A DNA stretch of 64,000 nucleotides. Origin: Saccharopolyspora gloriosae (lineage in GTDB: Bacteria > Actinomycetota > Actinomycetes > Mycobacteriales > Pseudonocardiaceae). How positions within the stretch are numbered: position 1 is the stretch's first letter; every line of letters starts with the position of its first letter. The notes under the pieces are model-generated. The model searched no databases. It was not told the DNA's origin and saw only the letters and a list, made by a program, of their open reading frames with translations. The DNA lies in contig NZ_CP059557.1 in the NCBI RefSeq assembly GCF_022828475.1, positions 2,713,470 to 2,777,469 of the forward strand, read 5' to 3'. This document shows, one piece after another, positions 1 to 64,000 of the stretch. The position numbers and the translations under genes are program-made.

Positions 1-2
1 GG

Positions 3-731
3 CTGCCGTTCTTGGCCAGCGCACTGCTGATCGTGCTCGGATTGGTGCTGCGCAGGCGACTGGAGGAGACGCCCGCGTTCCTGGCCGAGGTGGCCAAGCG
101 GGAGAGCGGCGAGAAGCAGGCACGGCCCACCGTGCGCGCGGTGTTCCGAGACCACGGCCTGGCGCTGCTGGCGGGTTCGCTGATGTGGTCGGCGCCGTGT
201 TCCTACCTGTACGTGCTGATGACGGGACTGGTCGCCTACACCAAGCAGTACGTCCCCGAGCTCACCGCGGTGAACGTCCAGTTCGGCCTGCTGATCACCT
301 CGGTGCTGCTGGTGGGGTTGACGTTGGTGAGCGCGATGAACGCGGACCGGTGGGGCCGGGAACGGCTCACGATCGGCTCCGGTGTGCTGCTGGTGCTGTG
401 GGCGTTCCCGGCGCTGTGGCTGGTCGACAGCGGCGGATTCGGCGCGATGCTGCTGGCGATGCTGGTCGGCACGGTCTGCTACGCCGCGTTCAACGGCGCG
501 GTGCCGTCACTGCTGTCGGAGTTGTTCCCGGTCGACGCCCGCTACACCGGAGCCGGGCTGTGCATCGCGTTCGGCACGGCCATCGCGGGCGGCCTGCTGC
601 CGATCGGCGCGCTGGCTCTGGTGGGCACCTTCGGCGGTTCGTCGGTACCGCTGTCGTTGACGCTGGTGCTCTGCGGGGTCATGACGGTGATCGGCGTAAC
701 CCTCTCCACCCGCATCGAACGCCACACGTGA
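3..731 (+). CDS. MFS transporter, C-terminal part (5' end outside window)
   Basis: The frame is open from the window edge, so only the last ~242 residues are seen. They hold about six hydrophobic segments and a cytoplasmic loop that begins RRRLEETPAF. That loop is typical of the metabolite:H+ symporter branch of the major facilitator superfamily (shikimate, benzoate and other aromatic or dicarboxylic acid uptake). It probably imports an organic acid by proton symport. The aromatic ring-cleavage operon from 3.9 kb is a plausible user of the substrate, but fgd and a LysR gene lie between, so the link is inference. A copy of the intergenic structured repeat starts about 28 bases after the stop. 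Confidence 0.8.
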   Translation: MPFLASALLIVLGLVLRRRLEETPAFLAEVAKRESGEKQARPTVRAVFRDHGLALLAGSLMWSAPCSYLYVLMTGLVAYTKQYVPELTAVNVQFGLLITSVLLVGLTLVSAMNADRWGRERLTIGSGVLLVLWAFPALWLVDSGGFGAMLLAMLVGTVCYAAFNGAVPSLLSELFPVDARYTGAGLCIAFGTAIAGGLLPIGALALVGTFGGSSVPLSLTLVLCGVMTVIGVTLSTRIERHT

Positions 732-758
732 TCCGACCTTTCAACGTGGCTTGCGTGA

Positions 759-960
759 GTGTCCGGGTAGCGGAACCTCAGCGGCTTCCTCACTGCGGGA
801 ACGCTTTCCGCTGCAGCAGTCCTGCTCAGCGAAAATCGCTGTCCTCGCGAGGAAGCCGCTGAGAACCGGCCGGTGGTCTTTTCGCGCTGGCTGGTCACTG
901 CTCATCGGCGTCGCCGCTGACAAGACGACCGGCCACGATCAAAAGATCGTTCTGCGAGGG
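759..960 (+). repeat. Intergenic structured repeat, copy 1
   Basis: A 200 bp element with three nested parts. The outer stem is CTCAGCGGCTTCCTC paired with GAGGAAGCCGCTGAG. An inner hairpin joins TTTCCGCTG to CAGCGAAAA. A downstream part carries GTCACTGCTCATCGGCG, CGCCGCTGAC and a final GATCAAAAGATC palindrome. Seven other copies occur in this window. It sits 28 bases after the MFS stop codon. Confidence 0.85.
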
Positions 961-1606
961 TTCCTGCGCTGTCCTGCGAACGCCGTGCCGTCGTTGCGCC
1001 GGTAGGACGAACTCGTCCGCCCGGTCGCCTCGATCGCGCGGCGTTCGCGCGTGCGGGCGGGAGATTTTCCCGTGCACGCAGCGAAGTCGTGCGGGTTCGC
1101 ACGGTTGCTGCGGCCACTTCGAGTGCACGTCGCGGTACCCGGCGTGGGCGAATTCGGTCCACTGTGATCGGTCCCATAAGGGCTCGCCCCGATCGGGGCC
1201 GGGAGCGTGCGATCGTGTACGACTGTTCGATGAAGCGCACCCGGCGCCGCTGAAAGGCCACCATGCCCTGGTACCTCCCCGTGACCGAGCCGTGTCCGCC
1301 CCGTGCGGCGGCCGGTCGGCCGGAGCGAGGGTGGCCGAGTTTTCGGGCCGTGCGCGGAATATGTTGCGCGACAAGGCCGTTCCGAACTGGTGTGGTCGGT
1401 GTCAGTGCGGCACCGGCCGATCCGCGCCGGAGGTCCGCCGCAGCGGACCGGTCGGCGCCGGAACCGGCGCGCATCAGGTCATCGCGCCCGCGAGGCGCTG
1501 CGAGGACCTGTGCGCGGCGGAGCCCCGATCCTTGTTCGCGGTGTTCAACGACGAGTGCCACGACGTTCCCGCAACCGTGGTGATGGGTTAGGTAAGCGAG
1601 CGAGCT
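961..1606. other. Intergenic stretch with no recognised gene
   Basis: About 650 bases between the structured repeat and fgd. Several open frames exist on both strands, but none gives a protein I recognise; they are Arg/Pro/Gly-rich, as expected of GC-rich non-coding DNA. It presumably contains the fgd promoter. I see no convincing terminator or RNA gene. Confidence 0.5.
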
Positions 1607-2614
1607 ATGAGCATCAAGATCGGATACAAGGCGTCCGCCGAGCAGTTCGGCCCGCGCGACCTGGTGGAGTACGCCGTCCAGGCCGAGCGATGCGGCCTGG
1701 ACAGCGTGATGGTCTCCGACCACTTCCAGCCGTGGCGCCACAACCAGGGGCACGCGCCGTTCGCGATGTCCTGGATGAGCGCGGTGGGGGAGCGGACCTC
1801 CAGCATCCAGATGGGCACCAGCGTGCTCACCCCGACCTTCCGGTACGAGCCCGCCGTGGTGGCGCAGGCGTTCGGCACGCTCGGTTCGCTGTACCCGGGC
1901 CGGGTCATGCTCGGCGTCGGCACCGGTGAGGCGCTCAACGAGACCGCGGTGACCGCGCGCGAGTGGCCGGAGTTCAAGGAGCGGTTCCGCCGCTTCCGCG
2001 AGGCCATCGACCTCATCCGCACGTTGTGGACGGAGGATCGGGTCAGCTACGAGGGCGAGTACTACCGCACCTCCAACGCGACGATCTACGACCGGCCCGA
2101 AGGCGGCGTGCCGATCTACGTGGCCGCCGGTGGCCCGATGGTCGCCAAGTACGCGGGCCGCGTCGGCGACGGGTTCATCTGCACCAGCGGCAAGGGCATG
2201 GAGCTCTACACCGACAAGCTGCTGCCCGCCGTCGAGGCCGGGGCGGAGGCCGGTGGCAAGAAGGCCGCCGACATGGAGAAGATGATCGAGATCAAGCTCT
2301 CCTACGACCCCGACCGGGAACGTGCGCTGCAGAACACCCGTTTCTGGGCGCCGCTGTCGCTGCCCGCCGAGCTCAAGCACAGCCTCGACGACCCGGAGGC
2401 GATGGAGAAGGCGGGCAACGACCTGCCGATCGAGCAGGTGGCGAGCCGCTGGATCGTGGCCTCCGACCCGGAAGAGGTGCTCTCCGAGGTCAAGGCCTAC
2501 ATCGACGCCGGCTTCGACCACCTCGTGTTTCACGCGCCCGGCTCGGACCAGACCCGCTTCCTGGAGTCCTTCTCCAAGGACGTCGCGCCCCGCATCCGCG
2601 AACTCTGCGCCTGA
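1607..2614 (+). CDS. fgd: F420-dependent glucose-6-phosphate dehydrogenase
   Basis: Predicted to oxidise glucose 6-phosphate to 6-phosphogluconolactone while reducing coenzyme F420, supplying F420H2 to the cell's F420-dependent reductases. The 335-residue product matches mycobacterial Fgd1 (336 residues) along its length. Visible signatures include GYKASAEQF at the N-terminus, [40 protein letters not shown] and FICTSGKG; these line the F420 and substrate pockets of this luciferase-fold family. The gene stands alone and is followed by a strong terminator. Two other luciferase-like genes in the window (56.7 and 62.2 kb) may use the F420H2 made here. Confidence 0.95.
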
Positions 2615-2630
2615 TCCAGGCGGTACCCAG

Positions 2631-2669
2631 GCCCGCCGTCCGAGCCCGACTCGGACGGCGGGCCTTTTT
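2631..2669. terminator. Rho-independent terminator after fgd
   Basis: A perfect 14 bp stem, GCCCGCCGTCCGAG with CTCGGACGGCGGGC, closes a CCCGA loop and is followed by TTTTT. It lies between the convergent fgd and LysR genes. Confidence 0.9.
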
Positions 2670-2695
2670 CCTGCGCGAGTTCGCCGCACCGGCGG

Positions 2696-3607
2696 TCACG
2701 CGAGGTCGGGCATCGTTCGAGCCGTCTGCCGGGCCTTGTCCCGCAGCCAGCGATGCGCGGCGTCATGGGTGTGCACCGGATGCCACCACAGGGACTCCTG
2801 CAGCGGCACCGCGTCGTGCGGGCCGTCCACCACCCGCACGGGGGCGACCGGGCGCAACAGCTCCGCGAGCCGTTCCTGGATCAGCGCGACGCGGCGGGTA
2901 CCGGCCAGCAGGTGCGGGATGTTCTGGAAGCCGTCCACCGACACCTCGACGCTCGGTTCGACGCCGAGCACCCCCAGTTGGCGCACCGCGGGCGCGTCGT
3001 AGGTGCGCTGGTAGGTCACCCACGGCAGCCGCGCCAGGTCGTCGAGCTCCAGCCGGTCGCCGACCTCCGGGTTGTCCTCCGACACCAGGAAAACCCAGCG
3101 GTCCGCGTACAGCTCGGTCGACGGGAAGTCGCTGATGATGCCGTGCGGCATGAGCAGGCCGTCGATGCCGCTGAGCAGCGCGCCGGTGCGCTCGACGACG
3201 TCCGGCGGGGGCTGGCGGAAGTTCAAGTGCACCCGAGGCGCTTCGCGGTGGACGGCGCGGGAGAGTTCGGCGCCGAACACGGCGATCGCGTAGTCGGACC
3301 CCAGCAGCGTGAACGTGTGCCGCTCCGTGGCCGGGTCGAAATCGGCCCGGCTGGTGAACAGCCGGTCCAGCATGTCGTAGGCGGTCGTGGTGCGGTCGAG
3401 CAGGACCTGTCCCAACGCGGTGAGGTCGTAGCCGCCACCCGCGCGGTGGAGCAGTTCGTCGCCGAAGTGCCGTCGCAGGCGGGCGAGCGCGGCGCTCATG
3501 GCGGGCTGGCTCAGCCCGATCCGCTGACCGGCGCGGGTGACGTTGCGCTCTTCGAGCAGGGCGCGAAGAGCCACCACAAGATTGAGATCCAAGCTCTCCA
3601 GCTGCAT
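2696..3607 (-). CDS. LysR-family transcriptional regulator
   Basis: A 303-residue protein of usual LysR length. The N-terminal winged helix-turn-helix is clear (LDLNLVVALRALLEERNVTRAGQRIGLSQPA region, residues 6-36), followed by a C-terminal substrate-binding domain. LysR proteins usually bind a pathway inducer and switch a divergent operon. This gene is divergent from the ring-cleavage operon starting at 3909, which is its probable target. An interrupted palindrome at 3836-3859 is a good candidate binding site. The N-terminus resembles NodD/NahR-type aromatic-responsive members, but the inducer cannot be read from sequence. Confidence 0.9.
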   Translation of the reverse strand: MQLESLDLNLVVALRALLEERNVTRAGQRIGLSQPAMSAALARLRRHFGDELLHRAGGGYDLTALGQVLLDRTTTAYDMLDRLFTSRADFDPATERHTFTLLGSDYAIAVFGAELSRAVHREAPRVHLNFRQPPPDVVERTGALLSGIDGLLMPHGIISDFPSTELYADRWVFLVSEDNPEVGDRLELDDLARLPWVTYQRTYDAPAVRQLGVLGVEPSVEVSVDGFQNIPHLLAGTRRVALIQERLAELLRPVAPVRVVDGPHDAVPLQESLWWHPVHTHDAAHRWLRDKARQTARTMPDLA

Positions 3608-3630
3608 TCGCCGTTGGTCCTCTTCGCAGG

Positions 3631-3806
3631 GGGTCGGGTGGCGGAACCTCAGCGGTCTTCTCGCTGCGGGATCTTTTTCCCAAGTGGCTCCGCCACGAGG
3701 GAGAAGGCTGTCCTCGCGAGAAGACCACTGAGAACCCGCGGGTGGTCTTGTTGCTCTGGTGGTCGCTGTTCAGTGGCTTCGCCGCTGAAAGGAACTGCTG
3801 TTCATC
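3631..3806 (+). repeat. Intergenic structured repeat, copy 2
   Basis: The outer stem is CTCAGCGGTCTTCTCGC with GCGAGAAGACCACTGAG. Compared with copy 1, bases have changed on both arms so that pairing survives with one G-T pair. The inner hairpin is TTCCCAAGTGGC-TCCG-CCACGAGGGAG. The downstream hairpin is TTCAGTGGC-TTC-GCCGCTGAA. This copy lies in the regulatory region between the LysR gene and its likely target operon. Confidence 0.85.
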
Positions 3807-3835
3807 GCGTTGTATTCGTGTTGTGGATGGAGCGT

Positions 3836-3859
3836 ATCCGGAGAATCGATTTCCCGGAT
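3836..3859. promoter_or_regulatory. Candidate LysR operator
   Basis: A 24 bp interrupted palindrome with outer arms ATCCGG and CCGGAT and a perfect AATCGATT core. It lies 50 bp upstream of the first catabolic gene, in the divergent LysR/operon space. Site and placement fit a LysR-type operator; binding is inferred. Confidence 0.5.
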
Positions 3860-3908
3860 TCAGGTGGGGCGGTGAGACTGGGTTCCTGGTGATCGGGAGG
3901 TCGGATTC

Positions 3909-4910
3909 GTGGAACTCGCAGGTGGGGCAGTCCTGTTCAACGCGCCGTTCGCGCTCGCCACGCTGTCGGTGGCCGAGGATCCGGGGAACGAGCGGTTCCC
4001 GGCTCTGGTCGTGCCGGAGGGCGTGGCGCTCGACCTGCGGGGCGTCGTCGGCGATCGTGGAACATCCGTGCGGACGCTGCTGGAGCGCTGGGACGAGGTT
4101 CGCCCTCGGCTGGGCGAGGTGGTGCGGGATCGGGCCGGGCCGTGGCGGGACCTCGCGCGGCTGCGCGTGCACGCGCCCGTCGAGCCGCGGCAGGTCTTCC
4201 AATCCGGCGCCAACTACCGGCAGCACGTCATCGACCTGGAACTGGCGCACCGCGCGGCCGACGATCCGCGCACGCCCGAGCAGGCGCGGGCGGAGATCGC
4301 GGCGGTGATGGACCGGCGGGCGGCGGAGGACCTGCCGTACGTGTTCATCGGCCTGCCGAGCGCGCTCACCGGACCGCACGACGACGTGGCGATCCCGTCC
4401 CGGTGCGCGAAGCCGGACTGGGAACTGGAGCTGGCGGCGGTGATCGGCAGGCCCGCCTACCGCGTTCCGGTGGACGAGGCGCTGTCGTACGTCGCCGGCT
4501 ACACCATCGCCAACGACCTGACCGACCGGGCCGCGGTGTTCCGCCGGGACATGCCCGCGATCGGCACGGACTGGCTGGCGTCGAAGAACGCACCCGGATT
4601 CACCCCGCTCGGGCCGTGGCTGGTTCCGGCGGAGTTCGTCGGTGACCTCGGGGCGCTGCGGCTCACGTTGCGCCTCAACGGGCGGGCGATGCAGGAGGAG
4701 TCCACAAAGGACATGATTTTCGGGGTGGCGCGGTTGATCGCCCACGTGTCCGCATCGGCCCGATTGCTGCCGGGGGACGTGCTGCTCACCGGTAGTCCGG
4801 CGGGAAACGGGATGCACTGGGGTCGGCTGCTGCGTGACGGCGACATCATGGAGAGCGCGATCACCGGGTTGGGCGCGCAGCGCACGCGTTGCGTCGGGGA
4901 GGAATCGTGA
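3909..4910 (+). CDS. Fumarylacetoacetate hydrolase family protein
   Basis: First gene of the ring-cleavage operon; GTG start preceded by GGGAGG. The 333-residue product has the FAH/2-oxo-hepta-3-ene-1,7-dioate hydratase fold. The catalytic region is seen at QSGANYRQHV, YVFIGLPSALTGPHDDV, KPDWELELAAVIG (metal-binding acidic residues), GYTIANDLTDR and LLTGSPAGNGM. Family members cleave or hydrate 2-oxo or 1,3-diketo acids made by ring fission. A second, distant FAH gene closes the operon, so the two probably act on successive intermediates. Its stop overlaps the next start (GTGA). Confidence 0.85.
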   Translation: MELAGGAVLFNAPFALATLSVAEDPGNERFPALVVPEGVALDLRGVVGDRGTSVRTLLERWDEVRPRLGEVVRDRAGPWRDLARLRVHAPVEPRQVFQSGANYRQHVIDLELAHRAADDPRTPEQARAEIAAVMDRRAAEDLPYVFIGLPSALTGPHDDVAIPSRCAKPDWELELAAVIGRPAYRVPVDEALSYVAGYTIANDLTDRAAVFRRDMPAIGTDWLASKNAPGFTPLGPWLVPAEFVGDLGALRLTLRLNGRAMQEESTKDMIFGVARLIAHVSASARLLPGDVLLTGSPAGNGMHWGRLLRDGDIMESAITGLGAQRTRCVGEES

Positions 4911-5860
4911 TCGACCGCGCTGACCCGGAAGGGGCGATCGCCGAAGCAGCCGAGCGCTGCTCGAACTGGGGCCGCTGGGGGCCGGACGACCGGCTGGGCA
5001 CCCTCAACCACCTCGACTCCGCGAAGCGGCGCGAAGCCGCCGGGCTGATCCGCCGGGGTGCGAGCTGGTCGCTGTCGCTGCGGTTCGACGTCGACGGCCC
5101 GCAGCGCGGCTGGCGGCGGCGCACCAACCCGGTGCACACCATGCTCGATACCGGAACCGACGCGGCCCTGGGCAACCAGGGTTTCCCGCACGGCATGGGC
5201 GGGGCCGACGACGTGATCGCGATGCCGTTGCAGTGCTCCACGCAGTGGGACGGACTCGGGCACATCTTCGACCACGGCAAGGCGTGGAACGGCCGTCCGG
5301 CCGAGCAGGTCGTGACCTCCGACGGTGACCTGGTCACCGGGATCGAGCACTTCGCTGCGCACGTGGCCGGTCGCGGCGTGCTGCTGGACGTGGGCCGGGT
5401 GGTGGGCGGCGGCGAACTCGCCGACGGCTTCGCGATCACCGAGGAGCACCTGACCGCCACCGCCGAGCAGCACGGCGTCGAGGTCGGGCGAGGTGACATC
5501 GTGCTGGTCCGCACCGGGCAGCTGACTCGCGTCCGCGACGGCTGGGGGGAGTACGCGGGAGGTCCGGCGCCGGGATTGTCGTTCGGCACGGCGGGATGGC
5601 TGCACCGCACCGAGATCGCGGCGATCGCCACCGACACCTGGGGATTCGAGGTGCGGCCCAACGAGTTCGACGACGCGTTCCAGCCGCTGCACCAAGTGGT
5701 CATCCCGAACATCGGCCTGCTCGTCGGGGAGATGTGGGACCTCGATGCGCTCGCCGCGGACTGCGTGCAGGACGGAGTGCACGAGTTCTGGCTCACCGCC
5801 GCGCCGCTGCCCATCACGGGCGCGGTCGGCTCACCCGTCAACCCGATCGCGGTCAAGTGA
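4907..5860 (+). CDS. Cyclase family protein (kynurenine-formamidase-like hydrolase)
   Basis: A 317-residue member of the cyclase/kynurenine formamidase family, which are metal-dependent hydrolases or dehydratases. Signatures are LGTLNHLD near the N-terminus, QWDGLGHIFDHGKAWNG (metal-binding His/Asp) and GRGVLLDVGRVVG. I chose GTG 4907 because GGGGAGGA sits just upstream and the codon overlaps the previous stop by four bases; an in-frame TTG at 4889 lies before that site. In this operon it may hydrolyse a formyl, lactone or amide bond of a ring-cleavage product. The substrate is unknown. Confidence 0.8.
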   Translation: MIDRADPEGAIAEAAERCSNWGRWGPDDRLGTLNHLDSAKRREAAGLIRRGASWSLSLRFDVDGPQRGWRRRTNPVHTMLDTGTDAALGNQGFPHGMGGADDVIAMPLQCSTQWDGLGHIFDHGKAWNGRPAEQVVTSDGDLVTGIEHFAAHVAGRGVLLDVGRVVGGGELADGFAITEEHLTATAEQHGVEVGRGDIVLVRTGQLTRVRDGWGEYAGGPAPGLSFGTAGWLHRTEIAAIATDTWGFEVRPNEFDDAFQPLHQVVIPNIGLLVGEMWDLDALAADCVQDGVHEFWLTAAPLPITGAVGSPVNPIAVK

Positions 5861-5883
5861 CCACCGCCCCCGAAGGGAACTCC

Positions 5884-7017
5884 ATGCGACACGCGCATCG
5901 TCGAGTCCTCGTCCTCGGTGGTGGGACCGCCGGGAACGCCCTCACCGTCCTGCTGCGCGGGAGCGGGATCGACGTCGATCTGGTCGAGTCCACATCGGAC
6001 TGGAACGCTGATGCCGGGTCCGGGATCACGTTGCAGGGGAACGCGTTGCGGGTCCTGCGAGAAGTCGGGGTGCTGCCGGCGGTGCTCGCTCAGGGCTTCG
6101 CGTTCGACTCGCTCGGCATCACCGCGGCCGACGGCACCGTGCTGCACGTCGCCACGGATCTGCGCACCGGCGGCGCCGACCTTCCGGCCACGGTCGGCAT
6201 GCGCCGGCCGCAGCTGCAACGGCTGCTGAGCGAGGCCGTGCGGGCCTCCGGCGCCCGCGTGCGGCTGGGAACCCGGGCCGTGGAGGTGCGTCAGGACGCC
6301 GACACCGTCGAGGTCGGGTTCTCCGACGGCTCGTCCGGGGAGTACGACCTGGTCGTCATCGCCGAGGGCGTGCGTTCCGCGACGCGGGCGCTGATCGGCA
6401 TCGGCGACCGGCCGGTGCCGACCGGGATGGCGATCTGGCGGGCGCCCGTACCTCGCCCGCGCGGGGTGGCACGCACCGATGTGGCCTACGGCGGGCCGTG
6501 CTTCATCGCCGGGTACTGCCCGACCGGACCCGACACGATGTACGCCTACCTGGTCGAGCGGAACCGGGACCGGGCGAAGCCGGACCCGGACTCCTACGCG
6601 GACGAGATGCGCGGTCTGGCAGCGGGATACGGCGGTGCCTGGCCGGAGATCAGCGCCGCGATCACCGACCCGCGCCGGATCAACTACACGTGGTTCGAGC
6701 GGTACCTGGTGGAAGGACCGTGGCATCGCGGTCGTTCTGTGCTCGCGGGCGACGCCGCGCATTGCTGCCCGCCCACGATCGCGCAAGGCGCGGCGATGTC
6801 CCTGGAGGACGTCCACGTGCTCGCCGAGTTGCTGACCGGCGCCGAGGACTGGGACGACGAGCTGCTGAACGGTTACCGGGAGCGCCGGATGCCGCGAGTG
6901 CGGATGGTCGTGGACGCATCGGTGCGGATCGGGGAGTGGCTGCTGCGGTCGGCGCCGGACGCGGACATCCCCGGCCTGATGGGCCGCACCATGACGGCGT
7001 TGGCGGTGCGCCCATGA
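5884..7017 (+). CDS. FAD-dependent aromatic-type monooxygenase
   Basis: A 377-residue group A flavoprotein monooxygenase. It shows the dinucleotide motif VLVLGGGTAGNALTVLL at the N-terminus, an Arg-containing middle segment, and the second FAD motif LAGDAAHCCPPTIAQGA. It probably hydroxylates an aromatic or heteroaromatic ring using NAD(P)H and O2 before cleavage by the dioxygenase encoded two genes downstream. ATG 5884 fits an upstream GAAGGGA and the start of the Rossmann fold. The stop overlaps the next start (ATGA), indicating coupled translation. Confidence 0.85.
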   Translation: MRHAHRRVLVLGGGTAGNALTVLLRGSGIDVDLVESTSDWNADAGSGITLQGNALRVLREVGVLPAVLAQGFAFDSLGITAADGTVLHVATDLRTGGADLPATVGMRRPQLQRLLSEAVRASGARVRLGTRAVEVRQDADTVEVGFSDGSSGEYDLVVIAEGVRSATRALIGIGDRPVPTGMAIWRAPVPRPRGVARTDVAYGGPCFIAGYCPTGPDTMYAYLVERNRDRAKPDPDSYADEMRGLAAGYGGAWPEISAAITDPRRINYTWFERYLVEGPWHRGRSVLAGDAAHCCPPTIAQGAAMSLEDVHVLAELLTGAEDWDDELLNGYRERRMPRVRMVVDASVRIGEWLLRSAPDADIPGLMGRTMTALAVRP

Positions 7018-8042
7018 TTATGTCCACAGTGGACGTTCATGCGCACGTGCTGCTGCCGGAACTGGACGAGGCGGTCGCCGGACGGCCCGGTCACGCCGAA
7101 TCGCGGGAACTCGACGCGCGTCGCAACGGCACCGAAGCCCTCGCGGTCAACCGCCGGATGATCGGCGAGCGGCTCCCCCTGCTGACCGATCCGGCTCGGC
7201 GGCTCGCGGCGATGGACGCCGCCGGAGTGGACGTGCAGCTCGTCAGTCCTTCACCGTCGCACTATCACCACTGGGCCGGCCCCGGCCTGGCCGAGGAACT
7301 GTGCCGCCGGGCGGGCGAGGGCACGGCCGCGCACTGCGCGACCGCCCCCGACCGGCTGGTCGGCCTCGGCTTGGCGCCGTTGCAGCATCCGGTCCTGATG
7401 GCGCGATCGCTGGAGGACGCGCTCGCTCGCGGCCTGGTCGGTGTCGAGATCTCCTCGCACGCGCCCGGTTCCGGCGCCGCGCCGCCGGTGGAGCTCTCGG
7501 ATCCACGGCTCGCGGAGTTCTGGGACCTCGCCGAACGGGCCGGTGCGCTGGTGTTCCTGCACCCGTTCGGCTGCACCCTCGACGAGCGGTTGGACCGGTG
7601 GTACCTGTCCAACTCCGTGGGCCAGCCCGTGGAGAACGCGGTGGCGCTGTCGCACCTGATCTTCTCCGGTGTGCTGGACCGCCACCCGGAGCTGCGGCTG
7701 ATCGCGGCGCACGGCGGCGGCTACCTGCCCGCGCACCTCGGCCGCGCCGACCACGCGTGGCGCACCCGTCCCGACGCGCGGGCAGGCTGCGCCCGCGAAC
7801 CCAGCGCGTACCTGCGGAACCTGTACTTCGACTCGCTCGTGCACGACCCGTTCGCGTTGCGGGAGCTCGTGCGGGCGGCGGGTGCCGGCCGCGTGCTGCT
7901 CGGCTCCGACTTCCCCTTCGACATGGGGACCGGGGACCCGCTGGGCGCACTGCGCGCGGCCGAGGTCTCCGAACCCGATTTCCACGCCATCCGCGGCGGG
8001 AACGCCGCGGCCCTGCTGCCCATCCGAGGAGGAACCCCATGA
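7014..8042 (+). CDS. Amidohydrolase-2 family protein (ACMSD-type decarboxylase/hydrolase)
   Basis: A 342-residue TIM-barrel metalloenzyme. Metal ligands are visible as HxH in VDVHAHVLLPE, His in LVFLHPFG, His in LIAAHGGGYLP and Asp in LLGSDFPFDMG. This is the pattern of aminocarboxymuconate-semialdehyde decarboxylase and related non-oxidative decarboxylases and hydratases. In context it may decarboxylate or hydrolyse a ring-fission product or an aromatic acid. It overlaps its neighbours by four bases on both sides, so it is an integral part of the operon. Confidence 0.85.
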   Translation: MIMSTVDVHAHVLLPELDEAVAGRPGHAESRELDARRNGTEALAVNRRMIGERLPLLTDPARRLAAMDAAGVDVQLVSPSPSHYHHWAGPGLAEELCRRAGEGTAAHCATAPDRLVGLGLAPLQHPVLMARSLEDALARGLVGVEISSHAPGSGAAPPVELSDPRLAEFWDLAERAGALVFLHPFGCTLDERLDRWYLSNSVGQPVENAVALSHLIFSGVLDRHPELRLIAAHGGGYLPAHLGRADHAWRTRPDARAGCAREPSAYLRNLYFDSLVHDPFALRELVRAAGAGRVLLGSDFPFDMGTGDPLGALRAAEVSEPDFHAIRGGNAAALLPIRGGTP

Positions 8043-8977
8043 CCGAGCGGCTGCTCACCCACCTGCGGCACGTCGACCTCGCCGTGCCGGACTACGACAA
8101 GCAATTGGACTTCTACTCCGGTGTCTGGGGCCTGACGAAGGTCGCCGACGACTCCGGTGTGTCGTTCCTGGCCGCCGAAGGATCACCGGAGAACTACGTG
8201 ATCCGGCTGCGCAAGGCCGACGAGAAGCGGCTCGACCTGGTCTCCTACGGAGTGGCGAGCCCGGCCGACGCGGACCTGCTCGCGGAACGCCTGCTCGCGG
8301 GCGGGGTGGAGCTGATCACGCGACCGGGACCGATCGACACTCCCGGCGGCGGATACGGATTCCGCTTCTTCGACGTGGACGGGCGCACCATCGAGGTCAG
8401 CGCCGACGTGCGGGTCCGCGCGCACCGCAAGATCGAGGAGCGGGAGGCGGTGCCGGTGCGGCTCTCGCACGTTGTGCTCAACTCGCCGGATCTCGACCGC
8501 ACCCGGCTCTGGTACCAGCGGCACCTCGGGTTCGCGCTCTCGGACACCCTCAGCTCGCCGCACATGGGCGATGTCATGCACTTCATGCGGATCAGCGACC
8601 AGCACCACTCGATGGCGCTGGCCCGCGGGCCGCACACCTCGCTGCACCACATCTCCTTCGAGATGCGCGGCCTCGACGAGTACATGCGCGGTTCCGGTCG
8701 GGTGCTGCGGTCCGGGTACCGCAAGATCTGGGGTCCTGGTAGGCATTTGGCGGGGGACAACACGTTCACCTACTTCCTGGACCCGCACGGCAACACCATC
8801 GAGTACACCACCGAACTGGAACTGCTCGACGAGGACACCTGGCACCCGCACGTCTACGACTTCAGCGAGCCGGAGGTCACCGACCAGTGGGGGACGTCGA
8901 ACCCGATGAACGAGCTGGTGGCGAAGGAGTCCTTCAACGATCCGGACCGGGGCTGCTTCATCGCTCCGCCCGTGTGA
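8039..8977 (+). CDS. Type I extradiol ring-cleavage dioxygenase (VOC family)
   Basis: A 312-residue two-domain vicinal-oxygen-chelate protein, the usual length for 2,3-dihydroxybiphenyl or catechol 2,3-dioxygenases. The catalytic C-terminal domain shows the Fe(II) ligands: His in VRLSHVVLNSPD, His in TSLHHISFEM and Glu in NTIEYTTELE. It is predicted to open a catechol-type ring next to the two hydroxyls. ATG 8039 follows GAGGAGG and overlaps the preceding stop. The substrate is unknown; a carboxylated or N-containing catechol is suggested only by the neighbouring amidohydrolase and cyclase genes. Confidence 0.88.
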   Translation: MTERLLTHLRHVDLAVPDYDKQLDFYSGVWGLTKVADDSGVSFLAAEGSPENYVIRLRKADEKRLDLVSYGVASPADADLLAERLLAGGVELITRPGPIDTPGGGYGFRFFDVDGRTIEVSADVRVRAHRKIEEREAVPVRLSHVVLNSPDLDRTRLWYQRHLGFALSDTLSSPHMGDVMHFMRISDQHHSMALARGPHTSLHHISFEMRGLDEYMRGSGRVLRSGYRKIWGPGRHLAGDNTFTYFLDPHGNTIEYTTELELLDEDTWHPHVYDFSEPEVTDQWGTSNPMNELVAKESFNDPDRGCFIAPPV

Positions 8978-9034
8978 GCCCGCCGGGACCCGAGGGTTCC
9001 TTCGCCCGAACGACGCTTGAGGAGAACCGCACCG

Positions 9035-10003
9035 ATGCGCTTCGCCAGTTATGAGGTCGACGGCACCTCGCACGCCGGTGTCGTCGGTGCCGACGGCCTG
9101 CACGCGCTGCCGGAGTCGACGACGGTGCTCGGACTGGTGCGGTCGGGCCTGCCGGCCGCGCTCGCCGCCGGGGCGGCCGCGCTGGAAGGCCCGGCGGTTC
9201 CGGTGGAGCGGGTGCGGCTGCTGCCGCCGCTGGAACCGCCGAGCGTGCGGGACTTCGTCGCGTTCGAGGAGCACGTCGAGGGCGTGGTCGCCTCCGTCTC
9301 CGGTGGCGGCGGTGTCCCGCCCGAGTGGTACGAGGCGCCGACGTTCTACTTCACCAACCCGGCAGCGCTGGTCGGCGCCCACGACGACGTTCCGATCCCG
9401 CCCGGTTCCCGGCTGTTCGACTTCGAACTGGAGGTGGCCGCCGTGCTCGGCCGGGACGGGGAGTCCGTTTCACCGGAGGAAGCTCGCTCGGCGATCTTCG
9501 GGTACACGATCTTCAACGACTGGTCCGCGCGAGACCTGCAGAGCCGCGAGATGAAGGTGAGCCTCGGCCCGGCGAAGGGGAAGGATTCCGCGAGCACCCT
9601 CGGCCCGTGGCTGGTCACCGCCGACGAACTGGAGGCGTACCGGGACGAGGACGGTTTCCTGGCCCTCGCCATGGCGGTGTCGGTCAACGGTGTTGAGGTC
9701 GGCCGGGACCTGCTGTCGAACATGGGCTGGCCGTTCGAGGAACTGGTCTCCTACGCGGCGCGCGGCACCCGGGTGCGCGCCGGCGACGTGCTCGGTTCCG
9801 GCACGTGCGGCAACGGTGGCTGCCTCGCCGAACTGTGGGGGCGCGGCGGTGAGCCCGTTCCGCCGCCGCTCCGGTCCGGTGACGTGGTGGAGATGACCGT
9901 CGAAGGCATCGGCACGATCCGCAACACCGTCGGCCCCGCGACCGACCTGCCACCGGTGCACCCGTCCCGGGCCAGGCCCCGGAACCGTGCTCGCTCGCAT
10001 TAG
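9035..10003 (+). CDS. Fumarylacetoacetate hydrolase family protein
   Basis: Last gene of the operon; 322 residues, ATG chosen for the upstream GAGGAGAA. It resembles fumarylacetoacetase-type proteins more closely than the first FAH gene. Signatures are DFVAFEEHV, PTFYFTNPAALVGAHDDV, DFELEVAAVLG (metal ligands), GYTIFNDWSARDLQ and GSGTCGNGGCL. It probably cleaves a C-C bond of an acylpyruvate or hydrates a dienoate late in the pathway. A strong hairpin follows 70 bases after the stop. Confidence 0.87.
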   Translation: MRFASYEVDGTSHAGVVGADGLHALPESTTVLGLVRSGLPAALAAGAAALEGPAVPVERVRLLPPLEPPSVRDFVAFEEHVEGVVASVSGGGGVPPEWYEAPTFYFTNPAALVGAHDDVPIPPGSRLFDFELEVAAVLGRDGESVSPEEARSAIFGYTIFNDWSARDLQSREMKVSLGPAKGKDSASTLGPWLVTADELEAYRDEDGFLALAMAVSVNGVEVGRDLLSNMGWPFEELVSYAARGTRVRAGDVLGSGTCGNGGCLAELWGRGGEPVPPPLRSGDVVEMTVEGIGTIRNTVGPATDLPPVHPSRARPRNRARSH

Positions 10004-10071
10004 CGCATCCGGTCGCTCACCGCGCGGTCGGAGGTTTCGGGTGCTGCCTGGAGACCCCGCAGAATGATCTG

Positions 10072-10107
10072 CCCGGGAGGCGGAACCGCACGGCTCCGCC
10101 TCCCGGG
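10072..10107. terminator. Bidirectional hairpin terminator
   Basis: CCCGGGAGGCGGA and TCCGCCTCCCGGG form a long GC stem between the convergent catabolic operon and the arabinosyltransferase gene. A run of A follows on the + strand (T on the minus strand), favouring termination of the leftward transcript. Confidence 0.75.
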
Positions 10108-10139
10108 ACGGCGAAAAAGATCGTTGCGCGAGAAGCTCC

Positions 10140-13100
10140 TCAGCGCGGACCCGGTTGGACGTCCTCGCGGTCGTTGGAGTCGGGAACGTCGCCGGGCAGC
10201 ATGATCGGGTTCGGTGTCGGGCCGGGGCTCCACCAGCCCCACTGCTGCTCGATGTGGGTGTGCGTGGCCGCGGCGGCGGGCAGCGCGTCGGGTTCGTACG
10301 GGTGCACGGCGTAGAGCGAGCCCCAGTCGTTGCCGAGGTCGTTGCGCAGGTAAGTGGGCAGTTCGGTCATGCTCGTGGCGACGTTGAGGTAGCCGAACGG
10401 CCCACCCGCGTCCGGAGCGGACCAGCCTTGTCCGGTGCCGCGCACGTCGCCGCCGCCGGCGACTCGGTAGCGGGGCACCTCGGCGATGCCGTGGTGGTTC
10501 GTGGTCATGTTCAGGCAGGGGTGGGCCATCGCCGCGGGCCACTCCACGAACGTCGGGTCGTCGCCGACGACGTCGGTCATGCGGGACAGGCGCGGTGCGC
10601 GGGGAGCGCTGACGGCCATCCAGCCCTCTTCGCCGAGCGCGCGGTCCTTGGCGACGATGCGGACCCGGGTGGCCTCGGACGGGACCGCGATGCGGTGATC
10701 GCGCCACTGCTTTTCGCCGTCCTGTCCCAGCGGCGCGCTCTCGAGGATCTCGAAACCGCGCTCGGTGTCGCGGCCGAATTCCGCGGTCAGCGAGTTCGTG
10801 CCGGAGGTCGTTCCGGCCGCGCTGACCACGAGCGGCACCTCTGCGGTGCGCGCCCGCTCCGGCAGGTCGTACCAGGGCGTGCGCAGCCGGCCGGTGCCGG
10901 TCGGTGCGCCGTGGCTGCCCCACACCGGCGCCTGGTCGGTGCCGAAGCGGTGCGGCGGGGTCCAGGTCGGGCGGCCGGTGTCCGGGTTCTTGGTGTCGGG
11001 CAGCCCGTTGGCCCGGAATCCGGTTTCCATCCCGCGCAGGTGTTCGTCGGCGGGTTCATCCTCCTCGGACGGTTCCGCGTCGGGGACGGCGGTGGCGGGT
11101 TGATCCGGTGCGACGGCGAGCATCCCGGCGATCGGGTCGTCCTCGACGTGGACCGAGTCGGCCAGCCCGCAGCTCGCGCCCGCCAGCTGGCGAACGTTGT
11201 CGGTGGCGAGGTTGTAGGTGTCCCAGCGTTCCGGGATGGCCTTGGCCAGCGAGGCGAGTTCGGCGAGTATCAACAGCGCGCACACGATCGACAGCGGTGC
11301 GCTGCCGAGGCGCAGTCCTCGCGAGCGGTCCTCTTCGACGGGGACCGGCGGATTCCGCTCGTCCAGCTTGAGGTGTTCGACCAGTGCCAGGACCAGTGCG
11401 ATCGCGGCGATCACCAGCAGGCCGGTGCTGAACTGGTAGCCGCCGATCGACGGCGGCTTGTCGAACCACGGCACGCCCCAGCCGGAGACGTACCACCAGG
11501 CGTTGGTGCCGGTGAACGCGAACGCCAGCACCAGCATCAGCCCGGCGAAGAACACCGCCCGGTTGCGCCGGGAACGCAGCACGGTGCTGCTGGTGGCGAG
11601 CGCGGTCAACGCCGCCACCACACCGCCGACCGCGGCGATGACGCCGAAGTGGTGGGTGTGCTTGGTCGGGGTGAGCGCCAGCGCCACGAAGTACATCCCG
11701 GCGATGGTCAGCAGCCGCCTGCTCGGCCCGAGCGCGGCGCCGCGGATCCGGCCGCGACGCAGCATCACCACCGTGCAGGTCGCCAGGCACAGGGCCAGCA
11801 GCAGCACCGGGAAACGGCGGGTGAGCGAGCCGTCCGGGGACATGCCGAACAGCAGCGCGTAGCGGCTGAGCTCCTCGTACCAGGACTGCGACGGGCCGAT
11901 CTCGCCGCGCACTTCGGCGGAGTCGAGGACCGCCTGCCACGGCTGGTCGGAGAACGCCGCGACCAGCACCAGCAGCCCGGACGCGGCGATCGGGGCGAGG
12001 ATCGTGGCCCAGCCGAACCGCTCGGCGCGGCGGCGCACCAGGTGCAGCAGCGGTTTCGCCGCCGCGAGGAACGGCAACGCCGCGACCATGCCGTGCGGGT
12101 TCACCCCGACCGCGAACGCGGCGACGATCAGCCCGATGGTGGCGGGCGCGAGCCGACGGGTGGCCACCGAGTATTCGACCAGGCACAGCGCCAGCAGCGA
12201 CAGCACCACCACGACCGGCTCGGGCCGCAGCCCGTTGTCGTACGGCAGCCAGCAGGCCAGGAACACCGCGGCGGCGGCCCATCCGGCGGCACGGCTGCGT
12301 CGCACCCGCTGCCCGAGCCGGGGCAGTACGAACCGGCTCATCAGCGCCCAGCTCGCCAGCCCCATGCCGAGCGCGGGCAGCCGGATCCACGGTGTCGCGG
12401 TGGAGAAGGCCACCCACCGAGCCTGCAACTCCACGAACCAGCCCATCGGGGCGACGGGTCCGGAGAACCAGCGGTAGAAGTCGTTGACGTAGCCCAAGTC
12501 GTCGCGGGCGCGCGCCATGGTCAGGAAGTAGCCGTCGTCGGCGGTCATCGCTCCGATCAACCACCACGCCAGCAGCGCCGCGGTCACCGCCACGTCACGC
12601 CCGGTGAGCCGCCACCGCCCGCGCGCTCGCCGCAGCGGGCGGCGCCCGGCCGTCGCGTCGATCCGGTGCAGCGCCCACAAGGCGGTCGCGCAGCCGAGCA
12701 CGGCGACGACCATGGCGGCGATCTTCAGCGGGCTCGGGTGGCTGTTGTACCGATCGTCGACCTCGGCCGAGAACGACAGTCCCCGCACGTCGTCGACGGC
12801 ACTGTCCACATCGGAGTAAATGCCGGTCAGCTGCGGCCGTGCGTCACCGGGGACGTGCGCGAACCGTTCGTCGCCGACCCGGGCGTCGGTGGCGTCGCCG
12901 TCGGAGTGGACGGTGATCGTGCAGTCACCCTCGGGCAGCGCGGCGGTGCCGAGCTGCTGCCCTTGCTGGATCAGCCGCAGCTGGCCGTCGGCGACCTCCA
13001 GCCGCAGGCCGGTCAGGGTGCCGTACTCCGCTTCGGGCGGATTCGTGCTCAGCAGCACCGCCGGATCCGGACTGCGCTCGTCCAGTCCACGCGCCGTGGC

Positions 13101-13304
13101 GCACGGCACCTCCACGTCGAGCCGCAGCGGCTGGTAAGCGGCCAGCGGAGCGGACACCGCCTGCGTGCCTTCGGCGGTCGGCCACCGCAGCTCGGTGATC
13201 TCGTAGCGCACCGGCAGGAACGGCACCAGAAGCGCCGCCAGCGTCCCGAGCAACCCGGACACCACGGCGATCCACCGCAGGGATTTCCACTTCGGCTCAC
13301 GCAT
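10140..13304 (-). CDS. EmbA/B/C-family arabinosyltransferase
   Basis: A 1054-residue membrane glycosyltransferase (GT-C fold, GT53) that should transfer arabinofuranose from decaprenyl-phosphoarabinose onto cell-wall arabinan. It has a first membrane segment at residues 10-32, a ~150-residue extracytoplasmic domain, then the GT-C loop with the catalytic Asp pair at about 256-257 (MTADDGYF), some 12 further membrane segments and a C-terminal carbohydrate-binding-like domain. Length matches mycobacterial Emb proteins (~1070-1100). I chose ATG 13304, which overlaps the upstream MFS stop by eight bases; the longer upstream frame runs into that gene. Only one copy is seen here, unlike the embCAB array. 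Emb paralogues cannot be told apart by eye. Confidence 0.92.
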   Translation of the reverse strand: MREPKWKSLRWIAVVSGLLGTLAALLVPFLPVRYEITELRWPTAEGTQAVSAPLAAYQPLRLDVEVPCATARGLDERSPDPAVLLSTNPPEAEYGTLTGLRLEVADGQLRLIQQGQQLGTAALPEGDCTITVHSDGDATDARVGDERFAHVPGDARPQLTGIYSDVDSAVDDVRGLSFSAEVDDRYNSHPSPLKIAAMVVAVLGCATALWALHRIDATAGRRPLRRARGRWRLTGRDVAVTAALLAWWLIGAMTADDGYFLTMARARDDLGYVNDFYRWFSGPVAPMGWFVELQARWVAFSTATPWIRLPALGMGLASWALMSRFVLPRLGQRVRRSRAAGWAAAAVFLACWLPYDNGLRPEPVVVVLSLLALCLVEYSVATRRLAPATIGLIVAAFAVGVNPHGMVAALPFLAAAKPLLHLVRRRAERFGWATILAPIAASGLLVLVAAFSDQPWQAVLDSAEVRGEIGPSQSWYEELSRYALLFGMSPDGSLTRRFPVLLLALCLATCTVVMLRRGRIRGAALGPSRRLLTIAGMYFVALALTPTKHTHHFGVIAAVGGVVAALTALATSSTVLRSRRNRAVFFAGLMLVLAFAFTGTNAWWYVSGWGVPWFDKPPSIGGYQFSTGLLVIAAIALVLALVEHLKLDERNPPVPVEEDRSRGLRLGSAPLSIVCALLILAELASLAKAIPERWDTYNLATDNVRQLAGASCGLADSVHVEDDPIAGMLAVAPDQPATAVPDAEPSEEDEPADEHLRGMETGFRANGLPDTKNPDTGRPTWTPPHRFGTDQAPVWGSHGAPTGTGRLRTPWYDLPERARTAEVPLVVSAAGTTSGTNSLTAEFGRDTERGFEILESAPLGQDGEKQWRDHRIAVPSEATRVRIVAKDRALGEEGWMAVSAPRAPRLSRMTDVVGDDPTFVEWPAAMAHPCLNMTTNHHGIAEVPRYRVAGGGDVRGTGQGWSAPDAGGPFGYLNVATSMTELPTYLRNDLGNDWGSLYAVHPYEPDALPAAAATHTHIEQQWGWWSPGPTPNPIMLPGDVPDSNDREDVQPGPR

Positions 13305-14538
13305 CGACCGCAGGCCCCTTGTTCGTTTCCTTGGCGGGGCCACGTACTGCTGAAGCCGTGGCGGCCGCACATCCGACCAGCACGAGCACCACGAGCATCG
13401 CGTACCGAAGTCCGAAGTGGTCGCCGAGGAATCCTAGTAGTGGCGGTCCCACAAGGAATGCGAGGTATCCGGCAGTGGCGACCGCGCTCACTCTGGCCGT
13501 GGCGTCACCATCGCCCTCACCGGCGGCGGAGATGGCCAACGGGAAGCCCAACGAGGCGCCGAGCCCCCAGAACACGACGCCGGCCACCGCGATCGCGGGA
13601 GTGGCGGTGAAGATCACTAGAGCGAGGCCGAATCCCGCGCAGATCGCACTGGCGCGGACGACCGCGACCCGCCCGAATCGCCGTACCAGTCCTGAACCGG
13701 CGAACCGGCCCGCGGTCATCGACGCGGCGAACGCGGTGAACAGCAGGGAACCCGCGACCGGATCGAAGCCGTGCGCGTCGACCATGAGCAGCGGCAGCCA
13801 GTCGTTCGCCGCGCCCTCGGCCAGCGCCATGCCCAGCACTACGCAGCCGATGAGCGCGATCCTAGGCTGCGCCCACAGGTCGAGCTGCCTGCGAGCGGCC
13901 GCCCCGATGCCGCGCCGCGCGGTGCCGCGCTCCTTGCCGAACCCGGCGGGGAACGCGGGCACGGCCACCGCGGACACGACAGCACCGATCGCGGCGATGC
14001 CCATGAGGTGCCACACCACGTCGATTCCGGCTCGGGTGAACACCATCCCGAGGATCGATCCGATGACCGTCCCGGCGCTGAAGGTGCCGTGCAGCAGCGG
14101 CATCAGCGGCCGCTGGGCGAGCCGTTCCACCTCGGCGCCTTCGATGTTCAGGGCGATCTCGGAGCAGCCCATGCCGAGCCCGAACAGCAGTAGTCCCGCG
14201 AACGCGCCGGGGGAGACGGCGAGCGCGGTGAACCCGCCGAGCACGGCGAGCCCCGCGACCGCGAACGCCATGCTCACCGCGATGACGGGTTTCGTGCCGA
14301 ACCGCCGCACCAGCGGATCGGCGGTGAGAATGCCCGTCATGGAGCCGATCGACAGCCCGAACAGCACCAGGCCCATCTCGCCGGTGGACGCGCCGAGCGC
14401 GTCCCGGATGGCGGGAGTGCGGGTGACCCAAGAGGCCAGCGCCGCTCCCAGCAAGAAGAAGGTCAGTTGCAGCGCCCGGCGTCGACCGGGCGTTGCGGCG
14501 CGGGGCGTCGGCGCACCGCTTCCCGTGTGTTCACTCAT
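13297..14538 (-). CDS. MFS transporter
   Basis: A 413-residue, 12-segment transporter resembling the YbjJ/fucose-permease-like branch. It has RTPAIRDALG after helix 1, an RRFG loop after helix 2, and a duplicated half starting near residue 215. It overlaps the arabinosyltransferase start by eight bases, so the two are probably cotranscribed. The divergent TetR gene and the tandem palindromes at 14599-14635 indicate repression by that regulator. The substrate is unknown; efflux of a small molecule would suit TetR control. Confidence 0.85.
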   Translation of the reverse strand: MSEHTGSGAPTPRAATPGRRRALQLTFFLLGAALASWVTRTPAIRDALGASTGEMGLVLFGLSIGSMTGILTADPLVRRFGTKPVIAVSMAFAVAGLAVLGGFTALAVSPGAFAGLLLFGLGMGCSEIALNIEGAEVERLAQRPLMPLLHGTFSAGTVIGSILGMVFTRAGIDVVWHLMGIAAIGAVVSAVAVPAFPAGFGKERGTARRGIGAAARRQLDLWAQPRIALIGCVVLGMALAEGAANDWLPLLMVDAHGFDPVAGSLLFTAFAASMTAGRFAGSGLVRRFGRVAVVRASAICAGFGLALVIFTATPAIAVAGVVFWGLGASLGFPLAISAAGEGDGDATARVSAVATAGYLAFLVGPPLLGFLGDHFGLRYAMLVVLVLVGCAAATASAVRGPAKETNKGPAVDA

Positions 14539-14598
14539 GGTTCCCTCGGCGAGGTGCGGTCGGCGGGCCGGTTCCTCCGTGGAGCCCCGGGCGGCGTT

Positions 14599-14635
14599 GC
14601 GTACGAGCGTACGTTAGATGTGTACGAGCGTACGC
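14599..14635. promoter_or_regulatory. Tandem TetR-type operators
   Basis: The 13-mer GTACGAGCGTACG occurs twice (14601-14613 and 14622-14634), 21 bp apart, i.e. two helical turns. Each contains two CGTACG palindromes. They lie in the 182 bp divergent space between the MFS and TetR genes, so dimer-of-dimers binding by the TetR product is likely. Confidence 0.75.
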
Positions 14636-14720
14636 ATGCGGGTTTCCGGGCTTTCGCCGCGGCACGGCCGACCGAACCCGACCAGGGAGAAGTGATCCGA
14701 GTCGGCTACCGTCCCCGGGG

Positions 14721-15275
14721 ATGACGGGGGAAACACCGAGGAGCCGCCGGTTCGATCCGGGGCGGCGGGCGCGCATCATCGACGCGGTGCTCGGGCTCAT
14801 CGCCGACGAGGGCGTCGCGGGCACCTCGCACCGGAAGGTGGCCACCCGCGCGGACGTGCCGCTCGGTTCGATGACCTACCACTTCGCCAGCATGGACGAG
14901 CTGCTCCGCGAAGCGTTCTCCCGGTTCACGAACGCGGTGATCGACCGGTTCGAGATTCGCCTGGCCGCGGCTCGGAACATCGACGAAGCTCGCCTGGCCG
15001 TCGCCGACATCATCCACGAGGACGTGTTCGCGACCCGCGACGACCTCGTGCTCACCCACGAGCTCTACGCCCTGGCGGCCCGCGAACCCGCTTACCGCGA
15101 GTTGATCAGCGAGTGGATGCGCCGCAGCCAACAGGCGCTGGGACGCCACTTCGAACCGGACATCGCCCGCGAGCTCGACGCGCTGATCGAGGGGCTGACG
15201 ATCCACCGAGCGCTCGGTGAGGGTTCCCGCGACCGCGAACGCACCCTCGACACCGTCCGCCGTCTTACTTCTTGA
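14721..15275 (+). CDS. TetR-family transcriptional regulator
   Basis: A 184-residue repressor. The N-terminal helix-turn-helix is visible at IIDAVLGLIADEGVAGTSHRKVA followed by GSMTYHFASMDELL; the rest is an all-helical ligand-binding domain. It is divergent from the MFS gene and probably represses it, and itself, through the paired CGTACG palindromes in the shared promoter. TetR repressors are released by small-molecule ligands, often transporter substrates; the ligand is unknown. Confidence 0.9.
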   Translation: MTGETPRSRRFDPGRRARIIDAVLGLIADEGVAGTSHRKVATRADVPLGSMTYHFASMDELLREAFSRFTNAVIDRFEIRLAAARNIDEARLAVADIIHEDVFATRDDLVLTHELYALAAREPAYRELISEWMRRSQQALGRHFEPDIARELDALIEGLTIHRALGEGSRDRERTLDTVRRLTS

Positions 15276-15295
15276 TCCGTTGCGGAATGGTTTGC

Positions 15296-15492
15296 GCGGG
15301 TGTTCGGGTAGCGGAACCTCAGCGGCCGTCCCGCTGCGGGGTCGATTTCCCGAGTGGCTCCGCCACGAGGGAAAATTGCTGTCCTCGCGAGAAGGCCGCT
15401 GAGAACCCGCCGGTGGTCGGCTTGCTCAAGCCGGTCACTGCTCATCGGTCTCGCCGCTGACAGGACAACGGACGACGATCAAAAGATCCTTC
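15296..15492 (+). repeat. Intergenic structured repeat, copy 3
   Basis: Starts 20 bases after the TetR stop. Outer arms are CTCAGCGGCCGTCCCGC and GCGAGAAGGCCGCTGAG. The inner hairpin is TTCCCGAGTGGC-TCCG-CCACGAGGGAA. The downstream part has GTCACTGCTCATCGG and CCGCTGAC, ending with GATCAAAAGATC. Confidence 0.85.
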
Positions 15493-15543
15493 TTCGGGTG
15501 GCGTCGGAAAAGCGTTGGAGTTCTGGTCGGTCCGCAGTCGAAG

Positions 15544-16341
15544 ATGACGGGTATGGATGACCTCGCGCCGTTGCTGGCGGCCTATGACGAGCAGTTGCGC
15601 ACGGACGCCGAGACGGCGGGCGCGCTCGCCGTGACGCGGCACGGGCCGCTGCTGTTGGCGACGTTCGGCGGGGGACGGGGATTCATCACCTACCGCGATC
15701 TCGGTGGTGCCGATGCCGAAGGCGTCCGGCGGCTGGTTTCGGAGGCGGTCGAGCACTATCGGGCGGACTCGGGGGTCAGCCGGATCGAGTGGAAGACCCG
15801 CGCGCACGATCAGGCGCCGGGTGTGCACGAAGCGTTGCTGGACAACGGGTTCGTTCCGGACGAACCCGAGTCGATCATGGTGGGTGCGGCGCGGTCGCTC
15901 GCGGTCGACGTCTCGTTGCCCGAGGATGTGCGGCTGCGCCGGGTGACGGCGGCGGACGATGTCCGGGCGATGTGCGCGATGCAGGACGAGGTGTTCGGCG
16001 AGCCGGTTTCCTCGGACACGGCCGATGCCGCCCTGCACCGGCTCGCGCTGGACGACGGGATGCAGCTGTGGGTCGCCGAGCACGACTCGCGGATCATCAG
16101 CGCCGGGCGGCTGGAACCGGTGCGCGGCACGGACTTCGCCGGAATCTGGGGCGGCGCGACCCGCGCGGAGTGGCGCGGCCGGGGGATCTACCGCGCGCTC
16201 ACCGCCGCACGGGCGCGGGCGGCGCTGGAGCTGGGCAAGACGCTGATCAACAGTGATTCGACGGAGTTCTCCCGGCCGATCCTCGAAAAGTCGGGCCTCC
16301 GGAAGGTGTCGACGACGACCCCTTACCGGTGGCGGATCTGA
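15544..16341 (+). CDS. GNAT-family N-acetyltransferase
   Basis: A 265-residue protein. The C-terminal half is a GNAT domain: β-strands around LWVAEHDSRIISAGRLE, then the acetyl-CoA pyrophosphate loop in EWRGRGIYRAL and the closing ILEKSGLRKV segment. The N-terminal half may be a degenerate second GNAT-like domain. The acceptor is unknown. A second ATG lies at 15553. The last 19 bases overlap the end of the convergent MFS gene. Confidence 0.8.
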   Translation: MTGMDDLAPLLAAYDEQLRTDAETAGALAVTRHGPLLLATFGGGRGFITYRDLGGADAEGVRRLVSEAVEHYRADSGVSRIEWKTRAHDQAPGVHEALLDNGFVPDEPESIMVGAARSLAVDVSLPEDVRLRRVTAADDVRAMCAMQDEVFGEPVSSDTADAALHRLALDDGMQLWVAEHDSRIISAGRLEPVRGTDFAGIWGGATRAEWRGRGIYRALTAARARAALELGKTLINSDSTEFSRPILEKSGLRKVSTTTPYRWRI

Positions 16342-17636
16342 GGTCCGTCCACCCCCACCGGGTCGCCGGCGAGTGTTCGCGGCAGCAACGCATCCGGGCC
16401 GGGTGCTGCTTGCGGGGCGTCGAGGGAGCGGAACGCCGGTGCTCCGAGCGCGATCAGGGCGGAGACGGTGGCGAGTCCGGCGAGTCCGGCGCCCGCGGCG
16501 GGCAGGCCCGCGGTGGCGGCGACCGCCGCGAGCGGAGCGCTGGTGATCGCGGGCGCGGCGAGCAGCACCGTGTTCTGCGCGCTCAGGACGCGGCCGCGCA
16601 TCTCGTCCGGGGTGGCTTCGACGGTCAGGACCCCGAGAACCGCTGACGCCGGGGCGTTGGTGAGGCCGACCAGTACCGCGCCGCCGAGCACGAGCCACGG
16701 CGCCGCCATGCTCCCGACGGCGGCGAACCCGACGACGGTGCCGATCATGCCGATGACGAACCAGGTGCGGCGCCGGGCGCGTCCGGCGGTGACCGCGTAC
16801 AGCGCGGAACCGGCGATGCTGCCCGCCGCGATCGCGCTCAACGTCAGACCGGTGAGGCCCGGCAGGTTCTCACTGGTGAAGTAGGCGGGCATCAGGGTCG
16901 TTTGCAGCGCGCTCAGGACGGCCACGAGCGCCGCGCCGACGAGGGTGACACCGCGCAGGAGCGGTTGGCGGGCCAGGAAACGCCATGAGGCCAGCAGGTC
17001 CGCCCCCGCCCGTCGCACCCCGCCGCGGGCATCGGTCGCGGTGCGCGCAGGGACGATCCCGGCTCGTGGATCGAGCACGACCGTGCTGCACGCGGCGAAC
17101 AGGCTCGTCGCGGCCGTCGCCAGCAGCAAGGTCGGTGACAGCCCGAACAGGCCGACGAACAGCCCGCCCACGCCGGGACCGGCCAGCAGCAGGACGTTGC
17201 CCACCGTTTCGCGGGCGGCGATCAGCCGATCCAACCTCCCCGGCCCGGAGGCCCCGAGTTGGGCGAGCGCGGGCAGCAGGGTCTCGCGGGCGGTCATGCC
17301 CGGCACCCGGATCACCGCCCCGAGCGCACCCAGCACGAGGAAACCGGTCATGTCCAACCCGAACAGCGCATCGATCACCGGTAGCGCGGCCACCGACAGC
17401 GCGGCGAGCAGGTCCGAGACGATCGACACTGTCCGCCGGTCGATCCGGTCGACCAGCAATCCGGACACCAGTCCGATACCGGCCGACGAGGCCGTGGACA
17501 CGGTCGCGAGCAATCCGGCCGCGAGCACGTCCCCGGTGCGGTCGAGCACCAGCAGCGGCAGCACCGCGCTGGCGATGCCCTGTCCCAGCAAGGACGATCC
17601 GTACGAGGCGAAGTAGATCGCCGGACTCTGACGCAC
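16323..17636 (-). CDS. MFS transporter (drug-efflux type)
   Basis: About 437 residues, 12 predicted membrane segments. It resembles the MFS_3 (enterobactin exporter/macrolide efflux-like) group, with DRIDRRTV in the loop after helix 2 and EMRGRVLSAQN in the second half. I place the start at GTG 17636, directly before the first membrane helix (QSPAIYFASYG); the frame stays open to a GTG at 17705 but the extra residues look non-native. It is probably an efflux pump; the substrate is unknown. The 3' end overlaps the GNAT gene tail-to-tail. Confidence 0.8.
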   Translation of the reverse strand: MRQSPAIYFASYGSSLLGQGIASAVLPLLVLDRTGDVLAAGLLATVSTASSAGIGLVSGLLVDRIDRRTVSIVSDLLAALSVAALPVIDALFGLDMTGFLVLGALGAVIRVPGMTARETLLPALAQLGASGPGRLDRLIAARETVGNVLLLAGPGVGGLFVGLFGLSPTLLLATAATSLFAACSTVVLDPRAGIVPARTATDARGGVRRAGADLLASWRFLARQPLLRGVTLVGAALVAVLSALQTTLMPAYFTSENLPGLTGLTLSAIAAGSIAGSALYAVTAGRARRRTWFVIGMIGTVVGFAAVGSMAAPWLVLGGAVLVGLTNAPASAVLGVLTVEATPDEMRGRVLSAQNTVLLAAPAITSAPLAAVAATAGLPAAGAGLAGLATVSALIALGAPAFRSLDAPQAAPGPDALLPRTLAGDPVGVDGPQIRHR

Positions 17637-17774
17637 GCCAACCCCATTCCCGATACCGCGGCCGGTGAAGCCGTGAACAGGAAAGTCCGTGCCGTCGCGG
17701 CACACTCAAGGGCTCGTCACCCCCTGTGGGCAAGGCCACTCGGGCTCCGGCGCGGGACCGCTACCGCCGGAGGA

Positions 17775-17895
17775 CATGCCCGACCTCGGCGGTTTCCTCG
17801 CGGCGGCCCTGTCGAGATCGCCGTCCTCGTGAGGAAACCGCCGAGAACCCGGCGGTGATCCGTCGCTCAGCGGGCTTCACCGGTCCGCCGCCGAG
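17775..17895 (+). repeat. Intergenic structured repeat, copy 4 (shortened)
   Basis: Outer arms CTCGGCGGTTTCCTCGC and GTGAGGAAACCGCCGAG. Relative to copy 1 two stem positions have changed on both arms, which preserves pairing. The inner loop is shorter, and the downstream part is reduced to CGCTCAGCGGGCTTCAC. Confidence 0.75.
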
Positions 17896-17942
17896 CAGAC
17901 GAACGGGGTCGCCGCTTCGGCTCCTGTTCGAGGTGAGAGCCT

Positions 17943-18332
17943 TTGCGGGTGAGTGCGAAACCCTGCCCGTGCGGACTCGGCGAGCCGTTCACCGACTGCT
18001 GCGGTCCACTGCACGCGGGTGAGCGGCGGGCGGCGACGGCCGAGCAGCTCATGCGGTCGCGCTACGCGGCCTTCGCCGTCGGCGACGCCGACCACCTGCT
18101 CAAGACCTGGCACCCGTCGACCCGCCCCGCCGAGCTCGACCTTGATCCCGCGCAGCGCTGGGTCCGCCTCGACATCCTCGACCGCACCGGCGGCGGCCCC
18201 TTCGACACCGAGGGCACCGTCACGTTCCGCGCGCACTACCGTCTGCACGGCCAGGCGGGGTCACTCACCGAACACAGCCGCTTCACCCGATCCGACAAGG
18301 CGTGGCTCTACCTCAACGGCGACCACGGCTGA
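17943..18332 (+). CDS. YchJ-family protein with SEC-C zinc motif
   Basis: A 129-residue small cytosolic protein. The N-terminal PCPCGLGEPFTDCCGPLHAG is the SEC-C zinc-binding motif, followed by the YchJ domain (AEQLMRSRYAAFAVGDADHLL, then W-rich NTF2-like strands). The function of this family is not established. Start is TTG 17943, six bases after GAGGTGA; a GTG at 17949 is the alternative. Intergenic-repeat copies flank it on both sides. Confidence 0.85.
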   Translation: MRVSAKPCPCGLGEPFTDCCGPLHAGERRAATAEQLMRSRYAAFAVGDADHLLKTWHPSTRPAELDLDPAQRWVRLDILDRTGGGPFDTEGTVTFRAHYRLHGQAGSLTEHSRFTRSDKAWLYLNGDHG

Positions 18333-18340
18333 AGTCCTTT

Positions 18341-18405
18341 CCGAATGGACTGCGTGGGTGCCCGGAACTCAGCGGCCCGCTCACTGCGCGTCCATTTCTG
18401 ACCTG
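18341..18405 (+). repeat. Intergenic structured repeat, copy 5 (left-end fragment)
   Basis: Only the left end is recognisable: TGCGTGGGTGCCCGGAACTCAGCGGCCCGCTCACTGCG in two blocks, with GTAGCGG deleted relative to other copies. The right arm is missing, so it cannot fold like full copies. It starts nine bases after the YchJ stop. Confidence 0.55.
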
Positions 18406-18520
18406 TGCCGATACGCGGCGGGTGGTGCTCCTCACAGAGGTTCGGGGTTGAGCATGCCGTGGCGGCAGGGATTTTCCTGGTTCGCAGCGAAACCGCAGCG
18501 ACACGAGGAGAGGCCCGAAC

Positions 18521-20407
18521 ATGGCACTGCCCGAACGGATCGACGTTGAGGACTTCTTCCGGCCACCGGAGCGCGCGGGCGCGTCGATCTCGCCCGACGG
18601 AACCCGGATCGCCTACCTGGCGCCGTGGAAGGGCCGGCTCAACGTCTGGATCGAGGACCTCGATTCCGATGGTGAGCCGCGCTGCGTCACCGCCGATGAG
18701 CGCCGCACCGTCCAGCGCTACCTGTGGACCGACGACCCGCGCTGGCTGCTCTACCTGCAGGACGGCGACGGTGACGAGAACTGGCACGTGTTCCGGGTCG
18801 ACCTCGACGATCCGGAGGCGCCCGCCGTCGACCTGACACCGTTCCCCGCCGCGACGGCCAGCGACCTGGTGCTGCCGGCCGCGCGTCCGGGCAAGGCGGT
18901 CCTGCAGCTCAACGCGAGGAACGTCGCCGAGTTCGACCTGCATGAGCTCGACATCGCCACCGGTGAACTCACGACGCTCGCCGAGAACCCAGGGCCGGTC
19001 CTCGGCTGGCTCTACGCCGGTGCGGGCCGGTTGTTCGCCCAGACCTTGACCGACGGCGGCGACATCGCGCTGTCCCGCTGGGGCGACGGGGAACTGCACC
19101 GCGTCGCGACCTTCGACGGCGGCGACTACCCGATGAGCGTCTTCCCGTTCGAGGCCACCCCGGACGGCACCGCCGTGTGGATCGGCTCCAACCGGGGCAC
19201 CGATCGGACCCGCCTGGTCCGGCTTGATCTGACCACCGGCGAGGAGACCGAGGTCGACTCCCATCCGAGGCTCGACCTCGACACGCGTGCTCTCGTGTTC
19301 CCCGGGTTTCCGTCGCCCCTGATCCGGCATCGGCGGACCGGCGAGCTGCTGGGAGCGCGCTACCTCGGCGAACGTCAGGTGATCCGCGCGCTGGATCCGG
19401 AATTCGCCGCCGTGCTGGAAAATCTGGAGGCGCTGTCCGATGGTGACCTCGCCGCCGTGTCCTCCGACGAGGAGGGCCGCCGCTGGGTCGTGTCCTTCAC
19501 CCACGACCGCGACTCCGGGCTCACTTGGCTCTACGACCACAAGACAGGGGAGCGGCGGCTGCTGTTCCGGCCGAACCCGCACCTGGATCCGGCCGCGATG
19601 GCCCCGATGACGCCGGTGAGGATCACCGCCCGGGACGGACTGCCGCTGCCGTCGTACCTCACGCTGCCCGTGGGGATCGAGCCGTCCGGCCTGCCGCTGG
19701 TCCTGATCGTCCACGGTGGACCGTGGACTCGTGACTCCTGGGGGTTCGACAAGAGCGCGCAGGTGATGGCGAACCGGGGATACGCGGTGCTGCAGGTCAA
19801 CTTCCGCGGCTCGACCGGTTTCGGGAAGAACCACATGCAGGCCGCGGTCGGGGAGTTCGCGGGCGCCATGCACGAAGATCTGCTCGACGCGGTGGATTGG
19901 GCGGTGGACCAGGGCTACGCGGATCCGGACCGGGTCGCGATCTTCGGCGGCTCCTACGGGGGTTACGCCACCCTGGTCGGCGTCACGTTCACCCCGGACC
20001 GTTTCGCCGCGGCCGTCGACTACGTCGGGATCTCCAACCTGGCGAACTTCATGCGGACCGTCCCGGAGATGGCCAAGCCGGGGCTGATCAACAACTGGTA
20101 CCACTACGTCGGCGACCCGGCCGACCCGGCGCAGGAGGCGTACATGCTCGCCCGTTCGCCGATCACCCGGGTCGACGAGATCCGCACCCCGCTGCTGGTC
20201 GTGCAAGGCGCCAACGACGTCCGCGTGGTGCAGGCCGAGTCCGACAACCTCGTCGAGGCGTTGCGCGGCCGGGGCGTCGAGGTGGAGTACCTCGTCTTCG
20301 ACGACGAAGGCCATCTGTTCACGAATCCGGAGAACCTGATCACGATGTTCCGCGCCGCCGACCGCTTCCTCGCCGAACACCTGGACGGACGACCCGGCCA
20401 GGAGTGA
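18521..20407 (+). CDS. S9-family prolyl oligopeptidase-like serine peptidase
   Basis: A 628-residue protein with an N-terminal β-propeller (repeats such as ISPDGTRIAYLAPW and WTDDPRWLLYLQD) and a C-terminal α/β-hydrolase domain. The catalytic Ser lies in GGSYGGYATLVG, the Asp in VVQGANDVRV and the His in DDEGHLFTNPEN. No signal peptide is seen, so it is probably cytosolic and cleaves short peptides or acyl-peptides. ATG 18521 follows GAGGAGAGG. It is followed by a bidirectional hairpin. Confidence 0.9.
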   Translation: MALPERIDVEDFFRPPERAGASISPDGTRIAYLAPWKGRLNVWIEDLDSDGEPRCVTADERRTVQRYLWTDDPRWLLYLQDGDGDENWHVFRVDLDDPEAPAVDLTPFPAATASDLVLPAARPGKAVLQLNARNVAEFDLHELDIATGELTTLAENPGPVLGWLYAGAGRLFAQTLTDGGDIALSRWGDGELHRVATFDGGDYPMSVFPFEATPDGTAVWIGSNRGTDRTRLVRLDLTTGEETEVDSHPRLDLDTRALVFPGFPSPLIRHRRTGELLGARYLGERQVIRALDPEFAAVLENLEALSDGDLAAVSSDEEGRRWVVSFTHDRDSGLTWLYDHKTGERRLLFRPNPHLDPAAMAPMTPVRITARDGLPLPSYLTLPVGIEPSGLPLVLIVHGGPWTRDSWGFDKSAQVMANRGYAVLQVNFRGSTGFGKNHMQAAVGEFAGAMHEDLLDAVDWAVDQGYADPDRVAIFGGSYGGYATLVGVTFTPDRFAAAVDYVGISNLANFMRTVPEMAKPGLINNWYHYVGDPADPAQEAYMLARSPITRVDEIRTPLLVVQGANDVRVVQAESDNLVEALRGRGVEVEYLVFDDEGHLFTNPENLITMFRAADRFLAEHLDGRPGQE

Positions 20408-20443
20408 CCGTGCCGGCGACGAGAGTTTCCGGCGGCGCGAGAC

Positions 20444-20477
20444 GTCCGCCTCGGTCGGCGTGGCGACCGAGGCGGAC
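20444..20477. terminator. Hairpin between convergent genes
   Basis: GTCCGCCTCGGTC and GACCGAGGCGGAC form a perfect 13 bp stem with an 8-base loop between the S9 peptidase and FGGY kinase genes. There is no clear T-run. Confidence 0.65.
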
Positions 20478-20544
20478 GAGCCGATCAGTCCGCGATCCCG
20501 ACCCGAGGAGTCCACTGTGGAGTGTTACCGCCGAACCGATCGGG

Positions 20545-21993
20545 TCAGGGCCGCTGCTCGTCGTTTTCCGCCGCGTAGTAACGAAATGCGGTGCGGCGGG
20601 CGTCGCGGTACCGCTCCTCCCGCCGTTGCCACGCCGTGCGGTACTCGGTCCGTGGCGCGCAGCGACGTCGCCGCCCTGCGGCCGGGCAGCTCGTGCCGAC
20701 GGCTCGCCACGCCAGCCGTGCCGCGCCGATGGTCGAGGTGTCCGGCCGTTCCAGCACTTCCGTCTCGCGCCCGAGCACGTCGGTGATGATCCGCACCCAT
20801 GCGGGGAGATTCGTTCCACCCCCGGCGAGCAGGACGCGCTCGGTGTGGTCGGCGCCGAGCAACCGCAGCACCTCGGCGATCTCGAACGCCGTGCCCTCGA
20901 ACAAGGCGTGCGCGAGATCCGCACCGGTGGTTGCGGTGTCGAGTCCGAACAGGCTGCCACGCGCCTCGGGGCGGAAGTCCGGTGTTCCGGCGCCGGCCAG
21001 GTGCGGCAGGAACACCAGCGGACGGTCCGGATCCGGCCGGGCATCAGCCGCGCGCACCGCGTCGTCGCCTGCCACCGAACGCAGCCAGTTCACCGCGAGA
21101 CCTCCGGTGATCAGCGAACCCAACGCCATCGAGCCCATCCCGGCGGGCAGGGGATGGGAGGTGAGCGCTCCCGACCACCGGCTCGCGAACTCGCGGACGC
21201 ACGCCAGCGTGGTCACCGAGGTACCGAGGGAGATCAGCACCGACCCCGGTTCCGGGTCGTGCGCGCCGAGCAGTGCGGCGGCCATGTCGCCCGTCCCCGC
21301 CTGCACCGGGATTCCGGCGGGAAGCCCCGTCGCCGCGGCCGCCGCATCCGTCACGGCGCCGACCGGCGATTCGGAGTCCACCAGCGGCGGGAACAGCGAT
21401 CGGCGCAGGCCGAGCGCCTCGATCAGGTCGGTCCGCCACGCCGCGCCGCGCTCATCGAGCAGCAGGGTGTTGGCCGAGTCGGTGGGTTCGGATTCCAGCG
21501 TCCCGGTGAGCCGGTGGCGGATGAAGTCCTTCGCGGTGAGCACCGCGTTCGCGCGCCGCATCCGCAGCGGCTCGTGCCGTGCCAGCCACAGCAGCTTGGC
21601 CAGGGTGAACACCGTGCCGGGCGAATTGCCCGTCGTCCGCTCGATCTCGGCGCGGACGTCCTCGCCCAGGTTCGCGATCTCGTCGGCGCCGCGCGGATCG
21701 GCGAGCAGCATCGCCGGGCGCAGCGCGGCACCGCAGCGGTCCACCAGCACCGCTGAGCTCATGTTGCCGCACAGGCCTACCACCACGACGTCGGCGCGCA
21801 GGCCCGCCAGGCCGCGCAGCGCCGAACGGACCGAGCGCCACCAGCTCGCCGGATCGGCCTCCACCGCGTCCGTGCCGCCGATGAGCCCGTGTTCGGCGGA
21901 ACGGATCGCCACCACTTCGCCGCAGCGGTCGACGGCGGCGACCTTGGTGCTGGTCGTGCCGACATCGATGCCCACGGCCAGTTCCCGGGTCAC
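20545..21993 (-). CDS. FGGY-family carbohydrate kinase
   Basis: A 482-residue ASKHA-fold kinase close to xylulokinase/gluconokinase. N-terminal phosphate-binding motif GIDVGTTSTKVAAVD, FGGY region ASWWRSVRSAL, ATP-binding SVLISLGTSVTTLA and adenosine motif RVLLAGGGTNLPAWV are visible. It should phosphorylate a sugar or polyol; the substrate is unknown. Its GTG start overlaps the creatininase stop (GTGA), so the pair is translationally coupled. The C-terminal ~40 residues are Arg-rich and may be a non-family extension. Confidence 0.85.
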   Translation of the reverse strand: MTRELAVGIDVGTTSTKVAAVDRCGEVVAIRSAEHGLIGGTDAVEADPASWWRSVRSALRGLAGLRADVVVVGLCGNMSSAVLVDRCGAALRPAMLLADPRGADEIANLGEDVRAEIERTTGNSPGTVFTLAKLLWLARHEPLRMRRANAVLTAKDFIRHRLTGTLESEPTDSANTLLLDERGAAWRTDLIEALGLRRSLFPPLVDSESPVGAVTDAAAAATGLPAGIPVQAGTGDMAAALLGAHDPEPGSVLISLGTSVTTLACVREFASRWSGALTSHPLPAGMGSMALGSLITGGLAVNWLRSVAGDDAVRAADARPDPDRPLVFLPHLAGAGTPDFRPEARGSLFGLDTATTGADLAHALFEGTAFEIAEVLRLLGADHTERVLLAGGGTNLPAWVRIITDVLGRETEVLERPDTSTIGAARLAWRAVGTSCPAAGRRRRCAPRTEYRTAWQRREERYRDARRTAFRYYAAENDEQRP

Positions 21994-22715
21994 GGCAACC
22001 GCCGGAGCCAGCCGCGGATCAGCCGCTCGGCCTCGCCGACCACGTGGTCGAGCACCACCGCGCCCTTCTCGGCGGTCGCGGCGGTGGGATCGCCGAAGAC
22101 GCCGCTGTCGCTGACGGAATCCCAGCGCACCGGCGCGGAATCGAAGTCCGGCGGATACCGCGGGTACTCGGGCCGAGCCCGCTCCATCCGCACCTCGTCG
22201 GGAGCGACGTGCAGCATGATGGAGGTCTCGATCTCGTCGGCGTGCATGATGCCGGGACGGGAGTCCGGCGCTTCGCGGACGCGATCGCTGACCTCGCGGA
22301 GACCGGGGTAGGTCAACGCCAAGGCGGGCAGCGTCCCCTCCAGCTCCCGGCTCGCCCGCTTCAACGCCGCCGCGTTGCCCAGATGAGCCGACAGCAGCAC
22401 GAGTCCGCGCACTTCGTTGCGCACCAGGCCGCGCGCGAGGTCGGTGATCAGGGCTACCAGCGTGTCATCGCCGACCGAGAGGCTTCCCGGGAAGTGCTCC
22501 AACGACCACACCTGTCCATAAGGGACGGTCGGCAGCCGCAGCAGGCCGACCCGATCGGCGAGGCGCCGCGCGAGGTGGTCGGCGACGAGATCGTCGGTGG
22601 CCAGCGGCAGGTGCGGCCCGTGCTCCTCGATCGCGCCGAACGCCAGCAGCGCCACCCGGTGTTCGGCGACGGCGGTCGGCAGCTCGGGCCACGTGAGTTC
22701 TCCCCACGGCGTCAT
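21990..22715 (-). CDS. Creatininase-family amidohydrolase
   Basis: A 241-residue protein. It has the family's metal-site motifs: FGAIEEHGPHLPLATDD near the N-terminus, VLLSAHLGNAAAL in place of the more usual GHGGN, and HADEIETSIML with a conserved Glu. Members hydrolyse cyclic or linear amides (creatinine, FAPy intermediates) or act in cofactor maturation. I chose ATG 22715 with GAGG upstream. Its coupling to a sugar kinase is unusual and suggests a shared small-molecule pathway, substrate unknown. Confidence 0.82.
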   Translation of the reverse strand: MTPWGELTWPELPTAVAEHRVALLAFGAIEEHGPHLPLATDDLVADHLARRLADRVGLLRLPTVPYGQVWSLEHFPGSLSVGDDTLVALITDLARGLVRNEVRGLVLLSAHLGNAAALKRASRELEGTLPALALTYPGLREVSDRVREAPDSRPGIMHADEIETSIMLHVAPDEVRMERARPEYPRYPPDFDSAPVRWDSVSDSGVFGDPTAATAEKGAVVLDHVVGEAERLIRGWLRRLP

Positions 22716-22837
22716 CAGCACCTCGCGGATCGAGTCGGTTTCCGGCAGCTGAGGTGGTCGTGTCCCGGCGGTCACGCCGCCGACCGGACAACGCCAGAAT
22801 CCATGTGCAGCGGACCGCCAACGAGAAGGAGCCCTCC

Positions 22838-22861
22838 ATGTTCGTCGTCGGCGGTGCCTGA
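22838..22861 (+). CDS. Possible 7-codon leader ORF (MFVVGGA)
   Basis: ATG 22838 is preceded by GAAGGAG at good spacing, and its TGA overlaps the ATG of the downstream glycosyltransferase gene (TGATG). The layout would couple translation of the two. The downstream ATG lacks its own clear ribosome site, which supports a coupling role. It could be a remnant of an older start. Confidence 0.3.
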   Translation: MFVVGGA

Positions 22862-24317
22862 TGTCCATTCCCCGATCGGCCGTGGTTCCGGTGGCCTGCA
22901 TCGCCGGAACGGTCACCGTCGCGCACCTGGTCCTGGCCGCCGTGCCGCGCCGCTGGTTCGACGAGGACCTGATGCTGGCCATCGGCAGGCATCACCTGGA
23001 CTGGGGTGCGGTGGACCAGCCGCCGCTGACACCGTTGCTGGCCGCACTCGCCGACGCGATCGCACCCGGATCGCCGTTCGTACTTGCCGTGCCCGCGGTA
23101 CTGGCGACCGCCGCCGCGGTGGTGCTGACCGCGCTCATGGCCAGGGAACTGGGCGGCGATTCCCGAGCGCAGACCCTTGCCGCGCTCGGGCAGGGCACGT
23201 GCGTCGCCGCCGCTCAATTCGGGCACTGGCTGACTCCGTACACGCTGGAACCCGCGCTGTGGGCGGTGATCTTCTGGCTGCTGCTGCGCTGGATCCGGGT
23301 GCGCGACGACCGGCTGCTGCTGGTGCTCGGCGCCGTCGTCGGAGTCACCGCCCAGACCAGGTTCCAGGTGCTGGCGCTGGCGCTCGCCGTCCTCGTTTCC
23401 GCCGCGCTGCTGGGGCCGCGCGAGTTGCTCCGCAGACCGGCCCTCTGGGCGGGGCGGTGCTCGGACTGCTGATCACCGCGCCGACCTTGGTGTGGCAGGC
23501 GGTCAACGGCTGGCCGCAGCTCGCCATGGCGGAGGTGGTGTCGGGCGAGAACGCGCTGATCTACGGCAACCCGCTCGTCGTGGCGCTGCACGGGCTCGCC
23601 GTCACCGGCCCGTTGACGCTCGGGCTGGCGATCTGCGGGCTGGCTGCGCTGCGAGGAGACCGGCGGTGGCGTGAACACCGCTTCCTCGGAGCGGCGTTCC
23701 TGGTGCTGTTGGTGGTGATCGTGCTCAGCTCGGGCCGCCACTACTACCAGCTGCCGGCCTACAGCGTGCTGCTCTCGATCGGGGCGGTGGCGCTGCAACA
23801 CCGGCGCACCGCGCGACGGGCGCGGGCGGCGTGGCCGGTCGTCGCGCTCAGCGCGGTGCTCGCCGTCGGGGGACTCGCCTCCTCGGTCGTGCTGGCCGCG
23901 CCGACGTTCGCGGATCCGATGGTGTCCGCGACCGCTCGCGCCTTCCGGAATCTGCCGCCGGAGCAACGGGATCGGACCGCGCTCGTCGCGAATCCCTACG
24001 TGCACGCGACGTACCTCGACGCCGCCGCACCGTCGCTGGGACTGCCGCCCGCGAGGGGGACGAACCGCGCTTACGGCTGGTTCCCGCCGCCACCGGAGCA
24101 TCAAGACCGGATGCTGCTCGTCGGCGACCCGGAGCGATTTCGCCCGTGGTTCACCGAGATTCGCCCGATCACGACGATCCAGGCGGCCACACCGCTGGGA
24201 ACGTACGGGGGATTGGTTCCGGAGACGACGACCATCTGGATGCTCAGCGGGCGGAACTCGCCGTGGGCGGACATCTGGCCGACGCTCCGCGATCTCATCC
24301 TGACGCCGGGCCGCTGA
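22861..24317 (+). pseudogene. ArnT/PMT-type (GT39) glycosyltransferase, frameshifted
   Basis: Two adjoining frames together encode one ~485-residue membrane glycosyltransferase. The first (to 23472) carries the catalytic loop RWFDEDLMLAIG and the family motif DQPPLTPLLAAL with about five membrane segments. The second frame continues with LGLLITAPTLVWQAVNGWPQ, more membrane segments and a periplasmic C-terminal domain. The break lies at the G run 23451-23454: one extra G would give the expected continuation. Intact members transfer a sugar from a polyprenyl phosphate outside the membrane. Either a true mutation or a homopolymer sequencing error. Confidence 0.8.
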
Positions 24318-24335
24318 CGGAGTCCGAGCGGGCAG

Positions 24336-24371
24336 GCGGGTCCTTCCCGGAGTTCGTGGGGAAGGACCCGC
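24336..24371. terminator. Hairpin between convergent genes
   Basis: GCGGGTCCTTCCC and GGGAAGGACCCGC form a perfect 13 bp stem between the glycosyltransferase gene and the PEP-mutase-like gene. No T-run. Confidence 0.65.
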
Positions 24372-24380
24372 CGCAGGTGC

Positions 24381-25160
24381 TCAGTTCAGCTTGCGAGCGT
24401 TCGCGGGAAGCCCGCCACCGTTGTGGACGTCCTCGGTGAGTTCGGCCAGCGCGGTCAGCGCCACGTTCTGGCTCCACGGGCCGTAGGACACCCGGGAGAC
24501 GCCGAGTTCCTGCGCCGTTGCCAGCGGAATGGAGCCCGGGATGCCGATCAGGTTGACCTTGCGGTCGCCGAGCGCGTCGACGAGACGCGAGACCTGGTCG
24601 GTGTCGAGCTTGCCGGGCACGAAGAAGTTCGAGGCCCCGGCGTCGAGGTAGGCGCGGCCGCGGCTGATCGCGTCCGCGAGCACCTCCTCCGGATCGCGGT
24701 CGGCGGCTTTGAGGAACGCGTCGGTGCGCGCGTTGAGCACGAAGTCGACGCCCGCGGACTCGGCGGCGGCGACGGCGGATTCGACGGCTTGCACCGATTC
24801 GGCCAGGGGCTTGAGCTGGTCTTCGAGGTTGGCGCCGACGGCTCCGGCCTCGATGGCGCGGGCGATGGTGCCGCCCGGGTCGCCGTAACCCGCTTCGAGG
24901 TCGGCCGTGACCGGCAGGTCACCGGCCGCCCGCACGATCAACGCGACCTCGGCGATCATCTCGTCGCGGGGGATCCGCTCGCCGTCGGGGTAGCCGCGGG
25001 AGGCGGCGATGCCATGGCTCGGAGTCGCCAGCGCCGTGGTGCCGGGCGTCTCGGCGACGACCTTCGCGGTGATCGCATCCCACACGTTGACGAGCAGCAG
25101 CAATTCCGGTGCCGCGTGCAGCTCTTGCAGTCGCGCGGCCTTCTCAGCGATGGAAGTCAT
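24381..25160 (-). CDS. Isocitrate lyase/PEP mutase family protein
   Basis: A 259-residue TIM-barrel enzyme. Signatures are VNVWDAITAKVV, DLEAGYGDP (metal and oxo-acid site), GANLEDQ and FVLNARTDAFL. Family members cleave or form C-C or P-C bonds on 2-oxo or 2-methyl acids (PEP mutase, methylisocitrate lyase, oxaloacetate hydrolase). The exact reaction cannot be assigned. ATG 25160 is the first residue of the conserved N-terminus; the upstream frame extension lacks similarity. It stands alone, with a repeat-containing gap before the next operon. Confidence 0.82.
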   Translation of the reverse strand: MTSIAEKAARLQELHAAPELLLLVNVWDAITAKVVAETPGTTALATPSHGIAASRGYPDGERIPRDEMIAEVALIVRAAGDLPVTADLEAGYGDPGGTIARAIEAGAVGANLEDQLKPLAESVQAVESAVAAAESAGVDFVLNARTDAFLKAADRDPEEVLADAISRGRAYLDAGASNFFVPGKLDTDQVSRLVDALGDRKVNLIGIPGSIPLATAQELGVSRVSYGPWSQNVALTALAELTEDVHNGGGLPANARKLN

Positions 25161-25219
25161 ACTGATCAACCTAGAACCCCCGCGCTCCGAAGCACCCCGG
25201 TCCGCCACCACTCACCTGA

Positions 25220-25325
25220 GGTGAATGCCACCTCCACCGGATCCCACCGGTCGAATGGGCCGATGACTCCGCCGACGCCACCAGGTGAACGCCCCCTCCA
25301 CCCGCTCCCACCGGTCGAACGGACC
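25220..25325. repeat. Two-copy direct repeat, ~43 bp at 63 bp spacing
   Basis: Copy A (25220-25262) and copy B (25283-25325) share GGTGAA-GCC-CCTCCACC and TCCCACCGGTCGAA blocks with a few substitutions. A perfect 13 bp palindrome, TCACCTGAGGTGA, lies at the left end (25212-25224). The block fills the gap between the PEP-mutase-like gene start and the acyl-CoA ligase stop. Function is unknown. Confidence 0.55.
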
Positions 25326-25396
25326 ACCGACACGACCGGTGAATGGCTGGCTGCGTCCGGTGGGAGTGGTGAAGCTTCGTCGCGGAGCGGGGTGGC

Positions 25397-26935
25397 TCAG
25401 GCCGTGGCGGTGAACCGGTTCTTGATCTCTGACTTGAGGACCTTGCCGATCTTGGATCGCGGGAGGTCGGGCCAGATGTCGAGCTGCTTCGGCGTTTTCA
25501 CCGAACCCAGCCGCGTCTTCACGAACGCCGTCAGATCCTCCGGCGCCGCCTCTCGCGCAGGGCGCAGCTGCACCACGGCCGTCAGCCGCTCGCCCCACTT
25601 CTCGTCGGGCAGCCCTATCACCGCCGCGTCCAGCACCGCGGGGTGCGCCAGCAGCGCCTGCTCCACCTCCGCCGAGTACACGTTGAACCCACCGGTGATG
25701 ATCATGTCCTTGGCCCGGTCGACGATGTAGAGGAAGTTCTCCGCGTCGAGGTAGCCGATGTCGCCGGTGTGGTGCCAGCCGTGCTCACCCGCCGCGACGG
25801 TGGCCTCCGGGTTCTCGTGGTACCCGTCCATGACCAGCGGCCCGCGCACCACGACCTCCCCGCGTTCCCCTCTCGGCAGCAGCGCGCCGTCCTCGCTCAT
25901 GATCGCCACCTGGGTCAGCGGGCTGGGCCGTCCCGCGGAGGAAAGGCGTTCGGTGGCAATGGATCCATCCGGCCGGAAATGATCGGCCGGGGCGAGCGTG
26001 GAGATCATGTTCGGTGCTTCGGTCTGACCGAACAGCTGCCCGAGCACCGGGCCGATCCGGGTGAGCGCTTCCTCCAGCCGCGTCGGCGACATCGGCGCCG
26101 CCCCGTACCAGAGGCAGCGCAGCGAACTCAGATCCGTCGCATCAAGATCAGGATGCTCCAGCAGTCCGTAGATCACCGTCGGCGGCAGGAACGCGTGCGT
26201 GATGCGGTGGCGCTGCACGAGCCGGAGGAACTCGCCGAGGTCCGGGGCGGGCATGATGACGACCTCACCGCCGAGCGCCATGATCGGGAAGGTGAGCACC
26301 CCGGCGGAATGCGTCAGCGGGGCGAGCGCGAGATACCGGGGCGACTCGCCGAAGGGATAGCTCATCAGCGTCGTCGCGGTCGCGGTCGCCATGTTCGTCC
26401 CGGTCAGCCGGACGCCCTTCGGCAGCCCGGTCGTGCCACCGGTCCCGGCGAGCATGCACGGCTGATCACCGGCGCGGAAGATCCGATCCGGTGTGCGGTA
26501 GGCGCGTTCGACCCAGTCGTCGAAAGTCCAGGCGCCGTCGACCTCGCCGTCCAGGCACACCAGAGTGGTCAGCGCCGGAAGCTCGTGGCGAATGCGCTCC
26601 ACCAGCGGGGCGAACCGCTCCTGGAAGAACAGGCAGCGGCACCCGAACATCTCCAACAGCTGCTTGTTCTCGGCGGCTTCGTTGCGGGGGTTGACCGGGC
26701 ACCACACCGCACCAGCGCGGGAAATGCCGAACACGCAGGTGAGCGCGACCGGATCGTTCGCGGACAGGACGGCGATCCGGTCGCCCGCACCGATTCCGGA
26801 CCCGTGCAACGCCCCGGCGATCCGCCAGGACAGCCGCTGCACCTCGGCGTAGGTGCGCGATTCGCCGTTCGTCGTCAAGCAGGGTTCGTCGCCGCCGAGG
26901 GACGCGCCCTTGTCCAAATAGTCGGCCAGCTGCAT
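25397..26935 (-). CDS. Fatty-acid/aryl-acid CoA ligase (AMP-forming)
   Basis: A 512-residue adenylate-forming enzyme. ANL motifs are in order: the P-loop AGTGGTTGLPKG, GQTEAPN, HHTGDIGYLDAENFLYIVDRAKDMI in parts, and the catalytic Lys in PRSKIGKVLKSEI near the C-terminus. It should activate a carboxylic acid to its CoA thioester with ATP. It is third in a leftward group with the SDR and saccharopine-dehydrogenase-like genes; the group lies beyond the TetR operator at 29.05 kb and may be TetR-controlled. The acid is unknown. Confidence 0.88.
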   Translation of the reverse strand: MQLADYLDKGASLGGDEPCLTTNGESRTYAEVQRLSWRIAGALHGSGIGAGDRIAVLSANDPVALTCVFGISRAGAVWCPVNPRNEAAENKQLLEMFGCRCLFFQERFAPLVERIRHELPALTTLVCLDGEVDGAWTFDDWVERAYRTPDRIFRAGDQPCMLAGTGGTTGLPKGVRLTGTNMATATATTLMSYPFGESPRYLALAPLTHSAGVLTFPIMALGGEVVIMPAPDLGEFLRLVQRHRITHAFLPPTVIYGLLEHPDLDATDLSSLRCLWYGAAPMSPTRLEEALTRIGPVLGQLFGQTEAPNMISTLAPADHFRPDGSIATERLSSAGRPSPLTQVAIMSEDGALLPRGERGEVVVRGPLVMDGYHENPEATVAAGEHGWHHTGDIGYLDAENFLYIVDRAKDMIITGGFNVYSAEVEQALLAHPAVLDAAVIGLPDEKWGERLTAVVQLRPAREAAPEDLTAFVKTRLGSVKTPKQLDIWPDLPRSKIGKVLKSEIKNRFTATA

Positions 26936-27000
26936 TGCTCACCTCATTGCGGGGATCACCGCGCGCGCCGGCCGCCGCGAACGGCGGCCGGCGGAGCGGA

Positions 27001-28128
27001 TCAGCGGTGGACTTCCAGGATCGGCTCGAGCACGAGGCCGAACGCGCGGAGCGTGCCCAGCAGCTCGCGGTGCCCGAAGGCTTGGCAGCTGGAGGCGAAC
27101 CCGGCCTTCCGCGGCGGCCGCTGCAGCAGCTCCGCGGCCGCGTGCACGTTCAACAGGGCGGTCTGCTTGTAGTTGCAGTTGCCGTGGATCACGCAATGCG
27201 CCCGGCCCAGCGGACCGGAGGCGTACACGGAGTCGAGCGACGTGTTGATGCGCGGGTTCTCCCTGGGCGGCATCTCACTGCGGACCTGGGCCGAAGTCGC
27301 GTCGATGACCTGGAGCTTCTCCTCGGTGGAGAGCCCTTCCATCTGCTCCAGCGCGGCCGTGACGATCTGCGGAACGGCCGACATCAGCGCCCTGTCGAAC
27401 ACCCCGCCGAGCGCACGCGCGTTGGCCACTCGCGGATCGTTCTTGAACCACACCGGGTGCGACGTGCCGCCCCACGGCAGAGCGAGGCCGAGCTCGTGCT
27501 GCCCGGGCACCACGACTTCGGCGGGCCAGCCGTCCGCCCGCCACTCCACGTACTCGTTCTGCTCGAGGTGGTAGGCCTTGGCGAACGCCGCGTTCAACAG
27601 GATCGTGTTGGTCGAGGCGACCGTCGGATGTCCCTTCCAGAACACCTCGATGTCCAGGGTGTCCAGGCCGGGGTTCTCCAGGCAGATGTTGGCCGCGATC
27701 TCGCCGATGGTGTACATCTGCGCCAGACCGGGGGTCAGCACCAGCCCGCGTGCGGCGAAGTCGGCGCCGTAGCGGTCCTCGGCGTCGATCATCCAGTTCT
27801 GCTCGCCGTTGGTGTCGGTGTAGTGGGCACCGATGTCCAGACAGGCCTGCGCGACTTCATGCCCGTAGCGGGCGAAGGGGCCGACGGTGTTCAGCACGAC
27901 GGAGGCGCCGCGGAACTGCTCGGCCAGTGCGGCCGCGGTGTGCTCGACCTCCACGACCTCGTGTTCCACGGTCTCGATGCCGGGCACGGCGGCGACGGCG
28001 TCCTCAACGCGTTGGAGATTCCGGCCCGCGGCGAGGAAGGGGATGTTGTACTCGCGCAGGTACTCGCAGATCAGCCGTCCGGTGTAACCGGAGGCGCCGT
28101 AGACGACGACGCGCTTGTCAGTAGGCAT
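27001..28128 (-). CDS. Saccharopine dehydrogenase-like NAD(P)-binding protein
   Basis: A 375-residue protein with an N-terminal Rossmann fold (VVVYGASGYTGRLICEYL) and a middle segment VVLNTVGPFARYG typical of saccharopine dehydrogenase-related and trans-acting enoyl-reductase-like proteins. True saccharopine dehydrogenation is unlikely: members in actinomycetes are often lipid or polyketide reductases of unknown substrate. GGAAGGAA precedes ATG 28128. It lies 33 bases after the SDR stop and 66 bases before the CoA ligase, so an operon is likely. Confidence 0.8.
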   Translation of the reverse strand: MPTDKRVVVYGASGYTGRLICEYLREYNIPFLAAGRNLQRVEDAVAAVPGIETVEHEVVEVEHTAAALAEQFRGASVVLNTVGPFARYGHEVAQACLDIGAHYTDTNGEQNWMIDAEDRYGADFAARGLVLTPGLAQMYTIGEIAANICLENPGLDTLDIEVFWKGHPTVASTNTILLNAAFAKAYHLEQNEYVEWRADGWPAEVVVPGQHELGLALPWGGTSHPVWFKNDPRVANARALGGVFDRALMSAVPQIVTAALEQMEGLSTEEKLQVIDATSAQVRSEMPPRENPRINTSLDSVYASGPLGRAHCVIHGNCNYKQTALLNVHAAAELLQRPPRKAGFASSCQAFGHRELLGTLRAFGLVLEPILEVHR

Positions 28129-28161
28129 GAATTGGTTCCTTCCGTGCTCGTGGTGTCTTGA

Positions 28162-28964
28162 TCACATGCCCATGCCGCCATCGACCGAGAGCCCTGCTCC
28201 GGTGATGTACTTGGCGGCGTCGGAGGACAGGAAGACCACGGCGTCGGCCATGTCGTCGACCTGTCCGAGTCGTCCTTGCGGGGTCAGGCCCACGACCGCC
28301 TCAGCGGCGGCCTGAGGTGAGTCGAACAGCCCGATCTCGGCGCAGTCCGCGGCGAGCTGGTTGCCCATGGTGGTGGGTGTCAGGCCGGGGAAGATGGTGT
28401 TGACGCGCACCCCGTAACCGAGTTTTCCGGATTCGGCGGCGGCAACGCGGCTGAGCCGGTCGATCGCGGACTTCGTCGCGGAATACAGCGAGATGCCGGG
28501 GAACGCGATCGTCGCGGCGACGGAGGCGATGTTGACCACCGCGCCACCTCGGCCCCCGCGCCGCCGGGCCGCATGGCGCGGAAGCCGTGCTTGAGGCCGA
28601 GGGAGCTGCCGAGCACGTTGACGTCGAGCATCCTGCGGACGTCGGACGGGTCGAGGTCGACGATCAGGCTGGTGATCTCCACCCCGGCGTTGTTCACGAG
28701 GATGTCCAGGCCGCCCATGGCATCGACCGACTGCTGGACGGCCGCGGCCCAGTTCCCGTCGTCGGTGACGTCGAGCTTCACGAACTCCGCGTCGGCGCCT
28801 GCGTCGCGCAGCGCGCCGGCCGTTTCCTTGCCCGCCTCTTCGAGCACGTCGCCGATGACGACGGCGGCGCCCGCCTTCGTCAGTGCCTCGGCGATGCCTG
28901 CGCCGAGTCCGCGTGCGCCCCCTGTGACGAGGGCTTTTCTGCCGGTCAGGTCATAACTGCTCAT
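28162..28964 (-). pseudogene. Short-chain dehydrogenase/reductase, frameshifted
   Basis: Two frames join into one ~267-residue SDR. The first has the cofactor motif TGGARGLGAGIAEAL, DVTDDGNW and NNAGVEI. The second has VVNIASVAATIAF, the catalytic YSATKSA, and SVDGGMGM at the C-terminus. The break lies near 28545-28551 (minus strand GAGGTGG), between β4 and β5; adding one base restores GGAVVNIAS. ATG 28964 follows GAGGAGA. The total of 803 bases is one short of a whole number of codons. Mutation and sequencing error are both possible. Confidence 0.85.
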
Positions 28965-29048
28965 CCGGAATCTCCTCGTTGAGATCGCTGAGTTGCACGG
29001 ATCGGAGATCGCTCGTGCGGCGTGGATCACACGGTAGGCAAAGATTTG

Positions 29049-29080
29049 GACAGTCGTCAAGAAATTCTTGGACGACTGTC
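29049..29080. promoter_or_regulatory. Palindromic TetR-type operator
   Basis: GACAGTCGTC and GACGACTGTC are perfect inverted arms around a nearly symmetric CAAGAAATTCTTG core. The 32 bp site lies between the leftward SDR operon and the rightward TetR gene, the usual position for an autoregulating TetR repressor. Confidence 0.75.
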
Positions 29081-29154
29081 ACGGACGGCGGTAGCGGTCG
29101 GCGATAGACTGACTCGCGCAACACCACATCGCCTCCAGTCGACAGGACGAGCAC

Positions 29155-29790
29155 GTGACCGAGGTTGCCGAGACGAAGCAGAAGCGGATCGCCCGCCGCC
29201 AGGTCGACAAGTTCGAGCTGCGGCGAACAGAGCTGGCCGTCGCCACGCTGCACACGCTCGCCTCCCTGGGGTACGCGCGGACGAGCCTGCGGGAGATCGC
29301 GCAGAACTCGGAGTTCTCCCACGGCGTGCTGCACTACTACTTCGCCGACAAGCAGGACCTGATCGTGCAGGCGGTCCGTCAGTACGAAGCGGTGTGCGTG
29401 ACCCGGTACGACGAGCTGGTCGCGAATGCGACGAGCGCGGACGAGTTGCGGGACGGTTTCGTCGGCCGGTTCTTCGCGACGCTGAAGGCGGACGCCTCGT
29501 TGCACCGGTTGTGGTACGACCTGCGCAACCAGAGCCTTTTCGACGAGTCGTTCCGCAACGAAGTGATCGAAATAGACCAGCGCCGCGAAGAGATGATCTG
29601 GCGGGTCGTCAGCCGCTACGCCGAGTTGGCCGGTACCGGAACCGCGACTTCGTCGACCGTCGCCTACGCCATGATCGACGGCATCTTCCAGCGCGGCCTT
29701 CGCCACGCGTTGTCGGAAATGGACGACGAGGTCGCGCGGCTGGAGTCGGAGATGCCGGGAGTGCTCGCGCTGTTGCTCGCGGAGTCCTGA
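29155..29790 (+). CDS. TetR-family transcriptional regulator
   Basis: A 211-residue regulator. The helix-turn-helix is seen in ATLHTLASLGYARTSLREIA and FSHGVLHYYFADKQDL, followed by a helical ligand domain. GTG start after weak upstream AG-rich sequence. It is divergent from the SDR/saccharopine-like/CoA-ligase operon, and the 32 bp palindrome between them is its probable operator. The role of the operon suggests an acyl-CoA or acid ligand, which is inference. Confidence 0.9.
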   Translation: MTEVAETKQKRIARRQVDKFELRRTELAVATLHTLASLGYARTSLREIAQNSEFSHGVLHYYFADKQDLIVQAVRQYEAVCVTRYDELVANATSADELRDGFVGRFFATLKADASLHRLWYDLRNQSLFDESFRNEVIEIDQRREEMIWRVVSRYAELAGTGTATSSTVAYAMIDGIFQRGLRHALSEMDDEVARLESEMPGVLALLLAES

Positions 29791-30113
29791 CGCGGGACAT
29801 CTCGGTCCCGTTTCAAGCGGGCGGTCTCAGGTGTGAGCGCGCGTATCGACTTTCGTCTCATCTTTCGTGAGCACAGTGGACCGGGCTGGGCTTTTCCGTA
29901 GTGGCATAACCGTTTTCCCAGTTCTGTGTCTGGATGTCGCCTGTTGCTTGCAATTCACAGATCGATGTGCGCTTGCGTTGATTAGTGTTCGGCGGTGGTG
30001 AATTCAGTCCTTTTGGGGGTATGGAGGGTAGGTCTAGACCGGCAGACTCCGGGATCGATCCCGAACGGACCGGCAAACCCCGGCCGGTCCTGTTGTCCCA
30101 GGAGGTATCCCCC
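29791..30113. other. Intergenic region upstream of the GH64 gene
   Basis: About 320 bases, less GC-rich than its surroundings, with no gene recognised. It probably holds the glucanase promoter; AGGAGGT at 30100-30106 is its ribosome site. I see no clear operator. Confidence 0.5.
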
Positions 30114-31304
30114 ATGGTTTCTCGTCGCCGATTTCTCGGGTATTCAGCTGCAGCCTTGAGCACCCCGTTCTGGGCACAGGCCATCAGCGCCCCGTTCGCT
30201 TCAGCGGCGCCGGAAAGCCTGAAGTTCGTGCTGCAGAACAACTCCGGCGGACCGGCCACCGCGTACATCGCCGGTTTCTCGGACGCCGAGAAGAAGGCAG
30301 TGTTCATCACGAAGGACGGCACCCCGTACTTCCCGGAGGCCGGTGGCCCCGAGCCGACCCCGGTCGGCGAGGAAGCGGCCATCCCGGTCGACGGCTCCGT
30401 CGAGGTGACCGTCCCGCGCATGTACGGAGCCCGGGTCTACTTCGCCCTCAACGACACCCTGGAATTCCAGGTCGTGCAGGACGGCGACGGCGCGACTTCC
30501 GTCGTGCACCCGAACTTCGTGTCCGAAGAGGACCCGAACTACGGCAAGGACTGGACGTTCGCCGAGTTCACCCTCAACGCCGAGCAGCTCTACGCCAACA
30601 TCAGCTACGTCGACTTCGTCGCCGCGCCGATCGCGCTGCACCTGAAGGCGGCCAGCGGTGACCAGGAAGTTCCCGGTATGCCCACCGGCGCGCTGGACGG
30701 CGTCGCCGAGGGCCTGCGCTCCCAGGGCGGCAACTGGGCCAACCTGGTCCAGGAGGCCGACGGCCGGGTCGTGCGGGTGCTCAACCCGAACCACCGCGCC
30801 GCCGACTTCGAGGGCTACCTCGAGCCCTACGTGGACGAGGTGTACGCCAAGTACGCCAGTGAGTCGATCTTCGTCGACACCCAGCGCGACGACCTCGGCG
30901 TCATCGAGGGCAAGGTCGAGGGCGACGCGTTCGTGTTCGGTTCGGAGCGCTTCGAAAAGCCGTCCTCCGTGGACATCTGGGGCTGCAACAGCGGCCCGTT
31001 CGCGAACAACCCGGAGAGCGACTCGCAGGAGCGCCTGGCGATCGTCCCGCGCCTGGCGGCGGCGTTCAACCGCACCACGCTGCTGATCAACCCGAACCAG
31101 CCGCAGGACGAGGACCCGGCCACCTTCTACCAGAACGAGATCACCAACCACTACGCCCGCGTGGTGCACGAGAACCTGCCCGACGGCAAGGGCTACGCGT
31201 TCGCCTACGACGACGTCAGCTCGAACGCGGGCGAGGACCACAGCGGTAAGGTCAACGCCGGCGACCCCGACGTGTTCACGCTGACCCTCAACGCGATGCG
31301 CTGA
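30114..31304 (+). CDS. Secreted GH64-type β-1,3-glucanase, Tat signal
   Basis: A 396-residue protein with a twin-arginine signal (SRRRFLGYSAAA, hydrophobic core, cleavage after about residue 31, FASAA). The mature part is a glycoside hydrolase family 64/thaumatin-like β-barrel. The likely catalytic pair is Glu in WTFAEFTLN and Asp in ISYVDFV; NSGPFANN and QNEITNHYARVVHEN are further family marks. It should release laminaripentaose from β-1,3-glucan, e.g. fungal walls. ATG 30114 follows AGGAGGT. A hairpin terminator follows. Confidence 0.9.
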   Translation: MVSRRRFLGYSAAALSTPFWAQAISAPFASAAPESLKFVLQNNSGGPATAYIAGFSDAEKKAVFITKDGTPYFPEAGGPEPTPVGEEAAIPVDGSVEVTVPRMYGARVYFALNDTLEFQVVQDGDGATSVVHPNFVSEEDPNYGKDWTFAEFTLNAEQLYANISYVDFVAAPIALHLKAASGDQEVPGMPTGALDGVAEGLRSQGGNWANLVQEADGRVVRVLNPNHRAADFEGYLEPYVDEVYAKYASESIFVDTQRDDLGVIEGKVEGDAFVFGSERFEKPSSVDIWGCNSGPFANNPESDSQERLAIVPRLAAAFNRTTLLINPNQPQDEDPATFYQNEITNHYARVVHENLPDGKGYAFAYDDVSSNAGEDHSGKVNAGDPDVFTLTLNAMR

Positions 31305-31316
31305 TCTCTCGAACAC

Positions 31317-31352
31317 ACGGCGGCCGATCCACGCGAGTGGGTCGGCCGCCGT
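31317..31352. terminator. Hairpin terminator after the GH64 gene
   Basis: ACGGCGGCCGATCCAC pairs with GTGGGTCGGCCGCCGT with one mismatch around a four-base loop, 12 bases after the stop. Confidence 0.7.
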
Positions 31353-31449
31353 TCGCGTCACCGGGTTCCGTCCCCGCCCGGATGTGGCGTTCGCGAGTCT
31401 TCGCAGGCTAGTTTTCGCTCTGTGGTCCTGTCATCGGCGCAGTCGATGA

Positions 31450-32787
<1,338 letters not shown>

Positions 32788-32823
32788 GGGTTCTTCCCGT
32801 GGCTTGCGTAGTGGGTCACTTTG

Positions 32824-32966
32824 GCCTGCGTCCGGGTAGCGGCCCCCGGCGGCTTCCTCGCTGCCCGCTCGATTTCTCATGGTCCGCACGCGGCGAAATC
32901 GCCGTCCTCGCGAGGAGGCCGCAGCGGTTCCGCCGCTGACCGGCCACGGATCAAAAGGTCGTTTCG
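32824..32966 (+). repeat. Intergenic structured repeat, copy 6 (degenerate)
   Basis: Begins GCCTGCGTCCGGGTAGCGG. The left arm is CCCGGCGGCTTCCTCGC; the right arm GCGAGGAGGCCGC is followed by a deletion that removes the GAGAACCCGCC part. It ends with CCGCTGACCGGCC and GATCAAAAGGTC. It lies directly after the aminotransferase gene. Confidence 0.75.
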
Positions 32967-32984
32967 GGAGCACTTCGCCCGCCG

Positions 32985-33240
32985 GTTCAACGCAACAACG
33001 GCAGCAGGTGCTCGGCTTGGCGCCGGAGTTCCGAGGCGTACGGGGTGTCGGAGAGTACGAAGTGGGAGATAACACCGCTCCCGGACGAGTCGACGGCGGC
33101 GGAGCGGGCACCAAGCTGACCAGCAGGTCCGTGGCGAAGCCCAGCGACGGATCGGCGGCGAGCTCGGCGGCCAGCTCCTCCGGCGGGCCGAGCAGGGCGT
33201 TGTCCGACGCCAGCCGAACCACCGTTCGGCCGAGGTGCGG
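32985..33240 (-). pseudogene. Degraded gene fragment, family not recognised
   Basis: About 85 codons of protein-like sequence split over two frames. The first reads HLGRTVVRLASDNALLGP, PEELAAELAADPSLGF and LLVSLVPAP. The second continues VISHFVLSDTPYASELRR and EHLLPLLR before a TGA. No start region precedes it, and an intact gene on the same strand begins just upstream at 33270. It appears to be the C-terminus of a lost protein; I cannot name the family. Confidence 0.45.
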
Positions 33241-33269
33241 ATCCCGTTACTGCGCAAGCGAATCCGGGG

Positions 33270-33758
33270 TCAGTCGACGAGCTCCGCACCGGCCCGTTGT
33301 TCCCGTCCAGGTGTGCTCGGCCGGGGCGCCGGAAGCAGCGGCACGAGCGAGAGGGCGACGAGGAATGCGAGGCTGAGCATGCTGAGCACCTGATCCCGCG
33401 CGCTGTACATGTGCAGCATCGTGAGGTGGTAGCCGAGGTGCAGGCCGTTGAACACCAGCCACGTCGCACCCGCGATCCGCGTGAGCACCACGTCGGTGAT
33501 CCGCCACACCGCCAGGGCGCTGAACAATGCCAGCGCGAGGAACATCGCGCCCGAATCCCTCGCGAGGTGCTCGTTGTAAGGACCGAGCCGAGGCAGCCAG
33601 CTGAGGCCGAACCCGGGGAAGTTCTTGTGCCAGGACACGGGCATGAGGAACGCCCAGAATCCGTTTCCGGCGAAAACGACCGCGAGGAGCGTCAGGCAAC
33701 TGCGATCAATCGTGGTCTTCGGCCCTGCGGGGCGTGCTCTCGGCGTCGAGCGGGACAT
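33270..33758 (-). CDS. Small integral membrane protein, unknown function
   Basis: A 162-residue protein with about four membrane segments (LTLLAVVFAGNGFWAFL, AMFLALALFSALAVW, IAGATWLVFNGLHLG, LSLAFLVALSLVPLL). Histidines in the third segment region (GLHLGYHLTMLHM) are notable. I do not recognise the family with confidence. It precedes a degraded gene and follows the CGNR regulator on the same strand, so cotranscription is possible. Confidence 0.65.
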   Translation of the reverse strand: MSRSTPRARPAGPKTTIDRSCLTLLAVVFAGNGFWAFLMPVSWHKNFPGFGLSWLPRLGPYNEHLARDSGAMFLALALFSALAVWRITDVVLTRIAGATWLVFNGLHLGYHLTMLHMYSARDQVLSMLSLAFLVALSLVPLLPAPRPSTPGREQRAGAELVD

Positions 33759-33802
33759 GTTCGGCGGCCTCTCGGTCGGTGATCAAGCCATGCCGGACGC
33801 GG

Positions 33803-34282
33803 TCAGCGGGTGCGCTGGTAGTGGCGGCGGGCCTTTTCGCGGTTGCCGCAGACGGACATCGAACACCAGCGAGCGCGGTTGGCCCGGCTGCGGTCGAGCA
33901 GGAACAGTCGGCAGTCTCCGTTGGCGCAAGGGCGGAGCCGGCCCGGTAGCCGCTCCTGGACGGTGGCCCAGGCGAGGACCATCTCGACGGCGAGCCGCGC
34001 GTGCGGGGGAGCTTCGACGGTCCACCGAAGACCGTCCGAAGTGAACTCCGGGAGCTGGTGGACTCCGTCGAGCAGTGGGCTCAACGCGTCCGGCGAGCGT
34101 TCGCCGATCACCACGTCTCGCAGCGCGTCGCGCGCCTCGCGCAGCAGCGCCAGTTCCGCGAGGCTGCCGTCGCCACCGTGCTCCCGAGCCCAGCGCCTGC
34201 CCGCGACCGAGTCGCCGAGCTCGTCGTGTTCGTCACCGTTGATCAGCGGCCTGCTGTTGAGCAGGTCCAGCAGCGCTTCCAT
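33803..34282 (-). CDS. CGNR zinc-finger (ABATE-type) regulator
   Basis: A 159-residue protein. The N-terminal half is an ABATE-like stress domain (LLNSRPLING, DALRDVVIG). The C-terminal zinc finger is complete: CANGDCRLFLLDRS, WCSMSVCGNREKARRHY. Members are predicted DNA-binding stress regulators. It is divergent from the α/β-hydrolase gene, and the CTAACC/GGTTAG inverted repeat between them is a candidate operator. Confidence 0.85.
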   Translation of the reverse strand: MEALLDLLNSRPLINGDEHDELGDSVAGRRWAREHGGDGSLAELALLREARDALRDVVIGERSPDALSPLLDGVHQLPEFTSDGLRWTVEAPPHARLAVEMVLAWATVQERLPGRLRPCANGDCRLFLLDRSRANRARWCSMSVCGNREKARRHYQRTR

Positions 34283-34299
34283 CGGCGTCGTCCCATCGT

Positions 34300-34329
34300 C
34301 TAACCGGATAGATTCTTTTGACAGGTTAG
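34300..34329. promoter_or_regulatory. Inverted repeat in CGNR/hydrolase divergent promoter
   Basis: CTAACC (34300-34305) and GGTTAG (34324-34329) flank an AT-rich 18-base spacer. A third GGTTAG lies at 34382, next to the hydrolase start. The spacing suggests an operator or overlapping promoter elements. Confidence 0.45.
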
Positions 34330-34389
34330 CTGACGCTGTGCTTGCATGGCGAATCGAGTAACCGAACTGAACCTTTGAAGGGGTTAGTC

Positions 34390-35256
34390 ATGAGCTCAGT
34401 GCGCCACCGGACCGCCACCGTCGACGGCCACGAGATCTTCTACCGCGAAGCCGGCCCCGCCGACGCTCCCGCGATCGTCCTGCTGCACGGCTATCCGACG
34501 AGCTCGTTCATGTTCCGCGAGCTCATCCCGCTGCTGGCCGCCGACTACCACGTCATCGCGCCGGACCACCTCGGCTTCGGCCATTCCGCAGCCCCCGGCG
34601 TTGACGAGTTCGACTACACCTTCGACGCCCTGGCCCGGCTCACCTCCGGTCTGCTCGACCAGCTGGGCCTGGATCGCTGCGCCCTCTACGTCCAGGACTA
34701 CGGCGCCCCCATCGGCTGGCGGCTCGCGCTGGAACACCCCGAGCGGATCTCCGCGATCGTCACGCAGAACGGCAACGGCTACGAAGACGGATTCGTCGAC
34801 TCGTTCTGGTCCGACGTCTGGGCGTACGCGGCGAACCCCGGCCCCGACACCGAACCCGCCGTCCGCGCCGCGCTGAGCCTGGAGGCGATCCGCTGGCAGT
34901 ACCTGCACGGTGTTCCCGACCCGAGCGTGGTCAGCCCGGACACCTGGCAGCACGACGTCGCCCTCATTTCCCGCGAAGGCAACGACGAAGTCCAGCTGGC
35001 GCTGTTCCGCGACTACGCGAACAACCGCCCGCTCTACCCGCGCCTGCACGAATTCCTGCGCACCCACCAGGTTCCGGTGCTCGCGGTGTGGGGCCGCAAC
35101 GACGAGATCTTCGGCCCGGCGGGTGCGCGAGCCTTCGCCCGCGACGCCGCGGACGCGGAAGTGCACCTGATCAACGGCGGCCACTTCCTGCTGGAGAGCC
35201 ACCTGGACGTCGTCACGGGTTACCTGCGCGGCTTCCTCGGCCGAGTGCTGGGCTAG
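34390..35256 (+). CDS. α/β-hydrolase (haloalkane dehalogenase-like)
   Basis: A 288-residue α/β-hydrolase. The oxyanion region is LLHGYPTSSFMF; the nucleophile elbow is VQDYGAPIG, where Asp replaces the usual Ser, as in haloalkane dehalogenases and epoxide hydrolases. The acid is in VWGRNDEIF and the His in INGGHFLLE. It may hydrolyse a halide, epoxide or ester; the substrate is unknown. The divergent CGNR protein probably regulates it. Confidence 0.88.
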   Translation: MSSVRHRTATVDGHEIFYREAGPADAPAIVLLHGYPTSSFMFRELIPLLAADYHVIAPDHLGFGHSAAPGVDEFDYTFDALARLTSGLLDQLGLDRCALYVQDYGAPIGWRLALEHPERISAIVTQNGNGYEDGFVDSFWSDVWAYAANPGPDTEPAVRAALSLEAIRWQYLHGVPDPSVVSPDTWQHDVALISREGNDEVQLALFRDYANNRPLYPRLHEFLRTHQVPVLAVWGRNDEIFGPAGARAFARDAADAEVHLINGGHFLLESHLDVVTGYLRGFLGRVLG

Positions 35257-35339
35257 CGGTCCTCGGATCGCATGACCCGGGCCTCCGGCGACTTTCGCTA
35301 CTCTGGTCGAGGAGTCGCAAATCGTTCAGGGAGTGTGCA

Positions 35340-35717
35340 GTGGGGCTTTTCGACGGGATGATGGGCAATGCGTCGAACGTTGATCCGCGTTCGGCGGAGA
35401 AGGAGTACGGGCGGCTGCTGGCGCAGGGGGAGTCGGTTCATGCCGCGTACCAGTTGATCCGGGACTCGTTCGTCTTCACCGATCGGCGCCTGATCCTGGT
35501 CGACAAGCAGGGCATGACCGGTCGCAAGGTCGAGTACCACTCGATTCCGTACCGCAGCATCACGCACTTCTCCGTCGAGACCGCCGGAACCTTCGACCTC
35601 GATGCGGAGTTGAAGATCTGGCTCTCCGGCGGCATCGAACCGATCGTGAAGCAGTTCGGCAAGGGCGTCGACGTGTACGAGGTCCAGGCGCTCATGAGCA
35701 CCTACGCCGCTCGCTGA
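35340..35717 (+). CDS. Bacterial PH-domain protein
   Basis: A 125-residue cytosolic protein consisting of one bacterial pleckstrin-homology-like domain (bPH_1). Characteristic are ESVHAAYQLIRDSFVFTDRRLILVD in parts and PYRSITHFSVETAGTFDLDAELKIW. GTG start with AGGGAG upstream. The function is not established; related proteins form oligomeric rings. Monocistronic. Confidence 0.85.
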   Translation: MGLFDGMMGNASNVDPRSAEKEYGRLLAQGESVHAAYQLIRDSFVFTDRRLILVDKQGMTGRKVEYHSIPYRSITHFSVETAGTFDLDAELKIWLSGGIEPIVKQFGKGVDVYEVQALMSTYAAR

Positions 35718-35835
35718 CCGGCGAGCCCCGGGGTCGGCGGCGGCCGAGACCCTGATCATGGCTCGACGCGCTCACCCGTGAAGGGGCGGACCGCCAACGT
35801 GGTCCGCGTGAGGTGTTCGACCGGGCGCTCTCGGT

Positions 35836-36777
35836 TCAGCCCGCGAGCTGATCGTCGACCGGGTTCCGGTGATCGCTGGGCCGCATGCCGCGCAGCCGCT
35901 TGAACGCCACGCTCAGCGCGAAAGCGTTGGCATAGCCCACCTTCCGCGCGATCGTGTCCACCGTGTGGTCGGTCTCCCGCAGCAGATCCGCGGCCAAGGT
36001 GATCCGCCAGCTCGTGAGGTAGGCCATCGGCGGTTCGCCGACCAGCGCGGTGAACCGCCGAGCGAGCGCCGCGCGCGATATCCCCACCTTGGCGGCCAGC
36101 TCCGCCACCGTCCACGGGTGGGCGGGCGTGTCGTGCAGCAGCCGCAGCGCGGCACCCACCACCGGTTCGTCCAGCGCGCGGCACCAGGCGGGAGCATCGG
36201 CGGCCGGGTTGTCGAACCAGCTGCGCAGCGCGGAGATCAGCATCAGGTCCAGCAGCCGGTCCAGCACGAGCTGTTGTCCCGGCCGGTCCCTGGCGACCTC
36301 TTCGGTCACCATCTCCACCGAGGGCGAGTGGCTGTCGGCGGCAGGCACCACCAGCACGGCGGGCAATGCCTGCAGCAGTCGCTCGCTGAGCTCGCCCCGG
36401 CGCTCGAACGCCCCGCTGAGCAGCACGGCGTCCCCGTCGGCAGGCGTTCCGCAGCTCGGCGCGGCCCCGGAGGCGTGCTCGATGCCCTCGACCGTCGAGC
36501 AGTAGTCGGCGCTGGTCACCACCAGCGAGGGTGTGGTGGCGGGATCATTGGCCACCGCGTAGGGCACGTCGCCCCGGATGACCGCGATGTCGCCGACCTC
36601 GATGAGCACCGGCTCGTGCTGGTCGGGAACGATCCAGGCATGGCCGCTGAGCATCGTGGCCAGCGTCAGCGGGGCACCGCTGGCCATGCGCAGGGACCAC
36701 GGGGGCCGCATGATCGTCTGCCGGAAGACGGCGCCGCGCGCCCGTACCTCCGCCAACAGCTCCGAGACCGCATCCAT
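35836..36777 (-). CDS. AraC-family transcriptional regulator (cupin_6 sensor)
   Basis: A 313-residue regulator with an N-terminal cupin_6 ligand-binding domain (RPPWSLRMASGAPLTLATML, IEVGDIAVIRGDVPY) and a C-terminal AraC domain of two helix-turn-helix units (WTVAELAAKVGISRAALARRF; VDTIARKVGYANAFALSVAFKR). It is divergent from the NmrA-type gene and probably activates it. Confidence 0.92.
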   Translation of the reverse strand: MDAVSELLAEVRARGAVFRQTIMRPPWSLRMASGAPLTLATMLSGHAWIVPDQHEPVLIEVGDIAVIRGDVPYAVANDPATTPSLVVTSADYCSTVEGIEHASGAAPSCGTPADGDAVLLSGAFERRGELSERLLQALPAVLVVPAADSHSPSVEMVTEEVARDRPGQQLVLDRLLDLMLISALRSWFDNPAADAPAWCRALDEPVVGAALRLLHDTPAHPWTVAELAAKVGISRAALARRFTALVGEPPMAYLTSWRITLAADLLRETDHTVDTIARKVGYANAFALSVAFKRLRGMRPSDHRNPVDDQLAG

Positions 36778-36788
36778 GTCCTCATCAT

Positions 36789-36832
36789 AGACGTTCAGAC
36801 ATCAAGCAGAGCTTGTTAGCCATGGAACGTCT
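36789..36832. promoter_or_regulatory. Inverted repeat in AraC/NmrA divergent promoter
   Basis: AGACGTTC (36789-36796) and GAACGTCT (36825-36832) are perfect inverted arms 28 bp apart, between the AraC gene and its divergent target. A candidate activator or autoregulation site. Confidence 0.4.
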
Positions 36833-36857
36833 TGACGGACGCCGGTTGACTGGGGGC

Positions 36858-37703
36858 ATGTCTGAACAATCGATTTTGGTCACCGGGGCGACCGGTAAGT
36901 CCGGCAGCCGCGTCGCCCGTCAACTGCGAGCCAGGGGATTGCCGGTTCGCGCGGCGGCCCGAAGCGGCGAGCACGTCTTCGACTGGACCGACGAAAGCAC
37001 CTGGGACGCGGCTCTGGAGGGTGCTCGGTCCGCCTACATCGTGCAGCTCGACGGCACGAAGCTCGTCCGTCCGTTCGTCGAGCGGGCGGTGCGGCACGGG
37101 GTGCAGCGGATCGTGCTGGCATCGGGTCGCGGGATCGACGATCCGGATTACGCCACGGACAGCAGTGGTGTCCTGGACGGCATCCTCGACAGCGAGGCCG
37201 CCGTGCGGGAGAGCGGTCTCGAGTGGACGATCAGCAGGCCGGGCTGGTTCGCGCAGAACTTCAGCGAGGGCTTCTTCGGTGATGCCATCCGCGCCGGTGA
37301 ACTGCGGCTTCCCGGTGGCGATGGGGCCGTCAGCTTCATCGATGCCGAGGACATCGCCGCGGTCGTGGTCGCCGCGCTGACCGAGGACGGGCACTCGGGC
37401 CAGATCTACGAGTTGTCGGGTCCTCGGGCGCTGACGCTGGCCGAGGCGGTGGCCACGATCTCCGAGGCCATCGGCGGCGAAGTCCGCTACGTGCCGATCT
37501 CCGCCGAGCAGTACGTCGCGGAACTCGTCGAGCAGGGGCTGCCGCCGGCCGACGCCGAAGCCTTCGCGCACGTGATCGAGCCGCTCCGGGACGGGACCGA
37601 CGAATACCTCTCGGACGGCGTGCAGCGTGCGTTGGGGCGCGAGCCGCGCAGCTTCGCCGAATTCGCCAAGGCGACCGCAGCCGCAGGCGGCTGGACGGCC
37701 TGA
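36858..37703 (+). CDS. NmrA-type NAD(P)-binding oxidoreductase
   Basis: A 281-residue atypical SDR. The Rossmann motif is ILVTGATGKSGSRVARQL; further marks are RPGWFAQNFSEGFF and VSFIDAEDIAAVVV. The catalytic Tyr/Lys of classical SDRs is not evident, as in NmrA/QOR2-like proteins, which sense NADP(H) or reduce quinones. ATG 36858 begins the conserved N-terminus; an in-frame ATG lies at 36822. Likely controlled by the divergent AraC gene. Confidence 0.85.
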   Translation: MSEQSILVTGATGKSGSRVARQLRARGLPVRAAARSGEHVFDWTDESTWDAALEGARSAYIVQLDGTKLVRPFVERAVRHGVQRIVLASGRGIDDPDYATDSSGVLDGILDSEAAVRESGLEWTISRPGWFAQNFSEGFFGDAIRAGELRLPGGDGAVSFIDAEDIAAVVVAALTEDGHSGQIYELSGPRALTLAEAVATISEAIGGEVRYVPISAEQYVAELVEQGLPPADAEAFAHVIEPLRDGTDEYLSDGVQRALGREPRSFAEFAKATAAAGGWTA

Positions 37704-37738
37704 CCCATTAGCGCCAGCTGGCGGGGGGTACGTCCCAC

Positions 37739-38209
37739 GTGTCGAGGGGAGTCGCGTCCTCGGCGCCGGCTCTGCCGGTCGCCGTTCGGGCGGCCTGCGG
37801 CGCGATCGTCGCGCTCGCCGGCAGGTCGAACGACATCGGTGAGACCTACAACGTGTCCAACCCGGACACGTTGACCTTCACGCAGGTCATCGAACGGCTG
37901 CGTGAACTGGGGTACGACATCGCCGAGCTCCCGCAGCAGGAGTGGAGCAGGTTGATCCGCCGTGACCCGGCGAACGCGCTGACACCGCTGCTGGACGTGT
38001 TCGAGACCGCGTTCACCGGGGTCGGCGGGTACCCCGACATCGACACCAAGAAGCTGGACGCGGCCCTGACCGGCACGTCGGTGAGCTGCCCACCGGTCGA
38101 CCGAGCCCTGGTGACCACTTACCTGGAGTTCTTCATGCGCAGCGGCTATTTCCCACCGCTGCCGTCGGCGCCCGGACTTCCGGGGACGGAATCCGTCCGT
38201 GCCGAGTGA
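37739..38209 (+). pseudogene. Thioester-reductase/epimerase C-terminal fragment
   Basis: An open frame of ~156 codons whose middle, from about 37785, matches the C-terminus of NRPS/CAR-type thioester reductase domains: AIVALAGRSNDIGETYNVSN, TFTQVIERLRELGYDI, FETAFTGVGGYPDID. The NADP-binding N-terminal two-thirds is absent, and the first ~15 codons look random. It is therefore probably a stranded remnant of a larger biosynthetic reductase gene. The GTG at 37739 lacks a convincing ribosome site. Confidence 0.6.
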
Positions 38210-38251
38210 AGATCACCCGTGGCCGATCACCGCGGGCGGTCGAGTCTCGGC

Positions 38252-38280
38252 CCGCCGAGGAGGACCAGGCTCCTCGGCGG
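38252..38280. terminator. Hairpin between convergent genes
   Basis: CCGCCGAGGAG and CTCCTCGGCGG form a perfect 11 bp stem with a 7-base loop between the reductase fragment and the NlpC/P60 gene. Confidence 0.6.
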
Positions 38281-38384
38281 ACCGACCGAGGTGCGGACAC
38301 ATCAACGAGCGCACCCGGCTCGGGAAGCTGACGTGCGAAGGCGCCCTGAGCCGGATGGGCCGGTCCCAGCGCGCCGTGTCCCGG

Positions 38385-39425
38385 TCAGCCCGCGAAGCGG
38401 CGGACGCTGTTGACCTGGCCCATGTACTCGACTTCCTCGACCGTGACGTCCTGGCCTTCGGTCGGGGCGTGCACGATCTTGCCGTTGCCGATGTAGATGC
38501 CGTTGTGGCTGCCCGAACTGTAGAAGAAGATCACGTCGCCGGGCTTCATGTCGCTCTGGGAGACCTTCTTGCCCTCCGAGATCTGCGACTGCGTCGAGCT
38601 GGGCAGCGACACCCCGGCCTGGCGGAAGGACCACGCGACGAGCCCGGAGCAGTCGAACTGCTGCGGCCCCTTGGCGCCGAACACGTACGGCGAGCCCTGC
38701 TTGCTCAGCGCCGCGTTGACCGCCTCGATGGCCGTGCCGGAACCGAGCAGCGACCCGACGTTGCTGCCGCCGGACATCGACTCCTGCTCTTGTTCGCTGA
38801 GACTGTTGTACTGCTCCTTGACCTTGGCGACCTGGGCGTCCATCGCGTCCTTCTTGCCCGCGATCTCGCCCTCGATCCGGGCCGCCTCGGCCGCCGCCGT
38901 CTCCGCGCGGCCGCGCGCGTCCTGGGCCTGCCGCTCGGCTCCTTCGGCCCGGTTGGTCGCGCCCGCCAACGCCTTGACGGCGTCGTTGTTGTCCTTGGCC
39001 AGCACGTCCAGCGCCGAGGACCGGTCGAGGAACTCGTCCGGTGACTCGCTGACCAGCAGCGCCGAAAGCTTGTTGAGCCGAGCTCCCTGGTACGAGGCGT
39101 GCACCAGCCGGTCGACGCCGGTGCGGAACTGCTGTTCGTCGGCACGCGCCTGACCGGCGACCCGGCCCGCCTGCTCGCTGTCGACGTTGGCCTGGTCCAG
39201 CTCCGCCCGCCGCTTGCCGTGGTCGTCCTGGGCCTTCTTGTACGTCTCCGTCAGTTCCTCGGCCTGGCGCCCCAGTTCCTTGAGCTGCTTCTGGGCGTCC
39301 GAAGCGTTGCCGGGTGGCTGCGCGACGGCCGGCGGTGAAGACACGCCGACAGCGGTGGCGACCACCGTGGCCGCCAGCGCACCGCCCATCGAGCGCTTCA
39401 ATTTGGACGACGACACTGAACGCAC
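38385..39425 (-). CDS. Secreted NlpC/P60 peptidoglycan endopeptidase (RipA-like)
   Basis: About 346 residues. A signal peptide (residues ~6-37, ending AVAQPP) is followed by a ~180-residue Gln/Ala/Glu-rich coiled coil and a C-terminal NlpC/P60 domain. The catalytic Cys is in FDCSGLVAWSF, the His in SSGSHNGIYIG, and the third polar residue in KIVHAP. It should cleave γ-D-Glu-meso-DAP stems in daughter-cell separation, like RipA. I chose GTG 39425, four bases after AAAGGAG, over the ATG at 39455. A possible c-di-AMP riboswitch lies directly upstream. Confidence 0.92.
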   Translation of the reverse strand: MRSVSSSKLKRSMGGALAATVVATAVGVSSPPAVAQPPGNASDAQKQLKELGRQAEELTETYKKAQDDHGKRRAELDQANVDSEQAGRVAGQARADEQQFRTGVDRLVHASYQGARLNKLSALLVSESPDEFLDRSSALDVLAKDNNDAVKALAGATNRAEGAERQAQDARGRAETAAAEAARIEGEIAGKKDAMDAQVAKVKEQYNSLSEQEQESMSGGSNVGSLLGSGTAIEAVNAALSKQGSPYVFGAKGPQQFDCSGLVAWSFRQAGVSLPSSTQSQISEGKKVSQSDMKPGDVIFFYSSGSHNGIYIGNGKIVHAPTEGQDVTVEEVEYMGQVNSVRRFAG

Positions 39426-39435
39426 ACAACTCCTT

Positions 39436-39590
39436 TGCCGCTTACACCGGCTCATCGGCCACGGCTGTTCGAGGCCCGCAATGGACGGCCGCCTCGAAAC
39501 GGCCGCCGACCGAGTCGGCGTGATTCACGGCGCCCCCTGCCGGATGACTGATCACCGCGAAACCGCGCACAGGCTACGCACAACGGCACC
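39436..39590 (-). promoter_or_regulatory. Possible ydaO-type (c-di-AMP) riboswitch
   Basis: In the transcribed strand the leader contains CAGGGGGCGCCGTGAATCAC and, next to the ribosome site, a stretch reading CTCGAACAGCC then GAGCCGGTGTAAGCGGC. These resemble the conserved GGGG...GUGAAUC and CCGAACC...CCGGUAGGCGG parts of ydaO riboswitches. Actinobacterial ydaO elements are known to precede NlpC/P60 and rpf genes. The match is partial and judged by eye. Confidence 0.4.
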
Positions 39591-39886
39591 CCGTGGTCCA
39601 CCAGCGCAAAGTGGCATTCGGCACAAGCGGATCCATCGGTCCGTGCGCAGCGTTTTCGAAGTGCGCGCGCTAATGGGGATTCGTGCGCCGATTACCGTGC
39701 GGACGGGCCGGCATCGTTATGCGATCAGCCGGTCGCCGAGTCCGGCAGGTTCGGCAGTTCGTCGAAACAGCGCGCTTTCCCGCGTGAACCCGGTGCCGGG
39801 CGGCCCGTTCGGGGACCGCGTTGCTCGTATCAGGTGCTCCGAATGCTCTGCCGAGCGCGTCCGGACCCGACTGAAGGTGATCACAG

Positions 39887-39988
39887 GTGCAGGCGCGGGG
39901 TTCCCGCTTCGTCCTGCTGGATTCGCTCGACCGGATCCGCGCCGGCCTGCCGCGCGAGCAGTGGACCGACGGCGCGTGCGGGCGATGA
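39887..39988 (+). CDS. Possible 33-residue small ORF
   Basis: GTG start seven bases after GAAGGTG, with strongly GC-biased third positions. The product begins VQARGSRFVLLDSLDRIRAG and ends WTDGACGR. It lies in the ~600 base gap between the NlpC/P60 and PobA-like genes, on the opposite strand to both. No family recognised; the rest of this gap (39600-39886) shows nothing clear. Confidence 0.25.
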   Translation: MQARGSRFVLLDSLDRIRAGLPREQWTDGACGR

Positions 39989-40028
39989 CGGCCCGCACGC
40001 GCTCCTCGGCGGCCCCGGGGCCGACGGG

Positions 40029-41198
40029 CTACAACCGGCCGGAGCCGACGTAGTCGCGGGCGAACCGTTCCGCTTCCGGCGTCTCACCGGTGAGCCGCTG
40101 GACCTGCGCCCGGCGGGAGCGCAGTTCCGCCGCCGGGTCGGCCGCGTCCGGCGGAAGGTGCAGCAGGTGCAGGAGTTCTTCGGAGAACCCGAGGGCGTGC
40201 CGAGCCTGGGACCGCCGCCGCTCGCCGTAACCCGCCAAGCCCGTCGCGTCGTCGTGGCGATACCACCGCACGAGCGAGCGGGCGAGGTCGGCGGCATCGG
40301 CGATGGCGAGATTCATGCCCTTGGCGCCCGAGGGCGTGAGCACGTGCGCGGCGTCCCCGGCCAGGAACGCCCGCCCGTGCCGCGAGGTCCGCGCGATGCT
40401 GCTGCGCATCCGCAGGATCCCCGGTTCCCGGATCTCGACGATCCCGGCATCGGCGCCGAGCCGGACGCCGAGTTCTTCGTGCAGCCGCGCGGCGGGCCAG
40501 CGCGCGAGGTCTTCGTCGGCGGGAACTTGCAGGTACAGGCGTCCTAGCCGACCGGCTCTCGGCATCATCCCCGCGAAGCCGCGTTCGTGGACGGCGTACC
40601 GGATGCCTTCGACCGGCGCCGTGAGGTCGGCGAGCATCGTCAGCCAGTCGTAGGGGTATCGGCGCCGCACGTCGCCGTCCGGACTTCCCGGGAACGAACG
40701 GGAAACGACGCTGCGGGCACCGTCGCACCCGATCACGAAGTCGCACTCGGCCTCGAACTCCGCGCAGCGCAGCCGTGCGCCGGTCGCGGACGTGAGGTCC
40801 ACGTCCAGCACGGCACTGTCGAAGCGTGGTGCGCGATCCGCTTCGTCGAGCGCGCCGAGCAGATCCCGCAGCAACAGCTGCTGCGGGTAGACGCAGTGCC
40901 GATCGCCGCCGGCCCGGGCCGCGTAGTCCAGCCGGATCCGCTCGCCGGAGACCACGATGTCGCACCAGCCGTGCCAGGTGGCGTCGCGGAGCAGCTCGTC
41001 GGCGAGCCCCCATTGCCGCAGGTACGCCACGACCCGGTGTTCCACCAATCCCGCGCGGGGTGTGGTCTCCACCGCCTGCCGGGAACGCTGCTCGATCACG
41101 AGCACGTCGATGCCGCTCCGGTGCAGGACGTTCGCGAGCACCAGCCCGGCAGGCCCCGCGCCGACGACGGCGACCCGGGCGCGCAGCAGGCCGCTCAT
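40029..41198 (-). CDS. 4-hydroxybenzoate 3-monooxygenase-like FAD enzyme
   Basis: A 389-residue class A flavoprotein close in length and motifs to PobA. It has VAVVGAGPAGLVLANVLHRSG, VETTPRAGLVEHRVV, DFVIGCDGARSVVSR (the DG motif) and FLAGDAAHVLTPSGAKGMNLA. PobA converts 4-hydroxybenzoate to protocatechuate; a related aromatic substrate is possible. ATG 41198 follows GGAG and overlaps the stop of a 52-codon ORF. No protocatechuate-pathway genes lie beside it, which weakens the catabolic reading. Confidence 0.85.
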   Translation of the reverse strand: MSGLLRARVAVVGAGPAGLVLANVLHRSGIDVLVIEQRSRQAVETTPRAGLVEHRVVAYLRQWGLADELLRDATWHGWCDIVVSGERIRLDYAARAGGDRHCVYPQQLLLRDLLGALDEADRAPRFDSAVLDVDLTSATGARLRCAEFEAECDFVIGCDGARSVVSRSFPGSPDGDVRRRYPYDWLTMLADLTAPVEGIRYAVHERGFAGMMPRAGRLGRLYLQVPADEDLARWPAARLHEELGVRLGADAGIVEIREPGILRMRSSIARTSRHGRAFLAGDAAHVLTPSGAKGMNLAIADAADLARSLVRWYRHDDATGLAGYGERRRSQARHALGFSEELLHLLHLPPDAADPAAELRSRRAQVQRLTGETPEAERFARDYVGSGRL

Positions 41199-41353
41199 CG
41201 GGTGGTCTCCTGCATTGCGGTGACCTCGGCGGAAATGATCTCCGGGGTGGGCGGTTCGTTGCTGACCGCGGCCGGGGCGTCGTGGTGCCGGAGCAGGTAG
41301 GCGCGGAAGGGGCTCCCGGTCGTGCCGGGGACGGCGTTGTCCAGAGTTTTCAT
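41195..41353 (-). CDS. 52-residue peptide coupled to the PobA-like gene
   Basis: An ATG-started frame begins MKTLDNAVPGTTGSPFRAYL and ends EVTAMQETTR. Third positions are almost all G or C, as in real genes here, although the DNA just upstream is AT-rich. Its TGA overlaps the monooxygenase ATG (ATGA), so it is probably expressed with it. There is no Cys, signal peptide or membrane segment. It may be a small accessory protein or a precursor peptide; I recognise no family. Confidence 0.5.
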   Translation of the reverse strand: MKTLDNAVPGTTGSPFRAYLLRHHDAPAAVSNEPPTPEIISAEVTAMQETTR

Positions 41354-41896
41354 GTACCTGGGGATTTTGAGTAGGGGGTATCGCGGCGTGCGGATCGCAG
41401 TTTCCGGACGCCCGTCTTCTTGCGTGTTGCGGATACCTTGCGAGAAGTGATCGGCAGGTTAGCACGACTGTTCCGGGTGCTGACGGTTTTCGTTGGATAA
41501 TTTCTTGACCGGCTGAAATGTGTCTTTGCGTGATGCCGGGAAGGGTTTCTTCTTAATGTCCGATTGTTGTCTTCGGCCGAGCATTCATGCTCGTTGAGTG
41601 CGCCTCTTCGGCGTAGGTTCTGCTAGTGCTTTCGGTGTAGCTCGAGAAGCTTCGGATCGATATTCAGGGGAGATCTGCAAATATGATTTACCGAGCAAGG
41701 AAGACTCTTTCTGGATCTGAATTCTAGAAATAGTTTCAGTGGGAGATTCTTCGGGTGCGGCAAGGGAATCATTCGGTCGTCGCCGCGACCGCGAGGAAGA
41801 CCGGACCTTGGCTCCCCGCCCGGCGGCGCCCTAACCTTCCTCAGGTGCGATGACGGATCCACGGCGACCTGCCCGGATTTCTGGAGGCGACGCCAC
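41354..41896. other. AT-rich divergent promoter region
   Basis: About 540 bases of clearly lower GC content between the leftward peptide/PobA-like operon and the rightward P450 gene. I see no supported gene; a 14-codon ORF at 41682 is unconvincing. It probably contains two divergent promoters, and the composition may mark a transfer junction. Confidence 0.5.
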
Positions 41897-44165
41897 ATGA
41901 GCACGTGCCCCGTCGGCCACTCGATCTCGGCGGGCGCCGCGGCGTTCGACCCGTTCGGCGAGGAGTACCAGGCCGACCCGCCGGCCTCGCTGCGCTGGTC
42001 GCGCGACGAGGAACCGGTCTTCTACAGCCCGGAGATCGGCTATTGGGTGGTGACCCGGTACGCGGACGTCGCGGCCGTGTTCCGGGACAACTCGCTGTTC
42101 TCGCCCTCGATCGCGCTGGAGAAGATCACCCCGGTCTCGGCGGCGGCCACCCGGAAACTCGCCGAATACGGCTACGCCATGGACCCGCACGCTGGTGAAC
42201 GAGGACGAGCCCGCCCACCAGCCGCGCCGCCGGGCGCTGATGGGCTCGTTCGCGCCCGAGGCGCTGGCGGCGCACGAGCCGATGGTGCGCGAACTCGCCC
42301 GCGACTACGTCGACCGGTTCGTGGACAAGGGCGAGGCCGACCTCGTCGACGAGATGTTCTGGGAGGTCACCCTCACCGTCGCCCTGCACTTCCTCGGCGT
42401 GCCGGAGGAGGACATGCCGACGCTGCGGAAGTACTCGATCGCCCACACCGTCAACACCTGGGGGCGGCCGTCACCGGAGCAACAGGTGGAGGTCGCGGAG
42501 GCCGTCGGCAACTTCTGGCACTTCGCAGGCGAGGTCGTGGCGAAACTGCGCGCGGACCCGTCCGGACCCGGCTGGATGCCCTACAGCATCCGGTTGCAGC
42601 GCGAACTGCCCGACATCATCACCGATTCCTACCTGCACTCGATGATGATGGCCGGCATCGTCGCCGCGCACGAGACGACGGCCAACGCCGCGGCCAACGC
42701 GGTGAAGTCGTTGCTGGAGAACCGATCGGCATGGGACGAGCTGTGCGCCGACCCGGCACTGATCTCGAACGCCGTCGAGGAATGCCTGCGGCACAACGGA
42801 TCGGTCGCGGCCTGGCGCCGGCTCGTGACCGCCGACACCGAGATCGGCGGAGTGCCCGTCCCGCGCGGTGCGAAGCTGCTCATCGTCAACTCCTCGGCGA
42901 ACCACGACGAGCGGCACTTCGACGATCCCGACGAGTTCGACGTCCGGCGCGACAACGCCGCGGACCACCTGACCTTCGGCTACGGCAGCCACCAGTGCCT
43001 CGGCAAGAACCTCGCCCGGATGGAGCTGCAGGTGTTCCTGGAAGAGCTCACCAAGCGGCTCCCGCACCTGGAGCCGGTGCCCGGCCGGAAGCTGACGTAC
43101 CTGCCCAACACCTCCTTCCGCGGCCCGGAGCACCTGTGGGTGAGCTGGGATCCGGCGGCGAACCCGGAACGGCGCGACCCCGGCCTGCTGAACCGGCCGC
43201 ACCCGGTGCGCATCGGGGAACCGCTCCGCCGGGCCATCACGCGCACGGTGACCGTCGAAGCCGTCGAACCGGTGGCGGAGAACGTCGTCTCGGTGACGCT
43301 GTCCGGGGCCGGGCTGCCGAGGTGGACGCCCGGTTCGCACATCGACGTCGAGCTGGGGGAGTCGTCGCGGCAGTACTCGCTGTGCGGCGACCCCGCCGAG
43401 CCGGATCGCTACCGGATCGCGGTGCTGCGCGAACGGGAGAGCCGGGGCGGGTCGCGGTTCGTGCACGAGCGGCTCGAAGTCGGCGAGACGCTGCGGATTC
43501 GGGGGCCGCGCAACCACTTCCGGCTCGACCCGGGCGCCGACGACTACCTGTTCGTCGCCGGCGGCATCGGCATCACTCCGATCATCGCGATGGCCGATCA
43601 TGCTCACGCGGCGGGTGCCGCCTACGAGATCCATTACTGCGGGCGCGGCGAGTCGACGATGGCGTTGCTCGACCGCCTCCGCCGGGACCACGGCGACGCG
43701 CTCACCGTGCACACGAGCAGTGGCGGTCGCCTCGACGTCGATGCGCTGCTCGCGGAGCCTGTCGCGGGCAGGCAGGTCTACGCGTGCGGGCCGCAGCGCC
43801 TGCTCACCGCGCTGGAAGCGGCGATGATCCGGTGGCCGCAGGACTCCCTCCGCGTCGAGCACTTCGAGGCCGCATCCCTGCTCGACCCGGCAAGTGAGCA
43901 CGCCTTCGACGTCGAACTCGCCGACTCCGGCGGCACCGTCATGGTCCCCGCCGATCTGACGGTGCTCACAGCCCTGCGGGCGGCCGGTGTCGACGTGCCC
44001 AGCGACTGCGAGGAGGGCCTGTGCGGTTCCTGCGAGGTCGCGGTGCTCGACGGCACGGTCGACCATCGCGATCGGGTGCTGACCAGGGCCGAGCGCGCGA
44101 CCGGGCGCAGCATGATGACCTGCTGCTCCCGAGCTTGTGGAACCACGTTGGCCCTCGGTCTCTGA
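41897..44165 (+). pseudogene. Self-sufficient cytochrome P450 (CYP116B type), frameshifted
   Basis: Two frames together encode a ~756-residue class VII fusion: P450, then an FMN/NADPH reductase, then a plant-type [2Fe-2S] ferredoxin. The first frame covers the N-terminus to YAMDP (about 42189); the second resumes at TLVNEDEPAHQPRRRALM. Later marks are the I-helix AGIVAAHETT, heme loop FGYGSHQCLGKN, flavin motif RQYSLCGD, nucleotide motif GGIGITP, and iron-sulfur motif CEEGLCGSCEVAVLDG. A +1 or -2 change at 42186-42192 breaks it. ATG 41897 follows CTGGAGG. If intact it would hydroxylate small aromatics or alkanes without separate redox partners. Confidence 0.85.
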
Positions 44166-44372
44166 AACCGTCCCAGCCCTAGGTCGGCTCGTTGGAAGTC
44201 CAGTATGGACGATCAATTTCTGCGGTTTTACCGTCGAAGTGGGGTCGAACGGGCGCAGGAATTTTGCCATTGCGCCCACACTGCGGGGTTCCGGCTCTTA
44301 GCCTGGGGCGTGACCGGCGACGTTCCGGCCGGTCCTGCAGTGGATCACCACCTCTGCGCGGGAGGGACGACC

Positions 44373-45566
44373 ATGGCCGCTGAGGCCCCGATCGGGATCA
44401 ACGTCAGTGCCGAGCACGAACCGCTCTTGCGGCGGCTGGACGGCATCACCCCGCTGCTGAACGAGAACGCCGAGCGGTCCGAGGCGCTCGGCCGCCTCAC
44501 CGAGGTCGTCGTGGAGGCGCTGCACGACACCGGTGTCTTCCGGGTGTGCATCCCGCGTGAACTGGGCGGCTACGAGTTCTCGCCGCGCCAGATCCTCGAC
44601 ACGGTTTCCCGCCTCTCCTACGCCGATTCCGCCGCGAGCTGGTCCGTGATGGCGCTGCAGATGGTGACCGGCACGACCGCCGCCTACCTCGGCGCGGACG
44701 CGGCGCGCGACCTGTTCGCCGACGTCGGCGCCGGCCGCCACGCGCTGATCGCGGGACAGGGCACCAAGCCCGGCACCGCCGTGCGGGCCGACGGGGGCTA
44801 CCGCATCACCGGCCACTGGCATTTCGCATCGGGCCTGCCGATGGCCAGCCACATCCACACCGCGGCGCTGTGCGCGGAGACCGGCGAGTCGCTCGTGTGC
44901 ACCTTGCCGAAGGAGCACGTGGAGCAGGTCGACAACTGGGACGTGATGGGACTCCGCGCGACCGGCAGTATCGACTACCGCTGCGAAGACGTCTTCGTGC
45001 CGAGCACGCACGCCTACGAGGCGGCCACCACGGACAACCGGCACGGCGGCGCCATGTACCGCATGGGCCTGGTGAACATGTCCGCCATCTTCCACAGCGG
45101 GTGGGCGCTCGGCGTGGGCCGCCGCATGCTCGACGAGATGAAGGCCTTGGCGGCGAAGAAAACGGGCGGCCCGAACGCCTCGGTGGACACCGGGCAGTTC
45201 CACGCCGAGTTCGCCGCGGCGGAGAGCAGGCTCCGCTCGGCGCGCGCCTGGGCGATGGAGGTCTGGGCCGACAACGAGGCGACGCTGGGCCGCGGTGAGC
45301 TCCTCAGCGCCGAGCAGGAGACCCTGACGCGGCTGATGTTGAACAACGCCACGTGGTCGGCGCAGGCCGTCGGCGAGACCGTCTACAAGTGGGCGGGCAC
45401 GGCGGCGTTGCGGCGTGGAGTGCTGCAGCGGTTCTTCCGCGACCTCCACGCAGGCACCCAGCACGTCACTTCAGGCCCGGTGGTCTTGCAGAACTGCGGA
45501 AAGTGGCTGAGCGGCCTGGCCTCGGAGTCGGCTTGGGTGTTCTTGGATCTGAACCCGACCAGATGA
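44373..45566 (+). CDS. Acyl-CoA-dehydrogenase-fold flavin monooxygenase
   Basis: A 397-residue group D flavoprotein (HsaA/HpaB/IacA-like). Family features are FRVCIPRELGGYEFSP, DSAASWSVMALQM, GYRITGHWHFASGLP (flavin loop) and DNWDVMGLRATGSIDY. Such enzymes hydroxylate phenols or indoles using reduced flavin from a partner reductase. None is adjacent, although the broken P450 fusion upstream carries a reductase module. ATG 44373 follows GGGAGGGA. A reverse-oriented structured repeat follows. Confidence 0.85.
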   Translation: MAAEAPIGINVSAEHEPLLRRLDGITPLLNENAERSEALGRLTEVVVEALHDTGVFRVCIPRELGGYEFSPRQILDTVSRLSYADSAASWSVMALQMVTGTTAAYLGADAARDLFADVGAGRHALIAGQGTKPGTAVRADGGYRITGHWHFASGLPMASHIHTAALCAETGESLVCTLPKEHVEQVDNWDVMGLRATGSIDYRCEDVFVPSTHAYEAATTDNRHGGAMYRMGLVNMSAIFHSGWALGVGRRMLDEMKALAAKKTGGPNASVDTGQFHAEFAAAESRLRSARAWAMEVWADNEATLGRGELLSAEQETLTRLMLNNATWSAQAVGETVYKWAGTAALRRGVLQRFFRDLHAGTQHVTSGPVVLQNCGKWLSGLASESAWVFLDLNPTR

Positions 45567-45712
45567 TCTTGCGTGTCGTTGTCTTGTCAGCGGCGCAACC
45601 GCTGAAGTAGCGACCATCAACGGAAAAGGACCACCGGCGGGTTCTCAGGTGCTTCCTCGCGAGGAAGCACCTGAGGCTCCGCTACCCGGACACCCGCGCA
45701 GCTGATTCCGCG
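45567..45712 (-). repeat. Intergenic structured repeat, copy 7 (inverted, loop-less)
   Basis: On the minus strand it reads GTCCGGGTAGCGGAGC, then a perfect palindrome CTCAGGTGCTTCCTCGC-GAGGAAGCACCTGAG with the inner hairpin deleted, then AACCCGCCGGTGGTCC, a downstream hairpin TTCAGCGG-TTGCG-CCGCTGA and ACAAGACAACGACACGCAAG. The stem differs from copy 1 at paired positions (GGTGC/GCACC against GCGGC/GCCGC). It fills the space between two convergent genes. Confidence 0.85.
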
Positions 45713-45716
45713 GTGG

Positions 45717-46220
45717 TCACCCCGGGGGCATCACGTTGTTCATCTGCTCCTGGACCGGCCCCATGATGTCGGGGTTCGTCATGCCCATGACGAGTGCGAT
45801 GGCCCCCAAGATGCCTAGGACCAGCGCGATGGCGCCCAGGATCAGGCCTCCCATGGCGACGCCCTTGCCGGTGCGTTGCGCTTGGGTGCCCTTCTTGCGT
45901 CCGATGATGCCGAGAACGATGGCGACGATCCCGAACACGATCGCCAACGGCAGGAGCACGGCCGTCAGGGCGCAGAAGAGGGCGAGCAACCCGAACACCA
46001 GGGCGAACACGGCGACGGGACTGGTCTTCGCGGGAGCCACCGAGGTGGGCGTGCCGGTGGTCCACGAGGTGTGTTCACCGCCCCTGTCGACCTCGTCCGG
46101 CCGTTGCTCGGTGTCGTGCGAGCCGCGTGAGCCCTGTGCGTCCTGCGGGCCGCGCGGGTCCTGCGGGTTCCGTGGGTCGTTCGAGCGGTCTGAGCTGTGC
46201 GAGCTGCGCGAATGCGTCAT
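45717..46220 (-). CDS. DUF4190-type membrane protein
   Basis: A 167-residue protein. The first ~60 residues are low-complexity and polar (Asp/Pro/Gln/Ser/Gly repeats such as DPRNPQDPRGPQD). Two membrane helices follow (SPVAVFALVFGLLALFCALT and a Gly/Ala/Ile-rich segment), linked by IGRKKGTQAQRTGKGVAMGG, the DUF4190 signature. Function unknown; probably a small membrane-associated protein. Confidence 0.85.
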   Translation of the reverse strand: MTHSRSSHSSDRSNDPRNPQDPRGPQDAQGSRGSHDTEQRPDEVDRGGEHTSWTTGTPTSVAPAKTSPVAVFALVFGLLALFCALTAVLLPLAIVFGIVAIVLGIIGRKKGTQAQRTGKGVAMGGLILGAIALVLGILGAIALVMGMTNPDIMGPVQEQMNNVMPPG

Positions 46221-46519
46221 GGCGATTCTCTTTCTCGTGGATCCCTGTTGATCGCCGGGCCGGCCGACGGCAGGACCGCGTGGCGCCGCCCCTGGCGAGC
46301 GCCCCGGCTCAGCAAGCTGACCTCGTCGCTCCCGGGTGCCCATCCCGGACGGCTGAACAAACCCCGGCGGATTCCGGATCTGTGCGAGATCGGAAATCGG
46401 CGGGTTCTCGCCAGCGCGCCGATCCGTCGAACTGCGCGGGGCATCATGCACGCGTCCTTCGGGGAGGGCGTGAGTTCTCCGGATCGATCCCGATCCGGAC
46501 CCGATCAACGGCAGGCGTG

Positions 46520-47056
46520 ATGAGTGTGAACGTGAAGGTTTCGGTGGCCCGCATCGGAGCGGCCCGGCTCGGAATGGCCGGCCTCGCCGTAGCCGCCGCG
46601 GTGTCGCTGGCCGGCTGCGGCCAAGGCGTGCAGGTCGAATCCCCGAAGGATCCGAGCAACGAGTCCCCGTGCGACCTGGTGCCCTCCCAGACCATCCACG
46701 AACTGGGTTTCCACGAGGAAGGTGAGGAGACCGCCGACGGTTGCGCATGGAAGAGCGCCGGGGGCGGCGTGGAGCTGGCGATCGGTGTGGTGGCGGACCG
46801 CTCCCTGCAGGATTTCCGCGACGAGTCCACGAAGTACTCCGACTTCGGTGAGCTGACCGTCGCCGCGCACCCGGCGGTCCGCGCCAACTCGGGCGACCCG
46901 AAGGCGGACGGCAAGTGCGAGCTCGTCGTGGCGGCCAACGGCGAGCAGGCCGTCTCGGCGAAGGCGAAGATTCCCAGCGGTGCCACCGCGGACCCGTGCG
47001 CACTCGCCCAGCGAGCCCTCGACGCAGGCGTCCCCTCCTGGCCCGCAGCGGAGTGA
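46520..47056 (+). CDS. DUF3558-family lipoprotein
   Basis: A 178-residue lipoprotein: basic N-terminus, hydrophobic core and lipobox SLAGC (Cys about residue 34). The mature part has paired cysteines (SPCDLV...DGCAWKS; GKCELVV...DPCALAQ), as in actinobacterial DUF3558 proteins. It is probably anchored outside the membrane; its function is unknown. ATG 46520 is preferred; GTG 46517 overlaps. A hairpin terminator follows 30 bases after the stop. Confidence 0.88.
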   Translation: MSVNVKVSVARIGAARLGMAGLAVAAAVSLAGCGQGVQVESPKDPSNESPCDLVPSQTIHELGFHEEGEETADGCAWKSAGGGVELAIGVVADRSLQDFRDESTKYSDFGELTVAAHPAVRANSGDPKADGKCELVVAANGEQAVSAKAKIPSGATADPCALAQRALDAGVPSWPAAE

Positions 47057-47085
47057 TCCCCGCAGGCACTCCCTGACACGCATCC

Positions 47086-47114
47086 GCGCCCGGTGGCAGC
47101 CCGCCACCGGGCGC
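47086..47114. terminator. Hairpin terminator after the DUF3558 gene
   Basis: GCGCCCGGTGGC pairs perfectly with GCCACCGGGCGC around a five-base loop. Confidence 0.75.
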
Positions 47115-47274
47115 GAACGGTTCACCGCACTGAACCAGCGCTCACTCGGATCGCTGTTCCCTCGGACGCCTTGCCGACGAGCTCCGGTCGCCGTCGTGGA
47201 TGGCGGCCGAGGTGCGTCGGCCGCGCCGTCGTCCTCAGCGAGGCGCCGACGGGGGAAGTCGCGGGGTGCGGTCA

Positions 47275-47391
47275 GCCGCCGTTCGTATGACGAACCGAGG
47301 CGACCTGTTCGGTGGCTGACGGTCGAACGCGGATCGCAAGACAGTGGTGTGAACCGAATTCGACCACCCGCCGCGACGGAGGAGCCCGCCG
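47275..47391 (+). promoter_or_regulatory. Duplicated P450 upstream region with 10-residue mini-ORF, copy 1
   Basis: This block is repeated at 48847-48961. It contains a mini-ORF (47287-47319) reading MTNRGDLFGG, then AAGACAGTGGTG and GCCGCGACGG before the P450 start. The same mini-ORF in the second copy reads MTKRGDLFGG, with three of its four base differences silent. Upstream, 47115-47274 shows no gene. Confidence 0.5.
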
Positions 47392-48612
47392 ATGCAGACG
47401 TCCGAGCCGTACGTCCTCGATCCGGACGCGACCGACATTCACGCCGAAGGCGCCCGGATTCGCGAGCGCGGCCCGCTCACCGAGGTCGTGCTGCCGGGCG
47501 AGGTCGTGGCCTGGTCCATCTCGGATCCGGCGATGCTGCGCCAGGTGCTGACCGACCCGCGCGTGTCGAAGGACCCGAACCAGCACTGGCCTGCCTGGAT
47601 CAACGGCGAGGTGTCCGCGGACTGGCCGCTGATGGCCTGGGTCGCGAGGCAGGACATGCTCACCGCGTACGGCCCCGACCATCGGCGGTTGCGCTCGCTG
47701 GTGTCGAAGGCCTTCACGGCTCGCCGTGTCGAGGCCCTGCGCCCGTGGATCGAGCGGATCGTTGGGGAACTGCTCGACGAGCTCGCTGCCGACGGTGCGG
47801 GCGTCGTTGATCTCCGCCATCGGTTCGCCTACCCGCTGCCGATCGAAGTGATCTGCCAGCTGGTGGGTTTCTCCGAAGGCGACGCGCGCGCGGAGCTGCG
47901 GCGCTTCACCGACGTCATCATCTCCACCACGTCCGAACCCGGTGCGGCGGCGGCCGCCGCCGACGTCGGGCGGAACCTGTTCGTCGAGCTCATCGCCGCG
48001 AAACGGCGCGATCCCGGCGATGACCTGACGAGCGCGCTGCTCACGATCCGCGACGAGAACGACTCCCGGCTCTCCGGAGAGGAGCTGATCTCCACGTTGC
48101 TGCTGCTCGTCGGAGCCGGTCACGATACGACCGCCAACCTCCTCGACCACGCGGTCGTCGCCCTGCTCACCCACCCGGACCAGCTCGCACTGGTCCGGTC
48201 CGGACAGTGCGGCTGGGGCGACGTGATCGAGGAGGCACTGCGCTGGCAGCCGCCGATCTCGGTGATCCCGCTGCGTTACGCCGTCGATGACATCGCCCTC
48301 GGCGAGGTGACCATCCGAGCGGGGGAGGCGATCCTGCCCGCTTTCGGGAGTGCCAACCGCTGTCCACGATCGCACCGGGACGCCGACCGCTTCGACATCA
48401 CTCGCGGCGACAAGGAGCACCTGTCCTTCGGGCACGGCACGCACTTCTGCCTCGGCTCGTCGCTGGCCCGCCTGGAGGCGGCGCTCGCATTACCGGCTCT
48501 GTTCGCGCGCTACCCCGACCTGGCGCTCGCGGTGCGACCGGACGAGCTCCGCCCCAACCCGTCGTTCATCGCCAATGGCCACCGCGAACTCCCCGTCCAC
48601 TTAGGACTATGA
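47392..48612 (+). CDS. Cytochrome P450 (bacterial CYP105/107-like), copy 1
   Basis: A 406-residue soluble P450. The I-helix is GAGHDTTANLLDHAV, the ExxR motif lies in EEALRWQPP, and the heme loop is FGHGTHFCLGSSLAR with the axial Cys. It needs separate ferredoxin and reductase, none of which is adjacent. It should mono-oxygenate a natural product or xenobiotic; the substrate is unknown. A second P450 1.57 kb downstream is very similar along its full length and shares the upstream region, so the two arose by tandem duplication. Confidence 0.92.
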   Translation: MQTSEPYVLDPDATDIHAEGARIRERGPLTEVVLPGEVVAWSISDPAMLRQVLTDPRVSKDPNQHWPAWINGEVSADWPLMAWVARQDMLTAYGPDHRRLRSLVSKAFTARRVEALRPWIERIVGELLDELAADGAGVVDLRHRFAYPLPIEVICQLVGFSEGDARAELRRFTDVIISTTSEPGAAAAAADVGRNLFVELIAAKRRDPGDDLTSALLTIRDENDSRLSGEELISTLLLLVGAGHDTTANLLDHAVVALLTHPDQLALVRSGQCGWGDVIEEALRWQPPISVIPLRYAVDDIALGEVTIRAGEAILPAFGSANRCPRSHRDADRFDITRGDKEHLSFGHGTHFCLGSSLARLEAALALPALFARYPDLALAVRPDELRPNPSFIANGHRELPVHLGL

Positions 48613-48712
48613 CTGTCCGGATGCGTTGGCAGGTGCCGGAGGATTCCGACCGCGGCGAGATCGTCCACTTCGACGGTGCGGGGCACCGGCGGCGAACTCA
48701 TCTGGCCTCATC

Positions 48713-48825
48713 GTGCAGTTCTCGCTGACCTTCGACCACCGGGTGTGCGACGAAGGCACCACCGCGGGATTCCGCCACATCGCCGACACCCTCGAAACCC
48801 AGCGGTGTACGCACCGTCCACGATG
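48713..48825 (+). pseudogene. Fragment of a 2-oxoacid dehydrogenase E2 catalytic domain
   Basis: About 33 codons read VQFSLTFDHRVCDEGTTAGF and HIADTLETQ. This is the extreme C-terminus of dihydrolipoamide acyltransferases, including the DHRVCDG active-site segment (here DHRVCDE). Nothing upstream in frame belongs to that family. It lies between the two duplicated P450 genes and marks DNA trapped during rearrangement. Confidence 0.6.
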
Positions 48826-48846
48826 ATCCCGCCCCGGTGCGGCAAA

Positions 48847-48961
48847 TCCGCCGTCCGCATGACGAAACGAGGTGACCTGTTCGGCGGATGACGGTCGGGC
48901 ACGGACCACAAGACAGTGGTGAGCGCGCACCTCGATCACTCGCCGCGACAGGGGGCCGCCG
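48847..48961 (+). promoter_or_regulatory. Duplicated P450 upstream region with 10-residue mini-ORF, copy 2
   Basis: Second copy of the block at 47275. The mini-ORF (48859-48891) reads MTKRGDLFGG; AAGACAGTGGTG and GCCGCGACAGG precede the second P450 start. Conservation of the upstream block suggests shared control of both P450 genes. Confidence 0.5.
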
Positions 48962-50191
48962 ATGCAGGCGCAGGAGCCGTACGTCCTCGACCCGGACGCG
49001 ACCGACGTCCACGCCGAAGCCGCCCGGATCCGAGAACGCGGCCCGGTCGTGGAGGTCTTGCTGCCGGGTGAGGTCGTGGCCTGGTCCGTCTCCGACCCGG
49101 CGATGCTGCGCGGGCTGCTGACCGACCCGCGGGTGTCGAAAGACCCGAACCAGCACTGGCCCGCGTGGATCAACGGCGAGATTCCCGCGGACTGGCCGCT
49201 GGTCGCCGGGGTCGTCAGACAGGACATGCTCACCGCGTACGGCCCCGACCATCGGCGGTTGCGTTCGCTGGTGTCCAAAGCTTTCACGGCACGTCGCGTC
49301 GAGTCCCAGCGCCCGTGGATCGAGCGACTCGTCGAGGCCTTCCTCCACGAGATCGCCGAGGACCGGGCGGACGTCGTCGATCTCCGCGAACGGTTCGCCT
49401 ACCCGCTGCCGTTCGAAGTGATCTGCCGGCTGGTCGGTGTTCCCGAAGGCGGGCCGCGCGCGGAACTGCGACGCATCAACGACGTCATCAGCTCCACCGC
49501 GACCGAGCCCGGCGCCTCCGCCGCCGCCTTCGAATCCGGGCGGAACCTGTTCATCGAGCTGGTCACGGCGAAACGCCGAGATCCCGGCGACGACCTGACC
49601 AGCGCGCTGCTCACGATCCACGACGAGAATCACTCGCGGCTGTCCGAAGCGGAGATGATGCACACGATGCTGCTGCTAGTAGGAGCCGGCCACGAGACGA
49701 CCGCCAACCTCCTCGACCACGCGATCACGGCCCTGCTCACCCACCCCGACCAGCTCGAACAGGTCCGCTCCGGGCGGCGCCGCTGGGACGACGTGATCGA
49801 GGAAGCACTGCGCTGGCAGGCGCCGCTCCCGGTGGTCCCGCTGCGCTACGCCGTGGAGGACATCGTGCTCGGCGAGGTGACGATCCGAGCCGGGGAAGCG
49901 ATCGTGGCCGCCTTCGGGAGCGCCAACCGGTGTCCGCGACAGCACCAGGACGCCGACCACTTCGACATCACCCGCGACAACAAGGAGCACCTGTCCTTCG
50001 GCCACGGCACGCACTTCTGCCTCGGCCCGTCGCTGGCCCGCCTGCAAGCGAGCCTGGCGCTACCAGCGTTGTTCACCCGCTTCCCGGCCCTGAACCTGGC
50101 GGTCCCGGCGGAAGAACTCCGACTCCTCCCATCCTTCATCTCCAACGGCCACCGCGAACTCCCTGTCCACTTGGGAGTCGTTTCAGAATGA
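48962..50191 (+). CDS. Cytochrome P450 (bacterial CYP105/107-like), copy 2
   Basis: A 409-residue paralogue of the preceding P450, identical over long stretches (e.g. DPRVSKDPNQHWPAWINGE, LTAYGPDHRRLRSLVSKAF). The I-helix is GAGHETTANLLDHAI and the heme loop FGHGTHFCLGPSLAR. Differences cluster in likely substrate-contact regions (residues ~75-85, ~170-200), which suggests divergence of substrate range. Redox partners are not adjacent. A structured-repeat copy follows the stop. Confidence 0.92.
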   Translation: MQAQEPYVLDPDATDVHAEAARIRERGPVVEVLLPGEVVAWSVSDPAMLRGLLTDPRVSKDPNQHWPAWINGEIPADWPLVAGVVRQDMLTAYGPDHRRLRSLVSKAFTARRVESQRPWIERLVEAFLHEIAEDRADVVDLRERFAYPLPFEVICRLVGVPEGGPRAELRRINDVISSTATEPGASAAAFESGRNLFIELVTAKRRDPGDDLTSALLTIHDENHSRLSEAEMMHTMLLLVGAGHETTANLLDHAITALLTHPDQLEQVRSGRRRWDDVIEEALRWQAPLPVVPLRYAVEDIVLGEVTIRAGEAIVAAFGSANRCPRQHQDADHFDITRDNKEHLSFGHGTHFCLGPSLARLQASLALPALFTRFPALNLAVPAEELRLLPSFISNGHRELPVHLGVVSE

Positions 50192-50193
50192 CC

Positions 50194-50399
50194 TGTGTGC
50201 CGGGCCGCTCAGCGGAACCTCAGCGGCTTCCTCGCTGCGGGTTCCATCAAGTAGCTCCTCACACGGCGAAATCCGGGTCCGGGCTGCTGTCCTCGCGAGG
50301 AAGCCGCTGAGAACCCGCCGGTGGTCGGCATTGCTCAAGCTGGTCACTGCTCAGCGGCTCCGCCGGTGACAAGGCAACGACCGAAGATCAATCTGCAAA
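50194..50399 (+). repeat. Intergenic structured repeat, copy 8
   Basis: Perfect outer stem CTCAGCGGCTTCCTCGC with GCGAGGAAGCCGCTGAG. The inner segment differs from other copies (TAGCTCCTCACACGGCG). The downstream hairpin is CAGCGGC-TCC-GCCGGTG, ending ACAAGGCAACGACCGAAGATC. It starts three bases after the P450 stop. Confidence 0.85.
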
Positions 50400-50462
50400 G
50401 GCCCCTCAGAGGTCCTGCGGGTGATCTTTTGATCTGTGTCTTCGTCAGCGAGGGAGTCGCTT

Positions 50463-51065
50463 CTAAAGCCAGTCGTGTTCGCGGGCGTAGCGGGCCGCTT
50501 CGTGGCGGGTTCGGGTTTGGGTTTTCTGCATCGCGTTGGACAGGTAGTTGCGGACCGTGCCTTCCGCGAGGTGCAGGCGTGCGGCGATCTCGGAGGCGGA
50601 GAAGCCGTCGCGGGTGGCGCGTAGGACGTCGAGTTCGCGCTCGGTGAGGGGGCAGTCGTCGACGACCGCGAGCGCTGAGACGTCCGGGTCGATCCAGCGC
50701 TTCCCGGCGTGCAAGGTCTTGATCACCGAGCTGATGTGGGCGGGCTCCGCGGACTTGCTGACGAAGCCCTGGACTCCGAGCTTCAGCGCCTTGCGCAGCA
50801 CGCCGGGCCGGGCGTGCCGGGTGAGCATGAGGATCACCTGTGCCGGCCGCGCACGGCGGATCTCGGTGACGGCGTCGAGACCGTCGACCCGTGGCATCTC
50901 CAGGTCGATCACGAGCACGTCCGGGTCGTGCCGCAGAGTGGCCGCCACGGCGGCTTCGCCGTCCTCGGCTTCGGCGAGCACCGTGATCTCACCTTCCAGC
51001 GGCAGCAGGGCCGCGAGCGCTTTGCGCAGCAGCGCCTCGTCGTCGGCGAGCACCACCGTGGTCAT
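50463..51065 (-). CDS. NarL/LuxR-type response regulator (DesR-like)
   Basis: A 200-residue response regulator. The receiver has acidic residues in VLADDEALLR, phospho-acceptor Asp in VLVIDLEMPRVDG and Lys in GFVSKSAEP. The C-terminal LuxR-type DNA-binding domain is LTERELDVLRATRDGFSASE followed by AEGTVRNYLSNAM. Its ATG overlaps the kinase stop, so the two form one operon. Similar pairs (DesK/DesR) respond to membrane or envelope state. Targets are unknown; the divergent secreted peptidase is one candidate. Confidence 0.92.
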   Translation of the reverse strand: MTTVVLADDEALLRKALAALLPLEGEITVLAEAEDGEAAVAATLRHDPDVLVIDLEMPRVDGLDAVTEIRRARPAQVILMLTRHARPGVLRKALKLGVQGFVSKSAEPAHISSVIKTLHAGKRWIDPDVSALAVVDDCPLTERELDVLRATRDGFSASEIAARLHLAEGTVRNYLSNAMQKTQTRTRHEAARYAREHDWL

Positions 51066-52204
51066 CGGGTCTCCTCCCGGGCCGTCCAGGCGGGGAAGGC
51101 CGCCGCGGTCGTGAATCGGCCGTCCGAACGGGACACTTCCAGCTCACCGCCGTGGTCCGCCATTCGTTGCCGCAGCGTGGAAAGCCCGCTGAGCTTCGGC
51201 GATCCGGGCTCGTGCGCGCCGTCGTTGACTATGGTGATGCCGGCGGCCGACAGCGTGATCCGAACCTGGCGCGCTTGGGCGTGGCGCAGGATGTTCGTCG
51301 TCGTCTCGCGCAGGACTTGGCCGAGCAGCTCACCCGCGCGCGGATCGACGTCCGCCTCGCGGTCGATGTGCACGTGGATTCCCGCGGCCTCGAACAGGTT
51401 CTTCGCGTTCTCCAGCTCCGCCGAGAGGTTCAGCCGCCGCTGCGCGTGGGCGAGTTCCTTGGTCTCCACAATGGTGTCGCCGACGAGGGTGTGCACCTCC
51501 CGCAGCTCTTCGCGCACCCGGGCGGGGTCGGCGTCCAGCAGCTTCTCCGCGAGCGCGACCTTCAGCTTCACCACGTGCAGGGTGTGGCCCTGGATGTCGT
51601 GGAGATCGCCTGCGAACCGCATGCGCTCCCGCATCACGGCCAGCTCGGCGTCGCGTTCCCGCGACTGCTCGAGTTCGGCGATCAGGTCGTAGAACCGCTG
51701 GTTCAGGTACACGAAACCGGTTGCCAGCACGACGGTGAGCGCAGGGCTCCCGACGTACGGCCAGAGCCGAGCACCGACGTCGCCGTAGACGAGCAGGTTC
51801 GCCGACCCCAGCACGGCAACGAGCAGGGACAACCCGAGCAGCGTCACCAACCGGCGTCGCCGCATCGGCGGGATCAGGAACGACCCGACGAGGCAGACGC
51901 CGAAGGAGGCACCGGTGCTGTCGGTCAGCGCCCCGAGGAGCCACATCGCGGCGGCCACCACCAGGCAGGGTTTGGCGACGCGGAGGAAGTCACCCGCCGT
52001 CCAGCGTTCGGCGGTGGCCACCGCGGCCGCCACCGCCACGACCTGGATGACGACGTGCGCCCACGAGTGCGCGGTGAGCACCAGCGAGAGCACGCCGACG
52101 ATGAGGACGGGCGGCACCGTCGTGATCAGGTTGAGCGTGCGCAACCGGTCTTGGACGGCACCGCCGGTCCACCTGGGGCGGGACACGGGCCAGCTGTCCG
52201 TCAT
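51062..52204 (-). CDS. Sensor histidine kinase (DesK-like)
   Basis: A 380-residue membrane kinase with about five N-terminal membrane segments (residues ~20-165), a coiled linker, the HisKA_3 dimerisation domain with phospho-His in AGDLHDIQGHTLHVV, and a compact ATPase domain (ETTTNILRHAQA N-box, GLSTLRQRMADHGG). The start at ATG 52204 follows GGAGGA. It phosphorylates the response regulator encoded immediately downstream. Confidence 0.92.
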   Translation of the reverse strand: MTDSWPVSRPRWTGGAVQDRLRTLNLITTVPPVLIVGVLSLVLTAHSWAHVVIQVVAVAAAVATAERWTAGDFLRVAKPCLVVAAAMWLLGALTDSTGASFGVCLVGSFLIPPMRRRRLVTLLGLSLLVAVLGSANLLVYGDVGARLWPYVGSPALTVVLATGFVYLNQRFYDLIAELEQSRERDAELAVMRERMRFAGDLHDIQGHTLHVVKLKVALAEKLLDADPARVREELREVHTLVGDTIVETKELAHAQRRLNLSAELENAKNLFEAAGIHVHIDREADVDPRAGELLGQVLRETTTNILRHAQARQVRITLSAAGITIVNDGAHEPGSPKLSGLSTLRQRMADHGGELEVSRSDGRFTTAAAFPAWTAREETR

Positions 52205-52652
52205 GGTCCTCCGGAGTTCGAGCAGCGGTCGGTCCCCGAGCATGCCGCACGGATCCGGGGGCGACCAGTGACGCCACGTCAGGTTTCGGGGGCGAGGAAC
52301 GTCACGGTTCGCCGGTGACGTGACCGCACTACTGGGCGGGCGCCGACCCCGGTGGAATCGGTGCATGCCAACGACACCGATCATCGCCGTCGCCGCCTGC
52401 ATGGGGCTCAACCGCGGTGACTTTCCCGCTTTCAGGTCGTCACCTCGTCGATCCGCACTGTCCGGCGCATCGGGGCGCACCGACTCGCCCCGCTCGGGCA
52501 CCGCCGAACTCCGGCGGCCGCGCACTCCCGAGCCGGCCCGTTCGGCGGGAGATCCGCAGGCGGCTGAGTCCGAACCATTGTCGTGACCCCCGGGGACGTC
52601 GGCGAACCGCGCCGCCGAGCTGTGCGCGCACGAACAGAGGAGAGGCGATCCG
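52205..52652. other. Divergent intergenic region, kinase / S33 peptidase
   Basis: About 450 bases without a gene. ACGTCACGG and CCGGTGACGT (52299-52321) form an inverted repeat that could be an operator or hairpin near the kinase promoter. The ribosome site of the peptidase (GAGGAGAGG) is at the right end. Confidence 0.4.
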
Positions 52653-54125
52653 ATGCAGAAGTTCTTGGTGACCATGGCTTTCGGCGCCGCCGTCGCCGCG
52701 GCGGGAACGGCGGTGGTGCCGGCGGTGTCCGCGGCGCCGAAGACCACCGACGAGCTGAACTGGGGGCCGTGCCCGGAAACTCCCGTCCCGACACCGGACC
52801 TGGAGTGCACGACCGTGCAGGTCCCGCTGAACTACCAGGACCCCGAAGGGCACACGATCGACATCGCGGTGTCGCGGTTGCCCAGCAAGAACCCGGAGAA
52901 GCGGCGCGGCGTGCTGCTGACCAATCCGGGCGGCCCCGGTAGCGGAGGGCTGGATTACCCGCAGCTGCTGACGACGCCCGTGCTGCCGAAACCGCTGCCG
53001 CAGAGCGTGCGGGATCAGTACGACGTGATCGGGTTCGACCCGCGCGGAGTCGGCCGCAGCGCCCCGGTGACCTGCGACCTGACGCCGGAGCAGCAGGCCA
53101 TCGGCAACCTGCCGTACCCGAACGACGAGGCCGACGTCCTGCGGCAGGCCGAGGTCGCGAAGGCCGAAGCCCGGCAGTGCGCGGACTCGGAGACCGGGCC
53201 GATGCTGCCGTACACCACCACGGCGAACACCGCGCGGGACATGGATCGGATCCGTGCCGCTCTGGGCGAGTCCACTGTGTCCTATCTCGGCGCGTCCTAC
53301 GGGACGTACCTGGGCGCGGTGTACACGACGATGTTCCCGCAGCACAGCGACCGGTTCGTGCTGGACAGCAATCTCGGTCCGGGTGGATACGACATCGAGG
53401 CCATGCGCGCCTTCGGCCGCGGTCTGGAGGACCGGTTCCCCGACCTCGCGAAGTTCGCCGCCGCGCACCCGGAGTACGGGCTGGGCACGACTCCGGCCGA
53501 GGTGACCGCGAAGTTCCACGAGCTGGCCGCCCGGCTGGACCGGGAACCGGTCGCGGCCTACAACGGCTCGATCTTCCGCGGCATGGTGTTCACCTTGCTG
53601 TACAGCGAGAATCCGGAGCCGGTGGCGCGGGCCATGCAGTCCCTCGACAAGGGTGAGGATCCGAAGCTGCCGGGTTCCGAGCCGCCCGCGACGGACAACA
53701 TCTCCGCCGCCCGGTTCGCCGTCCTCTGCGGCGACTCGGCCTGGCCACGTTCGGTGGAGAGCTACCAGCAGGACGTGGAGGTCGACCGGAAGCGGTACCC
53801 GCTGATCGGTGCGGCGGGGGCGAACATCGGTCCCTGCGCATTCTGGGAGACCGACCCGGTGGAGCCCCCGGTTCGGATCACCGACCGCGGCCCGTCCAAC
53901 GTCCTCATGGTGCAGAACGAGCGCGACCCGGGGACTCCGATGTCCGGTGCCCGCGAACTGCGCGCGGCGTTCGGCGACCGCGCCCGGATGGTCTCGGTCG
54001 ACGAGGGCGGCCACGGCGCCTACGTGATCGGCGCCAACCAGTGCGCCAACGACGCGGTGACGGACTTCCTGGTCACGGGGGCGCGGCCGGAGCAGGACTC
54101 CGCCTGCGCAGCGGAACCCCGCTGA
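52653..54125 (+). CDS. Secreted S33-type α/β-hydrolase (tripeptidyl aminopeptidase-like)
   Basis: A 490-residue secreted protein with a Sec signal peptide (cleavage after about residue 28, VSAAP). It resembles Streptomyces tripeptidyl aminopeptidases and SlpD/E. The oxyanion region is LLTNPGGPGSGG, the nucleophile Ser is in YLGASYGTYLG, the acid in QNERDPGTP and the His in DEGGHGAYV; a C-terminal TAP-like domain and paired cysteines are present. It should trim tripeptides or small esters outside the cell. ATG follows GAGGAGAGG. Confidence 0.9.
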   Translation: MQKFLVTMAFGAAVAAAGTAVVPAVSAAPKTTDELNWGPCPETPVPTPDLECTTVQVPLNYQDPEGHTIDIAVSRLPSKNPEKRRGVLLTNPGGPGSGGLDYPQLLTTPVLPKPLPQSVRDQYDVIGFDPRGVGRSAPVTCDLTPEQQAIGNLPYPNDEADVLRQAEVAKAEARQCADSETGPMLPYTTTANTARDMDRIRAALGESTVSYLGASYGTYLGAVYTTMFPQHSDRFVLDSNLGPGGYDIEAMRAFGRGLEDRFPDLAKFAAAHPEYGLGTTPAEVTAKFHELAARLDREPVAAYNGSIFRGMVFTLLYSENPEPVARAMQSLDKGEDPKLPGSEPPATDNISAARFAVLCGDSAWPRSVESYQQDVEVDRKRYPLIGAAGANIGPCAFWETDPVEPPVRITDRGPSNVLMVQNERDPGTPMSGARELRAAFGDRARMVSVDEGGHGAYVIGANQCANDAVTDFLVTGARPEQDSACAAEPR

Positions 54126-54136
54126 CCACCGAACGC

Positions 54137-54169
54137 ACCCGGCCGATCGCTTCTCGCGATCGGCCGGGT
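54137..54169. terminator. Bidirectional hairpin terminator
   Basis: ACCCGGCCGATCGC and GCGATCGGCCGGGT form a perfect 14 bp stem with a five-base loop between the S33 peptidase and folA, which converge. Confidence 0.8.
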
Positions 54170-54182
54170 CGGCGTGGTGAAG

Positions 54183-54641
54183 TCAGCCCCAGGTCAGGAA
54201 CCGGTAGTGCAGGCCCGTCGAGGATTCCTGCCAGTCCCCGGTGGAGTCCGGTGCGCGCCCGACCTCGGGAGCGTGGGTGTCGCCGTCGAAGAGCTCCCGG
54301 ATCTCGGTCACGACGATCCGGTCCGCGAGCGGCAGCGCCGCCCGGTACACCGCCGCGCCGCCGATCACCCACACGTCTCCGGACGCCGTGGCCAGCGCCT
54401 CAGACAGGTCGGTGAAGGTTTCCGCGCCGTCCTGCGGCGTGCGCGACAGCACGAGGTTGCGCCTGCCGGGCAGCGGCCGGAACCGCGGCGGCAGCGACTC
54501 CCAGGTGCGGCGGCCCATGAGCACGGTCGCGCCGGCGGTCACCGTGCGGAAGTGCTTGAGGTCTTCCGGCAGGTGCCACGGCATCGTCGCGTCGCGGCCG
54601 ATGACACCGTTGGCCGACTGCGCCCAGATGAGCCCGATCAC
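54183..54641 (-). CDS. folA: Dihydrofolate reductase
   Basis: A 152-residue DHFR reducing dihydrofolate to tetrahydrofolate with NADPH. The N-terminus [20 protein letters not shown], the acidic catalytic residue in [21 protein letters not shown] and [12 protein letters not shown] are standard. The start overlaps the thyA stop by four bases, the usual thyA-folA coupling that recycles the dihydrofolate made by thymidylate synthase. Confidence 0.97.
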
Positions 54642-55435
54642 ACCGCCACCGGAGCCTTGATGCCCGGGTGCGGGTCGTAGCCGTCGATCACGAAGTGCTC
54701 GTAGGTGTAGTCGAACAGGCTGTCCGCGGGTTGCAGGCTGAGCTCGGGGAACGGCCGTGGCTCGCGCGCGAGCTGCCGGTGGACCTGCTCGTCGTGGTTG
54801 TCGTAGATGTGGCAGTCGCCGCCGGTCCAGATGAAGTCGCCGACTTCAAGACCGGCCTGCGCGGCCATCATGTGCGTCAGCAGCGCGTAGCTGGCGATGT
54901 TGAACGGCACGCCGAGGAATAGGTCCGCGCTGCGCTGGTAGAGCTGGCAGGACAGCTTGCCGTCGGCGACGTAGAACTGGAAGAAGGCGTGGCACGGCGG
55001 CAGCGCCATCCGCGGAATGTCCGCGACGTTCCACGCGGACACGATGATCCGCCGGGAGTCGGGGTTCTCGCGCAGGGTGCGCAGCACCTCGCTGATCTGG
55101 TCGATGTGCCGGCCGTCCGGGGTCGGCCACGACCGCCACTGCACGCCGTAGATGGGGCCGAGCTCACCGTCCGGCGCCGCCCACTCGTCCCAGATCGTGA
55201 CGCCGTTGTCCCGCAGCCAGTTGGCGTTCGAGTCGCCGCGCAGGAACCACAGCAGCTCGTAGGCGACCGAGCGGAAGTGGACCTTCTTCGTCGTGATCAG
55301 CGGGAAGCCGTCGGACAGCCGGTAGCGCAGTTGGTGGCCGAAGACCGACCGGGTGCCGGTGCCCGTGCGGTCCGCCTTGTGGGCGCCGGTGTCGAGCACG
55401 TGTCGGAGCAGGTCTTCGTACTGCGTGTCAGGCAT
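54638..55435 (-). CDS. thyA: Thymidylate synthase
   Basis: A 265-residue ThyA (E. coli 264) that methylates dUMP to dTMP using methylene-tetrahydrofolate. Seen are the folate/dUMP residues [25 protein letters not shown], the nucleophile Cys in [31 protein letters not shown] and [12 protein letters not shown] 55435 begins the conserved N-terminus ([14 protein letters not shown]). It precedes folA in a two-gene operon. Confidence 0.97.
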
Positions 55436-55614
55436 GCCCGCGAGCCTAGACGTCTCGACCTGACCAGCGGACATAGGGCATCTGGTGCGTCTCCGCCGAT
55501 CGCGGTTCCGGTCAGGTTCGGAAATCGGTGACGATCGCTTCCGCGAGCAGGTCCGCCACTCGCCACCCTCCCGCGTCCGCGGCCGGGCAGGCGCCGAGCG
55601 TGACCTCATCCCTG

Positions 55615-56634
55615 ATGAGCACCACGATGACGGCCAAGATCGCGCCCGCGCTGGCGGCGGGCAACACCGTGGTGATCAAGCCGTCGGAGCACACCTCGGC
55701 GTCGCTGCTGAAGCTGGTGCCGCTGTTCGAGCAGGCCGGTTTCCCGCCCGGAGTGGTCAACGTCGTCACCGGTCACGGCGCGGACGCCGGGGACGCGTTG
55801 GTGCGCCACCCGCAGGTCGCGAAGCTCAGCTTCACCGGCAGCACCGCCACTGGCTCGCGCATCGCCGCCACCTGCGGGTCCCGGTTCGTGCCGGTGACGC
55901 TGGAACTCGGCGGCAAGTCGCCGAACATCGTCTTCGACGACGCCGACACCGACGGTGCGGCGATGGGCATCATCGCCGGGATCTTCGCCGCGGCCGGTCA
56001 GACCTGCATCGCGGGCAGCAGGGCCTTCCTGCAGCGGGGCGTCTACGACGAGGTGCTGGAGAAGGTCGCCGCGCGCGCCGCCACCATCAAGATCGGTGAT
56101 CCGCTGGCCGACGACACGGAACTCGGCCCGGTGGCGTTCGCCGATCAGCGCGACAAGATCGAGGAGTACGTGCGGCTGGGGCGAGCGGAAGGCGGCAGGG
56201 TGCTGCACGGCGGCACGCGGCCGGACCTGGACCTCGACGGCTACTTCTACACCCCGACGGTGTTCGTCGACACCGACAACGGCATGCGGATCTGCCAGGA
56301 GGAGATCTTCGGCCCGGTGCTCACGGTGATGCCGTTCGACACCGAGGAAGAGGTGGTGTCGCTGGCCAACGACACGTCCTACGGGCTGGCCGCCGGGGTG
56401 TGGACGCGGGACCTCGCGCGCGCCCACCGGCTTTCCTCGGTGCTGGAGGCGGGGACGGTGTGGGTGAACACCTACCGGGCGATGTCGCCGATGTCGCCGC
56501 GTTCCGGTTTCAAGCAGAGCGGTGTCGGCATCGAGCACGGCACCGAGGTCGTTCGCGAGTACACCCGGCTCAAGAGCGTCTGGATCAACACCGACGAGAG
56601 CCCCGCCCGCGACCCGTTCGTCCTGGGTTCCTGA
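55615..56634 (+). pseudogene. Aldehyde dehydrogenase lacking its N-terminus
   Basis: About 340 residues of an NAD(P)-dependent aldehyde dehydrogenase. Present are [31 protein letters not shown], the Glu in LELGGKSPNIV, the catalytic Cys in AGQTCIAGSR and EEIFGPVLTV. The first ~140-150 residues, forming half of the nucleotide-binding domain, are missing; homology begins abruptly near 55620, just after the thyA promoter region. The upstream codons look random. It is probably a 5'-deleted remnant. Confidence 0.75.
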
Positions 56635-56639
56635 CCGGA

Positions 56640-56673
56640 GTCCGGTGGGACGGTTCAACCCGTCCCACCGGAC
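56640..56673. terminator. Hairpin between convergent genes
   Basis: GTCCGGTGGGACGG pairs with CCGTCCCACCGGAC around a short loop, six bases after the aldehyde dehydrogenase stop. Confidence 0.75.
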
Positions 56674-56680
56674 CGCGCGA

Positions 56681-57469
56681 TCAGCCGAGGATGTGCTGCG
56701 CGAGGGCGTCGAGGATCCGGTGATCCTGCGCCTGCGGGCGCATCTCGGCCGGAGTGCCCGGATAGGTGTCGAACAGGACGTGCGTCGCACCGAGTTCGGC
56801 GAGCTCGTCCACGTCCCGGCGGACCTGGTCGAGGGTGCCTTGACCGGCAGGCCGCGTGTCGTCGTCGAGCGCGCCGTCGGTCAGCAGCAACGGCAGGCGC
56901 GGCGCGAAGTCGGGCGTGACGCGGCCGGCGTCCTCGGCGGCGCGCCGCAGCGCGGGCAGACCTTCGTCGCGCAGCCACGGAAGCCGCTGGTTGTACGGGT
57001 GCCACGCGTCGCCGAATCGCACCGTCCGGCGGATCGCCGCCGCACTGTTGCCGCCCACCCACAGCGGCGGTTGCCGGGTCGGCAGCGGGCCGGTGGACAC
57101 GTCGTCGAACGAGACGAATTCGCCGTGGAACGACAGTGTTTCCTCGCGCCAGGACCGGGTGATGACCTCCAGGTACTCATCGGTCATCCGGCCACGGCGC
57201 TCGAAGGGCAGGCCCAGCGCCTGATATTCCTGCTGCGCCCAGCCGATTCCGGCTCCCACCAGGAGACGACCGCCGCTGAACTGGTCGATGTTGGCGGTCA
57301 CGCGCGCGGTGTGCAGCGGGTGGCGATACGGCACGATCGCGACGGTCGTGCCGAGTTCGATCCGTTCGGTCTGCCCGGCGAGCCAGGCGAGCGTGGTGAA
57401 CGGGTCGTAGAACGGTGCCGGGTAGGGCTCGGCCGCGTCCGGGGTGATCGCGAGGTGATCGGAGATCAT
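56681..57469 (-). CDS. LLM-class (F420-type) oxidoreductase, start codon apparently lost
   Basis: 262 residues from ATG 57469, with a luciferase-like TIM barrel: ISDHLAITPDA, VAIVPYRHPLHTARV, GGRLLVGAGIGWAQQEY and LWVGGNSAAAIRR. The coding frame clearly continues upstream with RFGVNILNFGPGTDP and WARYAEERGFGFAM, the family's first β-strand, back to 57568. The codon where Met is expected (57571-57569) is GGG, seven bases after GGAG; a GTG there would restore a 296-residue protein. It may be inactive, or the base may be a sequencing error. Function: F420- or FMN-dependent oxidoreductase, substrate unknown. Confidence 0.7.
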   Translation of the reverse strand: MISDHLAITPDAAEPYPAPFYDPFTTLAWLAGQTERIELGTTVAIVPYRHPLHTARVTANIDQFSGGRLLVGAGIGWAQQEYQALGLPFERRGRMTDEYLEVITRSWREETLSFHGEFVSFDDVSTGPLPTRQPPLWVGGNSAAAIRRTVRFGDAWHPYNQRLPWLRDEGLPALRRAAEDAGRVTPDFAPRLPLLLTDGALDDDTRPAGQGTLDQVRRDVDELAELGATHVLFDTYPGTPAEMRPQAQDHRILDALAQHILG

Positions 57470-57571
57470 CGCGAAGCCGAATCCGCGTTCTTCCGCGTAA
57501 CGCGCCCACCCCAGCAGCGTCGACGGGTCCGTGCCCGGGCCGAAATTGAGTATGTTGACGCCGAATCGCCC

Positions 57572-57838
57572 CCTTGTCTCCTAGCTCTCGTGGATCTCCC
57601 TCCCCATCGTGGATGACGGATGAGGTCGTGTTCCGGAGCCCCTATTCATGGCTCGCTCACCGGGAAACGCGCGAGCGGTATCCGGACGTCTGGAAGTCGC
57701 TGTTCGGGCGCGGCCGCCGCAAGTTCTGGGGGAGCCGAACGCTTGTCGTCCTTCACCGCGCACCTCGGCGCGACCGAGCGAAGACCCGAGCACCGCTGAT
57801 CCGGGTGGCTCGGGGGCGAACGAACGGGGTGGTATTTC
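57572..57838. other. Intergenic stretch with no recognised gene
   Basis: About 270 bases upstream of the map operator. Open frames exist on both strands but none resembles a protein family I recognise. No regulator gene is visible here although the site at 57839 implies one. Confidence 0.45.
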
Positions 57839-57879
57839 TATACCGAAGGCGTGCTACCGTTTCGGTATAACTATACCGA
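57839..57879. promoter_or_regulatory. Operator-like inverted repeat upstream of map
   Basis: TATACCGAA (57839-57847) and TTCGGTATA (57861-57869) are perfect inverted arms with a 13-base spacer, followed by a third half-site CTATACCGA (57871-57879). It lies 22 bp before the map start, overlapping the likely -10 region. Confidence 0.65.
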
Positions 57880-57900
57880 CATTGATGGCGCGAGGTAGTC

Positions 57901-58665
57901 GTGATCGAACTGAAGACGCCTGCGGAGATCGACCGCATGCACGTGGCCGGGCGTTTCGTCGCCGAGGTGCTCACCGAGGTCGGGCGCCTCGCTGACGTGG
58001 GCGTCAACCTCCTGGACCTGGAGCACCACGTTCGCGGCATGATCAAGCGGCGCGGCGCGGAGTCCTGCTACTGGGACTACTCGCCGTCGTTCGGCAAGGG
58101 GCCGTTCCGCAACGTCATCTGCCTGTCGGTCAACGACGCCGTCCTGCACGGTCTGCCGCACGACTACGTGCTGCGCGACGGGGACATGCTCACTGCGGAC
58201 ATCGCCGTGATGGTCGACGGCTGGGCGGCCGACTCGGCGCGCACCGTCATCGTCGGCACTCCCGCCGATGAGGACCTGCGGATCATCCGGGCCACCGAGG
58301 AAGCGCTGGAGGCGGCGATCGAGGTGTCGCGTCCGGGCAAACGACTGGGAGACATCTCGTCCGCGATCGGGGCGGTGGCCCGGGACTACGGCTATCCGGT
58401 CAACACCGAGTTCGGTGGGCACGGCATCGGCCGCACCATGCACGGGGAGCCGCACGTGGCGAACAAGGGCCGGGCGGGTCGCGGCCTGAAGCTCCGGCCG
58501 GGCCTGACCCTGGCGCTCGAACCCTGGTTCGCCCGCACCACCGATCAGATCATCTACGACGCCGACGGCTGGACGATCCGGTCGGCCGACGGATCGCGCA
58601 CGGCCCACTCCGAGCACACGATCGCCATCACCGAGGAGGCGCCCAAGGTGCTCACCCGGCGGTAG
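57901..58665 (+). CDS. map: Type I methionine aminopeptidase
   Basis: A 254-residue MetAP that removes the initiator Met. Metal ligands are seen as Asp in DIAVMVDGW and ADSART, His in GGHGIGRTMH, and Glu in LALEPWF and TIAITEE. GTG 57901 is the start. It lacks the N-terminal zinc-finger extension of some actinobacterial paralogues. The upstream operator-like repeat suggests this is a conditionally expressed second MetAP, not the one in the ribosomal-protein operon. Confidence 0.92.
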   Translation: MIELKTPAEIDRMHVAGRFVAEVLTEVGRLADVGVNLLDLEHHVRGMIKRRGAESCYWDYSPSFGKGPFRNVICLSVNDAVLHGLPHDYVLRDGDMLTADIAVMVDGWAADSARTVIVGTPADEDLRIIRATEEALEAAIEVSRPGKRLGDISSAIGAVARDYGYPVNTEFGGHGIGRTMHGEPHVANKGRAGRGLKLRPGLTLALEPWFARTTDQIIYDADGWTIRSADGSRTAHSEHTIAITEEAPKVLTRR

Positions 58666-58731
58666 ATCCGGCCCGTGCCGCGCGGGAAACCCGGCGCGGA
58701 GTGCGATCACCGAACCGGCAACCACGGCCTC

Positions 58732-58765
58732 GGTGGGTGCTCCCGTCGTGACAGGAGCACCCACC
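58732..58765. terminator. Bidirectional hairpin terminator
   Basis: GGTGGGTGCTCC and GGAGCACCCACC form a perfect 12 bp stem between map and the convergent snapalysin gene. Confidence 0.75.
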
Positions 58766-58772
58766 GGTGAGG

Positions 58773-59330
58773 TCAGCGGCCCGCGAGAGCCGGGGCCTCG
58801 GTGAACAGCCGAGGCTCGATCTCCGCGCCCTGCGCGAAGTTCTCCTCGATCTGCGCCTTCTCCTCAGGGTTGGCGAGGTTGTTCTTGCAGTCCGTCCCGG
58901 CGCTCGCCCCGGACATGAGGTCCTCGCACACGCCGGTCCGGTCGTCGGGCAGACCGAAGATGTGGCCGATCTCGTGGGTGGCGATGCGCGGGATGTGGTG
59001 GCCTTCGTCGACGGCCTGCCGTCCCATCCACACCGTGCCGACGCCGAGGGACTCGGTCTGGGCGCGGGGCCATTCGTCGTCGGCGAGCACGGTGAGGTCG
59101 GCTTGGCCGTCGGTGGCCTTCTCCAGCTTGACGTTGGAGAGCTGGCCGTTCCACACCTCGGCGGCCTCGTCGATGGCCGCCTGGAACTCCTCGGCCTGGC
59201 TGGCGTCGTAGGTGACGATGTGCGGTTCGGCTGCTTCACCGGAGACGGCTCCTGCCAGCGGCGCCCCCGTCACCAGCAGAATCGCGGAAGCCGCACCGGC
59301 GAGTGCGGTCGTCATCGAGAACCTGGGCAT
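58773..59330 (-). CDS. Snapalysin-family secreted zinc metalloprotease
   Basis: A 185-residue secreted M7 protease. The signal peptide ends near residue 28-34 (LAGAVSGEAA). The zinc site is HEIGHIFGLPDD at 119-130, the HExxHxxGxxD of snapalysin, with a conserved Cys pair in GVCEDLM and GTDCKNN. It is a small extracellular protease like the Streptomyces small neutral protease. No divergent LysR activator is present, in contrast to Streptomyces snpA loci. Confidence 0.92.
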   Translation of the reverse strand: MPRFSMTTALAGAASAILLVTGAPLAGAVSGEAAEPHIVTYDASQAEEFQAAIDEAAEVWNGQLSNVKLEKATDGQADLTVLADDEWPRAQTESLGVGTVWMGRQAVDEGHHIPRIATHEIGHIFGLPDDRTGVCEDLMSGASAGTDCKNNLANPEEKAQIEENFAQGAEIEPRLFTEAPALAGR

Positions 59331-59654
59331 CTCGGCTCCTCCCCATCGGCCACCTCGCGGAGGCCTGGACCATTACGCCCGGAGGTTAGGCCCGGGCCGC
59401 GCCCCGATCCGGGCAGTGGCGGATAACCGCCATTCCCTGGGAAAAGAGCAGACGGGTGGCAGCGGCACCTCACCCTGGGCACATCCGTGATGTCGCGAGA
59501 GGTTCTGCCGCTGCTTCCCTGGATGGATAACGAAGAACGGTTCCTGAACCGGTGTGGTGAACGGTGATGTCAGGCCGGCGGTGTTTCGACTTCTCGCGAA
59601 ATCGCGCGGAGTTGAATCGGGTGCTGCGCGGTTCGGTGGGGCGGAGTCAGGGGT
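59331..59654. other. Intergenic region upstream of the snapalysin gene
   Basis: About 320 bases, no gene seen. A perfect palindrome TGGCGGATAACCGCCA (59417-59432) and a GGTTCCTGAACC motif near 59540 are candidate control sites for the protease. Confidence 0.4.
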
Positions 59655-60536
59655 TCACCGGCGGAGCTCTACGAGGTCGAAGACGCGCATCCGGCCAGGT
59701 GAGGTCGCCGCGCAGGTCAAGGGGCGACCGGTGGCGACCCACCGTTCGCGCAGCAGCACCGTGCAGGCGGGCTCGGCGAGTTCCACCCGCCAGCCGGTCT
59801 CGCCGTCCGGTTCGGCGCCGATCACGCCCAGGGCGTCGACGCCGGTGATCCCGGTGGCCGCCCGTGCGTGGTGCTGCGCGGCCTGCGCCGCGGGCGGAAG
59901 TGAGCAGCGGCCCCGCACCCAGCGCGGATCGAGGCGCCCGGCGCGGTAGTCCCCCGCGGCCTCGATCGCGTCCTGCACCGGGACGTTGCCGAGGAGAAAA
60001 CCGTGGGGCAGCAGGACCAGTGCGGGCGCGAACCGGCAGCCGCCGACGTGGCTGCACTCCCAGGTGCGCCCAGGATCCGACGCCGCGAGCGCCGCCGCCA
60101 CCGGCCGCCCGCGCACCGCGCAGCAGGTGTCGTGCCTGCCGTGCGCGCACACCAGGTTCAGCGGTTCCTCGTCGGGTTCACCGGGTGCGTGCACGGCGGC
60201 GGCGAGTTCGGCGTCCGCGGTGAACTCACCGGTGCGGATCGACTCCTGGCCAGGGCGGGAGTCCACCCGGAACCAGCGGCGCGTCCCGCCACGGGATCCG
60301 CGTCCCGGTCTGCGCACGAGGGCCACCCGAGCGCGCTCGGCGGCGGCCCATTCGGACACGGCCGTCACGGCACCGGGATCGATCCCGGACCCGGTCAGCG
60401 CGTCGTGACCCCACGGGCCGGGGTGTTCGATCAGGAACCAGCGCTGCGCGGGCGGCGCGGAGCCCTCCAGCGGATCGGCTGCGGCTTGGGCGACGAAGGA
60501 GCAGCGCGGCCACGTCGGCGCGGGTCGTTGCGTCAC
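59655..60536 (-). CDS. Sucrase/ferredoxin-like (Suc_Fer) protein
   Basis: A 293-residue protein of the thioredoxin-like ferredoxin (Suc_Fer) family. Conserved cysteines are in WPRCSF, CAHGRHDTCCAVRG and WECSHVGGCRFAP, which could bind a [2Fe-2S] cluster. Its exact biochemical role in bacteria is not established; electron transfer is a reasonable inference. Its start overlaps the oxygenase stop by four bases (GTGA), making it the third gene of the repeat-peptide operon. Confidence 0.85.
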   Translation of the reverse strand: MTQRPAPTWPRCSFVAQAAADPLEGSAPPAQRWFLIEHPGPWGHDALTGSGIDPGAVTAVSEWAAAERARVALVRRPGRGSRGGTRRWFRVDSRPGQESIRTGEFTADAELAAAVHAPGEPDEEPLNLVCAHGRHDTCCAVRGRPVAAALAASDPGRTWECSHVGGCRFAPALVLLPHGFLLGNVPVQDAIEAAGDYRAGRLDPRWVRGRCSLPPAAQAAQHHARAATGITGVDALGVIGAEPDGETGWRVELAEPACTVLLRERWVATGRPLTCAATSPGRMRVFDLVELRR

Positions 60537-61786
60537 GTCCTGGTGGCCGGTACGAGCACGCCTTCTCGGAGCAGTCGGCGAACCAAGACCACTTGGTCGG
60601 CTTCGTCGGCTCCCGGCAGTTCTCCCACGCGGAACGTGGCGCCGCTCAGCAGCGCGCGCAGCGGCGCCGCGACCGCGGCGGGCAGCGAGATCCGACGGTC
60701 CGGCAACTCCAGCACCACTTGGCCGTTGTGGTCGAGCAGCCGGTGGTGCAGCCCGGTGCGCCGCCGCACGGCGTCGCCCGCCGCCAGGCCCTCGGCGAAC
60801 GCGGCACCGGCCACCGGCCGAACCGGTTCGGGCCGCCCTCCGGACCAGACCAGGCCGCGGACGTGACGGGCGACGGCTTCGGCGGGCACGTCCCGCAGCG
60901 CGTCGCTCAGCGCCGTGCGCACCGCGTCCAAGTACGGGGCGAGCTGCTCCGGGTCGGCCACGTCGATGCCCAGCGGTAGTGAGGCGCGCAGGTCCTGGTC
61001 CTGGCCGCAGAGCGCGGTCAGCGCCTCTGCCAGCGCGAACCGGGTGAGCACGTGCACGCCGATGGTCAGGTGGGCCGAGACGTCGCCGAGCGCCGTCGCG
61101 GCGTGCAGCCAGCCGCGCGGCAGGTACATCGCGTCGCCCGGCTCCAGCACGGTGTCGATCGCGGGCGGATCCGCGCGGGCGCGGTCGGCGACGGCGCGGG
61201 CGTGGTCGGTCCAGGGCTGATCGCGCAACGGATCGGTGTGCACGGGAGCGTGCACGGTCCAGTGCTTGCGCCCGGCGAGCTGGAGCACGAACACGTCGTG
61301 CACGTCGTAGTGGGCGGAGAACCCGCGCGAGGCGGGCGGCGTCACGTATGCGTTGGCCTGCACGGGATGCCCGAGCTCTTCGGCGAGCACCGTGGTGAAG
61401 TCGATGACGCCGGAGAAGTTCCGGTGCAGCGCCTGCAGAACCACAGTGGTGCCCTCGGCGAAGAGCGTGGCGACCTTGTCGTCGCGCACTTGGTCGCCGA
61501 TCTCCGCGCCCACGCCGCCGGGGCCGGTGAACCAGCCGGAGTCGACCACCGCGCCTTCTCGCGCGAGCCGCAGGAACGGCGTGCGCAGCCCGCGACGCGA
61601 GAGCAGCTCGTCCACACCGTCGAGGTCGAGCACATCGCGGAAGCCGGCGCTGTCGGCGCCGCGCACCAGCAACGGCGCGCGACCCCAGTACCGGTCGCCG
61701 AACCCGTCCACATCGGGTCCGACGACTCGGGCCAGCGCCCCTGGGGGAGCGGCGGTGTCCGCTGATTCGCTGAGCTCAGCGGGCAC
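60533..61786 (-). CDS. JmjC/cupin-4 family Fe(II)/2-oxoglutarate oxygenase
   Basis: About 417 residues from GTG 61786. The double-stranded β-helix carries the iron triad H149-x-D151 (FSAHYDVHD) and H218 (YLPRGWLHAA); VFVLQLAGRKHW and GVHVLT are further marks. This is the family of ribosomal-protein hydroxylases (YcfD, Mina53, NO66), which hydroxylate Arg or His, and of some peptide-modifying oxygenases. A C-terminal winged-helix-like region (LPDRRISLPAAVAAPLRALL) is present. I prefer GTG 61786, with GGAG upstream, over ATG 61816; both overlap the peptide gene's end. The adjacent repeat peptide is the likely substrate. Confidence 0.85.
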   Translation of the reverse strand: MPAELSESADTAAPPGALARVVGPDVDGFGDRYWGRAPLLVRGADSAGFRDVLDLDGVDELLSRRGLRTPFLRLAREGAVVDSGWFTGPGGVGAEIGDQVRDDKVATLFAEGTTVVLQALHRNFSGVIDFTTVLAEELGHPVQANAYVTPPASRGFSAHYDVHDVFVLQLAGRKHWTVHAPVHTDPLRDQPWTDHARAVADRARADPPAIDTVLEPGDAMYLPRGWLHAATALGDVSAHLTIGVHVLTRFALAEALTALCGQDQDLRASLPLGIDVADPEQLAPYLDAVRTALSDALRDVPAEAVARHVRGLVWSGGRPEPVRPVAGAAFAEGLAAGDAVRRRTGLHHRLLDHNGQVVLELPDRRISLPAAVAAPLRALLSGATFRVGELPGADEADQVVLVRRLLREGVLVPATRT

Positions 61787-62069
61787 CGCTGTCCGCTCCG
61801 CCGTCGGCGCCGCCATCGTGCTGACCGGGAGTGCCGCGACCGGTACCGGAGTCGGCGGGTCCTTCGGCGCCGCCGTCGGCTCCACCGTCGTGCTGACCGG
61901 GAGTGCCTTGCCCCGCGCCTGAATCGGCGGGTCCTTCGGCACCGGAGTCGGCGCCGCCATCGGCTCCACCGTCGTGCTGACCAGGGGTGCCTTGTCCGGC
62001 GCCGGAGTCGGCGGGTCCTTCCGGGCCGCCGCTGCCCGAAGTCCTGATGTCCTCGTCCTCGAGTGCCAT
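61776..62069 (-). CDS. Triple-repeat acidic Gly-rich peptide (candidate RiPP precursor)
   Basis: A 97-residue peptide with ATG six bases after AGGAGGAG. Residues 1-16 (MALEDEDIRTSGSGGP) form a short acidic leader-like segment. Three repeats follow at 17-44, 45-68 and 69-97. Each begins EGPADSG and contains GTPGQHDGGADGGA, which is invariant; repeat 2 lacks four residues. DNA of the repeats differs at many third positions (ACC/ACT, CCT/CCC, GAC/GAT, GGT/GGC, GCC/GCG) while the protein stays the same, showing selection on the peptide. No Cys, signal peptide or membrane segment. Translation is coupled to the downstream cupin oxygenase gene. No family recognised. Confidence 0.8.
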   Translation of the reverse strand: MALEDEDIRTSGSGGPEGPADSGAGQGTPGQHDGGADGGADSGAEGPADSGAGQGTPGQHDGGADGGAEGPADSGTGRGTPGQHDGGADGGADSGAR

Positions 62070-62172
62070 GAAGCTCCTCCTCGCCTGTTGACCGACCACG
62101 GCAATGCTTCATCGAGATACCCCGATCAGCCGCGCGCCATGCCTGGACTCACCCGGCGGGAGGAGCCGCCGG

Positions 62173-63066
62173 TCAGCCCAGGCCTAGTGCCGGCGCGAGT
62201 TCGCGGAGCGCGGGCAGCGGGTCCCCGGAACGGTCGTCGCCGAGGACCTGGATGAGCACGTGATCGGCGCCGCCGTCCAGATGCCGCTGCACCTGCGCCG
62301 CGACCACTTCGGCGTCACCCATGGCGACCATGCCTTCGGCCAGCCGGTCCGAGCCTCCGACGATCACGTCACTTTCGTCGAAACCCTGGCGCAGCCAGGA
62401 ATTCTGGTAGTTCGGCAGCTGCGAGTACATGTGCAGGTGCTCGTGCGCGCGGCGCAGGCCGGTCTCCCGGTCGGTGGTGAGCGCGACGGCTTGTTCGCTG
62501 ATGACCCACTTGTCCGGCCCGAGTTGCTCGCGGGTGCTCGCGGTCTGCTCGGGAGTCACCAGGTACGGGTGCGCCCCGTCGGCGGCGGTGCCGGAGAGCT
62601 CGATCATCTTCGGCCCCAGCGCGGCCAGCAGCCGGGCCGGACGCCGCTCGTTCGGTTCGATCTTGTCCGAGACGGAGTCCATGGTCTTCAGGTAGTCACG
62701 CATGGTGCTCAGCGGTTTCGCGTAGGTGCCCGCGTAGCTGCGTTCCACCAGCGGGGCGTGGCTGACGCCCAGCCCGAGCACGAATCGGCCCGGGTGCAGC
62801 GCGCCGAGCGTGCGGGTGGCGGCTTCGGTGGCCGGGGCGCTGCGGGCGTGGATGTTGGCGATGCCGGTGCCCATCGCGAGTCGCTCGGTGCCGCCGAGCA
62901 GTGCGGCGGCCTGCGTGAAGGTCTCCTTGCCACCGGCCTCGCCGTAGAACAGCGAGGCGTAGCCGAGCTGCTCGATCTCACGCGCGCGGGCGATCACGTC
63001 GTTGATCGGCCACAGGTCACTGGTCCACCAGACGCCGACCCGGGAAGTGAAGTTGATTTTGCTCAT
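62173..63066 (-). CDS. LLM-class F420-dependent oxidoreductase
   Basis: A 297-residue luciferase-like TIM-barrel protein. Seen are VGVWWTSDLWPI, GYASLFYGEAGGKETFTQAA, GTGIANIHARSAPATEAA and PGRFVLGLGVSHAPLVE, a pattern of F420-dependent members in actinobacteria. It likely uses F420H2, which fgd could provide. ATG 63066 begins the conserved N-terminus. The substrate is unknown. It lies ~100 bases upstream of the repeat-peptide operon on the same strand, so read-through is possible. Confidence 0.88.
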   Translation of the reverse strand: MSKINFTSRVGVWWTSDLWPINDVIARAREIEQLGYASLFYGEAGGKETFTQAAALLGGTERLAMGTGIANIHARSAPATEAATRTLGALHPGRFVLGLGVSHAPLVERSYAGTYAKPLSTMRDYLKTMDSVSDKIEPNERRPARLLAALGPKMIELSGTAADGAHPYLVTPEQTASTREQLGPDKWVISEQAVALTTDRETGLRRAHEHLHMYSQLPNYQNSWLRQGFDESDVIVGGSDRLAEGMVAMGDAEVVAAQVQRHLDGGADHVLIQVLGDDRSGDPLPALRELAPALGLG

Positions 63067-63128
63067 GCCGCCGAGGCTACCGGCGTCCACCGGAACCTCG
63101 CGTGATCAACTCGGGCGCCCGCGCCCCG

Positions 63129-63923
63129 TCAGAGCAGTGCGGCGGCGATCTCCTGTGCCGTTTCACGCGCCAGCGCACCGAATTCGCCGAAGCGGGACGG
63201 CGGCACGCGGTCCTGCGGCCCGCCGACGCTGACGATGGCGATCGGGCGGTGGCCGGCGTCGAGCACCGGTGCGGACACGCCGTTGACGAGGGATTCGAGT
63301 TCGCCTGCGCCTTCGCTGTAGCCCTGGGCGCGGATCTCGAAGAGTTCGGTCCGCAGCGCGTCGCGGTCGGTGTGGGTGTTCGCGGTGAATTCCGGCAGTG
63401 GTGAATCGAGCAGGGTTTCGACCTCTTTGTCGGGCAGCCACGCGAGGAACGCCTTGCCCGCGGAGGTCGCGTGGATCGGCACGTCCCGTCCCAGCCAGCG
63501 GGCGCTGAGCACCGTCGGCGGTGCGACTTCGTCCACATAGGTCAGTCCGAGTCGTTGGGCGACGGCGAGGTTCGCCGTCTCACCGGTGGTGCGGCTGAGC
63601 CGTTCCAGCGCGCCGTGGGCGCGGCGGACGAGTCCGTCGACGCCGGCGGTGGCGGCCATCCGGCTGACCGCGAAGCCGATCGTGTAGCGGTTGGTGGCCG
63701 GGTTCCGGTCGACCAGCGCGTGGTGCTCCATGGTGGCGAGCAGCCGCCACGCGGTGGCCCGGTTCAGCCCGCAAGCGGTGGCGAGGTCGGCGGCGGAGCG
63801 TCCGTCCGGGGAACTGGTGGCGACGGCGTTGAGCAGCGCCACCGCTCGGTCCAGGGACTGCACTCGTCCGCCGGATCGTGCTTGTCCCTGTTCATCCGGG
63901 GTTTCCGCCGCTTCCGCGCTCAT
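63129..63923 (-). CDS. IclR-family transcriptional regulator
   Basis: A 264-residue IclR protein. The N-terminal winged helix is RVQSLDRAVALLNAVATSSP and SAADLATACGLNRATAWRLL. The C-terminal effector domain has AHGALERLSRTTGETANLAV, IHATSAGKAFLAWL and SVGGPQDRVPPSRFGEFG. IclR proteins control catabolic genes in response to small acids. Its target is unknown; it may autoregulate or control genes beyond the window edge. The last 77 bases of the window show no gene. Confidence 0.92.
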   Translation of the reverse strand: MSAEAAETPDEQGQARSGGRVQSLDRAVALLNAVATSSPDGRSAADLATACGLNRATAWRLLATMEHHALVDRNPATNRYTIGFAVSRMAATAGVDGLVRRAHGALERLSRTTGETANLAVAQRLGLTYVDEVAPPTVLSARWLGRDVPIHATSAGKAFLAWLPDKEVETLLDSPLPEFTANTHTDRDALRTELFEIRAQGYSEGAGELESLVNGVSAPVLDAGHRPIAIVSVGGPQDRVPPSRFGEFGALARETAQEIAAALL

Positions 63924-64000
63924 GGCACCACCCTAGTGGGCTCCTCGGCGTCCTCATGGTCGCCCGTTGTCGACGGCGGAGGCAGTGGCGTCCGTTCCGT

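Follow-up and report, generated by a model that had tools for sequence, protein, structure and literature searches.

Among the JmjC enzymes, NO66 and MINA53 have been described as narrow in their choice of substrates, the target histidine of NO66 being held through a hydrogen bond by Ser421, with Ser257 as the equivalent residue in MINA53, and the related JmjC enzyme FIH was reported to oxidize aspartyl residues as well and to catalyze desaturation (PMC9994133). Enzymes of this kind also appear in reports on RiPPs. BipG and BpmG were described as JmjC ornithine hydroxylases and PbsQ as cupin-like, all being part of biphenomycin-type RiPP systems (PMC12257519, PMC12707348). Fusions of the RRE-JmjC (PF08007) type, with bacterial homologs in RiPP-like genomic contexts, were reported in connection with RRE-Finder in 2025 (PMC12710340), and in sponge symbionts, a cupin-4 enzyme adjoins an NHLP RiPP precursor domain (PMC9426513). 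RiPPs are known to undergo beta-hydroxylation at Asp through 2OG enzymes, and the Asp beta-hydroxylases reported comprise HEXXH enzymes, an MNIO, and canonical 2OG enzymes, among them CanE (PMC12636437). Aim32 and Apd1, in turn, are thioredoxin-like [2Fe-2S] ferredoxins featuring the cluster motif CX8C...HX3H (PMC8482512).

Here, a locus of Saccharopolyspora gloriosae is compared with these systems. It lies within a stretch of 64,000 nucleotides of contig NZ_CP059557.1 that was analyzed as a whole (the window) and consists of genes for a repeat peptide, an oxygenase, and a Suc_Fer protein.

Gene Arrangement of the Locus

All three genes are located on the minus strand. The repeat-peptide gene (61776..62069; ATG at 62069, stop at 61776) encodes 97 amino acids plus a stop and is preceded by its ribosome-binding site AGGAGGAG (62074..62082, minus strand), which was rated as strong on the basis of the sequence. 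It is followed by the gene for a JmjC_2/ribosomal-oxygenase-type Fe(II)/2-oxoglutarate oxygenase (60533..61816; PF08007, E = 3.4e-26) and by that for a Suc_Fer-type thioredoxin-like [2Fe-2S] ferredoxin-like protein (59655..60536; PF06999, E = 1.4e-14), whose score of 55.1 bits lies above the gathering cut-off of 34.9. The oxygenase gene, with its stop at 60533, starts either at ATG 61816 (41-base overlap with the peptide gene) or at GTG 61786 (11-base overlap), and since both candidate starts give an overlap, the latter is secure. The GTG start of the Suc_Fer gene at 60536 overlaps the TGA of the oxygenase gene. Coordinates and Pfam matches thus bear out the arrangement given in the preliminary description, namely three genes, for a repeat peptide, an oxygenase, and a Suc_Fer protein, each of which overlaps the next.

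Within the peptide, the acidic leader-like N-terminus MALEDEDIRTSGSGGP (residues 1–16, beginning with MALEDEDIRT; 62022..62069, minus strand) precedes three core units, EGPADSGAGQGTPGQHDGGADGGADSGA (61938..62021), EGPADSGAGQGTPGQHDGGADGGA (61866..61937), and EGPADSGTGRGTPGQHDGGADGGADSGAR (61779..61865), all on the minus strand and forming a tandem array detected by TRF. GTPGQHDGGADGGA is present three times in the 97-aa Saccharopolyspora peptide, in agreement with the earlier claim of three tandem units behind a short acidic leader-like N-terminus. An F420 (TIGR03620) gene was found upstream of the trio in the window and in loci L003 and L004, but was considered to lie outside the set, because it is absent from the 1.5 kb examined at each of the loci L005–L007.

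Selection on the Peptide Frame

Pairwise comparison of the three units, based on 26-codon stretches of which the second extends two codons into the third unit, yielded pS values between 0.39 and 0.53 and pN values between 0.05 and 0.09. For the seven Saccharopolyspora-type peptide orthologs, pooled values of 0.45 (pS) and 0.06 (pN) were obtained, and dN/dS ranged between 0.05 and 0.13 across 21 pairwise comparisons. Both between units and between orthologs, these values confirm that silent changes are many and amino acid changes few, from which it had been concluded beforehand that the peptide itself is selected. A peptide filter applied to 2.0 Mb (80 loci, both strands) returned 78 matches, 73 of them sitting at the oxygenase start, and the five matches located elsewhere are dissimilar to the peptide. 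An SD-like motif precedes 91 out of 94 peptides. A chance or random GC-rich ORF was ruled out by dN/dS, the flank control, and the genome-wide pairing. Nor do the repeats represent a cupin linker, which had been named as an outcome speaking against the proposal, since the peptide gene has a start, a ribosome-binding site, and a stop of its own. None of the 20 scanned peptides matched a Pfam family, and no NCBIfam match was obtained for the window peptide or for four peptides of other core types.

Distribution of the Three Genes

The system extends far beyond the window, and many actinobacteria share the three-gene set, its iron oxygenase being akin to ribosome hydroxylases of humans. The closest relatives of the oxygenase from named genomes, 80 in number, were examined. 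The peptide was found in all 77 loci with readable upstream DNA, and tblastn located Suc_Fer beside 73 of the 80. Within the sequence covered, it is missing from the other seven, in one of which the contig ends, and is therefore not strictly needed.

Within the 394 sampled genomes of the class, the oxygenase was detected at E ≤ 1e-60 in 63 (own genome included), roughly every sixth genome sampled thus carrying this conserved module, and any oxygenase relative (E ≤ 0.001) in 132. Peptide profile matches were obtained for 57 genomes, all belonging to the 63 oxygenase carriers and all adjoining the oxygenase with gaps of −73 to 248 bases. The other 331 genomes gave no match to the profile, its absences being soft because at most 13 candidates per genome were scored and one true GGAD peptide was missed. 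Each of the six carriers without a profile match has an acidic small ORF at this place; one is of the GGAD kind, three are Asp-rich behind a D-x-D-[IM] leader, and two are acidic but free of repeats. Such an ORF precedes the oxygenase in all 63 carriers. Among 60 relatives of the window genome, itself included, 21 encode the oxygenase at E ≤ 1e-60, accompanied by a GGAD peptide in 19 cases and by another Asp-rich core in two. Conservation across these loci and genomes (77/77, 57 within 63, and 73/80) strongly supports the proposed coupling of a multi-unit peptide to its own oxygenase and Suc_Fer protein; lack of the peptide next to cupin orthologs, set beforehand as an outcome against it, was looked for and did not occur. 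The same counts for peptide and oxygenase correspond to the RiPP pattern of a small precursor gene tied to the gene of a modifying enzyme.

An all-against-all comparison of ORFs of at least 100 aa within 6 kb (80 loci) revealed two outstanding families, i.e., the oxygenase, present at 80 loci under 33 genus labels, and Suc_Fer, with 25 labels and 55 loci by this comparison as against 73 by tblastn. No further family spans more than five genus labels, and the next-ranking ones resemble stretches of chromosome common to close genera, or else spurious frames. A larger cluster with an exporter, protease, or regulator did not emerge among ORFs of this size. Unlinked genes could serve for leader removal and export, as they do in some RiPPs. 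A defense system was rejected, the oxygenase and Suc_Fer being without a PADLOC match, and so was iron or zinc regulation, because upstream boxes of the IdeR-like and Zur/Fur-like kinds did not surpass those of shuffled sequence.

Leader and Core Architecture

A leader of the form M-x(0-4)-D[DE]D[IM] was identified in 78 of the 88 unique peptides, and the cores differ while this leader is conserved. GGAD, DGTD/DATD, and DADQ cores were found behind similar D-[DES]-D-[IM]-x-T leaders, the adjacent oxygenases being related in the tree, which corresponds to the conserved leader and variable core of RiPPs. Asp is present in all 88 unique cores with a total of 1316 residues (approximately 15 each), commonly at every fourth residue, and 1185 of these lie within D-x-x-A, Asp-Gly-Gly-Ala being the typical repeat unit. 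In the window peptide, the three units contain 11 Asp residues, 10 of which belong to D-x-x-A. The shared core element is Asp (D-x-x-A), not His. Cys is absent from the 88 cores, and the number of GxAD units per peptide varies between 0 and 8. A peptide from Pseudonocardia (L052) with GVSDGGADGG units is an example of a His-free core.

For more distant oxygenases, 30 selected loci were inspected. In 11 of them, a D-[DES]-D-[IM] leader is followed by Asp-rich repeats, while short ...DGTD..SSDFI peptides were found in four and peptides ending in NDGND or similar in five; two (L139 and L149) are weaker cases, and no such peptide was recognized in eight (L023, L024, L027, L031, L140, L142, L144, and L147). 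Suc_Fer adjoins 13 of these 30 oxygenases.

Oxygenase and Suc_Fer Protein

The HxD...H metal triad of the oxygenase (H169, D171, and H238) is invariant in 44 of 44 aligned rows. Its AlphaFold model (pLDDT 92.4) matches NO66 over the full length (about residues 21–426) with Z values of 27.8–29.2 and features C-terminal dimerization and winged-helix domains, the latter at residues 349–423 with predicted strands and helices. The predicted model thus combines JmjC with HxD...H, dimerization, and winged-helix domains, which make up the ribosomal-oxygenase fold. The alignment column of NO66 Ser421 is occupied by Gly253 in the window oxygenase and by Gly in 38 of 38 close and five of six distant rows. 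Because the His-holding Ser is replaced, the window oxygenase was not classed as a histidyl hydroxylase. No PqqD profile match was obtained for eight C-terminal pieces of the oxygenase, nor a separate PqqD/RRE match among those listed for the whole model (Foldseek, VIA-align). In a read-through model of peptide and oxygenase from the Jatrophihabitans locus L074, which is artificial in that the stop was read as Gly, the peptide is disordered (pLDDT 33–48 over residues 1–100) and the leader undocked, the latter being weak evidence because only 10 of 35 alignment rows held the peptide.

In the Suc_Fer protein, whose family (PF06999) we take to be kin to Aim32/Apd1, CX8C (C130 and C139) and H163 are invariant in 24 of 24 aligned proteins, and the fourth cluster position is D in 18 and C in six.

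Proposed Mechanism and Alternative Explanations

We lean toward a RiPP-like system in which the peptide would be a multi-site substrate, its repeated Asp residues being hydroxylated by a dedicated ribosomal-oxygenase-type enzyme with the help of a [2Fe-2S] protein. Substrate, target residue, the part played by Suc_Fer, and the purpose of the product are inferred as follows. The conserved acidic N-terminus (M..DDD[IM]T) would act as a recognition leader, while the flexible Gly-rich core would present the regularly spaced Asp of the Asp-Gly-Gly-Ala units to the oxygenase, a presumed bacterial branch of the NO66/MINA53/YcfD fold, which would hydroxylate C-beta of many Asp residues in turn with the aid of Fe(II), O2, and 2-oxoglutarate. 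Suc_Fer would supply electrons, most simply so that the oxygenase iron stays as, or is restored to, Fe(II) across many turnovers. The product would be an Asp/hydroxy-Asp-rich peptide, probably retained in the cell, given that neither an exporter nor a protease was seen to form part of the set (ORFs of at least 100 aa). Metal binding is the most natural guess for its role. A further reading, possible rather than probable, is a bacterial poly-hydroxyaspartate system in which one ribosomal-oxygenase-type enzyme would turn (Gly-Gly-Ala-Asp)n into a beta-hydroxy-Asp chain. This chain would serve as an intracellular, unprocessed, and unexported high-capacity binder of iron or calcium, and the ferredoxin-like protein would link its synthesis to the iron or redox state. 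If so, the Asp-repeat peptides of the actinobacterial clade would form a broad collection whose cores can be exchanged.

That the peptide remains unmodified and works together with the oxygenase and Suc_Fer, e.g., as an acidic metal or iron-donor peptide or as a regulator, the real substrate lying elsewhere, seems unlikely. An acidic, repetitive peptide with predicted disorder would suit metal binding, and among ORFs of at least 100 aa within 6 kb, neither a maturation protease nor an exporter was seen to accompany it. However, a leader-like conserved N-terminus followed by exchangeable repeats is typical of an enzyme substrate, the varying number of GxAD units speaks against this explanation, and peptides and proteins are known substrates of JmjC hydroxylases.

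We consider quite unlikely a variant of the same system in which the unit is modified at a residue other than Asp, for instance at His as by NO66/MINA53, with Asp being mere context. The nearest solved relatives are histidyl hydroxylases, and His is present in 75 of the 88 cores and precedes 133 of 646 DGG[AS]D motifs, but 13 cores are His-free, only 133 of 1133 D[GS][GSA]A motifs are preceded by His, the His-holding Ser of NO66 is Gly in the window oxygenase, and Asp, not His, is common to the distant peptide classes. His as a universal target was rejected because of the His-free cores and the Ser-to-Gly change; of the earlier suggestion that the single His (or Asp) of each repeat is the target, the His part is therefore not supported, whereas Asp is found in every core. 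In species with His-bearing cores, His may be modified.

An oxygenase going beyond hydroxylation, by desaturation, conversion of Asp to aminomalonate, or an Asp/Gly crosslink, with Suc_Fer as electron partner of the second step, appears very unlikely. A dedicated redox partner, as Suc_Fer would be here, is unusual for a plain 2OG hydroxylase. According to its title, a JACS paper of 2025 by Xia et al. reportedly concerns 2OG-dependent macrocyclization and might overlap with the present system, and a separate paper is said, likewise by title, to treat an Asp-to-aminomalonate cascade in peptides; both titles would favor this explanation. The desaturation reported for FIH points in the same direction (PMC9994133). 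Against it, no sequence feature indicates one such reaction, and some loci lack Suc_Fer. Finally, action of the oxygenase on a ribosomal protein, like YcfD/NO66, with the peptide as a translational leader or chance neighbor, is hardly credible, for although the full-length fold matches ribosomal oxygenases, no peptide match was obtained without the oxygenase, all 63 carriers have the acidic small ORF before it, purifying selection on the peptide frame is strong, and an occurrence of close oxygenases in only 63 (any relative, 132) of 394 genomes is unlike a core ribosome function.

Under the preferred reading, Asp hydroxylation of the repeat peptide, peptide and oxygenase would form a small tractable pair for studying iterative oxidation, bacterial NO66 relatives would gain a likely non-ribosomal substrate, and the Suc_Fer branch would gain a role. 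If Asp is hydroxylated, hydroxy-Asp polymers could also be readily obtained from the system, which would further serve to ask how a single enzyme deals with many equivalent sites.

Comparison with Known Systems

With NO66 (RIOX1), MINA53 (RIOX2), and YcfD, the window oxygenase shares the full-length fold of JmjC, dimerization, and winged-helix domains as well as the HxD...H triad; in contrast to them, it is encoded with its own repeat peptide, apparently without a sign of a ribosomal substrate, and its identity to NO66 is about 26%. To BipG, BpmG, and PbsQ it is similar as a JmjC/cupin-type oxygenase that would act on a RiPP precursor. In the sections of those reports compared, the BipG/BpmG clusters feature an MNIO, a radical SAM enzyme, an arginase, a protease, and one Orn, whereas here, the oxygenase is the sole evident tailoring enzyme and the core is an Asp repeat. 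No widely conserved MNIO, B12 radical SAM, or arginase neighbor was found within 6 kb (80 loci), which sets the locus apart from the biphenomycin type.

The likeness to the RRE-JmjC (PF08007) fusions lies in JmjC_2 and, possibly, in an RRE-like domain, but the main-text parts compared mention neither a repeat peptide nor a Suc_Fer partner (PMC12710340). In the sections compared, the cupin-4 clusters of sponge symbionts have an NHLP leader (proteusin type), whereas the scanned peptides of this study are without a Pfam family. The Asp beta-hydroxylases of RiPPs resemble the present system in the proposed chemistry (PMC12636437), but, as far as the parts compared describe them, belong to other families (HEXXH, MNIO) or have lasso-peptide substrates (CanE, by title), with no Asp repeats. 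Aim32/Apd1 have CX8C and one conserved His in common with the window-type Suc_Fer, while the second His of HX3H is found in none of the 24 proteins (D in 18, C in six), which are thus not of the bis-histidinyl kind. No description of the three-gene system was found in the open-licence PMC literature, and we know of no earlier family in which the ribosomal-oxygenase fold comes with its own genetically linked repeat-peptide substrate. The trio looks like an undescribed machine oxidizing one peptide at many places.

Gene Organization and Selection on the Repeat Peptide

The module is located on the minus strand of the window and comprises a repeat peptide gene (62069-61776), a JmjC_2 oxygenase gene (start ATG 61816 or GTG 61786, end 60533), which begins within the peptide gene, and a Suc_Fer gene (PF06999), whose start codon (GTG 60536) lies on the oxygenase stop. 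The overlapping order of the three genes, as proposed in the preliminary description, was confirmed from these coordinates. The peptide gene is preceded by a strong ribosome-binding site of its own and encodes 97 residues with three units, each featuring GTPGQHDGGADGGA. A snapalysin-like Peptidase_M7 gene (PF02031; 58773-59330, minus strand) was also found near the trio.

The repeats had been described as differing by many silent and few amino-acid changes, and this was borne out: the units differ at 39-53% of silent sites and 5-9% of amino-acid sites, and the 21 pairwise dN/dS values for seven Saccharopolyspora-type peptide orthologues ranged from 0.05 to 0.13. Since silent changes far exceed amino-acid changes in both comparisons, we conclude that the peptide is genuine and that selection acts on its sequence.

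Prevalence and Conservation of the Module

Scanning named genomes with the window oxygenase yielded at least 368 relatives, the best 80 being taken further. Judging by genus names, we take 79 of these 80 to be actinobacteria (Saccharopolyspora, Pseudonocardia, Amycolatopsis, Actinokineospora, Actinomycetospora, Kribbella, Blastococcus, Modestobacter, Curtobacterium, Rhodococcus, Mycobacterium, and others), the remaining one bearing the unverified name 'Bacillus sp. AZ43'. Among these best 80 of at least 368, a repeat peptide was encoded directly upstream of the oxygenase at all 77 loci with upstream DNA (L083 being partly masked and L101 cut at its start), the contig ending just before the oxygenase gene at the other three. 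Suc_Fer followed the oxygenase in 73 of the 80, including three partial genes (L039, L042, and L080); one of the misses, L110, sits at a contig end. No third family common to more than five genus labels was detected among ORFs of at least 100 aa within 6 kb of the 80 loci and, as far as tested, the module therefore consists of just three genes.

When 394 genomes of the class, the window's own among them, were sampled without bias, the oxygenase was present in 63 at E ≤ 1e-60, and any relative in 132 at E ≤ 0.001. A profile built from 20 peptides matched in 57 genomes, all of them among the 63 carriers and on the same contig as the oxygenase (gaps of -73 to 248 bases), with no match in the remaining 331 genomes (at most 13 candidates scored per genome). 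Inspection by eye of the six unmatched carriers revealed one (GGAD)n peptide missed by the profile, three peptides that are rich in Asp but of other types and share a D-x-D-[IM] leader, and two that are acidic and repeat-free. At the same threshold of E ≤ 1e-60, 21 of the nearest 60 genomes (own included) are oxygenase carriers; the accompanying peptide is of the GGAD type (Gly-Gly-Ala-Asp repeats) in 19 and has another Asp-rich core in two.

Peptide Anatomy and Core Classes

The 88 unique peptides are 60-244 aa long, 78 of them starting with the leader M-x(0-4)-D[DE]D[IM]. Their cores consist mainly of Gly (41%), Ala (20%), and Asp (16%); Cys is absent, and Phe, Trp, and Tyr are nearly so. 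D-x-x-A is the context of 1185 of the 1316 core Asp residues, four being the commonest Asp spacing, and the residue preceding DGG[AS]D varies (Ala, His, Ser, Gly, Thr, Gln, and others).

At 30 selected loci with more distant oxygenases, a peptide was recognised at 22 and none at eight, and Suc_Fer adjoins 13. Distant oxygenases follow other cores with similar leaders (DGTD/DATD or DADQ repeats), and still more distant ones follow short peptides with NDGND or DGTD...DFI ends. A second core class (L141, L143, L145, L146, and L148) features DGTD, DATD, or similar Asp-Thr/Ser repeats, a DDD[IM]xT leader, Suc_Fer, and oxygenases of 32-37% identity. A third class (L021, L022, and L158; oxygenases 38-40% identical) shows DADQ and DPAGxDPAG-like stretches after a DEDI leader, L021 having no Suc_Fer in the stretch examined. 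Peptides of 35-38 aa with an MDP start and a DGTD..SSDFI end lie upstream of a distant JmjC enzyme at L152-L155, where the stretch examined holds no Suc_Fer; in L153 and L154, the adjacent frame resembles, by eye, a prolyl-oligopeptidase-type protein. The peptides neighbouring a distant JmjC gene at L028, L029, L030, L150, and L151 are ~40-45 aa long and terminate in NDGND, SDGND, or MNDS (Suc_Fer in three of the five). Those of L139 and L149, which precede JmjC enzymes of 31-32% identity, are longer and bear DPDP[ST]D close to the C-terminus.

The Oxygenase and Its Predicted Target Residue

The AlphaFold model of the window oxygenase (pLDDT 92.4) best matched human NO66 over residues ~21-426 (Z 27.8-29.2, rmsd 5.2-5.5, ~26% identity), followed by the ribosomal oxygenases MINA53 and YcfD, and a profile search was concordant. 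H169, D171, and H238 are invariant in all 44 aligned oxygenases. In a tree of 66 oxygenases, the window enzyme fell inside the GGAD group (34 GGAD rows and two non-repeat rows), whose whole-group support was moderate (90/91), some distant rows being long-branched. The L159 and L160 oxygenases, also within this group, accompany acidic, non-repeated peptides with a GPT[VI]EPGA end, which suggests loss or replacement of the repeat in this lineage.

According to PMC9994133, the target His is hydrogen-bonded by Ser421 in NO66 and Ser257 in MINA53, whereas the aligned window residue is Gly253, with Gly in this column in 38/38 close and 5/6 distant rows. Arg132, lacking in NO66, occurs in 38/38 close and 4/6 distant rows and, as a purely sequence-based guess, could be the partner of an Asp carboxylate. 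Because Gly253 replaces Ser and the conserved Arg132 is not found in NO66, the alignment speaks against His and for Asp as the target. Of the two candidate targets initially suggested, the single His or Asp of each repeat, His was accordingly not supported, being also absent from 13 of the 88 cores. For FIH, a further JmjC enzyme, the same paper reports oxidation of aspartyl residues as well, but it also describes NO66 and MINA53 as accepting few substrates.

The Suc_Fer Protein

The window Suc_Fer protein scores above the PF06999 cut-off, and CX8C plus one His are kept in 24/24 aligned proteins. The cluster motif of the thioredoxin-like [2Fe-2S] ferredoxins Aim32/Apd1 comprises CX8C and two His (PMC8482512), whereas D or C occupies the position of the second His here. 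An iron-sulphur redox role is likely, although cluster ligation may differ, and we infer that Suc_Fer reduces the oxygenase.

Proposed Mechanism and Comparison with Known Systems

In the likeliest mechanism, the peptide would be delivered to the oxygenase by its leader, and the enzyme would hydroxylate successive Asp residues along the repeat, supported by electrons from Suc_Fer, the product probably staying intracellular. An artificial read-through model of peptide plus oxygenase gave a disordered peptide and no docking of the leader, and the C-terminal winged helix had no PqqD profile match.

JmjC hydroxylases of RiPPs are known (BipG/BpmG; PMC12257519, PMC12707348), and a 2025 survey drew attention to RRE-like domains in JmjC_2 proteins from RiPP-like contexts (PMC12710340), yet the accessible portions of these works do not describe the trio, and a literal search for the repeat sequence in open-licence PMC papers retrieved no paper. 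For these reasons, the module was filed as a RiPP-like system in which a peptide with a predicted modification is paired with an enzyme of the ribosomal-oxygenase type, outside any named RiPP class.
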